From: Deltaproteobacteria bacterium ADurb.Bin207
Lineage (GTDB): Bacteria; Myxococcota_A; Polyangia; Polyangiales; Polyangiaceae
Length of the DNA: 64,000 nt
Direction of reading: 5' to 3'
Assembly (NCBI GenBank): GCA_002070115.1
Contig: MWCO01000007.1
Coordinates: forward strand, 62,001 to 126,000
Shown: one piece after another, positions 1-64,000 of the stretch
Numbering within the stretch: the stretch's first letter is position 1
Layout: each line of letters starts with the position of its first letter
The notes under the pieces: model-generated
Databases searched by the model: none
Told to the model about the DNA's origin: nothing
The model's input: the letters and a program-made list of their open reading frames with translations, nothing else
Made by a program: the position numbers and the translations under genes

Positions 1-59
1 GCTCCGTAGCGATGGGGTGATCGAGGCGGCTCGATGCGGGTCGTTGTGACCGAGGCCGT

Positions 60-2312
<2,253 letters not shown>

Positions 2313-2416
2313 GGGTATCGACCGAGAATGAAAGACTGATAAAAGCCAGGATGGGGAGATGACCACCAACCAGGCGATTGTCAAGGTGGGGCGGCGATGG
2401 TCACGGCTACGGTATC

Positions 2417-2452
2417 CGTGCGCGTGGACCGTGAGCGTGCGCGTGGACCGTG
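2417..2452. repeat. Short tandem direct repeat in the clpA/mscS gap
   Basis: The 17-mer CGTGCGCGTGGACCGTG occurs twice with a 19-base period in the 255-base divergent gap between clpA and the mscS-type gene. It could be a protein-binding site for either promoter or simple slippage; nothing further can be read from it. Confidence 0.6.
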
Positions 2453-2567
2453 GCTTGTGAGCGTGGATCATCGACCTCTTGCGGCACCCCCGCGCCTGTG
2501 GCAGTTTTTCGATGCGTGGGGAGCTTCCGCGTGCGAAAAGCCTTCGGTATTCGCGGACCGCGCCTCA

Positions 2568-3539
2568 ATGACTGGAGTCCATGCCACCGCGCCATCCCAT
2601 ACAACGAGCCCCGTCGTGAGTTCTTTCGCGTTCGAAACCTGGTTCGCAAACCTTACCGGTCTACAACCATCGACCATTCGAAATACGGTCATTTCTATCA
2701 TCGTCGTGGCCGTCGTCTTGCTCCTGCGGACGGTCGTTCTACGCCTCATCCAACGTCATATCAGCGATACCACCCGCCACTATCACGTACGCCGCGCCAT
2801 CAACTATGCTTCCAGTGCTCTGTTGCTGCTCGCGGTGGCCCGGGTATGGTTCAAAGGACTTCAGGAAATCGAAATCATCTTGGGGTTGGCTTCGGCGGGC
2901 ATCGCCATCTCCTTGCGCGATCCTTTCGTTTCCCTCTCCGGCTGGTTGTTCATCCTGCTTCGAAGACCCTTCGTGATAGGAGATCGAATCCAGGTAGGGG
3001 ATACCTTCGGTGACGTCGTGGACATCCGCATGTTCCAGACCTACCTGCTCGAATGCGGAAATTGGGTCGATGCCGACCAGGCCACCGGTCGAATCGTGAT
3101 GGTCCCCAATGCCGTCGTCTTTACGACCCCCATCGCCAATTATACCCATGGTTTCGCATATATATGGGATGAGGTGGTGGTTCGCCTCACCTTCGAAAGC
3201 GACTGGAAACGAGCCAAAAAATTGCTGACAACCATCGCAGAACAACACACCCAATCGTCGAGTGCCGATGCGGAAGAGCAAATCCGTCAGGCCGCCAGCG
3301 AACACCTGATTTTCTTCAAAAAACTCACTCCCATCGTGTATACGAGCGTCAAAGAATGGGGAATCCAGCTCACCGTGCGGTACTTATCTCCCGTCCGCCA
3401 GCGACGAGGTCTGTCCCAAACGGTGTGGGAGGCCATTTTGGAGGCGTTTGCCAACGAACCGAACCTGCGTTTCGCCTACCCAACCACGCGGTTTTTTGAT
3501 CGAATCGCCGAGGAAAAGAGCGAGTCATCCACGAAATGA
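2568..3539 (+). CDS. MscS-family mechanosensitive ion channel
   Basis: Inner-membrane channel of the small-conductance mechanosensitive family, which releases solutes on osmotic downshock. The predicted protein is about 323 residues if translation starts at MTGVHATA; the frame is open for 57 more codons upstream, but those look like non-coding GC-rich sequence. There are three hydrophobic segments: one around TVISIIVVAVVLLL, one around ASSALLLLAVARV, and the pore-lining helix LGLASAGIAISLRDPFVSLSGW. Then comes the typical beta domain (RPFVIGDRIQVGDTFGDVVDI, followed by VMVPNAVVFTTPIANYT-like residues). The C-terminal cytoplasmic part is degenerate compared with E. coli MscS. It lies between clpA and clpS on the opposite strand and its 3' end is only 6 bases from that of clpS, so the two genes converge tightly. 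Confidence 0.88.
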   Translation: MTGVHATAPSHTTSPVVSSFAFETWFANLTGLQPSTIRNTVISIIVVAVVLLLRTVVLRLIQRHISDTTRHYHVRRAINYASSALLLLAVARVWFKGLQEIEIILGLASAGIAISLRDPFVSLSGWLFILLRRPFVIGDRIQVGDTFGDVVDIRMFQTYLLECGNWVDADQATGRIVMVPNAVVFTTPIANYTHGFAYIWDEVVVRLTFESDWKRAKKLLTTIAEQHTQSSSADAEEQIRQAASEHLIFFKKLTPIVYTSVKEWGIQLTVRYLSPVRQRRGLSQTVWEAILEAFANEPNLRFAYPTTRFFDRIAEEKSESSTK

Positions 3540-3545
3540 AACGAA

Positions 3546-3860
3546 TCATCCGGGTTCGACGGAGCATCGAAGCGGATGTCCTTGTTCTCGCGCCAGCGTC
3601 ATCGCCTCCGCGGCCTTCGTTTCGGCAATATCTCTGGTGAAAGTCCCCGCGATTGCCCGACCCTGCGTGTGAACCTGAAGCATGAGTTGCGCGGCCGCCG
3701 CTGGCGTATGATGGAAAATCTCCACCAAAATCTGCTGCACAAAATCCATCGTCGTGTAATCGTCGTTGTGCAGGATAACGTGAAAAGGTCGCGGAGTTCG
3801 TGTGCTGATGTCGTCCTGCTCAAGAATATCGCTTCCAAACTCTCGATCTTGGTCGCTCAT
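3546..3860 (-). CDS. clpS: ATP-dependent Clp protease adaptor ClpS
   Basis: Adaptor that binds N-terminal destabilising residues (N-degrons) and delivers them to ClpA. The 104-residue protein matches the family length (E. coli 106). The ligand pocket is intact: N32-D33-D34 in [10 protein letters not shown], the gatekeeper methionine M38, and the histidine H64 in LQVHTQG. The C-terminal motif [18 protein letters not shown] is also typical. An unstructured N-terminal tail of about 25 residues precedes the core, as needed to inhibit or engage ClpA. The gene starts 12 bases after the stop of the CULT-domain gene on the same strand, so the two are almost certainly co-transcribed. Confidence 0.97.
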
Positions 3861-3872
3861 GGGCGTTACCCC

Positions 3873-4292
3873 TTACGGCTGTTGTGACGGATGTAAAGAG
3901 GTGTCGCGCAGCCGGTCGACAATCAAGCCAAAAAATGAGGTCCGGTGGGAGATGAATCGCCAACCGAGGTGAATTCCGCAACGAGCGCATACCCCCACCT
4001 GCCATTCGTATCCGGAGAACCAGGTGAAATCATCGGAAGCCGGTCCTGTTCCCCGGCATCCGGTGGCCTCGGAAAAACAACCGATTTGGAAAACCAAACC
4101 ATGGGGGTTGGCAAAGGTATGGCGATGGGCACCCGCGACTTCGATCCGATACACCATGGATGTAATCGGATGCCTACAGGTTGCACAAACCAACGTGGGT
4201 TCGGAAGGGACTTGGTCCCGCCGGGTGTGGTGGGATGGTTCCGAGGGGGGGGTGGTGGGTCGCGAGGGTTCGGAACGTAGAAACTGTTGCAT
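3873..4292 (-). CDS. Single-domain CULT (cereblon-type, cyclic-imide-binding) protein
   Basis: About 139 residues, starting at MQQFLRSE after rejecting a non-ATG start two codons upstream; no Shine-Dalgarno sequence is visible. A disordered Pro/Ser N-terminus (about 30 residues) precedes a CULT domain, the fold that forms the thalidomide pocket of human cereblon. Key residues are all present: zinc cysteines C36, C39, C102, C105; the tri-tryptophan cage W91, W97, W111; and NPHG at 62-65. The gaps W-6-W-14-W and W97 to C102 equal those of human W380/W386/W400 and C391. FFGL near the end matches the cereblon KFWGL segment. The histidine two residues before the first tryptophan in human is phenylalanine here. 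Known bacterial relatives are small single-domain proteins (for example from Magnetospirillum) of unknown role. It precedes clpS, suggesting a protein-quality or degron function; that is inference. Confidence 0.88.
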   Translation of the reverse strand: MQQFLRSEPSRPTTPPSEPSHHTRRDQVPSEPTLVCATCRHPITSMVYRIEVAGAHRHTFANPHGLVFQIGCFSEATGCRGTGPASDDFTWFSGYEWQVGVCARCGIHLGWRFISHRTSFFGLIVDRLRDTSLHPSQQP

Positions 4293-4338
4293 ATTCAAGT
4301 AGTTACAATTCGGGGGCGAAGGCGGACTTCGCGATGAG

Positions 4339-6156
4339 CTACTTGATCACGATGGGGTTGGGCGGAACGAGAATGAGCACTTCACGGGCATCGAGGTCCG
4401 TGCATCCTCCCGCGAGGACTTTGATGGTGGCCCGGAAGAATTGCGCTTGTTCGGTTCCCTTCACGAAATCGTTGAAAGCGGTCACTTGAAAGCGCACCAA
4501 CGTTCCCGGTGTCACGTTCTGGAAGCCCACCGAATCCATGGTGGGTTCTGGCAAGTTGGGAGGGGGCGGTGGTTTTTCATACGAGTCCGGCACGATAGAG
4601 AGCAGGAAATCGGCGGTGGTTGTGCCCGGCGGCAGCGCTTCCCCCGACAGTCCTTCGGTTTCTCCCACGGTTTCGGTAACCACATCGAAAGCGGCGAAGC
4701 GTGTCAGCATTTGCAGGCCGGTCACCACGCTTCCGCCGAGTCCTTGTCCGTTGGCGTTGACCCTGAACACCAGGGGGCACAGGCCATCCGGGTCAGGCTG
4801 TCGACCTGCCCCATTCATATCGGTGCAGCAGAGCCCCGGTGCACAATTGGCCGGACGAGCAGGAGTATCCCAAGCCTCAGGAGGGATCCGCGCGCCGGTG
4901 GCCCGCGCGAAATCTTCCTCATCGGCTTGCCCGGAGCATTGCGGCGACAATGCCGTTTCAATCGAAGCCACCCCAACGACGCGCGCACAAATGGCGTCGA
5001 GCGCGTCTTTGGTCTGCTGACGATCATGCGCGACGGCTGCCACGGGTCCGGTATAATTGACGCTTTCTCCGGACTCGGGACAGTACGCGTTCTCGCCAGG
5101 AGCATGGGACATGGCGTCGGTAATCGGGATGATGACCGGCATGGAGCCTTGTCGGAATCCGACCCCACCTACGCCTACATGATTGGCGGGAACATTCGTG
5201 AGTCCAGGTCCGGAAAGCCCTTCGCCCGTCGAGATTTGATACAACGCTTCGATCATGGCTTCGGGCCAATCAAGTCCACAGCCAATGGGGCCCTGCCCGG
5301 TATCGAATTGATTCACGGCGTTTTGAACTTGGTTGGCGTCTGAGGTGATGACCGAAAACAGTTTCAGTGGTTGATCGGGCAGCGAACTGCCGCCTTTTCC
5401 ACATTCGGAGCCTTTGGTGGCTCCGTAATTGCCCACCGGAAAGTCTTCGAAAGCTCCAGCGCCGAATTGTGAATCGGGAATCTGTTGCTGCATCGGCGTG
5501 ATCACCTGGTTGATCAAGGCTTGTTGTAAGTTCTTGATCTCGCCCAACATCGATCCGGTGGTGTCCATCGCAAAAAACACATCCAGGCTGCGAACATCCG
5601 TGCTGAACTCCAACGGTTTGTCTTGTGATCCCTGCGGATCGTCGAACGGAAGCACGAAAAAGAAATCCGTTTTTGGACCCGTCTTCCGATACGCAACCAC
5701 CGTGAGCTGCGCCTCTCCTTTGACCCCATCCAATTCGGCACGAACCCGCGTGGTCTTCGCTCCAGCGCTCACCATCGGCATCAAATCGAGACTCGCCCCG
5801 GAAAAAACGCCTATTTCCGGATCCGAAAGCGTCCACGTGACCTTGTCCGTGACATCTTCCGTCGTTCCATCGAGAAATCGCCCCAGGGCCGTATACGGCT
5901 GACTCGACACCGCATTGAGGTCCAATTCGACAAGCGAATTGGTCGGTTCGACGAGTATCGAGGACAATTTATGCTCGATCGGGCCGGTTTCCGCTTGTGC
6001 TTCCGTTCCTCCTTCCCCGTGGGCATCCGCTCCCGCATCCGCGGTGGGCGAACTGGAGTATCCCCCGCCCGATTCCGTGCCGCATGCCACCAGCCCCGCG
6101 AGACACGAGGCCACGACCAGGGTTCCGAGCTTCATGACACCTCGACAACGCTTCAT
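4339..6156 (-). CDS. Lipoprotein with Ig-like and von Willebrand factor A domains
   Basis: A 605-residue surface or periplasmic lipoprotein. The start is MKRCRGVMKLG, preceded by GGAG at good spacing; a lipobox LVAC puts the acylated cysteine near residue 25. A Ser/Asp/Gly-rich linker leads to a BIG2-like Ig domain (about residues 65-155), then a VWA domain opening with DTTGSM near residue 198, a MIDAS-like metal-binding motif. Several cysteine pairs in the VWA/C-terminal half (for example GLCCTDMNGAG) suggest disulfides. VWA domains commonly mediate metal-dependent protein binding; the partner is unknown. It ends 46 bases before the CULT gene on the same strand, so read-through into CULT-clpS is possible. 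Confidence 0.85.
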   Translation of the reverse strand: MKRCRGVMKLGTLVVASCLAGLVACGTESGGGYSSSPTADAGADAHGEGGTEAQAETGPIEHKLSSILVEPTNSLVELDLNAVSSQPYTALGRFLDGTTEDVTDKVTWTLSDPEIGVFSGASLDLMPMVSAGAKTTRVRAELDGVKGEAQLTVVAYRKTGPKTDFFFVLPFDDPQGSQDKPLEFSTDVRSLDVFFAMDTTGSMLGEIKNLQQALINQVITPMQQQIPDSQFGAGAFEDFPVGNYGATKGSECGKGGSSLPDQPLKLFSVITSDANQVQNAVNQFDTGQGPIGCGLDWPEAMIEALYQISTGEGLSGPGLTNVPANHVGVGGVGFRQGSMPVIIPITDAMSHAPGENAYCPESGESVNYTGPVAAVAHDRQQTKDALDAICARVVGVASIETALSPQCSGQADEEDFARATGARIPPEAWDTPARPANCAPGLCCTDMNGAGRQPDPDGLCPLVFRVNANGQGLGGSVVTGLQMLTRFAAFDVVTETVGETEGLSGEALPPGTTTADFLLSIVPDSYEKPPPPPNLPEPTMDSVGFQNVTPGTLVRFQVTAFNDFVKGTEQAQFFRATIKVLAGGCTDLDAREVLILVPPNPIVIK

Positions 6157-6293
6157 GAAAATCTCCGTATCGTCGATAATTCCATGCAGTATCGCAGACG
6201 ATCGCACCATGCGCCAGCGTATCCATGGGGCAGGAGGACAGAACTCATGAGACGGCTCGGCGCGCGGTCATGCCCTCGACGGGCGAGCACACC

Positions 6294-7622
6294 TCATCTT
6301 TTCCGAAAACTCGCAAGAAAATACCCGTCCGTGCCATGGATATGGGGCAGCAATCGCAGAGCCGTCTTGCCCCGAATCAATTCGATCGCGGAATCATCGA
6401 AAGGCGCTGGCTCCATCGTTCCCTCCGAAGATACCGCTTGAACAATCGCTTCCGCTTCGTCCTCGAGGATCGAACACACGGCGTATACCACGGTGCCTCC
6501 TGGACGACATCGCGTGATGGCATGGCGAAGGATTCCCTTTTGCAGTTCTTGAAGCGCTGGAAGCGTGCGATCCAGATTCCGATGAGCCACCTCCGGGCGT
6601 CGACGCATCGTCCCGATCCCCGAACAGGGGGCATCGACCAACACACGGTCATAGCCGTCGGGCACATCACCGGTTCCCAGGGTCCAATCGACGGCGTAGG
6701 TGTTTCGCACGGGCAAGTTCAAGGCGCGGGCGCGAGTCACGAGGGCGTCGAGCTTGGGTTCATACAAATCCGCAGCGTCGACCCAGCCGGAAGGACCAAC
6801 GTTTTCGGCAAGAAGCAAGGTTTTGTTGCCTCTTCCGGCGCAAGAATCGAGCACCCGTTCCCCTTGTCGAGCCCCGACCGCGGCACCAAGCACTTGAGAT
6901 CCTTCCTCTTGCACCGACCAGGCCGTATCGAATCCGGGCAAGTCATCGGGACGGCCCGCGCCGAACAAGCACAGGCACCGCGGGCTTACTTTGCCGCGCT
7001 GCACTCGCACATTGGATCCCGATTGTTCCAACAGGCGACTCCAAGCATCCACATCTTGACCCGCATGAATGCGGATTCCCAAGGCCGGTGGAAATGGCCC
7101 CGTCGAAAGCATGGCTTCTGCTTGTTCTCGCCCCCCCAACGCCTGGGTGACCCGTCGCAACAATCCTGGATGAATCGAGGATTTTACCGCATCATTCATG
7201 GATACTCGGCCATGGTCTTGAACTTCGGTAGCGATTTTTCGAAGCACCGCATTGGCGAAGCGAGAAACCTGATGACCCCGCGCATCGCGCACCAGATCCA
7301 CAGCGGCCGAAACGGCTGCAAATGCTGGAATTCTATCAAGAATTAGGATTTGGTACGCCGCCACACGCAGATGGACTCGAACCTCCACATCCAGCTTCTC
7401 CACCCCTTTGCGCGTGTATCTCTCAATCCGATCGTCCAAAAACGTCTCACACCGCAACACCCCGTACACGAGTTCCGTGGCGAGACGACGGTCCGCGGGT
7501 GTCAATTGCACCGCTCGAGCCAGCTCCGAATCCAGCGATGCGGAGGCAAAGGCCTGATCCTTTTCGACCCGGAGCAGTACGTGAGCGGCGACAGAACGCG
7601 CCGTCGGTCCTCGTCGACTCAT
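6294..7622 (-). CDS. rsmB: 16S rRNA (cytosine-967-C5)-methyltransferase RsmB
   Basis: SAM-dependent methyltransferase that modifies C967 of 16S rRNA. The 442-residue protein has the standard architecture: an N-terminal NusB-like RNA-binding domain (about 1-140) and a Rossmann methyltransferase domain. The SAM-binding motif is VLDSCAGRGNKT (about 258-268). The two family cysteines are C333 in DAPCSGIG and the catalytic C383 in YAVCSI. It begins directly after the rseP stop codon with no gap, so it is translationally coupled to rseP. Confidence 0.95.
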   Translation of the reverse strand: MSRRGPTARSVAAHVLLRVEKDQAFASASLDSELARAVQLTPADRRLATELVYGVLRCETFLDDRIERYTRKGVEKLDVEVRVHLRVAAYQILILDRIPAFAAVSAAVDLVRDARGHQVSRFANAVLRKIATEVQDHGRVSMNDAVKSSIHPGLLRRVTQALGGREQAEAMLSTGPFPPALGIRIHAGQDVDAWSRLLEQSGSNVRVQRGKVSPRCLCLFGAGRPDDLPGFDTAWSVQEEGSQVLGAAVGARQGERVLDSCAGRGNKTLLLAENVGPSGWVDAADLYEPKLDALVTRARALNLPVRNTYAVDWTLGTGDVPDGYDRVLVDAPCSGIGTMRRRPEVAHRNLDRTLPALQELQKGILRHAITRCRPGGTVVYAVCSILEDEAEAIVQAVSSEGTMEPAPFDDSAIELIRGKTALRLLPHIHGTDGYFLASFRKR

Positions 7623-9290
7623 TCAGAAAAGCTCCTTGAGTTGGCTCACGATGACATCCCATCGTCGCTCGACGTCATTTTTGAAGGCGATGGCCATCAA
7701 GGCGAAGAGCACCAGAACGCCGATGATGGAAGCGACCTCGCGGACACGAAGGGGCAATGGGCGACGGATGACGGCTTCGATGAGGAAAAAGAGCAGGTGA
7801 CCTCCATCGAGCACGGGGATGGGTAATAAGTTGATGAGGCCGAGATTGACGCTGACCAGGGCCATGACCCAAAGGAAATATCCGGGGCCTTTGGCGCCTT
7901 CTTCGCCCGCCACCTCGTAGATGGTCAAGGGACCCGAGAGCATGGAAAAACTCAGTTTTCCCTGCATGAGACGCACGATGCTCACGCTGATGAAGCGCAG
8001 GACATCGTGGGTTTCCTCCAGCGCGTTGGTCGCCGCCCATCGAATGGGAGCGGGGTTTTCCACGAGCGCTTCGTTTGCCATGGGCAGCCAATTTTGGGCT
8101 CGGATCACGAAGCTGGAACGAAGCACCCCCATTTCGTCAACCCAATCTTCACGACGCACCTGGATGGTACCGCTGGTGCGACGTCCATCGCGAAGCCATG
8201 TAAGCAGATGAGGGGTTTCCGGATCTGCCTCGATTTTGTCGCGGAAACTATGCCAAGTAAGCACAGGTTGCCCATCGATTTCGATGATCTTGTCGCCAGG
8301 GCGCAAGTCCGCTTTGGCTTCGGCGGAACCACGGGGAACCACCGCGGCGTACAAGTCCGACGACTCGATGCCGGTGCGGGCGAGCAATTCCCCAGGTTCG
8401 GGGGAGGGGGTCAAAGCGGCGACACCATGCTCGAACACAGCCAAGTCCACCAGACCTCCCAATGCCCCTTCCACCGCTTTGGGTCGCAAGTAGGCCACGG
8501 GTATGGTTTCACCCCGGTTGCTGTCGAACGCCCGCTCCAACTCGATGAACCGCTCGATGGGTCGTTCACCGACTTGAATGACCAGGTCAAAAGTTCGCAA
8601 TCCGCTTCGATACGCGGGAGATTGCGGATCGAATACACCGATGGCGGCGGCAGGAGCGCCAGGCTTCACTCCGATCCGTCCCACCGTCTCGAACAAATCC
8701 AATTCCCGAGGTTCAACCACGGGTTGGGGAGTGACCGTGACATCGATATACCCCAGCTCTCGAAACACCTTCAAATGAAGGGGAATTCCGGGGCTTTTGC
8801 GCACGATGCGGTTGAACTCCGTATACGTGGTGATGCGCTCCCCATTCACTTCCATGATTCGATCCCCCGGCTCGAGCACACCACTGGCCGGATGGTCTGG
8901 AAGCACCATGCCCACGGTGGGAGGAAGGAAATGCCGATCTCCTAAAAAAGCTACAAAATACAATAAGATAGGGAAGACGAGGTTCATTGTCGGTCCGGCG
9001 ATGACAATCAACACACGCCGCCACAAGGGTTGGGATTCGAGTGTTCTTTTGGCGTCTTCGGGGAGTACGGGCTCGTGTTTGCGTTCCTCCAGCATTTTCA
9101 CGAAGCCGCCCAATGGCAGGATGCCGATGCAATACTCGGTTTCTTTCCCGCGGATACGGATGATTTTCGGGCCGAATCCCAACGAGAAGGTCAGGACCTT
9201 GACTCCGAACATCTTCGCCACCACGAAGTGACCCAACTCATGCACGAAGATGAGTGAGCTGACGAGGATGATGAAGTACAGAAGGTCCAT
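7623..9290 (-). CDS. rseP: RIP metalloprotease RseP (site-2 protease)
   Basis: Intramembrane zinc protease of family M50B that cleaves anti-sigma factors and signal-peptide remnants in the inner membrane. The active-site HELGH is at residues 17-21 in the first transmembrane segment, and the third ligand lies in VLDGGH at about 493-498. The product has 555 residues, against 450 in E. coli, and the extra length is explained by three PDZ-like units rather than two: around 126-190 (EPGDRIMEVNG), 215-270 (GLRTFDLVIQVGERPI) and 312-378 (RPGDKIIEIDG). The gene is followed without gap by rsmB, and a metallo-hydrolase gene is divergent upstream. Confidence 0.95.
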   Translation of the reverse strand: MDLLYFIILVSSLIFVHELGHFVVAKMFGVKVLTFSLGFGPKIIRIRGKETEYCIGILPLGGFVKMLEERKHEPVLPEDAKRTLESQPLWRRVLIVIAGPTMNLVFPILLYFVAFLGDRHFLPPTVGMVLPDHPASGVLEPGDRIMEVNGERITTYTEFNRIVRKSPGIPLHLKVFRELGYIDVTVTPQPVVEPRELDLFETVGRIGVKPGAPAAAIGVFDPQSPAYRSGLRTFDLVIQVGERPIERFIELERAFDSNRGETIPVAYLRPKAVEGALGGLVDLAVFEHGVAALTPSPEPGELLARTGIESSDLYAAVVPRGSAEAKADLRPGDKIIEIDGQPVLTWHSFRDKIEADPETPHLLTWLRDGRRTSGTIQVRREDWVDEMGVLRSSFVIRAQNWLPMANEALVENPAPIRWAATNALEETHDVLRFISVSIVRLMQGKLSFSMLSGPLTIYEVAGEEGAKGPGYFLWVMALVSVNLGLINLLPIPVLDGGHLLFFLIEAVIRRPLPLRVREVASIIGVLVLFALMAIAFKNDVERRWDVIVSQLKELF

Positions 9291-9447
9291 GAGCGAACAG
9301 GGGTATTACTGCGTTGAAGCCAGCGGAGCCAGGCTGTAGAAACATGGGGCGGAGCAGACTGGGAGCTGGTCGAAGGTACCGGGTGCGCTGTTGTCGTCCA
9401 CCTTCCGGTCGTTTGGCAAGTCCCGAACCACCCCGCGGAGGGTTCTC

Positions 9448-10338
9448 ATGTTCAGAATCGATTCGTTGACCGGCAACACCCAACGCCTCGACGGTGGTGC
9501 CATGTATGGCAATTGCCCGAGAGCTTTGTGGGAAACGTGGAGCCCGCCCGACGATCGCCATCGGATTTTGCTTGCCTGTCGTCCATTTCTCATTCGCGAC
9601 GGCACGCGCACGGTGCTGCTCGAAGCCGGGATCGGTACATTTTTCGAGCCCAAACTCCAAGACCGCTTCGGCGTCGTGGAAAAAGAGCCTCTCTTGCTGC
9701 AATCCCTTGCGTCCCTCGGCGTACAACCCGTCGATATCGATGTCATCGTGTTGTCCCATCTGCACTTCGATCACGTCGGTGGCATGCTCACCTCGTGGCA
9801 AGAAAACCAACAACCTGAACTCGTTTTTCCCAAGGCCACGGTCGTGGTGGGGAAAAAAGCATGGGAGCGTGCGTTGCATCCCCATGCCCGTGACCGTGCC
9901 TCGTTCATTCCGAGGTTGCATGAATTGCTCCAAGCCACGGGAAAACTCGAACTCGTCGAGGGGCCCCATTGCTCCGCGCTTCCCGAAAATATCTATGAAT
10001 TTTGTTATTCCGACGGTCATACGCCGGGGTTGACGATGACCCGTGTGCGTTGTCCCCGTGGTCCATTGACCTTCGTGGGTGATTTGATTCCCGGCATGCC
10101 TTGGGTCCACCTGCCCATCACCATGGGCTATGATCGCTATCCGGAATTGCTCATCGAAGAGAAAAAATCATTGCTCGATCGGGTCATCGCGGAAAACGGC
10201 TGGTTGCTGTACACGCATGACCCGCACGCTTGCGCAAGTCGTGTTCGCCTGTCGGAAAAAGGCAAGTACGAAGCTTATGAAGCCATTGCGACCATGCGTT
10301 GGACGGATTCCGACAACCCTATCGAAAGAACCCAGTAG
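9448..10338 (+). CDS. Metallo-beta-lactamase-fold hydrolase
   Basis: Zinc hydrolase of the MBL superfamily, 296 residues. The start ATG (protein MFRIDSLTGN) is preceded by GGAGGG at the right distance. The metal-binding signature HLHFDH is at 104-109; a later histidine (SDGHTPG) and aspartate (FVGDLIPG) complete the two-metal site. The GGAMYGNCP segment near the N-terminus resembles quinone- and lactonase-type members, but the substrate cannot be deduced. A YceI-like gene follows immediately, with its start at or before this gene's stop, so the two are probably co-transcribed. Confidence 0.88.
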   Translation: MFRIDSLTGNTQRLDGGAMYGNCPRALWETWSPPDDRHRILLACRPFLIRDGTRTVLLEAGIGTFFEPKLQDRFGVVEKEPLLLQSLASLGVQPVDIDVIVLSHLHFDHVGGMLTSWQENQQPELVFPKATVVVGKKAWERALHPHARDRASFIPRLHELLQATGKLELVEGPHCSALPENIYEFCYSDGHTPGLTMTRVRCPRGPLTFVGDLIPGMPWVHLPITMGYDRYPELLIEEKKSLLDRVIAENGWLLYTHDPHACASRVRLSEKGKYEAYEAIATMRWTDSDNPIERTQ

Positions 10339-10340
10339 CC

Positions 10341-10892
10341 TTGACGATTCTCGATCCTTCTTCTGTTCGAATTCACGTCCTGACGTACAAGGAAGGGCTA
10401 CTTTCCGCGGTGGCCCACGATCTGTGGATCGATGTCACTCGCTTCACGGTCGATGTCAACGAGGAAAAAAATGGTGTGGAAGTGAAAGTCGATGCCTCTT
10501 CCCTATCGGTGCGCTGCGCGATGAAAGAGGGCGAACAGAGAATGGATATGCTCAGCGCGAAAGACAAAAGAGATATCGAGAAGCATATCGTCGAAGACGT
10601 GCTGGTCATCAAGAAACACCGGGACATAAGGTTTCATTCCCGATCGATGATGGCGAAAGGGGAGGGATTTTCGGTGTCCGGCGATCTCGAGGTGATGGGA
10701 AAAACGCGTTCTATTTCCTTCGATCTGATGCCGCGGGATCGGGAGTGGCTCGAGGCAACCCTACGGATTCATCAACCGGATTTCGGCATCAAACCGTTTT
10801 CCGCCATGCTGGGAACGTTGAAAATCAAGCCGGAACTGGATGTGGTTGTCCACGTATCGCGAAACGTGTGGAGCGATGAGCCGTCCCGTTGA
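10341..10892 (+). CDS. YceI-like lipid-binding-fold protein
   Basis: About 183 residues with the YceI beta-barrel pattern: an early KEGLLSAVAHDLWIDV strand region, a central repeated-strand section and the VSGDLEVMGKTRSISFDL motif. YceI proteins bind isoprenoid or other amphiphilic ligands. No signal peptide is visible, so this member may be cytoplasmic. I chose a TTG start directly after the upstream stop because similarity begins there; an in-frame ATG at 10299 would add 14 residues overlapping the metallo-hydrolase gene. Start confidence is moderate, identity good. Confidence 0.78.
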   Translation: MTILDPSSVRIHVLTYKEGLLSAVAHDLWIDVTRFTVDVNEEKNGVEVKVDASSLSVRCAMKEGEQRMDMLSAKDKRDIEKHIVEDVLVIKKHRDIRFHSRSMMAKGEGFSVSGDLEVMGKTRSISFDLMPRDREWLEATLRIHQPDFGIKPFSAMLGTLKIKPELDVVVHVSRNVWSDEPSR

Positions 10893-10938
10893 CGATGGGC
10901 TGGTGAAAAGAGCAATTTTTCGTTTCCCAAGCGCGCTT

Positions 10939-11919
10939 TCAATCGTCTTGGTCGTCTTTGTTTTTTTTGAATAGTTCGCCGATAGGCTCGATGAGATCGG
11001 GGGGAAAGGATTCGATGAGAGACAATCGTTGACCGACCGTATCGGATTCGTCGGTTCCGAGCACTTGAATTTCAGGGATATCCGAGTCCAAGGTCTCTGG
11101 TTTGGTGGTCGCCAAGGGAGCTTGCCATCCCACCAGATCGACATCGGCATCCACATCGATCACGATGACGCTGATATTGTCTTTGCCACCGTTCTCGTTG
11201 GCGAGTGCGATGAGTCGGTCAACGGCTTCTTTGGGCGAGGAGGGTTCCGTCAACGCGGCTTCGATGGTGGGGTGGTCGACCATGCCACTCAAACCATCGG
11301 AGCAAAGCAGGTATCGGTCTCCCGGTAGCATGGGAAAAGAGCGGAAGGTCACGCGGACGTTGTCTTCGATGCCGAGCGCTCGTGTGACGACATTGCGTGG
11401 CATGCGCGCCACGATCGTGTTGTCGAGATCCGGTTCTCGTTCGAGCACTTCGATGAGCAGGGAGTGGTCCAAGGTGAGTTGTTCGAGCTGACAGGATCGG
11501 AGGCGATAGCAGCGGCTATCGCCGACATGGGCCACGTGCATGAGCATGGATCGGTGGCAGAGCGCCGCGGCGACTGCGGTACACACCATGTTTTGGTACT
11601 TGTTTTGGTGACGAGCGACTTCGAGAACGTCCTTGTTGGCTTTGCGAATGGCGGCGGCAAGACGTCGACCGCCGTTGGGAATTCCAAACGGATCGTAGAT
11701 GGGTTGATCCCAAGCTTTTCGTACGGTTGCGCCCATGTAGTTGGAGATCGAACGCGCGGCGAGGGCGGCGGCGACTTCTCCAGCGTTATGCCCCCCAGCG
11801 CCATCGGTTACGGACCAAAGGGACAAGTCTTCCCGCACGAGGATGACGTCTTCGTTATGCTTGCGACGACGTCCCACGTCGGAGGCGCCAGCGCTGGATA
11901 CTCGAAGAGGGTTATTCAC
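10939..11919 (-). CDS. PP2C-family Ser/Thr protein phosphatase
   Basis: Cytoplasmic metal-dependent phosphatase that reverses Ser/Thr phosphorylation. The 326-residue protein shows the PP2C motifs in order: SDVGRRRKHNEDVI, VTDGAGGHNAGEVAA (the usual DGMGGH with alanine for methionine), HVGDSRCYR, LCSDGLSG and GGKDNISVIVI. The metal-binding aspartates are therefore present. The C-terminal 60 residues are acidic and charged, probably a regulatory tail. A Ser/Thr kinase gene is divergent 195 bases away, a natural kinase/phosphatase pair. Confidence 0.93.
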   Translation of the reverse strand: MNNPLRVSSAGASDVGRRRKHNEDVILVREDLSLWSVTDGAGGHNAGEVAAALAARSISNYMGATVRKAWDQPIYDPFGIPNGGRRLAAAIRKANKDVLEVARHQNKYQNMVCTAVAAALCHRSMLMHVAHVGDSRCYRLRSCQLEQLTLDHSLLIEVLEREPDLDNTIVARMPRNVVTRALGIEDNVRVTFRSFPMLPGDRYLLCSDGLSGMVDHPTIEAALTEPSSPKEAVDRLIALANENGGKDNISVIVIDVDADVDLVGWQAPLATTKPETLDSDIPEIQVLGTDESDTVGQRLSLIESFPPDLIEPIGELFKKNKDDQDD

Positions 11920-12114
11920 GATGGACCGTCGAAACAGGATGATATGTCGGCTGATGGGGCGTCAATGCCGATAGGATAATGCAAAGCGTTGGGGAGGAAA
12001 ACTTCACGGTGGTCGGTCGTGTCGACAATGGTCTTGGTTTACCATCCCAGGCTCGCCGCGGTAGCATGGGTGTGCTACGGTAAAAGCGGTCGTCAACCAC
12101 CCTTTTCGCGTGCC

Positions 12115-13272
12115 ATGGCATCAGCCCCCGAGCCGACCCCTTCCCAACCATCGATGGTATGTCCGCGGTGTAGGGCAACCTACGACAAGCATAAAACGTT
12201 CTGTCCTGTCGATGGTGCCAGACTCACCGATCGCCTCGAACACGATATCCTCGAGGAAAGCCCATCGGCGCCCTGTGCGAGCATCATTGCCGGACGCTAT
12301 CAAGTGGGCTCCTTGATCGGTCAAGGATCGATGGCGCGCGTATATTCAGCGAAAGACCTGGCTACCCAGAAGAACGTGGCCGTCAAAATCCTTGCAAGGC
12401 GCTTTGCGGAAAGCGAATCGGAGCGTCGACGATTCTTTCACGAGGCCCGCGCCGCGTTCAGTATCGATCACCCCAACGTCGTCAAAGTCATGGATGTAGG
12501 GCGTCGGATCGATGGCAGACCATTCATCGTGATTGAAAGGCTGGAAGGGGAGTCCTTGGGGGAATGTCTGCGCCGTCGAAAACACCTACCCGTGGAGACC
12601 GCGCTGCCGATATTGCGTGATGCGGCCCTTGGGCTTGCCGCGGTGCATGATGCGGGGATCGTTCATCGCGATGTGAAACCCGACAATATTTTTTTGGTGG
12701 GATTGCCGGATGCGCCGGAAGCGATTCGTCTGGTGGATTTCGGTCTTGCCAAGCTCCACGGGGGAACGACGCGTACGGGAAAAACGGTGGGAACGGCGGC
12801 CTATATGCCACCGGAGCAAGTACTTTCGGAGGGGGTAGATGCGCGGGCGGATATTTATGCCCTTGGCGTGGTGGCGTTTCGTGTTCTCACGGGGCATCTG
12901 CCCTTCGAAAGTCCCAAGGATATCGATATGCTTGCGCAGCAGGTGTTGGTTCATGCACCTCCGTTGCATTGGTTGCTCGAGCCGGTGGATCCGCGTCTCG
13001 AAGCGCTTGTGGCCAAGGCCATTCGCAAGCATCCGGACAATCGGTATCCCACCATGCGGGCGTTGGCACAGGATCTTCAGCATATTCTCGATGGCTCGAG
13101 CCCTGCGTATTCTTCTGCGCTTTCGGTGGAGCCCGACGCTTATCTTCCCGTGACGGATTTGGGCAAAGCCACCGCTTTTCTATTTTGTCAGAAACTGGGC
13201 GTTCAACCACCATGGATATCGGGGGTGAATGGGCAGGTGTCCGATCCGAGGAACGAAGACATGCGGGGATGA
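12115..13272 (+). CDS. Zinc-ribbon Ser/Thr protein kinase
   Basis: Hanks-type kinase, about 385 residues starting at MASAPEPT. An N-terminal zinc ribbon (CPRC...CPVDG, about 17-34) precedes the catalytic domain. Kinase motifs are complete: glycine loop IGQGSMARVY, lysine in VAVKIL, catalytic HRDVKPDN, DFG, and the activation segment ending GTAAYMPPEQ. It therefore should be active. After the kinase domain there are about 65 residues with no clear sensor domain or membrane segment. An upstream in-frame extension exists but is not kinase-like. It is divergent from the PP2C phosphatase. Confidence 0.93.
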   Translation: MASAPEPTPSQPSMVCPRCRATYDKHKTFCPVDGARLTDRLEHDILEESPSAPCASIIAGRYQVGSLIGQGSMARVYSAKDLATQKNVAVKILARRFAESESERRRFFHEARAAFSIDHPNVVKVMDVGRRIDGRPFIVIERLEGESLGECLRRRKHLPVETALPILRDAALGLAAVHDAGIVHRDVKPDNIFLVGLPDAPEAIRLVDFGLAKLHGGTTRTGKTVGTAAYMPPEQVLSEGVDARADIYALGVVAFRVLTGHLPFESPKDIDMLAQQVLVHAPPLHWLLEPVDPRLEALVAKAIRKHPDNRYPTMRALAQDLQHILDGSSPAYSSALSVEPDAYLPVTDLGKATAFLFCQKLGVQPPWISGVNGQVSDPRNEDMRG

Positions 13273-13422
13273 TGCTGGTGTTGTGGCGGAGTCATGGCTT
13301 ATGGACATGGCTCGAAGCTTGGGTTGTCCATCCTCACCCTGCCGGAATGGTTGACACGATGCTGTCGCGGTCGAATGAATCGAAGCCCTTGTGATCATGG
13401 CTATCGAGGAAAGGTAAGTGAG

Positions 13423-13713
13423 ATGTCCGTCGAACTGCACGTGGATGGAAACGATGTCCGAGGTGAGTTATGGCTTCGTTTGGAACCAGGCACGACGGTA
13501 GCTGCGCGAGAGCGATTGCTCGACCAACACCTCGGAGACATTTTGTTCGAAGCGTCGGTGCAGATGGGTGTGGTGTTGTCTTCTGATCCCCATTGTTATG
13601 CACAGCTCACCGATCAGGTGAACGAGGAGAAACAGACGCGTTTTTGGGTGCGGGGCCGTGTGGAAGGCGATCGGCTCATCCCGGTGCGTTCTCATCCTCG
13701 TCGACGGCAATAA
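13423..13713 (+). CDS. Small conserved-looking protein of unknown function
   Basis: A 96-residue protein starting at MSVELHVDGND, with a strong ribosome-binding site (GAGGAAAGG about 8 bases upstream). It is mostly alternating hydrophilic/hydrophobic with a basic tail (PVRSHPRRRQ), no signal peptide and no membrane segment. It follows the kinase gene by 150 bases and could be co-transcribed. I do not recognise a family. Confidence 0.6.
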   Translation: MSVELHVDGNDVRGELWLRLEPGTTVAARERLLDQHLGDILFEASVQMGVVLSSDPHCYAQLTDQVNEEKQTRFWVRGRVEGDRLIPVRSHPRRRQ

Positions 13714-13744
13714 CGGGGGACGGCCACCGGATCGGGGAAATCTA

Positions 13745-13770
13745 AAATAATATGTAAATTCAATTAGTTG
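13745..13770. other. AT-rich island between convergent genes, with shared 14-mer
   Basis: An AT-rich island between the convergent small gene and the exported-protein gene. It contains AAATTCAATTAGTT (13756-13769), found again in the 46.74-kb convergent gap. No hairpin is visible, so it is not an ordinary intrinsic terminator. Confidence 0.5.
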
Positions 13771-13792
13771 TGATGGATTGGGGCATTCGTTG

Positions 13793-14332
13793 TCAGAACT
13801 GCCAACCGAGGGAGGCGGAGTGGGTGGTCAAGGCGATATGAGGAATCCAGCGGGCGCGGCTTTCGAATCGCACTTCGGATTCGGTTTGGTCGTAGGCCAG
13901 CCACAACACGTCGAGCGACAGGGCCGCGAGACTGGTTATTGAAACGGCGGCAGCGATTTGTGTGTCTTTGGAGGAGCTTGGTGCGATTTCGCCGACGACG
14001 GGGCGTAAGAGTGCGTAGCCACCGAGGGGCAGAAGCAGGTGGGAGAAGCCGCTGAGCACGGCTGGGGGTACACGGTGGTGTGCGAGATGCACGATGGGCG
14101 AGCCTACGACGAAGGCTCCCATGGTGCCGAGGGCGAAGGTATCCTGCCCATGGGTTTGGGCGATGACGAAGGTTGTGAGCAGGGGGACATCGACGGCCAG
14201 GTTTTGCCATCCGTACCATTGTTCGGAGTATTCGGTGTAGTAGTAGGGCTGGGGTTGTTGGGCGTGGGCGGGGTGAGCCGACGCGAGCGACAAGGCGACC
14301 AGGGGAATCGATAGGGAGCGAGGGTTGAGCAC
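13793..14332 (-). CDS. Putative exported protein with hydrophobic segments
   Basis: A 179-residue protein with a clean signal peptide (MLNPRSLSIPLVALSLASAHPAHA) followed by a tyrosine-rich stretch and several moderately hydrophobic segments. An overlapping frame on the same strand is also open but gives an Arg/Pro-rich product without domains; the signal peptide makes this frame the better choice. No family is recognised; an envelope role is likely. It may be co-transcribed with the TetR gene upstream on the same strand. Confidence 0.65.
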   Translation of the reverse strand: MLNPRSLSIPLVALSLASAHPAHAQQPQPYYYTEYSEQWYGWQNLAVDVPLLTTFVIAQTHGQDTFALGTMGAFVVGSPIVHLAHHRVPPAVLSGFSHLLLPLGGYALLRPVVGEIAPSSSKDTQIAAAVSITSLAALSLDVLWLAYDQTESEVRFESRARWIPHIALTTHSASLGWQF

Positions 14333-14420
14333 GAGGGGAGTATAGAGGCATTTGGGAAAAGGCGGATCGGCGTTACGGGGCAGCAGTGTTTCTGAATAAT
14401 TTCAATATGTTGAGCGCAAA

Positions 14421-15092
14421 TTACCGAGACGAGGGGCGCGTTTGTTTTTTGGGATTGCGGCTGGGTTTGGTGGGGGTTTTAGGGGGGGGTTGGTCGAGCA
14501 GGAGCAAGCCTTGCATGCTGTCGTGGAACAATTGTTCGGCGTTGGGGTAACCGAGATAGAGTTCGAGCAAGGGGATGGCGACGCGCATGACGAGGCGAGC
14601 GGCGATGGTGGGATTTTTAACGCGCAGGATTCCGGCGCGGGCGGCGGAGCGCAAGGCGGTGAGAACGCCTTGGGCGAAGGCTTGATGCAATTCGGCCAGG
14701 TTGCCGGAGGGGAAGCTTTGCAGACGGGAGGCTACGCGTAAGGAATCGCGGTGTTGGCGCCAAAGTTGAAGATAAGCCTCGAGAACACCGTCGATTCGCT
14801 GGCGAGGTTCCTTGCCCCGCAGTTTGCGAAGGGCGGACAGTCCCTGTTCGAGGCCAGGGCGAACGATGGCTTCGACGAGCGCTTCTTTGGTGGAAAAGTG
14901 GCTGTACAAGGTGTTGCGCGCCACATCCGCTTCGTCGGCGATCTGGTCTAGGCGAACGCGGTCCACGCCATGCTCGGCGAAGCGTTGGGCGGCAATGGAG
15001 AGAATGGCGGCACGCTGCGCGGCGCGACGTCGGGCGATCCGAGAGGATGTGTTGGAGCTACCCACGAAGGCAGCTTGACAATATGATCTCAT
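14421..15092 (-). CDS. TetR-family transcriptional regulator
   Basis: A 223-residue repressor-type regulator. The N-terminal helix-turn-helix (ILSIAAQRFAEHGVDRVRLDQIADEADVARNTLYSHFSTKEALVEAIV) is typical. The C-terminal half is the variable ligand-binding domain, and the last 15 residues are a Lys/Pro/Ser-rich tail. It is divergent from an efflux adaptor/permease/ATPase set, which it probably controls. The ATG overlaps an inverted-repeat operator candidate, so autoregulation is likely; a GTG about 9 codons in would be an alternative start. Confidence 0.92.
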   Translation of the reverse strand: MRSYCQAAFVGSSNTSSRIARRRAAQRAAILSIAAQRFAEHGVDRVRLDQIADEADVARNTLYSHFSTKEALVEAIVRPGLEQGLSALRKLRGKEPRQRIDGVLEAYLQLWRQHRDSLRVASRLQSFPSGNLAELHQAFAQGVLTALRSAARAGILRVKNPTIAARLVMRVAIPLLELYLGYPNAEQLFHDSMQGLLLLDQPPPKTPTKPSRNPKKQTRPSSR

Positions 15093-15119
15093 TGTGTCAA
15101 CTATGAACTCATGAGTTCA
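15075..15119. promoter_or_regulatory. Candidate TetR operator region: two adjacent palindromes
   Basis: Between the divergent TetR and efflux-adaptor genes lie two symmetric elements. The first (15075-15100) has TTGACA...TGTCAA outer arms and ATGA..TCAT inner arms, 10 of 13 pairs matched. The second (15104-15119) is the perfect 16-base palindrome TGAACTCATGAGTTCA. The first covers the regulator's start codon. Such paired sites are usual for TetR-type autorepression; binding is inferred, not shown. Confidence 0.7.
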
Positions 15120-15120
15120 A

Positions 15121-15143
15121 GTTCGAATCCTTTCGTTCGAATC
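15121..15143. repeat. Two GTTCGAATC direct repeats next to the operator
   Basis: GTTCGAATC occurs at 15121 and 15135, a 14-base period, each containing the palindrome TTCGAA. They lie between the palindromes and the adaptor gene and may be further operator half-sites. The match to a tRNA T-arm is coincidental: no cloverleaf can be drawn around it. Confidence 0.5.
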
Positions 15144-15177
15144 TTTGACTCCCCTGCCACCGCAGGTTGTTTCCCTC

Positions 15178-16425
15178 ATGGCTGAACATCGCTCCTCCAA
15201 GCTCGTGACCCTGCCGCGAATCGCGCTGCTGCTCGTCGCCCTGACCGTGATCATGGTGTTTTTTTGGCATCGCTCCCGGGGTCCGTTGGTGCAAGTCGTC
15301 GCCGCCCAACGACATGCTGTCGTCGATCGGGTGGTGGCCTCGGGCAAGGTTCTTCCCGAGGCGCGGATTCATCTGGGCACGGTCGTGCTTGGGACGGTGG
15401 TGGAAGTGTCCGCGCGCGAAGGCGAGGGCGTGAAAAAAGGTCAGGTATTGATAGGCCTGGATGATACGGAGGCCCAGGCTCTCGTGCAGCAGGCCAAAGC
15501 CTCTTTGCAGCAAGCCGAGGCCAGGCTGGGACAAGTCGGCGGCGTGAGCGCGCGTGTGGCGCTCGAGGCCGTGGCGCAAGCGGCCGCCAAAAAAGAACAA
15601 GCGCGTTCCGATCTCGAGCGAGAACGATCGTTGGCCGAGCAAGGGGCTTCCACGCAAGAACGGGTCGATGCGGCAAGCAAAGCGTTCGAGATCGCCTCGA
15701 GCGCGCATGCGGCAGCCCTGGCGCAATCATCCAGTCTCGGGCCGGGAGGTGGGGATCATCGCGCGGCGGTCTCTCAAGTCGCCCTTGCCCGTGCGATGCT
15801 CGATGCCGCCAAGGCGAGGCTTGCGCAAACCCGTGTCGTGGCTCCCGCCGAGGGAATTGTACTCACGCGTGATGTCGAGCCTGGAGACGTCGTGCAGGCC
15901 GGGCGCACGCTCATGACGCTTGCGCAGGCGGGCTGGACGGGGTTGACGGTTCAGGTCGATGAAAAGAACTTGTCGTTGCTTCGTCTTGGGCAGCGGGCGA
16001 CTGCTTCGGCGGATGCATTCCCCTTGGAATCCTTTGAAGCCATTGTCGATTATATTGCCCCTTCCATCGACGCGGGTCGTGGGACGATCGAAGTTCGACT
16101 TCGTGTCGACAAGCCGCCTTCGTATTTGCGAACGGATATGACTGTATCGATTGCGATCGATGCAGGTACGCGACAAAACGTATTGCTCGTTCCGGGAGCG
16201 GCGGTGCGCGATGCCACGACCCCCAGTCCGTATGTTTTTCTGTTGGAGGAAAATCACCTGTCCAAAAGGGATATTCGTCTTGGAACGAGAGCGGGTGACG
16301 CCGTGGAGGTGGTAGCGGGCCTCGAGGGTGGCGAGCCTGTCGTGCTGACCTTGGATGTGGGTTTGCAACAAGGCCAGCGCGTTCGGTCCCACGTTGTATC
16401 GGAGATGCAGTACCGTGCTTTTTGA
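15178..16425 (+). CDS. Periplasmic adaptor subunit of an ABC efflux system (HlyD/MacA-like)
   Basis: Membrane-fusion protein linking an inner-membrane ABC transporter to an outer-membrane channel. The 415-residue product has one N-terminal membrane anchor (ALLLVALTVIMVFFW), a lipoyl-like half (GTVVEVSAREGEGVKKGQVLIGLDD), a long Ala/Gln/Glu-rich alpha-helical hairpin (about 100-210), and the second lipoyl half and beta-barrel (PAEGIVLTRDVEPGDVVQAG). It is first in a three-gene set whose permease start lies inside its 3' end. A non-ATG start 11 codons upstream is possible. Confidence 0.9.
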   Translation: MAEHRSSKLVTLPRIALLLVALTVIMVFFWHRSRGPLVQVVAAQRHAVVDRVVASGKVLPEARIHLGTVVLGTVVEVSAREGEGVKKGQVLIGLDDTEAQALVQQAKASLQQAEARLGQVGGVSARVALEAVAQAAAKKEQARSDLERERSLAEQGASTQERVDAASKAFEIASSAHAAALAQSSSLGPGGGDHRAAVSQVALARAMLDAAKARLAQTRVVAPAEGIVLTRDVEPGDVVQAGRTLMTLAQAGWTGLTVQVDEKNLSLLRLGQRATASADAFPLESFEAIVDYIAPSIDAGRGTIEVRLRVDKPPSYLRTDMTVSIAIDAGTRQNVLLVPGAAVRDATTPSPYVFLLEENHLSKRDIRLGTRAGDAVEVVAGLEGGEPVVLTLDVGLQQGQRVRSHVVSEMQYRAF

Positions 16426-17632
16426 GTGGTTTGTTTCCTTGCGGTTCTTGCGAGCCGGCAAGACGCAAACGTTGCTCATCTTCGTGGGAGTGGCGTTCGG
16501 TGTGGCCGTCATGGTTTTCGTGGGAGCTTTGATCGACGGCTTGCAAGCCAATTTGATTCGTCAAACGCTCAGCGCCCAGCCCCATGTGATCGTTCGTCCG
16601 CCGGAGCGTGACCCTCGTGATGCCTCTGCCAAGACCGATGCGCTTCAAGCGCTTCGGGTGGAAAAGGCGGTGCAGCATACGGCGACCATCGATCAATGGC
16701 AGGTAGTCGAACAGATTGTCCGAAGCGTGCCTGGGGTGACCGCCACCGCGCCGACCGTGGCGGGTTCGGCTTTCGTCAGCAAAGGGAGCATCAGCCGTTC
16801 GGTAGCCTTGCGGGGCGTGGACCCCACCACATACATCCAAATCATCCCCATCGATCAAAAGATACGTCGCGGTTCATTTCGTCTGGTGGGAACCGAAGCT
16901 GTCATCGGCACTGAGCTTGCCAAGGATCTGGGGGTGAGTGTGGGAGACAAGCTGCGCATGGTGAGCACGGAAGGCCGCGATGAAATCGTATCGATTTCGG
17001 GTGTTTTCGATATCGGCAACAAGGACCTCAACCAGCGGTGGGTATTTGTCTCCATTCGTTCGGCGCAAACCTTGTTGGAGTTGCCCGGCAGCGTGTCGAC
17101 CATCGAAGCCAAGGTCAACGATGTGTTCCGCGCGGATTGGGTTGCCTCGCAAGCCGCCGCCCGCACGGGACTCGATGCCGATAGCTGGATGAAACTCAAC
17201 GCGCAGCTTCTCATCGCCCTCAAGTCCCAAAGCAGTTCCAGCTACATGATCCAATTCTTCGTCATGCTTACCGTCATGCTCGGTATCGCCAGCGTGCTCG
17301 TGGTATCCGTCGTGCAAAAGTCGAAAGAAATTGGGATATTGAAAGCGACGGGGACCACGACGCGCAGCATCACCAAGATCTTCATGATTCAAGGAGCGAT
17401 GGTGGGGATTGTGGGGTCTTTGCTCGGATCGCTGGTGGGCACGGGCCTATCGTTGTTGTTTGCCAGTCTTGCGAAAAACTCGGATGGGTCGCCTACCTTT
17501 CCGGTGGATTTGGGGCCCACTCGATTTGCTCTCGCCTTTGGTGTGGCTCTCACGGTGGGTCTTTTGGCGGCGGTGGCACCGGCTCGTCGCGCCGCAAGTC
17601 TCGACCCAGCCAAGGTCATTCGTTATGGCTGA
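16415..17632 (+). CDS. MacB/FtsX-type ABC transporter permease
   Basis: Inner-membrane permease, about 405 residues. The start is GTG (protein VLFEWFVSLR), with GGAG about 10 bases upstream; it overlaps the adaptor gene by 11 bases. The architecture is MacB-like: one N-terminal transmembrane segment (LLIFVGVAFGVAVMVFVGALIDGL), a large periplasmic domain (about 60-270) and three C-terminal segments with the FtsX motif (SKEIGILKATGTTTRSI, then GSLLGSLVGTGLSLLF). The ATP-binding domain is encoded separately just downstream. Confidence 0.9.
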   Translation: MLFEWFVSLRFLRAGKTQTLLIFVGVAFGVAVMVFVGALIDGLQANLIRQTLSAQPHVIVRPPERDPRDASAKTDALQALRVEKAVQHTATIDQWQVVEQIVRSVPGVTATAPTVAGSAFVSKGSISRSVALRGVDPTTYIQIIPIDQKIRRGSFRLVGTEAVIGTELAKDLGVSVGDKLRMVSTEGRDEIVSISGVFDIGNKDLNQRWVFVSIRSAQTLLELPGSVSTIEAKVNDVFRADWVASQAAARTGLDADSWMKLNAQLLIALKSQSSSSYMIQFFVMLTVMLGIASVLVVSVVQKSKEIGILKATGTTTRSITKIFMIQGAMVGIVGSLLGSLVGTGLSLLFASLAKNSDGSPTFPVDLGPTRFALAFGVALTVGLLAAVAPARRAASLDPAKVIRYG

Positions 17633-18326
17633 TACGTTGCTCCGGCTGCAGAATGTGGTAAAAGCGTATGGAAATCGTGTACTTACAACGGTCATCCACG
17701 GTGTCGATTTCACGGTCACGCAGGGAGAACTCACCGCTCTGATTGGACCCTCGGGGTCTGGAAAAAGCACCTTGCTCAACTTGATGGGGCTGTTGGATCG
17801 GCCCACGTCGGGCCTTGTCGAAGTGCGGGGTCAGGATACCTCACGGTTGGACGATCTTGCGCTGGCGCGATTTCGCGGACGCTCGATTGGATTCGTCTTT
17901 CAATTCCATCATCTATTGCCTGCATTTACAGCGTTGGAAAACGTTTTGCTGCCTCTTTGGTCGGATCGGGGGAGGGTTTCGCGGGTGGAACGGCAGCATG
18001 CCTACTCGCTGCTCGAACGGGTGGGGATGGCGGATTACGCCAAGCATAAGGCGACGGATTTGTCGGGGGGTCAGCAGCAGCGGGTGGCGATTGCGCGTGC
18101 TCTTGTGATGGATCCCGCGATTGTGCTTGCGGACGAGCCCACGGGTAATTTGGATAGTCAGACGGCGGACAAGGTATTTTCGTTATTGCGGGAGTTTGGA
18201 AGGGAGAAGGGATGCGCGATGATCGTGGTCACGCACGATGCGAGGATTGCGGCGCGTTGTGATCGCGTGGTGAAGTTGGTGGATGGCCGTATCGTGTCGG
18301 ACGAGCGTCGTGAGTCTACGACATGA
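17625..18326 (+). CDS. ABC transporter ATP-binding protein (LolD/MacB-like)
   Basis: ATPase that powers the adjacent permease. The 233-residue protein starts at MADTLLRLQ, overlapping the permease stop by 8 bases. Walker A GPSGSGKST, Q-loop, ABC signature LSGGQQQRVAIARAL and Walker B IVLADEP followed by TGNLDSQTA are all present, and the family is the LolD/MacB one that works with FtsX-type permeases. It completes a split MacA-MacB-like export set. It converges with the threonine dehydrogenase gene 47 bases downstream. Confidence 0.94.
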   Translation: MADTLLRLQNVVKAYGNRVLTTVIHGVDFTVTQGELTALIGPSGSGKSTLLNLMGLLDRPTSGLVEVRGQDTSRLDDLALARFRGRSIGFVFQFHHLLPAFTALENVLLPLWSDRGRVSRVERQHAYSLLERVGMADYAKHKATDLSGGQQQRVAIARALVMDPAIVLADEPTGNLDSQTADKVFSLLREFGREKGCAMIVVTHDARIAARCDRVVKLVDGRIVSDERRESTT

Positions 18327-18372
18327 GGGGATTCAGGTATTTTGCTGGGGCATTTCGATACGGAGCGCGGGA

Positions 18373-19398
18373 TCAATCCCAGCAGAGCACGACCTTGCCG
18401 GATTGTCCGGAGCGCATCACATCGAATCCTGCTTGGAAGTCATCGATGGCAAAGCGATGGGTGATGATCGGTTGGATATTCAATCCGCTTTGCAGCATGG
18501 CGCTCATCTTGTACCAGGTCTCGAACATCTCACGCCCGTAAATCCCCTTTATAATCAAGCCCTTGAAGATGACGTGGTTCCAATCGATGAGCGTCTCCTT
18601 GGGAGGAATGCCGAGAAGTCCGATGCGCCCGCCGTGGTTCATGGTGGCGAGCATTTGTTGGAAAGCGGAAGGCGTGCCGGACATTTCGAGGCCAACGTCG
18701 AAACCTTCGGTCATGCCGAGTTCGTTCATCACGTCCTCGAGTTTTTGCTGGCGAACGTTCACGACGCGGGAAGCGCCGAGTTTTGAAGCCAATTCGAGAC
18801 GATAGGGGTTGACGTCGGTGACGACCACGAAGCGTGCTCCGACGTGCTTGCAAATGGCGGCGGCCATGCATCCGATGGGTCCGGCGCCCGTGATGAGCAC
18901 GTCTTCCCCCACGAGATCGAAGGATAGGGCGGTATGGGCGGCATTGCCGAACGGATCGAAAACAGCGGCTTGATCGTCGCTGATGCTGTCGGGGAGCTTG
19001 AAAGCGTTGAAGGCGGGTAAGGACAAGTATTGTGCGAAGCATCCTTGACGATTGACGCCGACGCCTTTGGTATTGCGGCAAAGGTGTCGTTTTCCGGCGC
19101 GGCAATTGCGGCAATATCCGCAGGTGATATGGCCTTCGCCCGAGACGCGATCCCCTATGTGGAATCCTTCGACCGCGGAGCCGATTTCGACGACTTCTCC
19201 GGCGAATTCATGGCCCACGACCATGGGAACGGGGATGGTTTTTTGGGCCCAATCGTCCCAGTGGTAGATATGGATATCGGTCCCGCAAATCGCTGTTTTT
19301 CGGATCCGAATGAGCAAGTCGTTGGGTCCGATTTCCGGCTTGGGCACCTCTCCCATCCAGATGCCTACCTCGGGCTTAGCCTTGATGAGCGCCTTCAT
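18373..19398 (-). CDS. tdh: L-threonine 3-dehydrogenase
   Basis: NAD-dependent zinc alcohol-dehydrogenase-family enzyme that oxidises L-threonine to 2-amino-3-ketobutyrate. The product is 341 residues, the same as E. coli Tdh, when started at [10 protein letters not shown], which has GGAGGT upstream. The catalytic zinc ligand C38 (AICGTD) and the pair H63-E64 (GHEF) are present, as are the four structural-zinc cysteines in [15 protein letters not shown]. The Rossmann motif is [14 protein letters not shown]. The usual partner kbl (aminoketobutyrate CoA ligase) is not adjacent. Confidence 0.96.
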
Positions 19399-19573
19399 CG
19401 CACCGACCTCCAGTCGAAGAATTCCATCAACCGATGACAGCGAAAGCCAACCGGCTGGACTTCGCATCCACGGTTCGATCTGGCTTGCTAGCACGGTGGA
19501 TGGCCGATTTCATCTGTTCTCGATGGGCGCTGGGAGTCTGTTGTTTCGGCTCGTGTTTTCAAACGCGGTGGGA

Positions 19574-21619
19574 TCAGTTTTTCGAGATTCGGTCTTTGCG
19601 TTCGAGCAGTATGAAAGGCCCGCGGCTTTCGATTTGAACGTAGTTGCCTTCATTGACCTGCTTTTTGCCGTGGTCGGAGCCAAATTTTCCGGTATTGATT
19701 CGATAGAGGATGTAATCGGGCTTGTCATAGGAATAGCGAAGCGTTTGCACCGTGATTTGTTGATAGAAATGGGGGTGTTCGGTTTCCGAAGCTCCGACCG
19801 ATGCATCGACGGGAATCAACGCGATCAATTCTTCGAGTTGTTGCAGCTTGACTTTTTCCTCTTCGGTAAGGGGTCCGAGTTGAACACGTCCCCAACCGGC
19901 GACCATATGGTTTCGCTGCATCATCGCGCCCCAATTGTAGGTGCAGGCGAGGGTAACGACGATAAGGGTGATGGATGCCGCGGCCTGATGGATTTTGCCT
20001 TGGTATTTGCCGATGGCGGCCAAAGCCAGGCCTGTGGCTACGAAAAGGTAAGGGATCCAATGCCCCACGTATTGGAACGTGGGTGATACGGTGGGTTTGT
20101 ATCCCGTGGTCAAGATGGTGAAAAACGCACCAGGAATGAGCAGCCACCAAAGCGCAGTTCGTCGAAGGGGCAGGAAAAAAACAGGGGTCAAGATGCGAAG
20201 GATATGGATGAGTTTGTCTTGGGTGAGCAGGGTTTTCAGCACGAAGATGGGGTTGGTAAGCAGGGTTTTTACGACACCGAAGTAGGTGGCTTGACCGGGA
20301 GGGAACAGGTCTTTGTAGATATTTTCGAACCACCATTCGCCAGCCATAGGCATGAGGATGAACTTCATGACGACGAAGTAGCAGACGGATACAAGCGCCA
20401 CGATGGCGCCCGCGATGGGGCGGTAACCGGAAAACACAAGGAAAATCGCACCTATCGTCAAGCCGATGCCGATGTCTTCCCGGCAGCCCAGGGCGATGGG
20501 CAGGGCGATGGCGAGCCACACGTAGCGTCGGGCATCGAGGAAGTAGATGACCCAGAGGACGAAAAAAATCGCCACCGGTTGCATGTGAAAATCGAAGAGG
20601 TTGGCAGCTTGCAACGAGGGGAAGGCGAGGTAACCAAGGGCGACGACCGCGGCGAGGGAGCGTGGAAGATGCCGGGCCAGGGTGAGGAATAGGGGGATGG
20701 CGGCCAGACCGAGCAGCGAGCTTTGGATGACAAGGAGCGTTTCGGCGCGGGGGTACAGGGCATACAGGGGGAGCAAGGCGTAGATCGAGATTTCCGCATG
20801 TCCTTTGAGCGAAGACCAATCGCCCGTGGGCATGACATTGGCGGGGCAGCGGAACGGATGTCCTGACAAGGCGTTGACGAACAGGCTTTGGTAGCCACCG
20901 AGGTCGAAGGCTCGCGTCTCGAGGCGCCAGTGCAGGCGCAACGCCATCACGCTCATGAAAATGGCGTAAAACAGAGAGCCTGCCACCACGATGAGCAGCG
21001 GGGCATAGTGCGTAAGCCGTGGAAAGCGATCACGAATCGCGATGAGGCGATGGGCCAAACCACGCCATCGGTTTTCCGGAAAAGCCTCCAAGGAAAGCCG
21101 TAGTGTTTTTTCGAGGATGAAGCCAACCACAAGGATGGCGACGCTCAAACCGATGGGTTCTTCGGTCCAGGGTTTCCAACGAAAAATGGCGGGGATGGCA
21201 CCGACCACCACGAGCGGGCTGAGTATTCGCGCGAGACGTTGGATGCGTTCGACCGCGGCTTGCGACCGTTTCCACAACAAAAATGCGCCAGGCAGGACCA
21301 TGGCGAATCCCGCGCCCAACACCAGGGTCAGCAGCAACAGGTTGCGCGCTTCGATATCGAGGGTGTTGCCGATGATGAACTTGTCGACCCACTTGCCCCG
21401 GAGCTGTTGCAAGTACAGCACGGAGGAAAAACCCATCAGTCCGAAAGCCGTCAGGCTGCGAAGGATTTTCCCTATTGTTTCTGCATAGTTAGATGAGTTC
21501 CGGGGGGCTTTTTCCCCCTCGGAAGGTTCCGACGTATTCGATTCCCCTGGCCCTTCGTTCGCCGTGGATGGCTCTGCCATGGGAGTCAGCGCTTCGGTAG
21601 TCTCAGAATGGTTATCCAT
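19574..21619 (-). CDS. DUF2079 multi-pass membrane protein
   Basis: A 681-residue integral membrane protein with roughly a dozen hydrophobic helices. The region from about 230 to 480 shows the DUF2079 pattern (AFDLGGYQSLFVNALSG, then SSLKGHAEISIYALLPLYAL and CREDIGIGL), related to membrane glycosyltransferases of the GT-C fold. The N-terminal 50 residues are disordered and acidic, and the last 120 form a soluble, probably periplasmic domain. Substrate unknown. It is divergent by 70 bases from the discoidin-domain gene. Confidence 0.85.
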   Translation of the reverse strand: MDNHSETTEALTPMAEPSTANEGPGESNTSEPSEGEKAPRNSSNYAETIGKILRSLTAFGLMGFSSVLYLQQLRGKWVDKFIIGNTLDIEARNLLLLTLVLGAGFAMVLPGAFLLWKRSQAAVERIQRLARILSPLVVVGAIPAIFRWKPWTEEPIGLSVAILVVGFILEKTLRLSLEAFPENRWRGLAHRLIAIRDRFPRLTHYAPLLIVVAGSLFYAIFMSVMALRLHWRLETRAFDLGGYQSLFVNALSGHPFRCPANVMPTGDWSSLKGHAEISIYALLPLYALYPRAETLLVIQSSLLGLAAIPLFLTLARHLPRSLAAVVALGYLAFPSLQAANLFDFHMQPVAIFFVLWVIYFLDARRYVWLAIALPIALGCREDIGIGLTIGAIFLVFSGYRPIAGAIVALVSVCYFVVMKFILMPMAGEWWFENIYKDLFPPGQATYFGVVKTLLTNPIFVLKTLLTQDKLIHILRILTPVFFLPLRRTALWWLLIPGAFFTILTTGYKPTVSPTFQYVGHWIPYLFVATGLALAAIGKYQGKIHQAAASITLIVVTLACTYNWGAMMQRNHMVAGWGRVQLGPLTEEEKVKLQQLEELIALIPVDASVGASETEHPHFYQQITVQTLRYSYDKPDYILYRINTGKFGSDHGKKQVNEGNYVQIESRGPFILLERKDRISKN

Positions 21620-21689
21620 CGTGGTGCGACAAAGCGAATCAGCGTGTTAGGCCATTTTGACCGGTGGTTAGCCTAGCAGGTCGGTTGCG

Positions 21690-22724
21690 ATGGACCCTAC
21701 TTCCAAGCGTTCCGTCGGTCGATGGACAACGATGGGCTTATCGGGGTTCATCGCTGCTTGCGAGCGGGTTCCGGTCAATGCCAGACTGGGCGCCATGTCG
21801 TGCTTCTGGCAGCGAGCGTTCGTCCGACATGGTTGGACATGGTTCATGCTCCTTACTTGCCTTGCTCTCGTCGGCTTGTCGTCGTGCGCGACCAGCCCTG
21901 GTTCCGACGGGGCGGATTCCGATAACCTTCTTGCTCATCGTTCCGCGGTGGATTCCTCGGGTGTGTCTCGACCCGGGAGGCTGACCGATGGTCGTGCGGC
22001 GGAGGAAGGCGATGATTGGCGTACGCAACTCACCGCGGTGTTGCGAAGCCGCGATGCGTATGTGGTGTACGACCTGGGGCAATCGATGCCGATTGTCGCG
22101 GTGAGTTTGCAGGGTGATGCCAACGATACGTACTCGTTATTCGTATCGGACGATGGGCAATCGTATGAATTGTTGTGGGCGGCGCGTCCGGTTCGCGGTT
22201 CGGGGATGCAAACGCGCACGGCGACGGGGTTGGAGGGTCGTGGGCGTTATGTGAAACTCCAGGCGTCGGGCGGTGACGGTCGATATAGCGTGGGGGAACT
22301 GGGAGTTTGGTCCCGCGTGCCCGATCCTTTTCCGCCGACGCTACGAACGAGCAAAGGCAAGCCATCGCAGGAAGATGCCGAGCAGCGCATGCAGATTTTT
22401 GGGCTGGTGGCCGCAGTTTTTTTGTTGATGCATCGTCGGGATTCACCTTGGTGGATGAAGGCGCTCGTGATTGTTCCCGTGGGGTTTGGGATTTCCCTGG
22501 GGCTCAAGTTGTCGGAATTGTGGCCGTTGGAGCAGGCAGAACTCACGCTATTGCGCGCCACGATTGCGGCGTGCGCCGTGGCGCCACCGCTACGTTGGGG
22601 CTTTTGGCCGTGCTTGCCTTCGGCTGTTATTACAACTTCGGCATGCCGCAATTTCGGGATGAGGCCAAAGGGCGTCAGACCCTTGTTCATCCATGGGATA
22701 TGCGGGTGTACTTCCCCTTGGTGA
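21690..22724 (+). CDS. Lipoprotein-like protein with discoidin-like domain and membrane segments (5' part of a probably frameshifted gene)
   Basis: 344 residues as read. A hydrophobic segment ending LALVGLSSC looks like a lipobox, although about 70 residues precede it. Next is a discoidin (F5/8 type C)-like beta domain (about 95-215; AYVVYDLGQSMPIVAVSLQGD, then GRYVKLQASGGDGRYSVGELGVW). It ends in two or three membrane helices (IFGLVAAVFLLMHRR, ALVIVPVGFGISLGL). The last 45 or so codons overlap the next gene in another frame and look non-coding. The natural product may therefore be one about 890-residue membrane protein interrupted by a single-base shift near 22580-22600. Confidence 0.6.
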   Translation: MDPTSKRSVGRWTTMGLSGFIAACERVPVNARLGAMSCFWQRAFVRHGWTWFMLLTCLALVGLSSCATSPGSDGADSDNLLAHRSAVDSSGVSRPGRLTDGRAAEEGDDWRTQLTAVLRSRDAYVVYDLGQSMPIVAVSLQGDANDTYSLFVSDDGQSYELLWAARPVRGSGMQTRTATGLEGRGRYVKLQASGGDGRYSVGELGVWSRVPDPFPPTLRTSKGKPSQEDAEQRMQIFGLVAAVFLLMHRRDSPWWMKALVIVPVGFGISLGLKLSELWPLEQAELTLLRATIAACAVAPPLRWGFWPCLPSAVITTSACRNFGMRPKGVRPLFIHGICGCTSPW

Positions 22725-24361
22725 AGTACTTTCGCGAGCTGCGATTCGATGGTTTGTATCTCGCGAGCCTGGCCGCCTATGTGGACAACAATCCGAACGT
22801 GGGTGAATCGGGAATTGCGCATACGCGTTTGCGGGATTTGAACAACAACGAGGTGAAAGTAGCGGCCGAGGTCATGCCGGATATCCGTGCGGTACGCGAT
22901 CGCTTCACCCCGGAACGCTGGGAATCCTTCCGCAAGGATATGAAGTACTTCCAAGATCTGATGGGGGCGGGGGGATACCTGGGAAGTCTGCGTGATCACG
23001 GGGGCAATGCCACGCCCGTGTGGATTTTGAGCGCCACACCGTTTTGGGCCTGGTCTCCCGCCAATGAATGGACCCTTTCTCTGACGGCTTTATTGGATCC
23101 TTTGCTGTTATTGGCGATGCTGGTCGTGGTGGGAAGAACCTTTGGGTGGCGGGTGGCCTTCCTTCTTGCGATTGGTTTTGGCACGACGGATCTATCGCGG
23201 TTCGGTACGAATCTGATGGGCTCCACGCTGCGTCTCGATTGGATGGTGGCGCTGGGGTTTGGAGCTTGTGCGCTTTACAAAAAGCGTTGGATGGCCGGCG
23301 GAGCGCTGTTGGCTTACGCGGGATTGATCCGTGGTTTCCCTGCTTTCGCCACCCTTTTTCTCGCGGCTCCCTTTGCGATGGCTTTCGTGGATTGGGCGAG
23401 AACCAAAGATCGTCCCGCCTGGCGAGAGGGGCTTCGCGAAGCGTTCCCTCCTTTCCTTCGCTCGGCCGCGGGGGCCATCGCCTGCGTGCTCGTGCTCGTC
23501 GCCCTATCTTCTGCCGTGTTTGGCTACCAGGCGTCGTGGGGCAATTGGTTCTATAAAATCTCGATTCACCAGGACAAACCCAACGTCAACCACGTGGGGC
23601 TTCGGAATATCCTCTCCTACGAATCGGATCGGACGGGAAAGCAAGTTCTTCGGCCGGAACTACCCGAGCCCTGGACGGATTGGCAAAAGTACCAGCTCGC
23701 CGCGTTTGATCGTCGTAAGCCATTGTTTTATGGTGGTATTTTGTTGTTTACGGGTTTGGCCGTCGCCGCCAGTCGGCGCCGTCATTATCACCAAGCCGCC
23801 ATGATGGGTCTGTTGATGATCCCCGTGTTCTTTTATCCAGCCAACTACTATTGCCATTACGTGTTTTTGCTCCCGCTTCTGGCGGTGGATAGAAAAGACA
23901 CGGATTCACGGCTGTTTGGCTGGGTAGCGCTCGTGCTGCTCGCGATGTCCGTGGCGCTTTATCCCACGCTCCAAGAACGACAGGTAGACGTGCTGTACAC
24001 GCTGCAGAGCGACGTGATCCTGGCAGGTTTTTTCCTGATTCTCGTGCCGATGGCGTACTTTGCCTGGCGGTCTTGGCCCAATGCGCTCGCGGTTGCCGAT
24101 GGGCCATCGTTGTTTGAGGAATCATCGGACGAAGGGCAAGGCTCCTCGAGCGGGCGTAAGAAGACGAAGCGACGCAAGAAGGCGAAAGACCGGGCGATGG
24201 GCGAGGCAGGCTCGACCAAGGCGAAAGGGGCCTCGGAAGCGGAAGAGGCATCGGAATCAGTGGCCTCGGAAGCGGCGGCCTCGGAAGCGGAAGAGGCATC
24301 GAGGGAAACCGAGACCACGGAAGAGGTTTCGGAAACGAAGGAGGGGGAAAAGAGCGATTGA
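22571..24361 (+). CDS. Multi-pass membrane protein, GT-C-like (3' part of a probably frameshifted gene)
   Basis: About 596 residues if read from a GTG at 22571 (VRRGATATLGLLAVLAFG, then MPQFRDEAK); an ATG at 22643 is the other option. There are around ten hydrophobic segments plus a large soluble loop (HPWDMRVYFPLVKYFRELRFDGLY) of the kind seen in GT-C-type glycosyltransferases. The last 80 residues are a Lys-rich then Glu/Ala/Ser-rich low-complexity cytoplasmic tail. Its first hydrophobic segment abuts the last one of the preceding frame, which is why a frameshift (missing base) is suspected; a true overlap of two genes is possible. Confidence 0.7.
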   Translation: MRRGATATLGLLAVLAFGCYYNFGMPQFRDEAKGRQTLVHPWDMRVYFPLVKYFRELRFDGLYLASLAAYVDNNPNVGESGIAHTRLRDLNNNEVKVAAEVMPDIRAVRDRFTPERWESFRKDMKYFQDLMGAGGYLGSLRDHGGNATPVWILSATPFWAWSPANEWTLSLTALLDPLLLLAMLVVVGRTFGWRVAFLLAIGFGTTDLSRFGTNLMGSTLRLDWMVALGFGACALYKKRWMAGGALLAYAGLIRGFPAFATLFLAAPFAMAFVDWARTKDRPAWREGLREAFPPFLRSAAGAIACVLVLVALSSAVFGYQASWGNWFYKISIHQDKPNVNHVGLRNILSYESDRTGKQVLRPELPEPWTDWQKYQLAAFDRRKPLFYGGILLFTGLAVAASRRRHYHQAAMMGLLMIPVFFYPANYYCHYVFLLPLLAVDRKDTDSRLFGWVALVLLAMSVALYPTLQERQVDVLYTLQSDVILAGFFLILVPMAYFAWRSWPNALAVADGPSLFEESSDEGQGSSSGRKKTKRRKKAKDRAMGEAGSTKAKGASEAEEASESVASEAAASEAEEASRETETTEEVSETKEGEKSD

Positions 24362-24408
24362 GTTGAGGATGAGGGGGCGGGTGTTCATCCGCGGTTCGAA
24401 CGCCACCC

Positions 24409-25512
24409 ATGGTCTGCTATGGATGGGCTGTGGACGCATCAATTGTCGATACGCATCTTCTCGACCCCCATTCTTTGGCGGGTCAACTTGGCGTTTCCCT
24501 CGAAGCCGTACAGCTCGCGCATCAGGTGGAACTCATCGACCTGCACGTGGATTCGTTCATTCCGTATCGTCTGTACGGCTACGATTGGTTTGAACGTCAT
24601 CGTTCAGGTCCGCTAGGGAGGCTGTTTGTGGGCCACGTGGACGTGCCTCGGGCGCTCGAGGGCGGACTGTCGGGGGCGATGTGGTCCATCACGACGAATC
24701 CGTTTCGCACGGCGCGAGGCCGATGGCGGACGTTCGTTCGGAATTTGCATCGTCTTCGGGCCATTTTCGATCGCTCCGGGGGCAAATTGATGCTGGTTCG
24801 CTCCTATGGGGAATACATAGCCGCGAGGAAAAAGGGAGCGATTGCTTCCATGATCGCCATTCAAGGGGGGCATGCGCTCGAAGCGGCACCCAACGGTGTG
24901 GCATCCATCCCGGATGAAGCCGTCGTTCGGGTCACGCTGGTCCACTTGACGAGTTCCGCGGTGGGAGTGACGTCGGTGCCCACGTCGATCTTGTGTCGTC
25001 ACAAGGGGCTGACGGATCGGGGTCGTGAACTCGTTCGGCAGCTCGATGCGGCCCGATGTTTCGTGGACCTGGCGCATATTCATCCCAAGGGTTTTTGGGA
25101 TGCGGTGGAAGAGCATGATCGAAGCTTGCCGTTGATCGTGACCCATACGGGAGTGAGCGGAGTCAAGCCCCATTGGCGCAACCTGGACGACACCCAGGTG
25201 CGTGCGATTGCCGACAGTGGCGGAACGATTGGAATCATTTTTCATCCGGGATTTCTACGTGCGCCCGGTGCCGCGCGCGACAGAACGGTCATCATCGACC
25301 ATATGCAACACGTCATCGATACGGTGGGGGAGGATCATGTATCGATCGGTAGTGATTTCGATGGTGCGATCATTCCCTCGAAGGATCTTGCGAGCGCGGG
25401 AGCGTATCCGCGATTGGTTCAATCGATGTTGGATCGAGGATGGGAAACCGCGCGGATCGAGAAGGTGCTGGGCGCCAATTTCTTACGTGTTTTCAAGATG
25501 ATGCGTCCTTAG
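24409..25512 (+). CDS. Membrane-dipeptidase (M19) family peptidase
   Basis: Zinc-dependent dipeptidase homologue, 367 residues. The two-metal site motifs are visible: LIDLHVDS near the N-terminus (H-x-D), IQGGHALE (bridging glutamate), DLAHIHPKG, VTHTG and, near the C-terminus, IGSDFDG. No signal peptide is visible, so unlike the mammalian enzyme it is probably cytoplasmic. Members hydrolyse dipeptides including D-residue and beta-lactam-like ones; the exact substrate is unknown. The start codon is uncertain because several starts lie within 20 codons. Confidence 0.9.
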   Translation: MVCYGWAVDASIVDTHLLDPHSLAGQLGVSLEAVQLAHQVELIDLHVDSFIPYRLYGYDWFERHRSGPLGRLFVGHVDVPRALEGGLSGAMWSITTNPFRTARGRWRTFVRNLHRLRAIFDRSGGKLMLVRSYGEYIAARKKGAIASMIAIQGGHALEAAPNGVASIPDEAVVRVTLVHLTSSAVGVTSVPTSILCRHKGLTDRGRELVRQLDAARCFVDLAHIHPKGFWDAVEEHDRSLPLIVTHTGVSGVKPHWRNLDDTQVRAIADSGGTIGIIFHPGFLRAPGAARDRTVIIDHMQHVIDTVGEDHVSIGSDFDGAIIPSKDLASAGAYPRLVQSMLDRGWETARIEKVLGANFLRVFKMMRP

Positions 25513-25713
25513 GGCGGAAGGGTGAGCCTCGATGGAGGCGTCTTGGGGTGCGTGGGGAGCCAGGCGGGTTGAGATCGTGAGAGTCAGGGTTCCGGTCACG
25601 AACTGAAGAACGCGGTTTTCCCAAGGCTCAAACGAGGGTTGGGCGGGATTATTCGTTATCCCATTGCCGTTTCCCGTGCTAATCCATGGGGAAACCACGC
25701 CCGGGAGGCGAAA

Positions 25714-28700
25714 ATGTTGAGCAGAAAACGGTATTGGATGTTGGCACTGTGTGCGGTGCCTTGGGTGGTTGGCTGTGCGGGAGGCGAGTCCACGGACAGT
25801 CCCGCGGGCGGCAGCGGTGGCAAAGGAGGCAGCGGTGGAACCGGTGGCAGCGCTGGGACTGGTGGCAGTAGCGCATCGGGAGGGTCCGGGGGAAGCACGG
25901 ACGCCTGCGTGCCCATCACCTGCGAGGAAAAAAGCGCTGAATGCGGCACCATTTCCGATGGGTGTGGCTCGACGATCGATTGTGGAAGCTGCACGGCGCC
26001 GGAGACCTGCGGTGCGGATAACCGATGCTCCTGTACGCCCATCACGTGTGCATCGGCGGGAGCCAATTGTGGAACGCTGTCCGACGGTTGTGGAAACGAG
26101 ATCGACTGCGGGCAATGCACGGCGCCGGAGACCTGCGGCGGAAGTGGAACGCCCAACGTTTGTGGTGAAGGCACCTGCACTCCCACGACGTGTGAAGATG
26201 AAGGGGCGGAGTGTGGAACCATCTCCAACGGATGTGATGGGACACTCGATTGCGGAAGCTGCACGGCACCGGAGACGTGCGGCGGCGGTGGGGAGGACAA
26301 TATTTGTGGATGTACGCCTACCACGTGCAGCGCGGTAGGCGCCAACTGCGGTTCGGTGCCCAACGGTTGCGGTGGCACTCTTGATTGCGGAAGCTGTACG
26401 GCGCCGGAGACCTGCGGTGGTGGCGGCACGCCCAATGTCTGTGGAAAGCCTTGTGTTCCCACCACGTGCGACGCGCTAGGTTTCAACTGCGGTTCGGCGT
26501 CCGATGGGTGTGGTGGCACACTCGATTGCGGAAGCTGTACGGCCCCGGAGACCTGCGGTGGTGGCGGCACGCCCAATGTCTGTGGAAAGCCTTTGCCTGT
26601 GCCGGGCGCTGGGGACCTCGTCATCACCGAACTCATGTACAACCCCAAAAATACGCCTTTGGAAGATCCCTTCGAATGGTTCGAAGTGTATAACCCGGGT
26701 ATCACCACGTATTCTTTGCAAGGGTGCGTGCTGTCCGAGTCCATACGCTCGCATACGATATCCACGGTGCTCACCATCGGGCCGGGGGAGTTCGTCACCT
26801 TCGCAAGCAGTGCCCAGCCTGGATTTACCCCGGATTATGTCCATAACCGCGACGTCATCCTTACCAACTCCGGCGGAAGCATGACCATCACCTGCGGATC
26901 CGTCGAAGTCGACAAAGTGCAATACAAGACATCGTCGCCTTGGCCCGCCAGCACCGATGGCTTTTCCATCGCTCTCGATCCCGCTCATTTCAACGCCACG
27001 GACAATGACGACGGGGCCAATTGGTGCCTTGCTACTCAGGCTTACGGTGCGCAAGGCAACCACGGCACGCCGGGGGTTACCAATGACTCCTGCGCCTGCA
27101 AGCCGCTCACCGCATGCCCCACGGGCTTGAATTGCGGCGATTACCCCGATGGTTGCGGCGGCACCCTCAGTTGCGGAACCTGCAGCGGTTCCGAGACGTG
27201 TGGCGGCGGTGGCACGCCCAACGTATGCGGACAAGGGCCTTGCGTGCCGACCACCTGCGTGGCCGAAGGCGCGGAATGTGGTTCTATTTCCGATGGTTGC
27301 GGCAAGACCCTCGACTGCGGCGCCTGCGACGCTCCCGAGACCTGCGGCGGCGGCGGCCAAGACAACATTTGTGGTTGTACGCCTACCACCTGCACCATTC
27401 TTGGTCTCAACTGCGGGCCTGTGCCCGACGGTTGTGGTGGCACGCTCGACTGCGGCACCTGCGCCGCTCCCTTGACCTGCGGCGGTGGCGGTGAAGACAA
27501 TGTCTGCGGCTGTACGCCGCTCACCGCATGCCCCGCGGGCTTGAATTGTGGAACAATTTCCAATGGTTGCGGCGGCACCATCAGTTGCGGCACCTGCACC
27601 ACTCCCGAGACCTGCGGCGGCGGCGGAGTTCCCAACGTCTGCAGCCTTCCGCATCCCGAAGCCGGGCAAGTCATCTTCTCCGAAATCATGCCCAACCCCA
27701 AAACCCTCGACGATAAAGACGGCGAATGGTTTGAATTGCACAATCCAACCACCTCCGCTTTCAACCTGCGGGATTGCACCATCAAGGACAACAGCGCGAC
27801 ATTCACGATCGGCGCGGATTTGAATATCCAGGCAGGCGGCTATCTCGTGTTCGCGCGAAGCAGCAGCCCTGGATTTACGCCGGATATGGTGTTTACCGGC
27901 CTCGAACTCGCCAACACCGACGACCAGCTCACGCTGACCTGCGCCTCCGTCATGATCGACGAAGTCAAGTACACCAGCGCTTTCCCGTTTGGCGACGGGG
28001 TTGCAATGAACCTCGATCCCACGCACTTCAACGCGACCGATAACGACCTTGCGGCCAACTGGTGCAAGGCTACCGAAAGCTATAACGGTGATCGCGGTAC
28101 GCCGGGCAAAGCCAATACATCGTGCGGCTGCACGCCGCTCACCGCATGCCCGTCGGGCTTGAATTGTGGCGATTACAACGATGGTTGCGGCGGCACCATC
28201 AGTTGCGGCACCTGCATCGCTCCCCAGACCTGCGGCGGTGGCGGAACTCCTAACGTCTGCGGCTGCACGCCGCTCACCGCATGCCCGTCGGGCTTGAATT
28301 GCGGCGATTACAACGATGGTTGCGGCGGCACCATCAGTTGCGGCACCTGCACCGCTTCCCAGACCTGCGGCGGTGGCGGTGAGGATAACGTTTGCGGTCT
28401 ACCTCCACCCGACGTGGGGCAAGTCATCTTCTCCGAAATCATGGTGGACCCCACCACGGTTGGCGACACCGGGGGCGAATGGTTCGAACTGCACAACCCA
28501 ACGACGAGCGCTTTCGACCTCAAAGGATGCGTGGTGCGAGACAATAGTGGCTCGTTCACCATCAATACTTCTCTTATCATTCCCTCGGGGGGCTACCTTG
28601 CTCTTGCGAACGGTGATTCCCCTGGATTTACGCCCGCTTACGTTTATTCCGGGATCGCTCTCGCCAACGGTGGAGACGAACTGCATCTCACTTGCGCCAG

Positions 28701-30234
28701 CAACCTCATCGATGAGGTGATCTTCACCAGCGGCTTCCCGATTCAAGCTGGAAAAGCTCTGAATCTATCGCCAGACAGCCTTACGGCCACGGCCAATGAC
28801 GACCCGGCCAACTGGTGCATCGCAAGTGTGAGTTACAACGGTGATCTAGGCACCCCCGGCGCCGCCAACAGTTCTTGCGGTTCCGCGCCCACCTATACCA
28901 TCGGATGGTGCAATCTGCAGTTCCCTCCCAAAATGGTCTCCATCCAAGGTGAGAAGCGCGACGTATACGGCCGCGTTTTCATCGATGGACTCACCAACCA
29001 GGGCTCCGGGCCCAATCCCAACTCCCAGGTGATCGGCCAGGTGGGCTTCGGTAGCAATGACTCCGATCCCACCACCTGGACGAACTGGACTGCGGCCACG
29101 GCCAACGACGGATTCTCCGATCCCGCCAACGATGAATATATGGCGACGGTGACCATCCCCACGGCCTCGGCAACCCATTACGATTATGCCTTCCGGTTCT
29201 CCGGCGATGGTGGAAACACGTGGAAATACTGCGATCTCGACGGATCCGACAACGGTTACGCCCCGGCCCAAGCCGGTGATCTGCTGTCCAAGACGTCGCA
29301 CAGCATCGATTGGTGCCGTCTACAAACCGCTTCGATCTCCGGTGCGGAAGGAACGAACGCCACGGCGTACGGCCAACTCTATATCGAAGGATTGACGGAT
29401 CTTAACAAGACGGGCAACGACCCTCATCCGATCGTCAAAGGCCAGGTTGGTTATGGACCGGATGCATCGACGCCACCCAATTCATGGACCTGGATCGATG
29501 CTGATCCGAATCCCGGATGGACCCCATCCGATAGCAACAATGACGAATACATGGCTACGTTCCCGATCCCGGCGGCGTCGGGTTCCCCCTACGATCTCGC
29601 CTTCCGATTCTCCGGCGATGATGGTGCCACGTGGACCTATTGCGATTTGGATGGCTCGACGACTGGCGGGTATACGACGGACCAGGCCGGAGAGATTACG
29701 GTAACCCCCGTCGCGCCGGCCACGCTGTTTTTCAGCGAATATATTGAGGGATCCAGCAATAACAAGGCGGTGGAGATCTACAACCCGACGGGAGCAGACG
29801 TTGATATTTCGCAATGCTCGGTGAGAGTCTATTCGAATGCAGCCTCGTCACCCAGCAAAACCATCACTCCACCGGCAAGCACCCCCCATCTGGCATCGGG
29901 AGGAGTCTTTGTAATTTGCCACAACAGCGCAGTTTCAGGCATAAAAGATAAATGCGATTATCAGACAGCATCCCTTGACTTCAACGGCGATGATGCGGTG
30001 GAGCTTGTTTGCAACGGCACGACCCTCGATGTCATTGGACAAATAGGCTTCGATCCCGGTACGGCTTGGGGATCGGGTAATACATCTACAGTCGATCATA
30101 CCCTCGTCCGCAAATGCGGGATCCAATCCGGTGATACGGATGGCTCGGATCCTTTCGATCCAGCCGTGGAATGGGATGGCTATTCTCAGGACACCTTCAC
30201 CTACTTGGGCTCCCATACGCTCACCTGCCCCTGA
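25714..30234 (+). CDS. Giant Cys-rich, lamin-tail-domain surface lipoprotein
   Basis: 1506 residues. The start MLSRKRYWML is preceded by GGGAGG, with a lipobox ending VVGC. A Gly/Ser linker leads to eleven Cys-rich modules of about 44 residues, each with eight cysteines (CxPxTC...CG...DGC...DCG.C..PETCGGGG.PNVC). These are grouped 5, 4 and 2 and separated by lamin-tail-like (LTD) domains opening VITELMYNP or VIFSEIM and containing EWFE[VL][YH]NP. Two tandem Ig-like repeats (about 1070-1360; each with WC, Y.RVFIDGLT-like and FRFSGD) and a final LTD (TLFFSEYIEGSSNN) follow. LTDs in bacteria occur in secreted proteins, often with nucleases or adhesins; no catalytic domain is seen. Likely a cell-surface or secreted adhesin-like protein. 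Confidence 0.85.
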   Translation: MLSRKRYWMLALCAVPWVVGCAGGESTDSPAGGSGGKGGSGGTGGSAGTGGSSASGGSGGSTDACVPITCEEKSAECGTISDGCGSTIDCGSCTAPETCGADNRCSCTPITCASAGANCGTLSDGCGNEIDCGQCTAPETCGGSGTPNVCGEGTCTPTTCEDEGAECGTISNGCDGTLDCGSCTAPETCGGGGEDNICGCTPTTCSAVGANCGSVPNGCGGTLDCGSCTAPETCGGGGTPNVCGKPCVPTTCDALGFNCGSASDGCGGTLDCGSCTAPETCGGGGTPNVCGKPLPVPGAGDLVITELMYNPKNTPLEDPFEWFEVYNPGITTYSLQGCVLSESIRSHTISTVLTIGPGEFVTFASSAQPGFTPDYVHNRDVILTNSGGSMTITCGSVEVDKVQYKTSSPWPASTDGFSIALDPAHFNATDNDDGANWCLATQAYGAQGNHGTPGVTNDSCACKPLTACPTGLNCGDYPDGCGGTLSCGTCSGSETCGGGGTPNVCGQGPCVPTTCVAEGAECGSISDGCGKTLDCGACDAPETCGGGGQDNICGCTPTTCTILGLNCGPVPDGCGGTLDCGTCAAPLTCGGGGEDNVCGCTPLTACPAGLNCGTISNGCGGTISCGTCTTPETCGGGGVPNVCSLPHPEAGQVIFSEIMPNPKTLDDKDGEWFELHNPTTSAFNLRDCTIKDNSATFTIGADLNIQAGGYLVFARSSSPGFTPDMVFTGLELANTDDQLTLTCASVMIDEVKYTSAFPFGDGVAMNLDPTHFNATDNDLAANWCKATESYNGDRGTPGKANTSCGCTPLTACPSGLNCGDYNDGCGGTISCGTCIAPQTCGGGGTPNVCGCTPLTACPSGLNCGDYNDGCGGTISCGTCTASQTCGGGGEDNVCGLPPPDVGQVIFSEIMVDPTTVGDTGGEWFELHNPTTSAFDLKGCVVRDNSGSFTINTSLIIPSGGYLALANGDSPGFTPAYVYSGIALANGGDELHLTCASNLIDEVIFTSGFPIQAGKALNLSPDSLTATANDDPANWCIASVSYNGDLGTPGAANSSCGSAPTYTIGWCNLQFPPKMVSIQGEKRDVYGRVFIDGLTNQGSGPNPNSQVIGQVGFGSNDSDPTTWTNWTAATANDGFSDPANDEYMATVTIPTASATHYDYAFRFSGDGGNTWKYCDLDGSDNGYAPAQAGDLLSKTSHSIDWCRLQTASISGAEGTNATAYGQLYIEGLTDLNKTGNDPHPIVKGQVGYGPDASTPPNSWTWIDADPNPGWTPSDSNNDEYMATFPIPAASGSPYDLAFRFSGDDGATWTYCDLDGSTTGGYTTDQAGEITVTPVAPATLFFSEYIEGSSNNKAVEIYNPTGADVDISQCSVRVYSNAASSPSKTITPPASTPHLASGGVFVICHNSAVSGIKDKCDYQTASLDFNGDDAVELVCNGTTLDVIGQIGFDPGTAWGSGNTSTVDHTLVRKCGIQSGDTDGSDPFDPAVEWDGYSQDTFTYLGSHTLTCP
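25906..28397 (+). repeat. Eleven in-frame Cys-rich module repeats
   Basis: Eleven copies of an about 130-base coding unit in three blocks (25906-26583, 27097-27645, 28126-28397). The last two copies are almost identical in DNA, implying recent duplication. All copies are in frame, so this is a protein-level repeat, not a CRISPR array. Confidence 0.8.
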
Positions 30235-30248
30235 GTTTCCGCTTCCGT

Positions 30249-30269
30249 GGGGCGGCATGAGGCCGTCCC
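30249..30269 (+). terminator. Candidate hairpin downstream of the lamin-tail gene
   Basis: GGGGCGGC, a 5-base loop ATGAG, then GCCGTCCC: eight pairs including one G-T pair, 15 bases after the stop codon. No T-run follows, so it may be a weak terminator or an RNA-stabilising hairpin. The rest of the 245-base convergent gap holds an AT-rich patch near 30420 and no gene. Confidence 0.4.
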
Positions 30270-30479
30270 TATCTCCCCTTCCTCGCTCGATCGACTTTTG
30301 ACATGGGCGGTCATGGCCGCCGCCGTCACCCTTTTTCCCAACCTCCCTTACCGCATTCACCGCGGCGCGAGCGATGGTTACGATCAAGTAGACCTCGCGG
30401 TGTGAAATGCGCGTAACCTATTGTAATATTAGCATAATTTAGGCAACGGGACAGGCGACGGAGGCAGGTGGGCTTTCGT

Positions 30480-33209
30480 TCAAAAAGGTCGCGAAGGGGA
30501 GATGCTCAAGGCGGCGTCTCTTTTTTCTTTGTCGAGTTTTTTGCGCAAGTCCTCGTTTTGGGGATCGAGAACGAGGGCCTGCTCGTACGCGCGAGCCGCC
30601 TGGGCATGCAATCCCAGGGCGCTGGAAGTATTTCCGAGGGCAGTCCAGGCCGCGACGTTGCGGGGGTCATGACGGGTGGCGCGTTGGAACGCGCTGGTAG
30701 CCGCGCCGAGGTTTTTTCGAGCGAGCTGGGTTCTGCCGATCCAAAGGTGGGTTTGGGCGCAAGCGGCCGGACTCGAGCATCCTGAGGCGGCGACGGCATC
30801 GAGCAGAGTCTCCAACTCGCTTTCGTGCCCGAGGGCCACGACGATCGGCACGCGCGCGCGCAAGCATTCATTTCGGTCTTTGACGTGATCACAAGCGGCG
30901 GCCAGGATTTTATCTGCTTTCTCGGGTTGGTGGAGCGCCATGAGGGCATCGGCGCGGAGGCGGGCGGCCCTTGAAGTATCCGGCTCGCTTTTTTCGATTT
31001 GAGCGATATGCTCTTCGATTTGATCGGCGCAGGCCCGTCGCTTGGCTTCCCCTTCACACAAGGGGTTTTCGGCGTTTTTCAGGGCGTGGATTCGGTTTAT
31101 GACCTGGCGAATCCGTGGGCCGACGCGCGCCGGGTCCCGCTTCAGCAATTCTTCGTCGTATCGCTGGCTGGTTTCGGGGTCGCGGGTGTGCATCCAACCC
31201 GCCAAGGTATCCATGACGATCAGGCCATCGTCGCCCTCCGGGATCATCCGATCGAGGTCTTTGCCTAGGACTTTGTAATGGACGGCGAGACCGACAGCGG
31301 TGGTCGTGAGCGCGGGTTCGTCGCGACACGCGAACTTGAGTTCCATCAGCGCTTGATGACGCGCATGCCGAGCGAAAAGGATTTCGGCGAGCAGGAGGTG
31401 GGCTCTGCCATACACCTTGGCGCGGGTGAACACCCGTTGCAGGTAGGGAATGGGGTTGGCATCCCGCTCGCGCCACGCGCGTTCGGCCCCGACGAGGGGA
31501 ATATAGGGTTCGGCGGGATGTCGGAGCATGGCGGCGCGAATCAACGGATTGAAGCGGTCTTTGGACATTCGCGGCCCTTCGATGAGCCGACGAAACTCCA
31601 GGCGATCGTCGAGCGCGGTGCGCATGCCCCGGGTCGCTACGAGCAAAAGGGCCAGGCCCCCGAGCACGGCAAAGCCCACGGTCAGTCCACGACGTCCGAA
31701 GCGGGAAGCCCAGGGATGGCCGAGAGATCGAGCCACACCCCGTCGTCGCGTGTCTCCCCAGCATGTCCCGATGAGGGCGACGGCGGAGATGGCGACACCG
31801 GGCATTTCCAGGCTGAAATCGACCCAGTTTTGCAAAACGAGGATGAAGATTCCCGCGACGGCTCCGGCAGCGACGGCGCTTCGCGTGGCGCCCATGCGGG
31901 ACGGGCGGATCAGCCAGGCGAAAAAGCCGACGGTGAGGAGGGTGACGGGCAGTCCCCATTCCGCGGCCCATTGGACGAGGAGATTTTCGGGATGTGTCCA
32001 AAGCACGTGGCCTTGGATGGGCCGGTAGGCTGGGTACACGGTTTCGAAGGCGCCACGGCCGATGCCAAGCCAGGGGTGGTCGAAGACGAGGGGACGCGCC
32101 CAGGAAAGGATGGATAGTTTTCCCAGGTCTTGATCGAGCAACGCTTTCCAATGGCGGGAGGTGAGGCCGAGAGCGGTGAACGTGACGCCTCCTGCCACGG
32201 CGCCGAAGGTGAGGATGTTGAGCCATCGGCGGGAGACGGCTTCTTGTTCGGGGATATTTCTGGAACGAAGCAATAACACGACGAGAGCGACGCCCAGGGG
32301 GAGCAATACGGTAGCGCCTCGCGAGGCGGCCAAGACGGCCAAGGCGATGAGGGTGGCCACCCCCAATCCTGATAACCATCGAGGAACATTAGGTTTTCTT
32401 ACGAGCAGGGTGCCGAGTCCGCAGGTGACGCCGAGGTTGAGATAGCCGGCGAGGTGGTTGGAGTTGAGCAAAGGCCCCATCTGCCAGGGGGATGAAAAGT
32501 AGATGGGTTCGTAGAGCCCAAAGACCTTGGTCATTCCCGCGATACCGTGGGCAATGGTGAAGGCGCCGGCGGCCAGGGCGCTGACGAAAACCAAGCCGAC
32601 GCCGAAGGTGGCGCCGCGTCGAAAAGCGACGACGGTGCTTGTGAGCAGCACGCCGAGGTAGGTTATTCCTTTGAGGACCTCCACCCAGGTTGCGCCGGGG
32701 TCGAGGGAGATGGGATGCCAAGCCGGGCCTGGTAGCCCGAGGGGGTCGAGGGCATGTCGCCAGGTTTCCGCGTTATGAGGGGCGAGGATGGCGACCAGGC
32801 TTGCGGGCAAAGGGATGGCCTGCAGCGCGGTCCACAGCGTCAGCAGCAGGATTCCGCCCGCGGGCAAGGTCAACGGCCATTCCTCGGCATCTTTGCGGTA
32901 AAGGAATAGGGCGAGCGTTCCGGCGAGCGTGCTCAGAAGACCGACCAAAAGAAGTGTGTAGGTATGCACGGTGCCGACAGCGAGCACGCTTCCGACGATG
33001 ATCACACCGAGCAAGCTTTCTAGGCCGGTATCGAGGGAAGTGCGCGTAATCTTTCGCTTTTTTCTGCTTTCCCGACGCTCTTTGGGGGAGCGGAAGCGAT
33101 GGGGTTGCGCGGCGGAAGGTGAGGGCGGAGCGGCGGAAGGAACGGCGTCCGGTTCTCCAGTGCCGGGAGAGGGGGTGTCGTTGGGGGAAGGGGGGTCGTG
33201 TTGGGTCAA
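30480..33209 (-). CDS. O-antigen ligase-like membrane protein with C-terminal TPRs
   Basis: 909 residues. A Pro/Ser-rich then Lys/Arg-rich cytoplasmic N-terminus (about 60) leads to around a dozen transmembrane helices. The Wzy_C/WaaL-type signature is in the loop around ARPLVFDHPWLGIGRGAFETVYPAYRP and HPENLLVQWAAEWGLP. After about residue 500 comes a large soluble domain; its final 150 residues are TPRs (LWIGRTQLARKNLGAATSAFQRATRHDPRNVAAW and following). The family polymerises or ligates surface polysaccharides. The TPR extension could anchor a polysaccharide export partner; this is inference. Confidence 0.85.
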   Translation of the reverse strand: MTQHDPPSPNDTPSPGTGEPDAVPSAAPPSPSAAQPHRFRSPKERRESRKKRKITRTSLDTGLESLLGVIIVGSVLAVGTVHTYTLLLVGLLSTLAGTLALFLYRKDAEEWPLTLPAGGILLLTLWTALQAIPLPASLVAILAPHNAETWRHALDPLGLPGPAWHPISLDPGATWVEVLKGITYLGVLLTSTVVAFRRGATFGVGLVFVSALAAGAFTIAHGIAGMTKVFGLYEPIYFSSPWQMGPLLNSNHLAGYLNLGVTCGLGTLLVRKPNVPRWLSGLGVATLIALAVLAASRGATVLLPLGVALVVLLLRSRNIPEQEAVSRRWLNILTFGAVAGGVTFTALGLTSRHWKALLDQDLGKLSILSWARPLVFDHPWLGIGRGAFETVYPAYRPIQGHVLWTHPENLLVQWAAEWGLPVTLLTVGFFAWLIRPSRMGATRSAVAAGAVAGIFILVLQNWVDFSLEMPGVAISAVALIGTCWGDTRRRGVARSLGHPWASRFGRRGLTVGFAVLGGLALLLVATRGMRTALDDRLEFRRLIEGPRMSKDRFNPLIRAAMLRHPAEPYIPLVGAERAWRERDANPIPYLQRVFTRAKVYGRAHLLLAEILFARHARHQALMELKFACRDEPALTTTAVGLAVHYKVLGKDLDRMIPEGDDGLIVMDTLAGWMHTRDPETSQRYDEELLKRDPARVGPRIRQVINRIHALKNAENPLCEGEAKRRACADQIEEHIAQIEKSEPDTSRAARLRADALMALHQPEKADKILAAACDHVKDRNECLRARVPIVVALGHESELETLLDAVAASGCSSPAACAQTHLWIGRTQLARKNLGAATSAFQRATRHDPRNVAAWTALGNTSSALGLHAQAARAYEQALVLDPQNEDLRKKLDKEKRDAALSISPSRPF

Positions 33210-33401
33210 GGCCAGTGGATGAGCGATGTTCGGACAATTATCCGCGGCAAGTCAATGACGGAGGCGATGGGCATGAGGGAATTTTGGCTCCGTGGGCGGA
33301 TATTCGGTGATGCTTGCGTGTGATGCTCCTGGCGCGGGCCGGGTTCATGTGGGGAAGGGGAAAAACGAATTGGATGGGGTGGGGGGACGAGAGAGGCGGG
33401 A

Positions 33402-34655
33402 CTATTGGTTCATCGACTCCAGGAACTCTTGGTTGTTTTGCGTGCGAGAGATTTTGTCGAGGAGGAATTCCATCGAGTCGATGACATTGAGAGGATGCAG
33501 CAAGCTTCGGAGCAGCCAGACGCGTTGCAGTTTCCAATCGGGCAGAAGGAGTTCTTCTTTGCGGGTGGCGCTGCGATTGATGTCGAGGCAGGGGAAGATG
33601 CGTTTTTCCATCAGTTTGCGATCGAGATGGATTTCGCTGTTCCCGGTTCCTTTGAACTCTTCGAAGATGACTTCGTCCATACGGGAGCCGGTATCGACCA
33701 AGGCGGTGGCGATGATGGTCAACGAGCCGCCTTCTTCGAGGTTTCGCGCGGCGCCGAAGAAGCGCTTGGGTTTGTGCAAGGCGTTGGAATCCACGCCGCC
33801 GGAGAGGATTTTTCCGCTGGGGGGGACGACGGTATTGTAGGCGCGGGCCAAGCGCGTGATGGAGTCGAGCATGATGACGACGTCTTTTTTGTGTTCGACG
33901 AGTCGTTTTGCTTTTTCGATGACCATTTCCGCGACCTGGACGTGGCGGGTGGCGGGTTCATCGAAGGTGGAGGAGATGACCTCACCGTGGACGGTGCGTT
34001 GCATATCGGTGACTTCTTCGGGTCGTTCATCGATGAGCAAGACGATGAGGACGGTATCGGGGTGATTGCGATGGATGGAGTTGGCGATATCTTGCAGCAG
34101 CATGGTCTTACCGGCGCGAGGCGGTGAGACGATGAGGCAGCGTTGACCTTTTCCGATGGGCACGAGCAAGTCGACGATTCGCGTGGAGTTATTGCGTGGT
34201 CCATCGAGGATTTCGAGGTCGAACTTGGCGGTAGGATACAAGGGGGTGAGGTTGTCGAAGAGGATTTTGTCGCGGGCGACTTCGGGGGCCTCGCCATTGA
34301 TTTTTTCGACTTTGAGCAAAGCGAAGTAGCGTTCGCTTTCCTTGGGGGGGCGGACGGTGCCCGAGACGCTATCTCCGGTGCGCAAGCCGAAGCGTCGGAT
34401 TTGGGAAGGGGAGACGTAAACGTCGTCGGGTCCGGGAAGGTAATTATAGTCGGGCGCACGCAAGAAGCCGAAGCCATCGGGCAGGCATTCGAGAACGCCT
34501 TCCCCGAAGATACTTCCATTTTTCGCCGCCTGGCTTTGCAGAAGCGCGAAAATAAGCTCTTGTTTACGGAGGCCGGCGCCTCCTTCGATATTGAGCTCTT
34601 TGGCGAGCTGAACAAGCTCTACCATCGGCTTCTGCTTCAACTCTCGAAGATGCAT
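33402..34655 (-). CDS. rho: Transcription termination factor Rho
   Basis: Hexameric RNA helicase that terminates transcription. 417 residues from MHLRELKQK (E. coli 419), with GGAGGA upstream. The N-terminal helix bundle is followed by the cold-shock-like RNA-binding domain ([43 protein letters not shown]) and the ATPase with Walker A SPPRAGKT. The Q-loop and R-loop region ([11 protein letters not shown], then [20 protein letters not shown]) is intact. The 286-base upstream gap may be a long leader, as Rho genes often autoregulate. Confidence 0.97.
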
Positions 34656-34941
34656 GGGCTGAGTGTCCTCCACCCCCACGTTGTCACGCGCTGATTCATC
34701 ACATTCGGTCTGGCGTGTGAACGATCCGTGAGGGTTGTTGTCGAGGGGCACGGCTCAAAACGTTTATGGAATTCAGAGTCCCCGCGGGAGACAAGCCGCG
34801 CCGTTGAGATGTCGTTGAAGAAAAACGGGGACGTGTTCGCGGACTACGAACACGTTTCTCCTATCGATCAAGCCGGGCGTCCTGTCAATCTGAGAAACGA
34901 TCGAAATCGTCTTCGGCGAATCGTAGGTGACGAATCGAGGG

Positions 34942-36048
34942 TCATCTTCCCAACCGAAGGCGTTGGCGTTTTTCGCCCCACGCGCCTGCCCGCTCATCGA
35001 AACGTCCTGCCACGTTTGCGCCGCAAACCTCGCATCGACCCTGTGCATCGATCCGATACGACAAAATCCGATATCCATCACGTTCGATGATGCGCGTGGC
35101 ACACGCTCCGCAAACGGTGGATTGACCGTCGATATCGCGAATATTGCCGGAATAGACGTGAATCAGGCCCTGCTCGGCGGCGATGGTTCGAGCAAGAGCG
35201 AGGGTCGATGCCGGTGTGGGGGCCGTGCCTTTGTGGCGATACGCGGGATGATACGCGGTGAAGTGCAGAGGCGTTTCGGATCCGAGATGGCGTGCGCACC
35301 ACGCGCATAAGCGACGTATTTCGTTGGGGTCATCGTTTTCGCCCGGAACGATCAAGGTCGTGATTTCGAGCCACGTCTTGGAATGATTGCGAATCCACGC
35401 GAGCGTATCGAGCACGGGCTCGAGATGAGCGAAGCATAATTTTTGGTAGAATCGATCGGAGAACGCTTTGAGGTCGACATTGGCGGCGTCCATCTGGGAG
35501 AAGAAGGCGGGACGCGCTTGGGGTGAGATATAGCCCGCGGTGACGGCCACGGTTTTGATCCCTTGTCGACGACACGCTTTGGCGGTGGCGATGGCGAATT
35601 CGGCAAAAATGATTGGCTCGTTGTAGGTGAAAGCGACGCTTTTGCATCCAGCGGATACGGCAGCATCGGCGATCTGTTCGGGAGAAGCCTGGTCTTGAAG
35701 ACGATCCACCTTCATGGCGTGGGAAAGGTCCCAGTTTTGGCAGAAACGACAGCCGAGATTGCATCCTGCGGTGCCAAAGGAAAGGATGCTCGAGCCGGGA
35801 TAAAAATGGTTGAGAGGTTTTTTTTCGATGGGGTCGACACAAAACCCGGAGGCCCGACCCCAACTCGTCATCACGAGCTGGCCACCACGATTCTCTCGAA
35901 TGAAACAAAAACCGCGTTGCCCATCTTTCAACCGGCATTCCCGGGGGCATAAATCGCATTGCACTTTGCCGTTGGAAAGCCGATGCCACCATCGCGCCCG
36001 CACGACACCCGGAGCCAACACCTCGAAGTCATCGCGATCATCGTCCAC
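34942..36048 (-). CDS. amrS: AmmeMemoRadiSam system radical SAM enzyme
   Basis: Radical SAM enzyme of the PflA-like group, 368 residues. An N-terminal CDLCPRECRLKDGQRGFC motif is typical. The iron-sulfur cluster motif is CNLGCRFC, with cysteines 96, 100 and 103, followed by QNWD. The C-terminus contains GACATRII and RCEVCGAN, a second cysteine cluster likely to bind zinc or iron-sulfur. AmrS homologues normally sit with AMMECR1 and MEMO-family genes; neither is in this window. The reaction of the system is not established. The gene is 286 bases upstream of rho on the same strand. Confidence 0.92.
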   Translation of the reverse strand: MDDDRDDFEVLAPGVVRARWWHRLSNGKVQCDLCPRECRLKDGQRGFCFIRENRGGQLVMTSWGRASGFCVDPIEKKPLNHFYPGSSILSFGTAGCNLGCRFCQNWDLSHAMKVDRLQDQASPEQIADAAVSAGCKSVAFTYNEPIIFAEFAIATAKACRRQGIKTVAVTAGYISPQARPAFFSQMDAANVDLKAFSDRFYQKLCFAHLEPVLDTLAWIRNHSKTWLEITTLIVPGENDDPNEIRRLCAWCARHLGSETPLHFTAYHPAYRHKGTAPTPASTLALARTIAAEQGLIHVYSGNIRDIDGQSTVCGACATRIIERDGYRILSYRIDAQGRCEVCGANVAGRFDERAGAWGEKRQRLRLGR

Positions 36049-36229
36049 GCGCTTAGTCTACGCGAGTGAGATTGGTCTGCAATCACGGGTGTGGTGAACG
36101 CCTCCCTCGTTCGATCGGGTGGCGGGTGGAAGCAGGAGCTTATGCAAGGATAGCGATGACGAGGGCGAAAGGATCGAAGCGATGTGGGAAGGGGAAGGGG
36201 GAAGAAAAGGGGGGCGCAGGGAGATTTAA

Positions 36230-37462
36230 TCAATCTTTTCGGCCACCTACCGGTCGAGGGCCGGTGGGTGTCGCGGGATTGCTCGCGGCCATGAGCTGCT
36301 GTTGTTGTTGCTGAAGGAATTGCGCCACGCCTTTGGAACGCTCGATCGCGAATTGTTTGACTTGACGATCCGGTGAACCGGCGAGCGCGTTGAGCAACTT
36401 GGTCACCTTGTCGATCTGGCGATCTTGGAACAAGGCTTCGAAGTAATTATTCGCCAGGCGAACGTCGCGCATCATCTTCGGTTCATGCGGCTGCAGCAAG
36501 TCGATGACTTTTTTCAAGTTGCCCGTCTGTCCGTACAGCGCGGAGAGGACGAGAAGCGCGAGGGGATCATCGGGGTTGCGCTCGACACCTTTTTTGGCAA
36601 ATTCGATGGCGCGTTCCCTCGTTTCTTCGTTTGCCGAGAAAAAGCCTTGAAGGGCGATGAAAGGCGCGGCGTTTTTCGCATCGGCACCGCTGGAGGCCTC
36701 CTGCTCGATCATCTCGATGGCCTTGGCTTCATCGTGCCGATCGCGCAAAAATTGGAAGTAATAGGCCCAGGCATCGACACAGCGGCGATCGATGGAAATG
36801 GCTCTACGAACCATTTCGTTTTCTTCGTCTTTGTTGTCCTTCTCGTGGGCTACTTTGGCGAGGTGCAACGAGGGATAGGGATTGTCGGGCATCAAGTTCT
36901 GCGCGCCCTTGAGGGTTCCCTCGGCTTTGTCGAAGGCCTTTAGCTGGAGCTGGGTGGCACCCAACGCGAGCCAATCGTCGCCCGTCGCTTCTCCCGAGGC
37001 GATGAGAGTGCCGAGGACTTTTTCGGCTTTGTCGAGGCGTCCGTATTTCATGAGTTCCTGGGCATAGATGCGGGCGCGGTTGAGGTCTTCTTGATCTTGC
37101 TTCCAATGTTTCTCGAGTCCGGCAAGCAGATCTTCGAGGCCGATGGCGATGGGACGTCCTTGATCGTCCTGCACCTGAACCGCCGGACCGTTGAAGCCGA
37201 GCAACTTCCACATTTGCTCTTGGGTCACGCCCACGGGACCTTTTTCGAGCTGTGCTTTGAACTCTTCGGTGGGCTGGGTGACGGGCACCACGATCAGCGC
37301 GTTGCCGGGAACCCCATGGGGGAAAGCGGAGACGGGCGCGACGATGGCGGCTCCTCCGGCGAGTTGGACCCCCAGGGCGTTTCCAGGTGCTCCTCCCGGC
37401 AAGCCGGCCGGTGGCATTCCATTCGGGTTGGGTTGTGTGTTGCCTTTGCCTGAAGCTTGCAT
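36230..37462 (-). CDS. TPR-repeat protein
   Basis: 410 residues, with GAGGAG upstream of the start. A Pro/Gly/Ala-rich N-terminal 90 residues without signal peptide precede about seven tetratricopeptide-like units (KVLGTLIASGEATGDDWLALGATQLQLKAFDKAEGTLKGAQNLMPDNPY and following). The C-terminus is Gln-rich (LQQQQQQLMA). TPR proteins scaffold complexes; the partner is unknown. It lies downstream of a possible flavin reductase-hypE-tautomerase operon and may be co-transcribed. Confidence 0.8.
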   Translation of the reverse strand: MQASGKGNTQPNPNGMPPAGLPGGAPGNALGVQLAGGAAIVAPVSAFPHGVPGNALIVVPVTQPTEEFKAQLEKGPVGVTQEQMWKLLGFNGPAVQVQDDQGRPIAIGLEDLLAGLEKHWKQDQEDLNRARIYAQELMKYGRLDKAEKVLGTLIASGEATGDDWLALGATQLQLKAFDKAEGTLKGAQNLMPDNPYPSLHLAKVAHEKDNKDEENEMVRRAISIDRRCVDAWAYYFQFLRDRHDEAKAIEMIEQEASSGADAKNAAPFIALQGFFSANEETRERAIEFAKKGVERNPDDPLALLVLSALYGQTGNLKKVIDLLQPHEPKMMRDVRLANNYFEALFQDRQIDKVTKLLNALAGSPDRQVKQFAIERSKGVAQFLQQQQQQLMAASNPATPTGPRPVGGRKD

Positions 37463-37612
37463 CGATTTCTCCTCGTGTCAGACGATCGCGTCGGGGCGCG
37501 AGAGGCTATCACGCGGACATCCAGCTTGCACCGTCATCGACGGGGATTGGGTGTCTTGGTGCTCGCGAACCAGCCCGGCGGGCCTTGGGCGATTAAGTCA
37601 TAAGCTACTGGA

Positions 37613-37750
37613 TTAATTGATTTTTTCCGGGGGCGGCACCAGTCTGGTTTTCGCCTCCTGCTCGGCTTTTCGAAGCAATAGCTCTTGCTCTTTCTTGAAA
37701 CGGCGTCGCTTTTCGCGACGTCGGCGCGGGGGATCTTGAGGTTTGGACAT
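37613..37750 (-). CDS. Small basic protein, 45 residues
   Basis: Starts MSKPQDPPRR and continues with an Arg/Lys-rich helix (RRREKRRRFKKEQELLLRKA), ending PPPEKIN. It fills the gap between the tautomerase and TPR genes on their strand. No Shine-Dalgarno sequence at normal spacing is visible. The strongly basic, Glu-punctuated composition resembles a short nucleic-acid-binding or ribosome-associated peptide, but no family is recognised. Confidence 0.45.
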   Translation of the reverse strand: MSKPQDPPRRRREKRRRFKKEQELLLRKAEQEAKTRLVPPPEKIN

Positions 37751-37827
37751 GGCCCCTCATTTAGCGCAATGCCCGCGCGAGGGAAGATCAATCTTGTGAT
37801 CGGAGGGAATTTTTCGAAGGGGAGGAT

Positions 37828-38178
37828 CTAGCCGAAAACTCCCCCATCGTGCCCCCATAGGGCGCCGGGAAAGTCCATGAAGTTCAGAAAAATACGGGCG
37901 GAAGGGACATCCAGACGCTTGGAAAGAAGGGAGCAAAGGGTTTCGCTGAGCTGACGGGTCTGGTGGGGCGTCAGCTTTCCCACGCTGCGTACCTCGACGA
38001 GACAGGTGGGGCCGGTTTTTCCGCCCATCGTCATACAGGCTACGCGGTCGAAGAGCGTCATGACGTAGCTTTCGGGCTTGCTCAAGAGTTTGGCTATTTG
38101 CGACGAGCACTCCTGCAGCAGCGCGGGAATGGTTGCTTCGTCGACGGGCGCATTGGTTCGGACCATGAGCAGAGGCAT
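37828..38178 (-). CDS. MIF-like tautomerase
   Basis: 116-residue protein of the tautomerase superfamily, close to the length of macrophage migration inhibitory factor (115). Proline follows the initiator methionine, so the catalytic N-terminal proline is preserved after processing. The segment near the C-terminus (ARIFLNFMDFPGALWGHDGGVFG) matches the MIF C-terminal strand region. Bacterial members act as phenylpyruvate or related keto-enol tautomerases; substrate not determined. Tightly follows hypE. Confidence 0.85.
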   Translation of the reverse strand: MPLLMVRTNAPVDEATIPALLQECSSQIAKLLSKPESYVMTLFDRVACMTMGGKTGPTCLVEVRSVGKLTPHQTRQLSETLCSLLSKRLDVPSARIFLNFMDFPGALWGHDGGVFG

Positions 38179-38202
38179 GGGTGATGTTGATAGACGAAGT
38201 GG

Positions 38203-39207
38203 TTAGCAAATGCGAGGGAGCAAGTCGCCGGAGGGGACGGATAGGATGCGTTGGCCGCCGATGGCGGTATGCAGGATGACGTGGGCTTCGCCTTCTTGCA
38301 CGGTACCGATGGCGCATGCGTTACGGCCCAAAGGATGGGCTTGCATCGCTTGAAGGACAGGCGTCGCGCCTTGTTCGGGGACCACGCCTACGAGCACGCC
38401 TTCATTCGCCAGATGCATCGGTTCGAGGCCAAGGATTTCGCATGCGGCTTGCACCCCAGGCCCAAGCGGTACGGACGTTTCTTGAAGATGCACGCATACC
38501 GACGACTGTTTTGCGATTTCGTCGAGCACGGCGGCGAGTCCTCCTCGCGTCGGATCGCGTAAGCAATGCACGCCGGCAAACGCTTGCAGCATATCCTGCA
38601 CGAGGCCATGAAGCGCGGCGGTGTCGCTTCGGCACGCCACCTCGAGTCCGGAACGTTCTGCCATGACGGCCACGCCGTGAGATCCGATGGGACCGCTGAG
38701 CAGCACGACATCGCCCGGACGCGCGAAGCTTCCGCTGACATGCACATCGGGCGCGATGATGCCGATGCCCGCGGTATTGATGAATAGTTTGTCCGCCTTT
38801 CCCCGTGGCACCACTTTCGTATCGCCTGTCACGATCGGGACACCTGCTTGTCGCGAAGCTTCCGCCATCGAATCGATGACTCGCACGAGAACATCGGTGG
38901 GAAGCCCTTCCTCCATGATCAGGCCCACGCTCAAGGCTATGGGATTGCCTCCTCCCATCGCCACATCGTTGAGCGTCCCATGGACCGCCAGCTTTCCAAT
39001 GTCTCCACCTGGAAAAAACAATGGATCGACGACATAGGAGTCCGTGCTAAAGGATAGTCTATATCCGTTTACGGATAGTTCTGCCGCATCATCGAGACGC
39101 GCCAACGCGGAATTTCTCAAACGAGGAAGCAGCATTTCTTCGATCAGCCGACGCGACGCTCTTCCTCCTCCGCCATGATCGAGCAGTATCATTTCGTCGT
39201 TGCGCAT
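38203..39207 (-). CDS. hypE: Hydrogenase maturation factor HypE
   Basis: ATP-dependent enzyme of the PurM/SelD superfamily that dehydrates a C-terminal thiocarboxamide to thiocyanate, supplying cyanide ligands for [NiFe]-hydrogenase. 334 residues, with RBS GGAG inside the upstream gene's end. N-terminal DHGGGGRASRRLIEEM, the metal/ATP region DDAAELSVNG and TLNDVAMGGGNP, and the C-terminal acceptor motif LPRIC are intact, so it should be functional. No hypF, hypC, hypD or hydrogenase is in the window. The gene starts 3 bases after the flavin reductase gene. Confidence 0.95.
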   Translation of the reverse strand: MRNDEMILLDHGGGGRASRRLIEEMLLPRLRNSALARLDDAAELSVNGYRLSFSTDSYVVDPLFFPGGDIGKLAVHGTLNDVAMGGGNPIALSVGLIMEEGLPTDVLVRVIDSMAEASRQAGVPIVTGDTKVVPRGKADKLFINTAGIGIIAPDVHVSGSFARPGDVVLLSGPIGSHGVAVMAERSGLEVACRSDTAALHGLVQDMLQAFAGVHCLRDPTRGGLAAVLDEIAKQSSVCVHLQETSVPLGPGVQAACEILGLEPMHLANEGVLVGVVPEQGATPVLQAMQAHPLGRNACAIGTVQEGEAHVILHTAIGGQRILSVPSGDLLPRIC

Positions 39208-39210
39208 GAA

Positions 39211-39795
39211 TCACTCCGGTTTCTTGGATCGCAGGGAAAGACCCACCCGATACGCTTTCGCCACGGTAGCCCCCAGACCGTGATACGTCTTACGACCCGT
39301 CGCATATACCAGGGGATCGATCTTGGATACGTCGGGCACCCCCCGGACCAAACAATCCTCGTCCACATAGGTCTGAACGATCTGTCCCACGATCAAGTCG
39401 TGGGTTCCGAGCGTTGTCATCTGTTCGACGCGACACATCAGATTCACCGGACATTGGGCGATCATGGGTGCTTCATGGCCATCGCGGTACATGACGTCGA
39501 TGCCGGCTCGTGAGGTTTTGTCTTCTTCGCGACCAGAAACGATGCCGAAGTAATCGACCCATTCGGCATGCTCGACCTTGGGAACATTGACGGAGAAAAG
39601 TCCGTGAATGGTGAGCCCTTCGTAGGTGAAGCGCTGTTTTCGCACCGCCATACTGAGCATGGGAGGTTGCGCGCATGCCATGCCAGTCCAAGCGACGGTC
39701 ATGAAGTTGGGTCGGTTGTTAACCATGACGCCCACGACCACCGCGGGCATGGGAAATAGGAAGGTTTGGGCACCCAGTGCTGTCTTTTCAACCAT
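39211..39795 (-). CDS. Flavin reductase-like (FMN-binding split-barrel) protein
   Basis: 194 residues from MVEKTALGAQ. The fold signature of the flavin reductase-like family is visible: FPMPAVVVGVMVNNRPNFMTVAWTGMACAQPPMLSMAV, then FSVNVP and HDLIVGQIVQTYVDED. Such proteins bind FMN and may reduce it with NAD(P)H or act as redox flavoproteins. It precedes hypE with a 3-base gap on the same strand and is divergent from the cyclic-nucleotide-domain gene, about 200 bases away. Confidence 0.85.
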   Translation of the reverse strand: MVEKTALGAQTFLFPMPAVVVGVMVNNRPNFMTVAWTGMACAQPPMLSMAVRKQRFTYEGLTIHGLFSVNVPKVEHAEWVDYFGIVSGREEDKTSRAGIDVMYRDGHEAPMIAQCPVNLMCRVEQMTTLGTHDLIVGQIVQTYVDEDCLVRGVPDVSKIDPLVYATGRKTYHGLGATVAKAYRVGLSLRSKKPE

Positions 39796-39998
39796 GGGCT
39801 GACCGTAGCAGCATTGATACGCTTGGGGTTCCGAACTCCATGGTTTGGGCGTTTTCCCGCTTGGACTTCCCCGCTGCGCTGTGGCAACCACCGATGGCTC
39901 GTCGGATCGCGCCCCAGGCACCCGTGGCCTGCTGGCATTGTCGCACCGATGGCTCGGTACTCGACAACGATCGGGATCCTGGGATACAACACCGAACC

Positions 39999-40868
39999 AT
40001 GGCGGTTTCTCCTTCTGATCTGCGCACGATCCCTCTTTTTCAAGACATTTCCGAGGAGCATCTCACCTCGTTGCTCGGCGTGTTCGAACGACGCCAGCAC
40101 GACAAAGACGAGATCCTCTTTCGGGCCGGTGATAACCCCACGGATCTACTTTTGCTCGTACGAGGAGAAGTCGCCCTATTCGAGGGCGATACCGTCCGCT
40201 TCCGTTTGCGGCCCATCGCCCTCATCGGTGAATTGGGGGCGATTACCGGTCTGCGACGTTATACGACCGCACGCATCACCGAACCCTCCGAAATATGGCG
40301 AATCCCCACCCAATCGTTGCTCGATTTTTTCGAAACTCACGGAGATGTCGCGTTTCCTTTCTACCACGGCCTGCTCGGAATCGTTGCCAATAAGGTTCGT
40401 CGAGATGCGCGCCGTATCGAAGAGATGCGCGCCAATATCGTCCGCACCCAAAAAGCCATGAAACGAATGCGCGACCTGGTCCTCGAATCGGAAGACACGT
40501 CGTTGAGCAAACCCATCCACGATACCCTCGAAGAACTGATCGAACGCAATCGTCGCTGGCATTACCTCGTCGAACCAGCAAAATCACTGCAAGCCCGAGT
40601 TCGTTTCGATGATGGCTCCATGGCCCCCGTGGTGGAGATGTCCGACGGCTGGCTGCTTCTCGACAATTCCGCATCGGGAGCGCACGAGGTCGGTGCCCAT
40701 TGGAGCGCCGTGCTCGTTCTTCCGTCAGGCGAGATCCCCATTAGCGGAACCGTAGAAAGTACGGATGACAAGGGCATCATGATCGCACTCGATCTATTGA
40801 TTCGCGAATATGCCGCCACGTTGGAAGACTATCTGACACGTCTTCACATGCTCGACTTCGTGGTCTGA
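39999..40868 (+). CDS. Cyclic-nucleotide-binding-domain protein with PilZ-like C-terminus
   Basis: 289 residues from MAVSPSDLRT; an upstream extension of 74 codons is open but not domain-like. The N-terminal cNMP-binding fold runs IPLFQDISEEHLTSLLGVF through a phosphate-binding-cassette position at IGELGAITGLRRYTTARI. A helical coiled region follows (about 130-190). The last 100 residues (VRFDDGSMAPVVEMSDGWLLLD ... IPISGTVES) resemble a PilZ beta-barrel, but the canonical RxxxR and D/NxSxxG motifs are imperfect, so c-di-GMP binding is uncertain. No HTH is visible. Confidence 0.75.
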   Translation: MAVSPSDLRTIPLFQDISEEHLTSLLGVFERRQHDKDEILFRAGDNPTDLLLLVRGEVALFEGDTVRFRLRPIALIGELGAITGLRRYTTARITEPSEIWRIPTQSLLDFFETHGDVAFPFYHGLLGIVANKVRRDARRIEEMRANIVRTQKAMKRMRDLVLESEDTSLSKPIHDTLEELIERNRRWHYLVEPAKSLQARVRFDDGSMAPVVEMSDGWLLLDNSASGAHEVGAHWSAVLVLPSGEIPISGTVESTDDKGIMIALDLLIREYAATLEDYLTRLHMLDFVV

Positions 40869-40911
40869 TCTTGCATCGCGCACGACCGCGTGTGTCGATC
40901 GCCTGCCGCGT

Positions 40912-41490
40912 TCACCTCGATTCGATGGGATCCCAAGGGACTTCGTGATCGCGAAGAAAGCGAAGATTGATCGCGTTGATCAACGCATGGGCGATGCACG
41001 GTCCGATGAGTGAACCGATGGCCGCGTACATGAGCCCGAAAGCAAGACCTATCACCGTTGCCCACAGGGCCCATACCCATCGGCTGGGTCCACGAGTTTG
41101 GTGCAGGATACCAAATACCAAGGCTTGCGGAACGATTCCGACCCAGGGCGTAAGAAACGAGCGAAACAGAAGCTCCTCCCCCGCGCTCGACAACAATGCC
41201 AACAAGACAATCAACCCTGGTGAGAGCTGTTGGGCCACGGGCCGCAAGTCACGGTGAAGCCGTCGCGCCCATCGCGTGTGCCGGACCGACCATCGCGTGG
41301 CAGCCACGGTGGCTACCCCGAATACGATTCCGAGGGTCGCCGACAGGCTTTCGCGTAACCATGGCGAAAGTCGAAGCATGGGAGATGGGTGGAGCAGCGG
41401 ATTGGGTCCGTGCATCGCTATCGACGCCACCGCGCCCACCACGACCAATACGGTGGACAATCCCACCAGAAGCCGCTTCCAACTCTCCAT
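40912..41490 (-). CDS. CPBP-family intramembrane metalloprotease
   Basis: About 192 residues starting MESWKRLLVG. Motifs of the CPBP (Abi/CAAX-processing-like) family are seen: GEELLFRSF in a membrane helix, FGILHQ, and a last HALINAINL. Four or five hydrophobic segments are present. Members process prenylated or small peptides or act in bacteriocin immunity and are often of unknown substrate. It follows ssnA by 17 bases on the same strand, so it is probably the last gene of that operon. Confidence 0.8.
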   Translation of the reverse strand: MESWKRLLVGLSTVLVVVGAVASIAMHGPNPLLHPSPMLRLSPWLRESLSATLGIVFGVATVAATRWSVRHTRWARRLHRDLRPVAQQLSPGLIVLLALLSSAGEELLFRSFLTPWVGIVPQALVFGILHQTRGPSRWVWALWATVIGLAFGLMYAAIGSLIGPCIAHALINAINLRFLRDHEVPWDPIESR

Positions 41491-41507
41491 GGTTGTGATG
41501 AATATCC

Positions 41508-42854
41508 TCAGGGCATCTGGCGCAGTCGCTCCCACACCCCATCGGCCGCGGCAAGGACTCGTTGCGAAATCTTCTCTCGATCCAGATCCAAAAACTCACC
41601 GCGATGCATGCGAACCTTTCCGCTCGTTATCGTCGCCCACACCGGTGATTCCGTCATTCCAAACACCCAATGACCATCAAAGGTGCTTGCGTCGAGAACG
41701 GTGGGCGGATCGTAATCGATCACGCATAAATCCGCGGGTGCTCCTGCTTGAATCGAACCGAGCCGTGGCTCTGCGAATATTTCTCGAGCGAGTAACACAT
41801 TGTTTTCAAACAACAATTTTCGAGGAAGCGCAAATCCTACCGTGGGATCTTTGCGTGCATGTCGGATCATCAAGTACGCGGACTTGGCGGCTCGGAGCAT
41901 GTTCGAAGCCATTCCATCGGTACCGAGGGCAACGCGAACACCGCGTGCCATGGCGCGTTGCACATCCAAGTGGCCCACGGCGTTGTTCGCGTTCGATTCG
42001 GGATTGTGAACGAGCCAAGCTTGTGCGGCCGCAATGCGATCGAGTTCGGCATCGGTCAAATGGATACCGTGGACCAAAATGCTATTTTTTCGGAGTAGTC
42101 CGTGGGCTTCGAGCCGTTCGATGATGCCTTTTCCAAACTGTTCCCGCGTTCGGGTGACGTCGGCCCCATCCTCGGCCACATGGATATGAATGGGTGTAGC
42201 GGGGTCCACCTGTCGAGCCGCAAGAGCAAGCGTTTGTTCGGAAACGGTGAACGATGCATGCAAGCCGAGCAGGGCCCCGTGGGCTCGGTGGCTTTGACAA
42301 TCTCGCACGAATTGCGCGTTTTCTTGCACGCCATCGACGGCTCCCTGATCCCCGTTTCGATCCGTCACTTCGTAGCAGAGATTCGCGCGAATCCCCGCTT
42401 CATCGCATACTCGCGCCAACGCTTGTAGCGATCCTCGGATGGCATTGGGGGAAGCATGGTGATCGATGATGGTCGTGGTTCCCCAACGGAGGCAATCCAT
42501 CACCGGGGGATAGGCGCCGGCCTCTACCGCTTCGAGATCGAGGGCTCGATCCAAACGCCACCAAATTCCTTCGAGAATTTCTGGGAAGTTGCGCAGCGGT
42601 GTCGTGGCGGCAATCGGCATGCCGCGAGAAAACGTGGAATACAAATGATGATGGGCATTGATGAGTCCCGGTACGATCACCTTGCCGTCCGTGGACAATC
42701 GCGTGGCATCGTTGTTACTCGCCGCCAACTCGGAAAAGGGTGCCACCCGCTCGATCCGATCGTTTGCGCACAAGACGCCGGCATTCGGTACGACGGAATT
42801 GCCAGGGGTATTGGTGAATACGGTGGCCGGGCCTACAAGCAGCTTTTTGGACAT
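41508..42854 (-). CDS. ssnA: Putative aminohydrolase SsnA
   Basis: Metal-dependent amidohydrolase-superfamily enzyme. About 448 residues from MSKKLLVGPA, which has GGAG at 7 bases upstream; a second ATG further upstream overlaps the previous stop by ATGA. The metal motif GLINAHHHLYSTFSRGM, then LEGIWWRLDR, IIDHHASP, NLCYEVTDRNG, HASFT and HNPESNANNAVGH match SsnA very closely. SsnA genes usually belong to the selenium-dependent molybdenum hydroxylase cluster (purine/hydantoin salvage), none of whose other genes is seen here apart from the adjacent cyclic-amidohydrolase homologue. Likely deaminates a purine-like compound; not proven. Confidence 0.9.
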   Translation of the reverse strand: MSKKLLVGPATVFTNTPGNSVVPNAGVLCANDRIERVAPFSELAASNNDATRLSTDGKVIVPGLINAHHHLYSTFSRGMPIAATTPLRNFPEILEGIWWRLDRALDLEAVEAGAYPPVMDCLRWGTTTIIDHHASPNAIRGSLQALARVCDEAGIRANLCYEVTDRNGDQGAVDGVQENAQFVRDCQSHRAHGALLGLHASFTVSEQTLALAARQVDPATPIHIHVAEDGADVTRTREQFGKGIIERLEAHGLLRKNSILVHGIHLTDAELDRIAAAQAWLVHNPESNANNAVGHLDVQRAMARGVRVALGTDGMASNMLRAAKSAYLMIRHARKDPTVGFALPRKLLFENNVLLAREIFAEPRLGSIQAGAPADLCVIDYDPPTVLDASTFDGHWVFGMTESPVWATITSGKVRMHRGEFLDLDREKISQRVLAAADGVWERLRQMP

Positions 42855-42871
42855 CTTTGACTCCACGCTTT

Positions 42872-44263
42872 TCATTCTTCGATCGACGAGCCACGAGGTT
42901 CGACCCTTTTGCCACGGGGTGCATCGGCAAAACCTCGGGCCCTATCGTATACCAGACGGCCGCGCACATAGGTGGTGGTCACGCGACCTTGCCATTGCAT
43001 ACCTTCGAACGGTGTATAGGGCTGGCGGGTCACGAGGTCTTTGGCGCGCACAGTCCATAGGGGACGCGGATCGAAAACCACGACATCCGCATCGTTGCCC
43101 GGCTGTAGTCCCCCTTTTCCGGCCAACGAATGAATTTGTGCTGGATTGGAGGACAATAGCCTCATCGCTCGCGCCAGAGAGAGGCGGCCTCGCATCACCC
43201 CTTCGCTTAGCAGATACGGCAAAAGAAGTTCGACTCCAGGCACGCCCCCATAATCGGTCCAGATGGATCCGGTTGTTTTTTCCTTCGGATAGGCTCCAGG
43301 CGCATGGTCCGTGGCTACCATGTCGAGCGTGCCATCCGCCAGTCCTTCCCAAAGAGCTTGTCGATCGGCGGCACTTTTGACGACCGGCGCGGTTTTGAGC
43401 AGTCCTCCCAAACGCTCGAGATCCTCGACGGTAAACGCCAGATAATGGGGGCAGGTTTCCGCCGTGATCGGGACCTGTCGTGCCTTGGCACGTCGAATGA
43501 GATCGACTCCTCGACCGCAAGCCAGATGCACTACGTGAAGCGGCATTGCCGTTCGCTCCGATAGCTCGATACACGTTTGAACTCCTTTGGCTTCCGCCTC
43601 GGCACTGCGTGCTCTTGCATACGAAGCTGGCATTCCGGCTGGATCTTGCGCTTGTTCGCGCTCGGTGGCTTGCAATACGTCTTGACGGTCTTCCGCATGG
43701 ACTCCCACGCGCATCCCGCGACGACCAGCTTCCTCCAATACGATCGCAAGCTGATCCGCATCCACATCACGGAACGTATCCATTCCGGAAATCAGATAGG
43801 TTTTGATCGATCGGACACCGCGCGATCGAAGTTCGTCGAGACGGCGGCTCACCGAATCGCGGTCGAAATCATTGCCCCGCACGCCTCCCCACAAGGCAAA
43901 ATCTACCCATGCTTTGGGCGCCACCACGGAATATTTTTCATCGTAAGAGCTTCCGTCCGTCACCGGAGGCAACGACGTACACGGCATATCGACAATGGTG
44001 GTGACGCCACCGGCAGCCGCCGCGCGCGTTCCGGAGGCAAAATCCTCCCGGTGGGTAAACCCCGGGTCGTCGAAATGAACGTGACCATCGATAGCGCCCG
44101 GAAGAAGCCACGCGCCCTGCAGGTCAATATCTTCGCAACCCTTTTCCTGGGGGCCATCCCAACACGCGATCGTACCATCGCGAATGGTCAAACTCCCTTC
44201 TCGTGGTCCGTCTTGGGTCGGTAGACGAGCGTTGACGAATCGAAAAACAGTTGGATGAGTCAT
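42872..44263 (-). CDS. Dihydroorotase/allantoinase-family cyclic amidohydrolase
   Basis: 463 residues from MTHPTVFRFV. Signature: PGAIDGHVHFDDPGFTHREDFASGTRAAAAGGVTTIVDMP, carboxylated lysine region SIKTYLIS, HAED, HVVHLACG, TCPHYL and ATDHAPG. It is closest in pattern to allantoinase and dihydroorotase, which open cyclic ureides. The start of ssnA overlaps or abuts its stop, so the two act in one pathway, plausibly purine or hydantoin breakdown. It is divergent from pdxJ by about 150 bases. Confidence 0.88.
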   Translation of the reverse strand: MTHPTVFRFVNARLPTQDGPREGSLTIRDGTIACWDGPQEKGCEDIDLQGAWLLPGAIDGHVHFDDPGFTHREDFASGTRAAAAGGVTTIVDMPCTSLPPVTDGSSYDEKYSVVAPKAWVDFALWGGVRGNDFDRDSVSRRLDELRSRGVRSIKTYLISGMDTFRDVDADQLAIVLEEAGRRGMRVGVHAEDRQDVLQATEREQAQDPAGMPASYARARSAEAEAKGVQTCIELSERTAMPLHVVHLACGRGVDLIRRAKARQVPITAETCPHYLAFTVEDLERLGGLLKTAPVVKSAADRQALWEGLADGTLDMVATDHAPGAYPKEKTTGSIWTDYGGVPGVELLLPYLLSEGVMRGRLSLARAMRLLSSNPAQIHSLAGKGGLQPGNDADVVVFDPRPLWTVRAKDLVTRQPYTPFEGMQWQGRVTTTYVRGRLVYDRARGFADAPRGKRVEPRGSSIEE

Positions 44264-44410
44264 GATTTCTCGCAAGCGCAGCAGGGCTCCATGTCCTGAA
44301 ATGGGGACAATATGCGGATTTCGCAAGCCAAACCAGCCTGATCCGAGGTGTCGTCACCCATTCGAACGCGGAGGGTACTCACGAGGTCTTCGCGCGGCTA
44401 CACTCGCCCC

Positions 44411-45148
44411 ATGACGATTCGACTGCACGTCAACATTGACCATATCGCTACTGTCCGCAACGCGCGTGGGACACGCTATCCGGATCCGATTCACGCGGCT
44501 TATGTATGCGAAGACGCTGGCGCCGACGGCATCACGGCCCACCTTCGAGAGGATCGTCGGCACATGGTGGATCGGGATATCGAACGATTGCGGGAGAGCA
44601 TAACGACGTTGTTGAACTTGGAGATGGCAGGAACGGACGAAATGATCGGGATTGCGGAACGAATTCGTCCCGATTGCATTACGCTGGTTCCGGAGCGTCG
44701 TGAAGAACGCACGACCGAGGGGGGACTCGATGTGGTGGGTCAACGCAAGCAGATGGAGAAGGTGGCGGAGCGGGCGCGCAAGGCGGGGATTCGCGTGAGT
44801 TTTTTCATTGCTCCGGAAGAGGCGCAACTCGTGGCTTGCCGTGATCTTGGTGCCGAGCAAGTGGAGCTTCATACGGGGGAGTACTGCAATCTATCCGGAA
44901 ACGGACAGCTAGAGGAACTCGAGCGATTGCGGCATGCCGCTCGAGTTGGGCACGAACTGGGGTTATCCATTGCGGCAGGTCATGGGTTGACTCGATTCAA
45001 TCTCCCGGCCATTGCCGCCATTGCCGAGATCGAAGAAGTCAATATCGGCCACGCCATCATTGCCGATTCCCTGTTCATGGGGCTCGGCTCGGCGGTTCGC
45101 GCCATGCGCGAAGCCCTGAATCGTGGTCTGGCTCTTCGCGAAAAGTAG
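44411..45148 (+). CDS. pdxJ: Pyridoxine 5'-phosphate synthase PdxJ
   Basis: Last step of the DXP-dependent vitamin B6 pathway: condenses 3-amino-2-oxopropyl phosphate and deoxyxylulose phosphate. 245 residues from MTIRLHVNID. Typical N-terminal LHVNIDHIATVRNARG and HLREDRRHM (active-site histidine), LEMAGTDEMIGIA (catalytic glutamate) and AAGHGLTRFN are all present. Next on the strand is nnr; in many bacteria acpS lies between pdxJ and nnr, but there is no room for it here. Confidence 0.97.
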   Translation: MTIRLHVNIDHIATVRNARGTRYPDPIHAAYVCEDAGADGITAHLREDRRHMVDRDIERLRESITTLLNLEMAGTDEMIGIAERIRPDCITLVPERREERTTEGGLDVVGQRKQMEKVAERARKAGIRVSFFIAPEEAQLVACRDLGAEQVELHTGEYCNLSGNGQLEELERLRHAARVGHELGLSIAAGHGLTRFNLPAIAAIAEIEEVNIGHAIIADSLFMGLGSAVRAMREALNRGLALREK

Positions 45149-45204
45149 GGTCCTTGTCGCTGATTTTGACGAAAGGCTTTCCCGAACAGCCCATGAGGGT
45201 CATC

Positions 45205-46701
45205 ATGCACCGCGTTCTTTCCCGTGAACAAATCCGCTCCTTTGACCGCGTGGCGATCGACACCTGCCAGGTGCCCAGCGTCGTTCTCATGGAGAACGCG
45301 GGGCGGGGGGCTTTCGAAGTGGTTCGCACGTTGCTCGAGGACAACGATCACGTGCTCGTCGTTTGCGGATCCGGCAACAACGGAGGCGACGGTTTCGTGG
45401 TTGCTCGTCATTTGCTTACGGCGGGTTACAGCGTTTCGGTTTGTTTGATGTCCGATCCCGAAAAACTGCGGGGCGACGCGCGGCTCAACCATGATGCTTT
45501 CGTCGGGTTGGGGGGACATGTGGTTCTCTTGGAAGATGAAGCAGCGACCGTGGTGTTGGAAACGGAATTGCTACGCGCCGACCTGGTGGTGGATGCCCTT
45601 TTCGGCACGGGTCTCGATCGTGAAATTGGTGGTCGATACGCGGAAGCCATCGATCGCATCAACGCCACGGCAGCCACACGCGTGGCGCTCGATTTGCCCA
45701 GTGGACTGGATGCCAACAAGGGAACCGTGCTCGGAACCGTCGTGGTCGCCGACGCCACCATCACGTTTGGCGCTCTCAAACTCGGCTTGTTGACACCCAT
45801 GGGCGCCCGTCTCGCCGGTGAGATCCACGTGGCTTCCCTCGGCGTGCCATCCTCGATCGTCGAACAAGTCGGGCATGAAGCGGAAGTGCTCGTCGAGGCG
45901 CCTTTACGAAATATCGGGCGACAAATCCGGGAACAAGCCCGCATTCTCGCCGATGATGCGGTGGGGATCGTCGTTTCGTCGGAAGAAGATGTGTGGGCGA
46001 TGCGCGCGGCGTTTTGTGGCGCGTTGCGAACAGCTCCTGGCCGCATCCACCTGATGGGTCCTCGTCCGGTATTGAACGCCGTTCGCGATTGCCAGGGCTA
46101 CGCGAAACTTCTGGAATTGGATTCGAAAAGCAATGCCAAAGGATATGAACAACTCCTCGAATCTTGTGATTCCATAGTCTTTCCCGCGGCTTCGGAAGAC
46201 GATGCTCGGTGGATCGATCTCGCTCGCAAACACTTCGATGGCTCGATCGTGGTTCGCCCCTCCCATCGCGTGGGGAAAAAGCCGAAACCCTTTCATGCAT
46301 CGGGTGGAGATGTCCTTTTGATCCTTGGATTGGATGAGCTTGGCGCGTTGCTTGGCGCAGACCGTGATGCGGTGGATGCCGATCGATTTGCTTCCGTTCG
46401 GGAAGCGAGAAAGGTTTGCCATGCCACCATTGTGCTTGTCGATACCCAGCCAATCCTTGGGATTGCCGATGCTCCCTTGGGCGTATGGGGCAAACGAGTC
46501 GATGCGCTCGACTCGGATGCCTTTCGCGCACTCGCTTGCGGCATGATGGGACGGTTCTCGAGTTGGTGCGAAGGCAGCATGGCCGCTTTGCTCGGACTGA
46601 ATGCGCTCGCCACGGCTGTGCAATCTTGGTGGGAAAAGCGGGATGGGAAAGGCAATCCACGGATTGAAGAGATCGCCGAACAACTCGCGGAGGTGATGTA
46701 A
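45205..46701 (+). CDS. nnr: NAD(P)H-hydrate epimerase with degenerate dehydratase domain
   Basis: 498 residues from MHRVLSREQI, with GAGGGT a few bases upstream. The epimerase half (YjeF N-terminal domain, about 1-230) is intact: MENAGRGA, CGSGNNGGDGFVVARHL, DALFGTGL and ALDLPSGLDANKG. The second half occupies the place of the ADP/ATP-dependent dehydratase, but its hallmarks are missing: the TPHxGE segment reads LILGLDE and the Gly-Ser-Gly-Asp nucleotide loop reads GRFSSW. The dehydratase is thus probably inactive; the epimerase should work. A separate dehydratase elsewhere would be needed. Confidence 0.9.
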   Translation: MHRVLSREQIRSFDRVAIDTCQVPSVVLMENAGRGAFEVVRTLLEDNDHVLVVCGSGNNGGDGFVVARHLLTAGYSVSVCLMSDPEKLRGDARLNHDAFVGLGGHVVLLEDEAATVVLETELLRADLVVDALFGTGLDREIGGRYAEAIDRINATAATRVALDLPSGLDANKGTVLGTVVVADATITFGALKLGLLTPMGARLAGEIHVASLGVPSSIVEQVGHEAEVLVEAPLRNIGRQIREQARILADDAVGIVVSSEEDVWAMRAAFCGALRTAPGRIHLMGPRPVLNAVRDCQGYAKLLELDSKSNAKGYEQLLESCDSIVFPAASEDDARWIDLARKHFDGSIVVRPSHRVGKKPKPFHASGGDVLLILGLDELGALLGADRDAVDADRFASVREARKVCHATIVLVDTQPILGIADAPLGVWGKRVDALDSDAFRALACGMMGRFSSWCEGSMAALLGLNALATAVQSWWEKRDGKGNPRIEEIAEQLAEVM

Positions 46702-46729
46702 CCCGGGCGATCCCGAGTCGGTGAAACCG

Positions 46730-46765
46730 AATATTATATCAACAAATTCAATTAGTTATATTGTA
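46730..46765. other. AT-rich island between convergent genes, with shared 14-mer
   Basis: Between nnr and the convergent 769-residue gene. Holds AAATTCAATTAGTT (46744-46757), also present near 13.76 kb. No stem-loop. Confidence 0.5.
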
Positions 46766-46819
46766 TTCGCCGGGACAACGGAGATCGCTTCCGACACGTT
46801 GCCGTTCCGCTGTGGACCG

Positions 46820-49129
46820 TCACCGATCGGCATTCACAGTAACGGTTGTCGCCTTGGGATCGGCCCCATCTTGCTGGGCGGGAAGCGCGACCGTTCCGGT
46901 GGTGATCAAGCCAGTTTTCGACGGCAAGTCTTCTGGTAAGGGCCATCTGGCTTCGGTGGTGGAATCCTCGAGCTTGGCGGTAGCCGTAATCCACGGTCGA
47001 GTCATGGGTGAGGAACTAGCGTTGAATACGCAGGCCTTGACGACGAATCGATGGGGATCCGCGGGGTCGAGATTCGCTTGCACGGAGCAGACCCGAAGGG
47101 GTCGCGTGGCTTGTACGATTTGCTCAATCGACTCCACCATCTCCTCTCGGCCTTCTTGCCGAAGTTTTTCGAGTCCTTCCGCCACCCGCTCGTCGCCCAA
47201 ATACGCGAGCATTTTCGTACCATGCAAACGCACGCTCGGCGTATTGGCCGTCATCGACAGTTTGTAGAAGGCGTCGGCGGGAGCCGGCTTGGCTTCTTGT
47301 CCGAGCATGCCGCTGACGAAAGAGGTAACGGAATAATCGTCCCCGCGGCCGCGCACGCGCCACTTGACCGCACGCCCTGGCCCAAGACGCCCCTCCCAGA
47401 ACAAGTCTTGTTTGTCGACCACCCGCGCTTTGCGACCGTCCCTTGGACCGAGAATGAAGTCCACCACCATGACGATATCCTTCAAGTCCTCCGACGAGTT
47501 GTTCACGACAGCGATCTCGGGATACATCGAAGGTCGTTCGTAAGAAGTGGGACCTGGTCGGTTGTGAGCGAGCACGGACATTCGTGGTACGCCCTCGGCC
47601 CACAGCGGTGAATCGGCGCGGTCGCACGAGCAAGGAGGCGGTGGAGGCACGACAGCCACGGGTTCGGCCACGATGGAAGGCGAAGCGCTGGTCAAAGGCT
47701 CGGAAGCTGGCACTGGATCCGCGGGTTCACGCACGTCTGTCCCACTGGCTTGCGGATCCGACGGCGAGGAGAACAACAAGTTTTTGCCGATGAGAATAGC
47801 CACGGCCGCCATCGCTGCCATGACCCCCGCGGTGGCAAATAATCCGCGTAGACTGGTGCCATCGGGTTCCGGCTCCCCCAATTCGGCGGGGGCTGCCTCC
47901 GGTACGGGAATCTCCGATGCCACCGTGATGGCTCGCACGCGGCCCGGTGCAAGACGCGCTTTCAATTCACCAAGGAGTTCATCACGCACGTGCTCGTGGG
48001 TTCGGTTGAACAACACGATCTTGGTCGCGATATCGCGACGTGTCAGGTAAAGCACGAGGCTGGCACTTACGGCCATTCCCATCACCATCACGGCAGGCAA
48101 GTCGGCCACCAGCGCTCGCAGCAGCAATGCGATGGGCACCCATGCGGCAAGAGCAGCGATGGTAATGGAGCGTTCGACCCGCATCCGACGGCGATGGCTT
48201 GTGATGTGGTCGAAGGCTGGGTCGCGCGCGAGACCCGCGAGCACCAGGCGATGGTATGGTGTAACGGAAGGGTCAAGCGTAAGGTGAACCAATCCGTCGG
48301 CATCCAATTCGACGGCGGCCACTTGATCGTAAGGGACGGTAATACGCTCGGAGGATGTGGCGGGGTAAGGAACGAATCCTTCCGTATAGCTGCTGATTCG
48401 GACGAATTGGATGCGTAATCCGTGTGCGACGCAGGACAGTTCGATGGTGCCTACCGCGTTGCTTTTTTCGTGGGCGATGGCCACGGCGCGCACGGGGACG
48501 GTGGTTGATCCGTACCGAGGCAAGACCGGTGAATCCTGACGGGAATACGATTCCCGGAAGGTAGACCGGGGTGTGTGTTGAACCGACACATCACGGGAAA
48601 CCGGCGCATAAGAGGGGGTGGGAGGGGAAGGCCGTGCTGGTGGTTTGCGTTCGGATATTGTTTGCGCCTCGGCTTCGATCCGAGAGGCGACGGAAGGGAA
48701 CGAGGGTGGGGCAGCAGGGAGTTGGTTTTCTTTGGTTTTCGGAGCAGCGGCCAAGGGCGCTGAAAGCACCGAAGGGGCTTGTTGTGTGGGCGCCGGCGGG
48801 CGAAAGGTTTCCGGTACGGGAGTGGAAAGAAAAGGATTTTTCTTAGGTTTTTTACGAGTTTTTTTGGGGAGAGTTGCCGACGACGGTGCGAAAGGAACGT
48901 CGGTATCCCCCATCAAGGCCGCGCTCGCGTCGAGCAAGGATGGTGGGGCGGTGGAAGCGCGGGTCGGACGTACGGAAGGGGAGAGGCGAGGTGGGCGCGC
49001 CGAAGCTTTCGGTGGCTCCTGGTTTACGGATTTTGCCTTTTTTTTGCGGCTAATGAAGAGAAGAACCCGTTCGACGCGTTGTCGCGTGCGCGATTTTTTT
49101 TTCAACGGAAGAACGGGGGCGAGTTTCAT
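46820..49129 (-). CDS. Membrane protein with Pro-rich N-terminus, unknown function
   Basis: 769 residues. The first 200 are a Lys/Arg-rich then Pro/Ser/Ala-rich disordered segment. Residues about 210-310 form a compact beta-rich domain (AIAHEKSNAVGTIELSCVAHGLRIQF-like) of unknown type. Two adjacent hydrophobic helices (about 318-365) and a third around 440-460 (LFATAGVMAAMAAVAILIG) are followed by a large extracytoplasmic C-terminal domain of about 270 residues with Pro-rich and CSCD segments. Not recognised. Divergent by about 100 bases from the PEGA-domain gene. Confidence 0.65.
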   Translation of the reverse strand: MKLAPVLPLKKKSRTRQRVERVLLFISRKKKAKSVNQEPPKASARPPRLSPSVRPTRASTAPPSLLDASAALMGDTDVPFAPSSATLPKKTRKKPKKNPFLSTPVPETFRPPAPTQQAPSVLSAPLAAAPKTKENQLPAAPPSFPSVASRIEAEAQTISERKPPARPSPPTPSYAPVSRDVSVQHTPRSTFRESYSRQDSPVLPRYGSTTVPVRAVAIAHEKSNAVGTIELSCVAHGLRIQFVRISSYTEGFVPYPATSSERITVPYDQVAAVELDADGLVHLTLDPSVTPYHRLVLAGLARDPAFDHITSHRRRMRVERSITIAALAAWVPIALLLRALVADLPAVMVMGMAVSASLVLYLTRRDIATKIVLFNRTHEHVRDELLGELKARLAPGRVRAITVASEIPVPEAAPAELGEPEPDGTSLRGLFATAGVMAAMAAVAILIGKNLLFSSPSDPQASGTDVREPADPVPASEPLTSASPSIVAEPVAVVPPPPPCSCDRADSPLWAEGVPRMSVLAHNRPGPTSYERPSMYPEIAVVNNSSEDLKDIVMVVDFILGPRDGRKARVVDKQDLFWEGRLGPGRAVKWRVRGRGDDYSVTSFVSGMLGQEAKPAPADAFYKLSMTANTPSVRLHGTKMLAYLGDERVAEGLEKLRQEGREEMVESIEQIVQATRPLRVCSVQANLDPADPHRFVVKACVFNASSSPMTRPWITATAKLEDSTTEARWPLPEDLPSKTGLITTGTVALPAQQDGADPKATTVTVNADR

Positions 49130-49230
49130 GATTCAGGCGGAAAGTAGTGTAGTGCGAGAACGTGAAAGATCCAGCGGAATGCAAGTCACATGGACTCCCC
49201 AGAATCCGAGGCGCGCGCTATCCTGCGACC

Positions 49231-50280
49231 ATGTTGCATGCGCGAAGCTATCCGTGGGTGCTATGTGCTTGTGTGGCTATCGGCTCGGCTACCATGACCA
49301 CGAGCGGCTCTGTTGGGGCGGAGCCTCCCACCAAACAAGAAGCACGAACCTTGTTTCAAGAGGCTCTCGCGCACGTGGCAGCGGGGGACTATACGACTGC
49401 CCTCGGCAAGTTGGAGCGTGTCGCAACCTTCAAACGCACGCCTCAGGTGGGATTCTATATTGGTTATTGCCACGAGAAGTTGGGCAAGCTGGTGATGGCG
49501 TTGGGCGAGTACCGAATTGCTCTCGCCGATGCGCAAGCTTCCGCGGCCAGCGATGTGATTGCCGAAGCCCAAGAAGCGATCGGTCGGGTGGAACCTCGAA
49601 TTCCCAGATTGATCATTCATCGAGGCGATGGTGCCGCTACCGCAACCGTGCTCGTGGATAGAAAACCTCTTGGTGAGTCCGCGATCGGTCAACCCATGCC
49701 TTTCGATCCCGGAACGCGCGTGGTCGTGGCTCAGGCCGCGGGGTACCTTCCGTTTCGCCAAGAAGTCCGACTCGCGGAAGGCGAGAAAGCCACGATCGAA
49801 ATCAAGATGATCAAACGAGCGCCGGGAGCGGCTGCTCCGATTCCCCCACAAAACACGCCAGAACGTACAGATTCATCTTCCTCGTCCTCCGTCGAAATCG
49901 ATTCTCGAGAAGGATCGAATACCCTTGCCTGGATCGCAACCGGTGTCGGTGTCGTTGGACTCGGCGCCTCGGGTTATTTCATGGTGCAGCGCTCGAAAGC
50001 TATTTCCGATCTCGATGACGCTTGTGGAAGTGGGCGCGCGGCTTGCCCCTCCTCGATGAAAAAAACGTACGACACGGGAAAGCGGGATACGTTGTTCGCG
50101 AACGTGGCGCTGGGCGTAGGCGCGGCGGGAATCGTCACCGGGGCATTGTTGTTCATATTCAGTGGGGGCTCGCAACCAGACAATACGCTCACACAGCCCG
50201 ATCAACCGGGATTGTCGTTCAGCCCGCAGCCACCACCACAAGGAGGCTGGGCAGGCGTGCGAATGGATGGACGATTCTAG
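49231..50280 (+). CDS. Envelope protein with TPR-like and PEGA domains
   Basis: 349 residues from MLHARSYPWV with a signal peptide (VLCACVAIGSATMTTSGSVGA). TPR-like helices (KQEARTLFQEALAHVAAGDYTTALGKLERVATFKRTPQVGFYIGYCHEKLG) come first, then a PEGA-type domain (PRLIIHRGDGAATATVLVDRKPLGES to ATIEIKM), a Ser-rich linker and two membrane segments near the end (LAWIATGVGVVGLGASGYF and FANVALGVGAAGIVTGALLF). PEGA domains bind surface-layer or peptidoglycan-associated structures. Likely periplasmic/inner-membrane; role unknown. Confidence 0.75.
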   Translation: MLHARSYPWVLCACVAIGSATMTTSGSVGAEPPTKQEARTLFQEALAHVAAGDYTTALGKLERVATFKRTPQVGFYIGYCHEKLGKLVMALGEYRIALADAQASAASDVIAEAQEAIGRVEPRIPRLIIHRGDGAATATVLVDRKPLGESAIGQPMPFDPGTRVVVAQAAGYLPFRQEVRLAEGEKATIEIKMIKRAPGAAAPIPPQNTPERTDSSSSSSVEIDSREGSNTLAWIATGVGVVGLGASGYFMVQRSKAISDLDDACGSGRAACPSSMKKTYDTGKRDTLFANVALGVGAAGIVTGALLFIFSGGSQPDNTLTQPDQPGLSFSPQPPPQGGWAGVRMDGRF

Positions 50281-50361
50281 GGATTGGGATTGGTGGATAC
50301 AACACCCCCCTCGCAGCAAAATGCCGCGTGATGGGTGTCATCAGAATCCGAAACGGAAATA

Positions 50362-51012
50362 CTACTTCTCGGTTTTCGGTGCATCCGCCGGGATCGGCTT
50401 TGCCGTCAAACCCTTCTTGTCGGCAGCTTCGCATCCGCCGCCCTTGACCGAAGTATCCTTGCCCGCGCGACGAAGGATTTTGAATTCCACGCGACGATTG
50501 GCCTCGTGGTTGTCAGGCTGCAGCTCACAATAGAAGCCGTAACCCACGGCGCGCATACGGTTTTTCTCGACGCCCAGCGCAACCAACGCGTCCATGACGG
50601 CCTTGGCTCGACGTTGCGTCAAGTTCTTGTTGTAGAACTCGTCGCCTTCTCGAGAAGCATGGCCGGCGACTTCCACGAAGTCGATATCCGCATGCTTCTT
50701 CATCACGTTGGCGATGTTTTCGATGAGGCTGTTGGAAGACGATTCGATCTCCGCCGAGTTCTTTGCGAAGTTAATCTTGTCATTGATCTTGATTTCGTCA
50801 CCCTTGACCTCCACCAGCGGAGGAGGCTCGGGCGGAGGCTCAGGAGCCGCAACGGGCTCAGGCTCCGGAGGAGGAGGTGGCGCTGGAGGCGGTCCAGGCG
50901 GAGGATTGACTCCCACCTGCAACACGGCCTCCCCGCAACCCGTGGTCAGCATGACGCCAGAGGCGCCCAACACCAGTGCCATCGCAATTCCAAGCGTACG
51001 TAGTCTCAACAT
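50362..51012 (-). CDS. OmpA-family peptidoglycan-associated lipoprotein
   Basis: 216 residues, RBS GGAG. Lipobox LTTGC near residue 26, a Pro/Glu linker (about 35-68), then an OmpA C-terminal domain: INFAKNSAEIESSSNSLIENIANVMKKH, VEVAGHASREGDEFYNKNLTQRRAKAVMDALV and EANRRVEFKI. The arginine and aspartate that bind diaminopimelate are consistent with peptidoglycan attachment. The C-terminus is Lys/Gly-rich. Pal-like, but no tol genes are near. Confidence 0.88.
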   Translation of the reverse strand: MLRLRTLGIAMALVLGASGVMLTTGCGEAVLQVGVNPPPGPPPAPPPPPEPEPVAAPEPPPEPPPLVEVKGDEIKINDKINFAKNSAEIESSSNSLIENIANVMKKHADIDFVEVAGHASREGDEFYNKNLTQRRAKAVMDALVALGVEKNRMRAVGYGFYCELQPDNHEANRRVEFKILRRAGKDTSVKGGGCEAADKKGLTAKPIPADAPKTEK

Positions 51013-51351
51013 CGCAATATCTCCATCTACGGGCAGCTAGACTCCGGTGCCCGACACGGCGGGCTGGACTTGCGCGTGCTCACAGGCCCCGCGCACACTC
51101 AAGTGCTTCCATCTACAATGGAGCGCGAGTCGAACGCTACATAAATCGCTGATGAACGAAACGCCGTCGCCAAAAAATCTTTTGATAAAATATTTTTATG
51201 AATAATATCAAATAATTATGGGTGTATCGGACCACGAATGATCGCTTCCTGGACTCCGGGCTTTACCTTGACGCTCCCCTGGCTTTGCCGCCAAAGTCCG
51301 CGCTGGCGACAAGACTCGACCCTTCCCTAGATTTTTCGGAGTTGGCAACCC
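51013..51351. other. 339-base divergent intergenic region
   Basis: No gene is visible. It separates the OmpA-like lipoprotein and the S41-like gene, so promoters for both should lie here. A very AT-rich patch (about 51177-51217) is the best promoter candidate, with TTTATG/TATCAA-like elements, but I cannot assign -35/-10 boxes with confidence. Confidence 0.5.
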
Positions 51352-53397
51352 ATGAATCCACGTTCGCTTTGGGCTTGGTTCGCACCCTTGATGGGCCTAT
51401 TTCTGCCCACCAACGCGTTCGCCCATTTCGATCCCCAAGGCAACTACACGTTCGATCCTCGCGCGGTTCATACGGAAAGCTTCGAGTCCCTCCCTTCGTG
51501 GAATCCTGCTCAACCCGATCCCAACGCCATCAAAAATCTATTTACCTTGAACGACCCTGGCGCACTCGAAGGAAATCGTGTGGGAGCCGTATCTCCCGAA
51601 TGGTGGGCAGAGGGAGTTCGTTTGCCCGTGACCCTCCCTCCCCTTCTCGCGTCTTATCGCATTCGACTTTGGATTCGATCCGGTTGGCTCGCAGCCACCT
51701 TCGTCGTGGATGATGCCGCGGACCCGCTGCAACGCTCCGTGGCGGATCTATCGGCAACCGGTCGATGCACCAGCGATGGTTGGGTGGAGATGGCAAGTGC
51801 GCCGGTGACCATCGATGGCCTAACAACGAGCGCAGCGTTTCTATATTTGATGGGCGATGCGCTCATCGATGGTTTTGAAATCGTTGAGGAAGGTGTGGTA
51901 AAGCCCAGCGCTCCATGTCTTGGCGCAAGAGACCTAGCCTGTGGAAAAGATGAAGTATGCATCGCAGGCCTGTGTCGTGCTGGAGATACGCTCGTCCCAC
52001 ATTGGCCCCCGCCAGCAGAACGGTCTCGCGTCGTAGACTTCCTATTCACCCGTTTGCAGTATTTTTTCGGCGGTCATCAAACGCGACGGGATCACTTGCC
52101 TGATGCTCTTGCCCAAGTCGAAGCGATGCGAACGGCAACGTCCGCGTGGGAGTTCTGGCATGGCTTCGCCACGGCCGTTCGCAAATTGCACGACTGGCAT
52201 ACCTCCGCTTCCGGAGCCATCCAATTCTTACAGTCCCCTTACGTCCTCAACGCGTGTTTCATAGAAGGCAAAGCCGATCTGTCTCAACACGCTTGGCCGT
52301 CCGACTCCTCCTCGTTCGATTGGCTCGTTTCTCACGTGGGACCCGACCGAAACGTAGGCCTCAAACCAGGAGATCGTCTCGTCGCCATCGATGGAATGCA
52401 CCCATTGCAATGGGCTCGATCGTTGATCGATGTCTCTTGGGATTGGTGGCAAGCGGATGATGACCGAGTCAATGCGGAATTCGCCGAGGTCATTCGAGGT
52501 CTCATTCCTAAGTACGCACAAAACTTCTCTATCGTGCGATGCCATGCCGAGACGGGAACATGCGATGATACCCCCGATCTGATCGAGGTCTCTTCGTTGC
52601 CTCGACGCGACGAAATCGATGAACCACTCGTTGCCTGCGACAACCGGCCCTCGTATCACCTTGTCCAAGGCCCTGATCCAACCACGCATAACGTGGGCTG
52701 GAACGTTTTCGTGGGCCTGCTCGAAGACTCCCAACCAGGGGAAAACCTATATGGAATCACCTGGGATTCGCTTTGGGGACCCACCACCACCCCCATCTTT
52801 CTCAAAGCCAATGAAACGTTCAAAGCCAACGCTCGTGGTGTCATCCTCGATCATCGCGCGGGCAATGGAGGCACGATCGACGCCCCTGAAGCGATTACGC
52901 AACTCGTGCGCGAACCGCTCGATATCGCCATCTTCATTCACGATCGACCTTGGGCCGATTACGAGGGAGCTTCCACCGTCGAAGAAGGACTCGCCATCTT
53001 CGAACGTTATAAAAAAAACACCCACTACCCTGATCTCACCTATTCGGTCGGTAGCGCGAAAGCAAAACTCGATCTTCCCGTGGCGCTGCTTCAACACCGT
53101 GACGGTTCCGCGAGCGACTACCTTCCCTTTGGTATGAAAGGATCGCCGCGCGTTCGCATTTTCGGACCACAACCTACCGCGGGCGCTTTTTCGTCCTTCT
53201 TTCAAATGGCGCTCGGTGGAAATATGCGCTTGAGTTTGGCCTCCGGTGACACCATCGCTTACGACGGTCAAGCGCTCATCGGACATGGTGTGGAACCAGA
53301 TGAAATCGTCGTTCCCTTGCAGTCCGATCTGATTCACGGAAAAGACACCCTCTATCTCCGAGCCCTCGCCTGGCTTCGTTCGGAGCTGGACCCATGA
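51352..53397 (+). CDS. S41 (tail-specific protease)-like exported protein
   Basis: 681 residues with signal peptide (PLMGLFLPTNAFA). An N-terminal beta-rich domain, a short EGF-like cysteine patch (CLGARDLACGKDEVCIAGLC) and a C-terminal S41-type region: ARGVILDHRAGNGGT, then DGSASDYLPFGMKG (candidate catalytic serine) and GPQPTAGAFSSF. A PDZ-like stretch (LKPGDRLVAIDGMHPLQW, about 340) precedes it. RBS GGAG is seen. Catalytic competence needs checking because the usual lysine is not obvious. The next gene starts inside its stop (ATGA). Confidence 0.7.
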   Translation: MNPRSLWAWFAPLMGLFLPTNAFAHFDPQGNYTFDPRAVHTESFESLPSWNPAQPDPNAIKNLFTLNDPGALEGNRVGAVSPEWWAEGVRLPVTLPPLLASYRIRLWIRSGWLAATFVVDDAADPLQRSVADLSATGRCTSDGWVEMASAPVTIDGLTTSAAFLYLMGDALIDGFEIVEEGVVKPSAPCLGARDLACGKDEVCIAGLCRAGDTLVPHWPPPAERSRVVDFLFTRLQYFFGGHQTRRDHLPDALAQVEAMRTATSAWEFWHGFATAVRKLHDWHTSASGAIQFLQSPYVLNACFIEGKADLSQHAWPSDSSSFDWLVSHVGPDRNVGLKPGDRLVAIDGMHPLQWARSLIDVSWDWWQADDDRVNAEFAEVIRGLIPKYAQNFSIVRCHAETGTCDDTPDLIEVSSLPRRDEIDEPLVACDNRPSYHLVQGPDPTTHNVGWNVFVGLLEDSQPGENLYGITWDSLWGPTTTPIFLKANETFKANARGVILDHRAGNGGTIDAPEAITQLVREPLDIAIFIHDRPWADYEGASTVEEGLAIFERYKKNTHYPDLTYSVGSAKAKLDLPVALLQHRDGSASDYLPFGMKGSPRVRIFGPQPTAGAFSSFFQMALGGNMRLSLASGDTIAYDGQALIGHGVEPDEIVVPLQSDLIHGKDTLYLRALAWLRSELDP

Positions 53398-54203
53398 AGC
53401 GATACCTTCCCCTTTCGCTGATCGCTTTTGCCCTTGTGGCTTGCGAAACGAACGAACAGCCCAATCCCGCGCCCACCGTCGATATACCCGTGGACGCCGC
53501 TGCCGAAACTACGATAATCGATGTATTTTCCGAGGATGTCTTTTTGCCTCCCACCGAGGCCGGACCCTTTCGCCGATCCGTTTTGCTACGAAGTCCGTTT
53601 GGAAACCTGGCCCACACGGACAACTTGCTGCTCGATGGCGACATGGAAATGAGTGTGGCCCAAGGTCAGACGCCATGGCGCGTGTTGGGGCTCGGCGGCC
53701 AAGTATCCGTGCCTGTCGAAACCGGAGGACGATGTCGATCCGGATTGAGATGCATTGCGCTGTCCGCCAAAGCCAACGCCGCCTTCGGTGTTGGTGTAGC
53801 AGCGCGCAATCTGCCCCTCGAGTTCTGGCTTTGGGCCAAAACGCCCGGCGCGTGCTCGGCACTCACCGTGTATATGTTCTCCGCCATGACCATGAACATC
53901 ACGCAGTTCCATCAAGTCCAGGCTGATAATCCACAACCCGACGCCTCGGGTTGGTGCCGCTTTTCTGCCCTGCGAAGCGCTTCCGATGAGTCCATCGGGA
54001 TTTATGTGGAAGCCAAGGTCACCTCTGTTCAACAAATCTTGATCGACGACGCCGTATTGCGCCCCGCCGACGCCTCCTCCCCTACCACCAAAGGGCTGAT
54101 CGCCGTGCGCCCGCAGGTTCATCAACGCATTGTCAATAGGCTAGCACCGTGGATGCGACAGCGATGGATCGGCCCGCCTCCGCCGTGGCCTCAAGGACCA
54201 TAA
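53394..54203 (+). CDS. Small lipoprotein coupled to the S41-like gene
   Basis: 269 residues; lipobox ALVAC with cysteine near 17. An acidic linker and a beta-rich domain follow (ESIGIYVEAKVTSVQQILIDDAVLRPAD), similar in style to carbohydrate-binding or discoidin-like folds. Two internal cysteines (RCRSGLRC) may form a disulfide. No family recognised. Its start overlaps the S41-like stop (ATGA), indicating translational coupling; its 3' end overlaps the convergent propeller gene by 13 bases. Confidence 0.75.
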   Translation: MKRYLPLSLIAFALVACETNEQPNPAPTVDIPVDAAAETTIIDVFSEDVFLPPTEAGPFRRSVLLRSPFGNLAHTDNLLLDGDMEMSVAQGQTPWRVLGLGGQVSVPVETGGRCRSGLRCIALSAKANAAFGVGVAARNLPLEFWLWAKTPGACSALTVYMFSAMTMNITQFHQVQADNPQPDASGWCRFSALRSASDESIGIYVEAKVTSVQQILIDDAVLRPADASSPTTKGLIAVRPQVHQRIVNRLAPWMRQRWIGPPPPWPQGP

Positions 54204-55390
54204 AGAAAGATATCCCCCGTACGACAAACCACCACGAACCTGTTTGGCCCCGCGGCCGCCAAGTCAACCGGTGTTGCCAACGACGATCGAGACGCGAATC
54301 GTACTGTGCCGTTCGTCGATATCACGCCAACTCGTCCATCCGCTCGCACAAACGCAACTTGCCCCGAACGATCTGCCAACAACGGCGGGCTCGGTAGCCC
54401 ATACGACGGAATCACACCCCCATCTCCCTCGGAAACGTCGGGGGACGTGTCCAACGCTACTTCTCGATCCAACGTCGTCGACTCCGATGAATAAACGATG
54501 CCCGCGTGGGAGGCCACATGGACAGTCCCGCTTTCCCCTACCGTGGGCGGTCCCTCGAGCCCAACCACAAACCATCGTGTCACTGCAACCCCAGTCGTTG
54601 GATCCATGGCCACCAATCGCTGCCCATCCACCACAGCCAATAATTCCCCCTTGCTGCTTCGCACGAAACCTTCTCGCACACTGCCTCGAAACGTACCGAT
54701 CCGATAAGGAGGCAACGAAAAAGACCACCGCATCACATCCCCACCGTCGGTGGTCACCAACACGGAACGTCCGTCACTGACAATACTGCCCACCAGTCGA
54801 TGACCCACATCTGCCCGCTGACCCACGGAACCGTCACGATCAAGAACGATGAGTTGGGAGCCCACCGCCACCACGACAGTACCGTCTTCTTTGGGCAATG
54901 GATGGGTTGGAGCGATGGCACCGAATCCGGATAAATCCGTTTGAAAACGCATAGTTCCATCTGGTCCGAAGCCCCATGCTCGTCCCAACGATGTCAGTAC
55001 CACACGCGTTCCATTCGACGTTATTACGGGCTCGGTGGAAGCGACGCTCATGCCCAACTTCTGACGCCATTGTTCGCGCCCGTTCCGATCCAATTGCACC
55101 AATTCGGCGACGGCGCTGGCGATCACCATCGCACCGGTTTCATCGACCGCGACCGGTAGTGTGGTGCCTCCTCGAACACGCTGATGCCACAGCAGCTTGG
55201 GAGACGAAGGAAGCTGAGCCACCAAGCCCGTACGCGAACCGTTCACCCGTGCCATGGGGTGCGGGCCAGCAGGCGGTCCTACGATAAGATGAATGGGCAG
55301 ATTCACTTTCGTGTCGTCGGCCTCGGCAAACGAGCTGACCGCACCTATCGTGGCGACGAATGCACAAGCCATGGCGAGTCCACGGGTCAT
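54191..55390 (-). CDS. PQQ-like beta-propeller exported protein
   Basis: 399 residues if started at MTRGLAMACAF, which has a signal peptide and AGGGA upstream; the frame is open for about 100 further codons that look non-coding. The rest is a PQQ/WD40-like propeller with repeated blades (AVAELVQLDRNGREQWRQKLG; SQLIVLDRDGSVGQRADVG; GQRLVAMDPTTGVAVTRW). Exact ligand unknown; could be a periplasmic scaffold. Convergent with the coupled lipoprotein gene. Confidence 0.75.
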   Translation of the reverse strand: MTRGLAMACAFVATIGAVSSFAEADDTKVNLPIHLIVGPPAGPHPMARVNGSRTGLVAQLPSSPKLLWHQRVRGGTTLPVAVDETGAMVIASAVAELVQLDRNGREQWRQKLGMSVASTEPVITSNGTRVVLTSLGRAWGFGPDGTMRFQTDLSGFGAIAPTHPLPKEDGTVVVAVGSQLIVLDRDGSVGQRADVGHRLVGSIVSDGRSVLVTTDGGDVMRWSFSLPPYRIGTFRGSVREGFVRSSKGELLAVVDGQRLVAMDPTTGVAVTRWFVVGLEGPPTVGESGTVHVASHAGIVYSSESTTLDREVALDTSPDVSEGDGGVIPSYGLPSPPLLADRSGQVAFVRADGRVGVISTNGTVRFASRSSLATPVDLAAAGPNRFVVVCRTGDIFLYGP

Positions 55391-55545
55391 TTGTTTTCCC
55401 TGCTGCTTTGCCAGCATTTCAGCCATCCTCACCATTGTCCAAAAACCGTTTCTCCCCCACGTCGTCGTTCCTGGGGATTGAACATGCGCCGGTTTCGAAA
55501 CCTTCTCGTCGTTGTTCACGTTCAGCTCAGGATGCGTCTTTGCCG

Positions 55546-57696
55546 TCAACGACCTTTCAACAGGAAGTCGACATCGATTTCCGGGACTGTTTTTCCACCT
55601 GCGGATTGCACATCGGCGACGCGACCAAACACGCGGATGAAGTCGCCTTTCGATAGAGGCTCCGTCCCGGCATATAAGAGACGAGCAAGGCAAGGAGGTG
55701 CGGAGCACGTGCCCGTGGCGTCGAGTAAGATCACACGAATGGAGCTTTGTGAACGCGCTTCGATGACCTCACCTCGAAGCACGACCTGTTTGCCACGATA
55801 CGCCGCTGCCTCTTCCATCACCCTACGAGCCTCGACCTGCGAGTTTTTTTCGAAAGTATTGGCTTCCTCCTCCAGACGTTCGACACGCTTGACGCTAAAC
55901 GAGATCGTTCGAGGTGCATGCTCCGGAAGTATCGCACGAACGCGTACCGTGGTTTCTCCAAGTTGTTTGATCTGTAGGGTTCGAGAAAAAGCGCCATCCT
56001 TGTCGGCCTCGAAGCGTGCTCCCTCGATCTGCACCGTGGCTCCCCGTGGCGTGCGTCCCGCCACCAGAAAGCTTTCCGTATCCACGACCGTATGGGGGCG
56101 AGGCGCTTGCAACGTGAGGGGCGTAACCCTTACTTTGACGGTCACTGTCCCACTGCTCGCCGCTGCTCCTTTCGGTTGAATGGTGTATGATATCGTGCGG
56201 TCGATAAGCATACTATCGGTGTTTGGTCCTGTGCATGCCTCCGTCACATCCACGGGATAACGGGCTTTACCGCTGGTATCCGGGTGAATCGCAACACCAT
56301 CCACCAGAACCGTCGTGCCAGGGAGCGTTTCGACTTCCACGTGAATCGTGGGTGGGTCTGCCGTGAGCCCCGTCAAATCAGGTCGTACGCGAAAAGAGAC
56401 CGGCATGCGCAGTTCGACATCTTCGTCTCTTCCGGAACCCGGTCGGTCGATCCGAACCTGAAAACGGTTGTCTCCCACGGAAAGAGGCTTTGGCAACAAC
56501 ACATCCGCCACGTTCGCGGCTACCGTCGCCGATGCCCCCTCCACCGTCATTACCGTGCCATCCGGACAGCTAGCGCAGGTCAGACGCAATACGTCTCGCC
56601 CTTGCTCGTTGACCAGTGCTTGTGAGGCAATGGGCGGCTTGGTGGGCCATAACCACGCAAACAGACCCACCACCAACAATACGGAAACACCTAACGCTAC
56701 GAATACAAACGAAAGACGCCGATACCATGGGACCATGGGGCGAGCCGCGCGGCTTTGATCCATGCCGAACGCCGGCGGAGGAATCGGAGCTTCCGTAAAT
56801 ACGTGCGGCGGAGACATCGGAACCACGCGTCCATCCGTTGGCGCAATGCCCGGCATGGCCACCCCAAGCATCGTTTTTTTCTGCGACGGCACTTGAGCTG
56901 GTCCAGCGGGGGCTGCCGCCGCTGGCTGCTGGGTAGGCGCAATGCCCGGCATGGCCACCCCGAGCATCGTTTTTTTCTGTGCTGGCATGGGGGCCGGTGC
57001 CGTGGGGGCCGCTGCCGCTGGCTGCTGGGTAGGCGCAATGCCCGGCATGGCCACCCCGAGCATCGTTTTTTTCTTTGCTGGCATGGGGGCCGGCGCCGTG
57101 GGGGCCGCTGCCGCTGGCTGCTGGGTAGGCGCGAAGCCCGGCATGGCGACGCCCAGCATGGTTTTGTTTTGCGCTGGCACGTGGATAGGTCCCGTGGGGG
57201 CCGCTGCCGCTGGCTGCTGGGTAGGCGCAAAGCCGGGCATGGCAACGCCCGGCATGGCGACGCCCGGCATGGCGACGCCCGGCATGGCGACGCCCAGCAT
57301 GGTTTTGTTTTGCGCTGGCACGTGGATAGGTCCCGTGGGGGCCGCTGCCGCTGGCTGCTGGGTAGGCGCAACGCCGGGCATGGCCATACCTAGCATGGTT
57401 TTGGCGGGCGCTTGCGGTGCGGTAGATTGGGGTTGAACTGTGGGAGCGGCAGCGAGTGATGCCTCCGACGCGCTTGCCCGCAACCTTGCCAGTAACGCCG
57501 GATCCATCGTCTCCGGCATGCCGATCATGGTTTGCTTATTCGTCGATGAGGCAATCGCGGCCGGAACGACAGGCACCCTTGTCTGGTGGTCCGGTGTGGG
57601 AGCAGGCCCAACGACTTGGTGAATCGGTATGCCACAGGCCGGGCATAGTACCGCCTGCTCGGCCAACGGAGTCGCACACCTAGGACACGTTCGCAT
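55546..57696 (-). CDS. Zinc-ribbon, KTMLG-repeat membrane protein
   Basis: 716 residues. An N-terminal zinc ribbon (CPRCATPLAEQAVLCPACG) precedes a disordered Ala/Pro region with six copies of KTMLG[VM]AMPG (at 99, 131, 179, 210, 242, 274). A membrane helix follows (about residues 330-352), then several beta-rich domains, one with RGATVQIEGARFEADKDGAFSRTL (Ig-like), and a C-terminal OB-like domain (GKQVVLRGEVIEAR ... SKGDFIRVFGRV). Likely a membrane-anchored scaffold with a cytoplasmic N-terminus; function unknown. Confidence 0.75.
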   Translation of the reverse strand: MRTCPRCATPLAEQAVLCPACGIPIHQVVGPAPTPDHQTRVPVVPAAIASSTNKQTMIGMPETMDPALLARLRASASEASLAAAPTVQPQSTAPQAPAKTMLGMAMPGVAPTQQPAAAAPTGPIHVPAQNKTMLGVAMPGVAMPGVAMPGVAMPGFAPTQQPAAAAPTGPIHVPAQNKTMLGVAMPGFAPTQQPAAAAPTAPAPMPAKKKTMLGVAMPGIAPTQQPAAAAPTAPAPMPAQKKTMLGVAMPGIAPTQQPAAAAPAGPAQVPSQKKTMLGVAMPGIAPTDGRVVPMSPPHVFTEAPIPPPAFGMDQSRAARPMVPWYRRLSFVFVALGVSVLLVVGLFAWLWPTKPPIASQALVNEQGRDVLRLTCASCPDGTVMTVEGASATVAANVADVLLPKPLSVGDNRFQVRIDRPGSGRDEDVELRMPVSFRVRPDLTGLTADPPTIHVEVETLPGTTVLVDGVAIHPDTSGKARYPVDVTEACTGPNTDSMLIDRTISYTIQPKGAAASSGTVTVKVRVTPLTLQAPRPHTVVDTESFLVAGRTPRGATVQIEGARFEADKDGAFSRTLQIKQLGETTVRVRAILPEHAPRTISFSVKRVERLEEEANTFEKNSQVEARRVMEEAAAYRGKQVVLRGEVIEARSQSSIRVILLDATGTCSAPPCLARLLYAGTEPLSKGDFIRVFGRVADVQSAGGKTVPEIDVDFLLKGR
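56839..57402 (-). repeat. KTMLG protein repeats with nested 15-base unit
   Basis: Six in-frame copies of a roughly 95-145-base coding unit in the gene above. One copy contains four tandem 15-base VAMPG units, the result of local duplication. All copies keep the frame, so this is a coding repeat. Confidence 0.85.
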
Positions 57697-57811
57697 GGGG
57701 CCATTGTATCAGGTTGTCAGCCGTTCGCTGAATTCGTGTTGAACCCGTCCCTGTTGAAACCTGCTGAAAGTTGCTCAAAAGGCTCGCATGACGGTATGGG
57801 AATAAATAGCC

Positions 57812-59284
57812 ATGCAACATGAGTGCGAAATAGGCTCCCGTTTTCGTCCTGGTTCGAATCGAGTTGGCGTTCGCGCCGACCGACAGGGCTCTTCCCTATC
57901 CACCAATGTCCGCCTGTCGCTCGAAACGGTCATCACCGCGGCGGTTCGACGACAAGCACCCATTTCCGTCGAAACCGCCGGATATATAGCTCTGGCCGTG
58001 GCTGACGCCCTGGTTTCGGCATCCGCTGTTGTCCGGCCTTGTCATGTTTTCATCACTCTAGAGGGCGAAATCCTGCTGAAAGGAGCCCAACGGGGTGACG
58101 ACGGCACCGCGGAAACCAGTGTGCGATCGCTGTTGGCGTCCCTGCTTTCCGTGGCGGTTGGCACGTCCCCGGCATTGACCGCGTCAAGCCGTCGAACGGG
58201 TCGTCGCGGACTGACGCTCTTGGTCGAGGAACTCGAGGCAGCATTGATTCCAGTCAATCGGGCTGCCGCACGGCGCGCCATTGGAAGATTGGCCCGAGAG
58301 GTTCAACGCTCCGGTATCCAAAGCACTCCGCGCTTGACCCATGGCCGACCGAGCCAGCGGTCCGCACGAGACGTATCGAAGGAATCCCGTGTTTCGCCCG
58401 CTTGCGCTGTCGATGATCCCGGGAAAATCACGGTACAGGTTGATGATCCGCTGTCGGAAATCACCGAGGTCGACGCTCCCGTTGGTCCGGTTGCCCCCGC
58501 TTTTACCGAACTATCCACCGCGGAACCGACAGCGCCGAACGATTCCGCGGCATCCGAGGAAGAGTCGACTCCAGCAGCCCCGCCACCCCTAAACGAGGCG
58601 CAATACAGCGTCGATACGTTGTTTTGCGGGTCCACGACGGAGCTGTCCGAACCGCCGGAGCTGATGGCCCCGAGCGTTTCCGCGGCATTCGATGAAGCGT
58701 TGTCTCCAGGCGTCGATGAATTGCCCGACGAAAGGCCTGAAATACTCGAAGCCTCATCGAATGAGGCTTGGGAGTTGGAGGGTTCGTACGACGATTTGCA
58801 GACCTACGAACCTCCGGAAGCCGTGGGCGATGAGTCATTGGATTTTGGGACGGCTTCTCCGCCACAGGTCGAGCCCATTGCCCTTGAAGAACCGAGTATC
58901 GAGGAGATTTCGGATCTGGAGGTGCCCGCGCCCCAGGCGCCTTGTGCGTCGAGTGGTCTTTGCACGTCCGGTTCTGACCGGGTTCATGAATTGCTCGAGG
59001 AATTCAGGACGCCGGAACGAGCGAGTCGGGAGTGGGCAGGCGAGTTGAAGGAAATGCTAGGGCTGCCGCCAACTCCGCCGCCGCCCGTGGCTTGTCAAGA
59101 AGCGGGGGAGTCGGCTGCGGATTCAGAGCCATCGACCGAGCAAGAACCTCCTCCGCCCCTAACTTTTAGGCCTCCGCGCCATCCTCGTCTCGGAATTGCG
59201 CTGACGATGGTCTTGTTGGTGCTCGCCATTGCCGTATTGCTGACGTGTTACGTGTTACACCCGGCGTTGTTGATGGGGGGCTAG
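57812..59284 (+). CDS. Tail-anchored protein with kinase-remnant-like N-terminus
   Basis: 490 residues. The first 190 (AGYIALAVADALVSASAVVRPCHVFITLEGEILLKG ... LVEELEAALIPVNRAAARRAIGRLARE) look like a family I know from Myxococcota without assigned function; the layout is reminiscent of a degenerate kinase C-lobe, which I infer only. A long acidic Glu/Pro/Ala-rich central region (about 190-430) is followed by a single C-terminal transmembrane helix (LGIALTMVLLVLAIAVLLTCYVL), so it is tail-anchored. Divergent from the KTMLG gene by about 115 bases. Confidence 0.65.
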   Translation: MQHECEIGSRFRPGSNRVGVRADRQGSSLSTNVRLSLETVITAAVRRQAPISVETAGYIALAVADALVSASAVVRPCHVFITLEGEILLKGAQRGDDGTAETSVRSLLASLLSVAVGTSPALTASSRRTGRRGLTLLVEELEAALIPVNRAAARRAIGRLAREVQRSGIQSTPRLTHGRPSQRSARDVSKESRVSPACAVDDPGKITVQVDDPLSEITEVDAPVGPVAPAFTELSTAEPTAPNDSAASEEESTPAAPPPLNEAQYSVDTLFCGSTTELSEPPELMAPSVSAAFDEALSPGVDELPDERPEILEASSNEAWELEGSYDDLQTYEPPEAVGDESLDFGTASPPQVEPIALEEPSIEEISDLEVPAPQAPCASSGLCTSGSDRVHELLEEFRTPERASREWAGELKEMLGLPPTPPPPVACQEAGESAADSEPSTEQEPPPPLTFRPPRHPRLGIALTMVLLVLAIAVLLTCYVLHPALLMGG

Positions 59285-59604
59285 ATTCGGGGCTCCAGGC
59301 TTAAGTTATTGAATTATAAGCTATTTTAGGAGACGCTTGGGGTGGGGATAAGGTGTCGCGGTCAGGAATAAATTAAGATAATAAGGAAGATAAGGAAGAA
59401 AAGCACTGTCTTGGAGGTTGAGTGACCTAGGCAATAGCAACCTTCAGGCCATAAATATTTTATATTTATTCTATAGATTCACGGACAATATAACGGAAAA
59501 TATGGATAATTTATTCATTTAGGGCTCGAGATGTGACGCCATCCGACTTGGATGCGAAAAAAACACGGGGAATCATGGGCAGGAGGGCGATCGTAACGTT
59601 ACGG
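59285..59604. other. 320-base AT-rich convergent intergenic region
   Basis: No gene. It is much more AT-rich than its neighbours, with tandem ATAAGGAAG copies near 59379 and an AT stretch near 59455-59475. Convergent genes on both sides suggest transcription termination, but no classic stem-loop is clear. Confidence 0.5.
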
Positions 59605-60087
59605 TTACGGTCCACCAAGTTCGGAATTGACCGCACTTCCGAGTTTGTCGAGTTGGTCGAGGTCGTTACTGCTAGCTTTTTTCTTGGGGGGAGGGGCAGC
59701 GCCCGAGGGGTCTTTGGGCTCGCCGGCCGCCACGGTCGGAGGTTTTTCCTCCGCATGGGCAGCGGCTGCTGCAGAGGCTGCTGCCGCCGCACGTTCTTGC
59801 TCCGAGGCAATCGCCCATGCTTTGGCAGCCAACTCGAGATGTTCCAGTTGGGCCTCCCGTTTTGCTTTCGCTTCGTCGGCCGTGATGCGCGCGGAATGCA
59901 CGGCCGCTTCGATATCACCTTCGGCTTTGGATTCTTGTTTGCCCCGCGTCAAAAGGAATCCAACGACTGCCAATAGGACAACCGCGGCCCCAACTCCCAC
60001 GAAGATCAAAGGATTCGTTTTCTGGATCGGAAGTTGATACTCATCGTCGGGCTGGTTGGATGGTTTGGGTTTGGAAGGCGTTGCCAT
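59605..60087 (-). CDS. Single-pass membrane protein with Ala-rich helix
   Basis: 160 residues, start MATPSKPKPS with GGGTGAG just upstream. A cytoplasmic N-terminus, one transmembrane helix (about 27-46; IFVGVGAAVVLLAVVGFLL), then a long charged Ala/Glu-rich helical stretch (about 50-115) and an Ala/Pro/Lys tail. No family recognised. Confidence 0.6.
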   Translation of the reverse strand: MATPSKPKPSNQPDDEYQLPIQKTNPLIFVGVGAAVVLLAVVGFLLTRGKQESKAEGDIEAAVHSARITADEAKAKREAQLEHLELAAKAWAIASEQERAAAAASAAAAAHAEEKPPTVAAGEPKDPSGAAPPPKKKASSNDLDQLDKLGSAVNSELGGP

Positions 60088-60223
60088 GCTCACCCCGTCA
60101 TTGGCTGAAAACTCAGGTTGTCTTCACGATAGCAAGCGCCCGATCGAACGGCATGGGTTCATGCGCGAAAAAGACCGAGCACCCGGATACAATACCCCTG
60201 GCTTTCGTGCCGGTCCAGTGGGC

Positions 60224-60604
60224 TTAGTCCACCCGCGTCATCACCACTTCTCTCCCGCTTCCCACGTCCCAAACGAGTTTGGAGCCTTCGAATCGCAAGG
60301 CGGCCGTGTCGCTGCCCCCCGATTCCCGCGCCACACGGACCGTCAACTTATCGCCGGAAACATCTTCGATATCGAAATCGCCAGAACGTGGCTGATCCGA
60401 GGGCAGGCTCACGGTCATCTTGTTTTTATCGAATTCGAAACGAACGCCCTGCGCCCAAGTCGTCGCCTCCGCCTTTTGAGACTCGTCGATTTGCTTGACC
60501 GTCTGCCCGCCCCATTTGCCTTGCAGCCGCTCTTTCGGATCTTTGGAACATCCGTTGAGGCATAAGGGAAAAACAAGGGCGACACACAGGAGAAGATTAC
60601 GCAT
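60224..60604 (-). CDS. Small lipoprotein, lipocalin-like
   Basis: 126 residues with GGAGGA 6 bases upstream. Signal peptide MRNLLLCVALVFPLCLNGC with a cysteine near 19, then a short beta-rich body (LQGKWGGQ ... RFEFDKNKMTVSLPSD ... LTVRVARESGGSDTAALRFEGSKLVW), similar to small lipocalin-like domains. Role unknown. Confidence 0.75.
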   Translation of the reverse strand: MRNLLLCVALVFPLCLNGCSKDPKERLQGKWGGQTVKQIDESQKAEATTWAQGVRFEFDKNKMTVSLPSDQPRSGDFDIEDVSGDKLTVRVARESGGSDTAALRFEGSKLVWDVGSGREVVMTRVD

Positions 60605-60716
60605 GATGGTCCTCCGACGAACGAGAACCTACGGCGTTGGCGGAAGGTGGCCAAGTATATGGGGTGCGCCGTTCGTCGAGGCAAAGCGGCCAATGGGCCA
60701 TGGGTGGGCCGACGCT

Positions 60717-61970
60717 TCAGTCGTCGCCGAGCAAGTCGAGGGCGACGAGCCCGATGAGCAAGGAAAACTGAACCAATTCTTCGATGGAGACGTATTCGTC
60801 GGCCACGTGGAAAGCGTTGTCATCGCCCGGCCCCCAGCCCACGGACGGAATCCCCGCGAGGTTGAGCCATTTCGCGAAGGTAGCTCCTCCCAATCCCACC
60901 GGTTCGGGCCGAAATCCAAGCACGGGTTCGGCATTTCGCTGGATGGCATCAATCAAGGGATGGGAAGGCGACATCGCGTGGGGCGCCCGACTATCGACGA
61001 TCTCCACTTCGAAGTCCGACGCCACTTGCCGTGTGATTTCGAGCATTTGCCCCTGAACCGATTCCATCGTTTGACCGGGAACCAGGCGAAGATCGACGAG
61101 GATGGAGCAGGATCCGGCAACGATATTGGGAGCAGCCCCACCGTGGATGAGTCCCACGTTGATCGTGGGATGTCCAAGCAGCGGATGCGGTTCGTAGACG
61201 AACGGGAATGCTTCGAAACGCTGAAGAAGATTCGCCATTTTATGTATTGCGTTCACGCCCCGTTCTGGTGTGGAACCGTGAGCTTGCACACCTCGGGCCG
61301 TCACACGCATCACCCCTCCGCCCTTTTCGGCAATGTCGATGCTGCGCATGAATTCACCGATATCCGGTACGATGGCGCAGGTGGCGTCGATCAACCCTTC
61401 TTCCAGCAAGTACCCCACGCCATAATCGACTCCATCTTCCCCCGTGGCTTCTTCATCGCTAAGGGCCGCGATTTGAAGCTGGCCGGCCAGCGCCTCCGAG
61501 CCGATGGCTTCGCGTAGCATCTTCACGGCCACCAATGCGCTTGCGAGCGGGCCCTTGTTGTCGAGCACCCCTCGTCCGTACAGCATCCCTTGTTGAACCT
61601 CCGGCTCGAACGGGTTCTTAATCTTTTTCCATTCCGACGGATCGCCCGCGGGAACCACATCCATGTGGGCTGCCACCAGGAGGCGCTTTCCATTTTCGTT
61701 GCGCCCCATACGACCAAGGAGATTCGGACGTCCTTGCTGTCGCTCGTGACGCGTGAACGGAATTCCCCAGGCTTCCAACTCGCGGCTTACGATCGCGGCC
61801 ACACGCCATTCTTCTCCACGAATCGCGAGATAGGGGTGCTCGATGAGCTTGTCGGGCGTCACGTTCACCGTTCGCTGTCGAACCATTTCCATGGTCAACC
61901 GAACGATGTCATCGCGAACTTGTGATTGATGGGAGTCGAACCATTCCCGTAGCTTCTGGGCGGCCTTCAT
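60717..61970 (-). CDS. M20-family metallopeptidase (dipeptidase/deacylase)
   Basis: 417 residues. Zinc-binding motifs in order: LLVAAHMDVVPAGDPSEW (first histidine and aspartate), YGRGVLDNKGPLA (bridging aspartate), ALSDEEATGEDGVDYGV (glutamate pair) and VGWGPGDDNAFHVADEYV (last histidine). The dimerisation domain starts GVMRVTARGVQAHGSTPERGVNAI. The family includes ArgE, DapE and carboxypeptidase-like dipeptidases; substrate not determined. Confidence 0.93.
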   Translation of the reverse strand: MKAAQKLREWFDSHQSQVRDDIVRLTMEMVRQRTVNVTPDKLIEHPYLAIRGEEWRVAAIVSRELEAWGIPFTRHERQQGRPNLLGRMGRNENGKRLLVAAHMDVVPAGDPSEWKKIKNPFEPEVQQGMLYGRGVLDNKGPLASALVAVKMLREAIGSEALAGQLQIAALSDEEATGEDGVDYGVGYLLEEGLIDATCAIVPDIGEFMRSIDIAEKGGGVMRVTARGVQAHGSTPERGVNAIHKMANLLQRFEAFPFVYEPHPLLGHPTINVGLIHGGAAPNIVAGSCSILVDLRLVPGQTMESVQGQMLEITRQVASDFEVEIVDSRAPHAMSPSHPLIDAIQRNAEPVLGFRPEPVGLGGATFAKWLNLAGIPSVGWGPGDDNAFHVADEYVSIEELVQFSLLIGLVALDLLGDD

Positions 61971-62008
61971 GGCTCTGGCTTACACCACAACCAAGGAAAT
62001 TCGAAGAC

Positions 62009-63178
62009 CTAGGACGTGCATGGTCCCGCGAATATCTGCACGATCCACAACATCCCCTTTTCGTCTCGCAACGCGGATACACCCAACCGCTCATAGCGCG
62101 GATGCAAGAGATTGGTCCTATGCGATACGCTTTTCCACAACGCAAGATGCGCAAGCGTCACGCTCGTGGCGCGTGATACGTTTTCTCCCACCTCCTTGGC
62201 ACACCCTCCAGCGCGAGCGAGCCGTTGTGGCGGACTACCGTCTCCCATATCGTGTCCGATAGCCCCGCTTGCCATCATGGTTTTCGCATGTTCTCGCGCA
62301 AGGGCCGTGAGTTGCGCATCCACGACCAGCGGCAACAACCCTTCCTCCACACGTGCGGCGTTGAGCTTGGCGACCATGGCCTGCTCATCGGAAAGACCAT
62401 GACCCGCGGCTTCACCGGGCACGGGGACGTGCGTCACTGCCTGTCGAGGCCCCACCCGCACCTGAGCTTCGAGCATCGGTTTGGGGCCCGCGTCTGTCGT
62501 TCCCACGACTTGCAACAGCCAATCTCCTTGGCGATCCGCCATGAACCGAGCCACCACTCGCGCGGTCGCCGGATCGAAACTCGAAGGAATCACACGCGGC
62601 AAGCCCCGTGGACCAAGCACCACGACCCGACCCTCTACCGCTCCATCGTGCAATACCGCATCCACAGTTATCCATTGTCCCTGTCGCACCGTTTTTGGAA
62701 TCGGTGTCAGCAAGTCCGCCAACACGGCCACGGTGAGCATCGTCAACACATCTCCGCGTTGTGAGTCTTCGATGCTCGCGATGCCACAGCGGCGACGTTG
62801 CCCCTCCGGGTGGGAAGCGAGCCACGATTTCAGTCCTTTTTCCGCGCGGTTACGGTTCATGCGAGGCATGCGTAAAGACCATGCACGAACCGCGGGATGA
62901 GGCTCGCCTCGCGCGCGAAGATGCTCACTCAACTCGAGAGTCGTCCATGCAGTCTGTCCTTCGAGCAATCGTGTTGCCATGGCGTAAGCGACGTCATGCA
63001 ACACTCTTCCTCCAGGCCCGCAGACGTCGAGCAACCTCTGATCCCGATGGTCTGGCGCTTGCGCTTGCCAATGCGCGCTGGCAGGTGATCCCAACGTCAT
63101 TCCCGCTGCCACGAGCCATGCCACGAGCGCGGCCATACGCCCACGCCATCGAAGGAGTGTGTGATGGCTTGCATCCCC
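62009..63178 (-). CDS. Exported CAP (SCP/PR-1) domain protein
   Basis: About 389 residues. A GTG start 5 bases after the upstream gene's stop has GAGGG upstream; ATG at 63136 is the alternative. Signal peptide (ALVAWLVAAGMTLGSPASA), a central beta-rich domain (about 110-230) and a C-terminal CAP domain (about 265-380) with LNAARVEEGLLPLVVDAQLTALAREHAKTMM, GHDMGDGS, VGENVSR and ERLGVSAL. CAP domains bind lipids or act on the extracellular matrix in other organisms; here probably an envelope protein. Confidence 0.85.
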   Translation of the reverse strand, partial: GDASHHTLLRWRGRMAALVAWLVAAGMTLGSPASAHWQAQAPDHRDQRLLDVCGPGGRVLHDVAYAMATRLLEGQTAWTTLELSEHLRARGEPHPAVRAWSLRMPRMNRNRAEKGLKSWLASHPEGQRRRCGIASIEDSQRGDVLTMLTVAVLADLLTPIPKTVRQGQWITVDAVLHDGAVEGRVVVLGPRGLPRVIPSSFDPATARVVARFMADRQGDWLLQVVGTTDAGPKPMLEAQVRVGPRQAVTHVPVPGEAAGHGLSDEQAMVAKLNAARVEEGLLPLVVDAQLTALAREHAKTMMASGAIGHDMGDGSPPQRLARAGGCAKEVGENVSRATSVTLAHLALWKSVSHRTNLLHPRYERLGVSALRDEKGMLWIVQIFAGPCTS

Positions 63179-63182
63179 CACC

Positions 63183-64000
63183 TTATCGACCCTCGCCCGT
63201 GTTCGTCCTTCGTGCGGTAATGATGTCGTCGTGGGAAGGTTGCTCGTGCATGGGTGTACCAAGAACGTGAACAAGGATGTGATGCACGAGAGCTTCGTGG
63301 ACGGGTCGAGGGGCGATGCGAAGCCATTCCGGGCGATGAAACCCTAGGATCTCAAAAAGGGCGAAAGAAGACAGTCCTTTTTCCGCGGCGAGTTGGATGA
63401 GAAGCTCCGCGGTTGGGTCAGAGATGGCTGGATTTTTTTCGCGTTCGGCCATGTGGGTGCCAAGTCCCGCTTGAAGGCATACGACTTCTTCGGTGACGGA
63501 TAAGTGATAAGGCGCGGACTCCGGCTCTTGCAGCATCGCCGCGCGAAAGACGGGTTCGAAGCGAAAAGCTGCCTTACAGGAGGCGTATCCAACGCAGAAG
63601 GGGCGATCACAGCTCACGACGACGATCGCGCCTTTGTCATTCACCTCGATGAAGGGTTGTTCGACGACCACCGCTCGATCGATGGGATGTCCAACGATGA
63701 CCTCCGCGACTTTCCAAGCACGAGGATAGGTCGGGTACAACGCCAACGCTCTGGCGATGGCTTCCTTGGCGCGATCCTGCTGATGGTGTCGCCACCGCAC
63801 TTCCGCAAGTATGCGAAATGAAAGAGGAAATGAAGGATCCGCCGCGAGGGCGACACGGGCAGCTTGGTCCGCCGTATCCAAGTCTCCGACGGCGAGGGCG
63901 GCGTCCGCCAGCATGGCTTGGACTCCTGGTACCGTTTTGGATTTTTCTGCCGCTTGCTTGAGGGAATCCAAGCCTTTGGGTCCTGCTTTCATGCCTTGGT
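63183..64000 (-). CDS. TPR-like protein, N-terminus beyond the window
   Basis: Partial: the frame stays open to the window edge, and the ATG at 63992 has no convincing RBS. The first 110 visible residues are TPR-like (AMLADAALAVGDLDTADQAARVALAADPSFPLSFRILAEVRWRHHQQDRAKEAIARALALYPTYPRAW). The rest (about 160 residues) contains cysteines in CDRPFCVGYASC and no known domain. It precedes the CAP gene with a tight gap, suggesting an operon. Confidence 0.75.
   Translation of the reverse strand, partial: QGMKAGPKGLDSLKQAAEKSKTVPGVQAMLADAALAVGDLDTADQAARVALAADPSFPLSFRILAEVRWRHHQQDRAKEAIARALALYPTYPRAWKVAEVIVGHPIDRAVVVEQPFIEVNDKGAIVVVSCDRPFCVGYASCKAAFRFEPVFRAAMLQEPESAPYHLSVTEEVVCLQAGLGTHMAEREKNPAISDPTAELLIQLAAEKGLSSFALFEILGFHRPEWLRIAPRPVHEALVHHILVHVLGTPMHEQPSHDDIITARRTNTGEGR

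Follow-up and report, generated by a model that had tools for sequence, protein, structure and literature searches.

A cereblon-type CULT gene immediately before clpS in three genomes of Myxococcota: a possible link between bacterial CULT proteins and the ClpAP protease system

The window, which is the whole stretch of 64,000 nucleotides analysed (contig MWCO01000007.1, positions 62,001 to 126,000, of Deltaproteobacteria bacterium ADurb.Bin207), contains a small gene for a protein of the cereblon (CULT) type next to genes of the ClpAP system. The features of the locus are as follows.

60..2315, minus strand: clpA, with its start at MSNHGLRF within the open reading frame 60-2471 (TIGR02639, ClpA equivalog, above cut-off)
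2397..3539, plus strand: mscS-like channel gene, convergent between clpS and clpA (PF00924, E 3e-12)
3546..3860, minus strand: clpS, N-degron adaptor of ClpAP, 104 amino acids (PF02617, E 2e-32; aligned to E. coli ClpS structures)
3861..3872, minus strand: gap of 12 bp between CULT and clpS (sequence)
3873..4292, minus strand: CULT (cereblon-type) single-domain protein, 139 amino acids from the ATG (phmmer, AlphaFold, Foldseek)
3960..4022, minus strand: codons of the aromatic-cage tryptophans from W91 (4020-4022) to W111 (3960-3962), including W97 and the zinc ligands C102 and C105 (sequence)
4339..6210, minus strand: VWA-like lipoprotein gene, 46 bp upstream of CULT (weak VWA matches)

The order of transcription on the minus strand is the VWA-like lipoprotein gene, CULT, clpS and then clpA, past the convergent mscS-like gene. 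Because the latter lies between the two, clpA does not directly follow clpS in the window; the usual clpS–clpA order is split and the CULT–clpS pair is left whole. Two other genomes have the CULT–clpS pair, G022 and G172 (G000 is the window genome), and the mscS-like gene has no match at their CULT loci (L022 and L128, respectively), being outside the cassette there. The VWA-like lipoprotein gene has no match at the other CULT loci and is not conserved beside CULT. The distance of 12 bases between CULT and clpS given in the initial annotation is correct, with both genes on the minus strand, and the ribosome-binding stretch of clpS overlaps the stop codon TAA of CULT (TAAGGGGTAACGCCCATG). This layout fits a single transcript with coupled translation, and the two genes are probably co-transcribed. 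An in-frame TTG is also found 6 bp upstream of the ATG start of CULT.

Concerning ClpS, the N-degron pocket had been described as intact, and the alignment to the E. coli ClpS structures agrees: N32, D33, D34, T36, M38 and H64 align with the E. coli pocket positions N34, D35, D36, T38, M40 and H66. The window genome also has the ClpA partner (TIGR02639 at 60-2315), and the ClpA proteins of the window, G022 and G172 all score above the equivalog cut-off of this model. The locus therefore resembles the ClpS–ClpAP N-degron pathway, in which ClpS brings N-degron proteins to ClpAP (PMC8138137), in its clpS with an intact pocket and its nearby ClpA equivalog, but differs from it in the extra CULT gene before clpS and in the mscS-like gene that separates clpS from clpA.

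The CULT protein consists of an N-terminal tail of ~32 residues followed by one CULT domain. No model in the Pfam and NCBIfam profile searches matches it, so routine annotation probably lists it as hypothetical. In phmmer searches against PDB it matches MsCI4 (E ~1e-24) and human cereblon (E ~1e-9 to 1e-11). The AlphaFold model (alignment of 60 CULTs) has a mean pLDDT of 89.9, with a low-confidence tail (residues 1-30, pLDDT 68-73), and its best Foldseek matches are all MsCI4 (TMt ~0.9, rmsd ~1.3, ~100 residues); based on these two results the protein has the beta-tent fold of MsCI4.

The aromatic cage (W91, W97 and W111), the zinc CxxC pairs (C36/C39 and C102/C105) and the NPHG motif are all intact in the window protein, as had been claimed for it. 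The further claim of exactly human-cereblon spacing is right for the cage and the second CxxC, with distances of 6, 14, 5 and 6 as in human cereblon, but not for the first CxxC: the PDB alignment spans 85 residues in the window protein and 87 in human cereblon, which places the first CxxC two residues nearer the cage. Across 144 distinct CULT domains, C36, C39, C102, C105, N62, W97, W111, G110 and F120 are invariant (144/144) and W91 is kept in 143; since 80 of the loci come from the scan of the contig set, for which a pattern spanning the cage was used, the unbiased sample for the cage columns is that of the whole-genome matches only. With its similarity to MsCI4 and cereblon, its three cage tryptophans and its two CxxC zinc motifs, the protein is a member of the known CULT family (bacterial single-domain group). 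Judging by the pocket residues, its cage appears to be of the kind known to bind C-terminal cyclic imides.

Compared with MsCI4 of Magnetospirillum gryphiswaldense (MGR_0879), the window protein shares fold, cage, zinc site and single-domain build, with ~38% identity over 102 positions. With the thalidomide-binding domain of human cereblon (CRL4-CRBN) it shares the three-tryptophan cage, the NPHG hairpin motif and the CxxC/CxxC zinc site; unlike CRL4-CRBN, it has neither a LON nor a DDB1-binding part, and there is no ubiquitin system. The bacterial single-domain family has been described mainly from delta-proteobacteria in a paper that mentions neither operons nor Clp (PMC4287342), and the window CULT differs from those described in being paired with clpS. 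Crystallographers have long worked with bacterial CULTs in place of human cereblon, and PDB contains many such entries; the earlier statement that they have no assigned role agrees with the literature found (PMC4287342, PMC4449219). In the open-licence papers searched we found neither a link between cereblon homologues and ClpS nor a conserved CULT–clpS(–clpA) arrangement.

CULT relatives were found in 15 of 97 genomes of relatives, in 52 of the 318 genomes of the whole class set and in 31 of 379 genomes of the phylum sample; from a collection of genome contigs the best 80 of 273 matches were taken. After removal of duplicates, 144 distinct CULTs remained, and for 142 of them the available DNA extends 400 bp or more downstream. 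clpS lies directly downstream of CULT on the same strand in three of the 144, all in Myxococcota and from two families: the window genome; G022 (contig JACRCQ010000058.1), a groundwater MAG of the same family; and G172, of a different family in the same class. The gaps measure 12 bp (window genome), 21 bp (G022) and 23 bp (G172). In both G022 and G172 the gene order is CULT–clpS–clpA with a divergent gene upstream, which makes CULT the first gene of the operon there. Pairwise identities among the three genomes are 49-57% for CULT, 50-73% for ClpS and 63-67% for ClpA, and no outer neighbour of the pair is common to the three loci. The adjacency is thus not unique to the window genome; uniqueness was what the initial annotation had named as counting against its proposal. 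The survey across genomes that it had suggested is answered in two ways, however: the pair recurs in three genomes of two families, but in the remaining 141 of the 144 distinct CULT genes there is no adjacency to clpS, and most of these lie in unrelated settings.

Assuming roughly 6,000 genes and 1.2 clpS per genome, ~0.03 of the 144 CULT genes would be expected directly before clpS by chance. Three cases have p ~4e-6, and two further cases given the window p ~4e-4, if the cases are independent, which is not assured. When all close same-strand downstream open reading frames of the CULT genes were compared, clpS was the sole gene common to unrelated CULT lineages; the other recurring frames are found among close relatives or are shadow frames. 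As the three cases all belong to one ClpS–ClpA lineage, a CULT that works with ClpS cannot be read from the family as a whole.

This distribution bears on the possibility that CULT acts alone, sensing or buffering a small ligand of the uracil type, such as uridine, and folding when the ligand binds. In that case the place before clpS would mean only shared transcription, perhaps under stress, with no physical contact. MsCI4 takes up uridine as it does thalidomide, in the same pocket; the affinity is in the low micromolar range, and one third of the domain becomes folded in the process (PMC4449219). Among natural-type ligands of bacterial CULTs, uridine is the one best documented in the literature found, and this binding is a real rival to cyclic-imide reading. 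The deoxyuridine complex 4v31 is among the Foldseek matches of the window protein, and most CULT genes are scattered, apparently outside conserved operons. In G182, only 6 bp separate the CULT gene from a convergent gene of the cytidine/guanine-deaminase type (L129 3470-3967, plus strand), a nucleobase-type neighbour that may be relevant to the uridine hypothesis. On the other hand, no recurring nucleotide-metabolism neighbour was seen beside CULT, the only downstream partner repeated across CULT lineages being clpS, and the MsCI4 study did not itself arrive at a biological context for uridine (PMC4449219). We hold a stand-alone sensor to be possible rather than probable.

Concerning the presence of ClpS in genomes with CULT, ClpS was found in 49 of 52 CULT genomes of the class and in 225 of the 266 others (p 0.04). 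In the phylum sample these numbers are 31 of 31 and 296 of 348 (p 0.008), and in other groups 36 of 40 CULT genomes have ClpS. The class and phylum samples overlap; pooled, they hold 69 CULT genomes, 66 of them with ClpS. In the order of G172, four of 14 genomes have CULT, all among the six of 14 with ClpS (p 0.015). ClpS is widespread in the class (274 of 318 genomes), and the CULT genomes of the class are mostly large while several ClpS-less families have smaller genomes, so genome size confounds the co-occurrence. The ClpS search gave no match in the CULT genomes G026, G112, G141, G592, G621, G623 and G631, which are mostly draft assemblies.

In the tree of ClpS and ClpA, the window genome, G022, G268 and all six ClpS-bearing genomes of the family of G172 form one clade (100/100), and 27 other ClpS–ClpA pairs of the window's own family are set apart (100/100). 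CULT is present in six of the nine genomes of this lineage, linked to clpS in three and located elsewhere in three, versus three of the 27 other family rows (Fisher p 0.003), a contrast that is indicative only, as the rows of the tree were picked by ClpS similarity. In the class-level CULT tree the CULTs of G000, G022, G172 and G182 group together (87/85). In the 144-row CULT tree these CULTs do not fall together, but a single clade is rejected neither for the three linked CULTs (p 0.40) nor for all six CULTs of the lineage (p 0.55, with higher likelihood).

These trees would also suit an account in which CULT landed once before clpS in an ancestor of the lineage and stayed there by chance or for its place as operon leader, with no functional tie. 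All the linked cases fall within the single ClpS–ClpA lineage, a single origin fits the CULT data by both of the above tests, and G268, the sister of G022, has clpS–clpA with no CULT, so the operon does without it. Also, Rho in the window (33402-34751, minus strand) is 91% identical to that of G022 and 79-85% identical to those of G172's family, and at E<=1e-30 it has no match in any of 20 further genomes sampled from the window's family, near-complete ones included; in most of that family Rho is either absent, very divergent or overlooked by the search. Since Rho joins G000 and G022 to the family of G172 in the same way, plain vertical descent may suffice for CULT as well, and co-transfer of the cassette between families was dropped as needless. 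Against an accidental pairing, CULT–clpS has persisted in two families whose ClpS proteins are only 50% identical, with all other neighbours changed, and it survives in the window where clpS and clpA are split; both observations argue for selection, and the co-occurrence of CULT with ClpS also speaks against it. We consider retention with no functional tie unlikely.

The observed support for a link consists of the fold, the intact pocket, the gene pair, its recurrence in three genomes, the shared ClpS–ClpA lineage and the near-constant co-occurrence with ClpS. A functional link of CULT to ClpS and ClpAP is supported by these data, to a modest degree. We tentatively propose that CULT is, in this Myxococcota lineage, a second small ClpAP adaptor that reads ring-ended proteins, a reading that we hold to be possible rather than probable; it is the most likely single mechanism, with its rivals close behind. 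CULT would partner the ClpS/ClpAP protease system, and its three-tryptophan cage would bind the cyclic imide, or similar uracil-like ring, at the C-terminus that damage or cleavage leaves on a protein. Human cereblon recognises C-terminal cyclic imides in this way (Ichikawa 2022 and Heim 2022, cited in PMC13001092). ClpS would read N-terminal residues while CULT reads the C-terminal ring, and the protein bound by CULT would be handed to ClpAP. The ligand, the contact with ClpS or ClpA and the delivery to ClpAP are all putative, and this mechanism was chosen because cyclic-imide reading, uridine-coupled folding and delivery by ClpS are known elsewhere and the genes are paired here.

The same gene pair would also suit a ligand-dependent regulator that binds ClpS or ClpA and shifts ClpAP from N-degron substrates to others or back. 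Ligand-coupled folding of CULT would be appropriate for a switch (PMC4449219), and ClpS is known to change the substrate choice of ClpAP (PMC8138137). However, the residue comparison found no residues specific to CULTs of the ClpS lineage that would suggest a docking surface, which counts against the adaptor reading as well; such a switch seems improbable to us.

As regards the proposed adaptor, the recurrent CULT–clpS(–clpA) cassette is a concrete and testable lead that ties bacterial CULTs to regulated proteolysis, and it hints that bacterial cereblons help select proteins for destruction. If this is true, a cereblon-type pocket would recognise chemically damaged protein ends with no need for ubiquitin, and glutarimide compounds could be ligands in such bacteria.

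Looking at the other CULT loci, the neighbour comparison found no general conserved neighbour across CULT lineages, apart from neighbours confined to single lineages. An Acidobacteria contig (L048) has CULT beside a clpA-like gene; the two are convergent and the genome has no ClpS match, so this case was not counted. No CULT relatives were found among the viral contigs, phages and plasmids searched, and CULT is therefore not evidently a gene of mobile elements. The window also contains an overlapping amidohydrolase pair (41508-44326, minus strand), made up of an SsnA-like aminohydrolase and a second enzyme that passes the TIGR03178 cut-off for allantoinase; allantoinase is a type of enzyme that opens cyclic amides, and the pair is 37 kb from CULT with no evidence tying it to CULT. 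The window's family also has a divergent group of CULTs (L013, L014 and L015 of G006, G059 and G039, respectively), each with an rsmG (gidB)-type gene 50-70 bp upstream. In the Desulfotignum-like loci L033, L042, L044, L050, L075 and L094, the gene shortly before CULT, on the same strand, encodes a conserved membrane protein of ~242 amino acids. Upstream of the CULT of Desulfocapsaceae lies, judged by eye, a tetrapyrrole-type enzyme of ~530 amino acids, and a gene for a SPOR-domain protein precedes CULT at L019, L031, L047 and L087.
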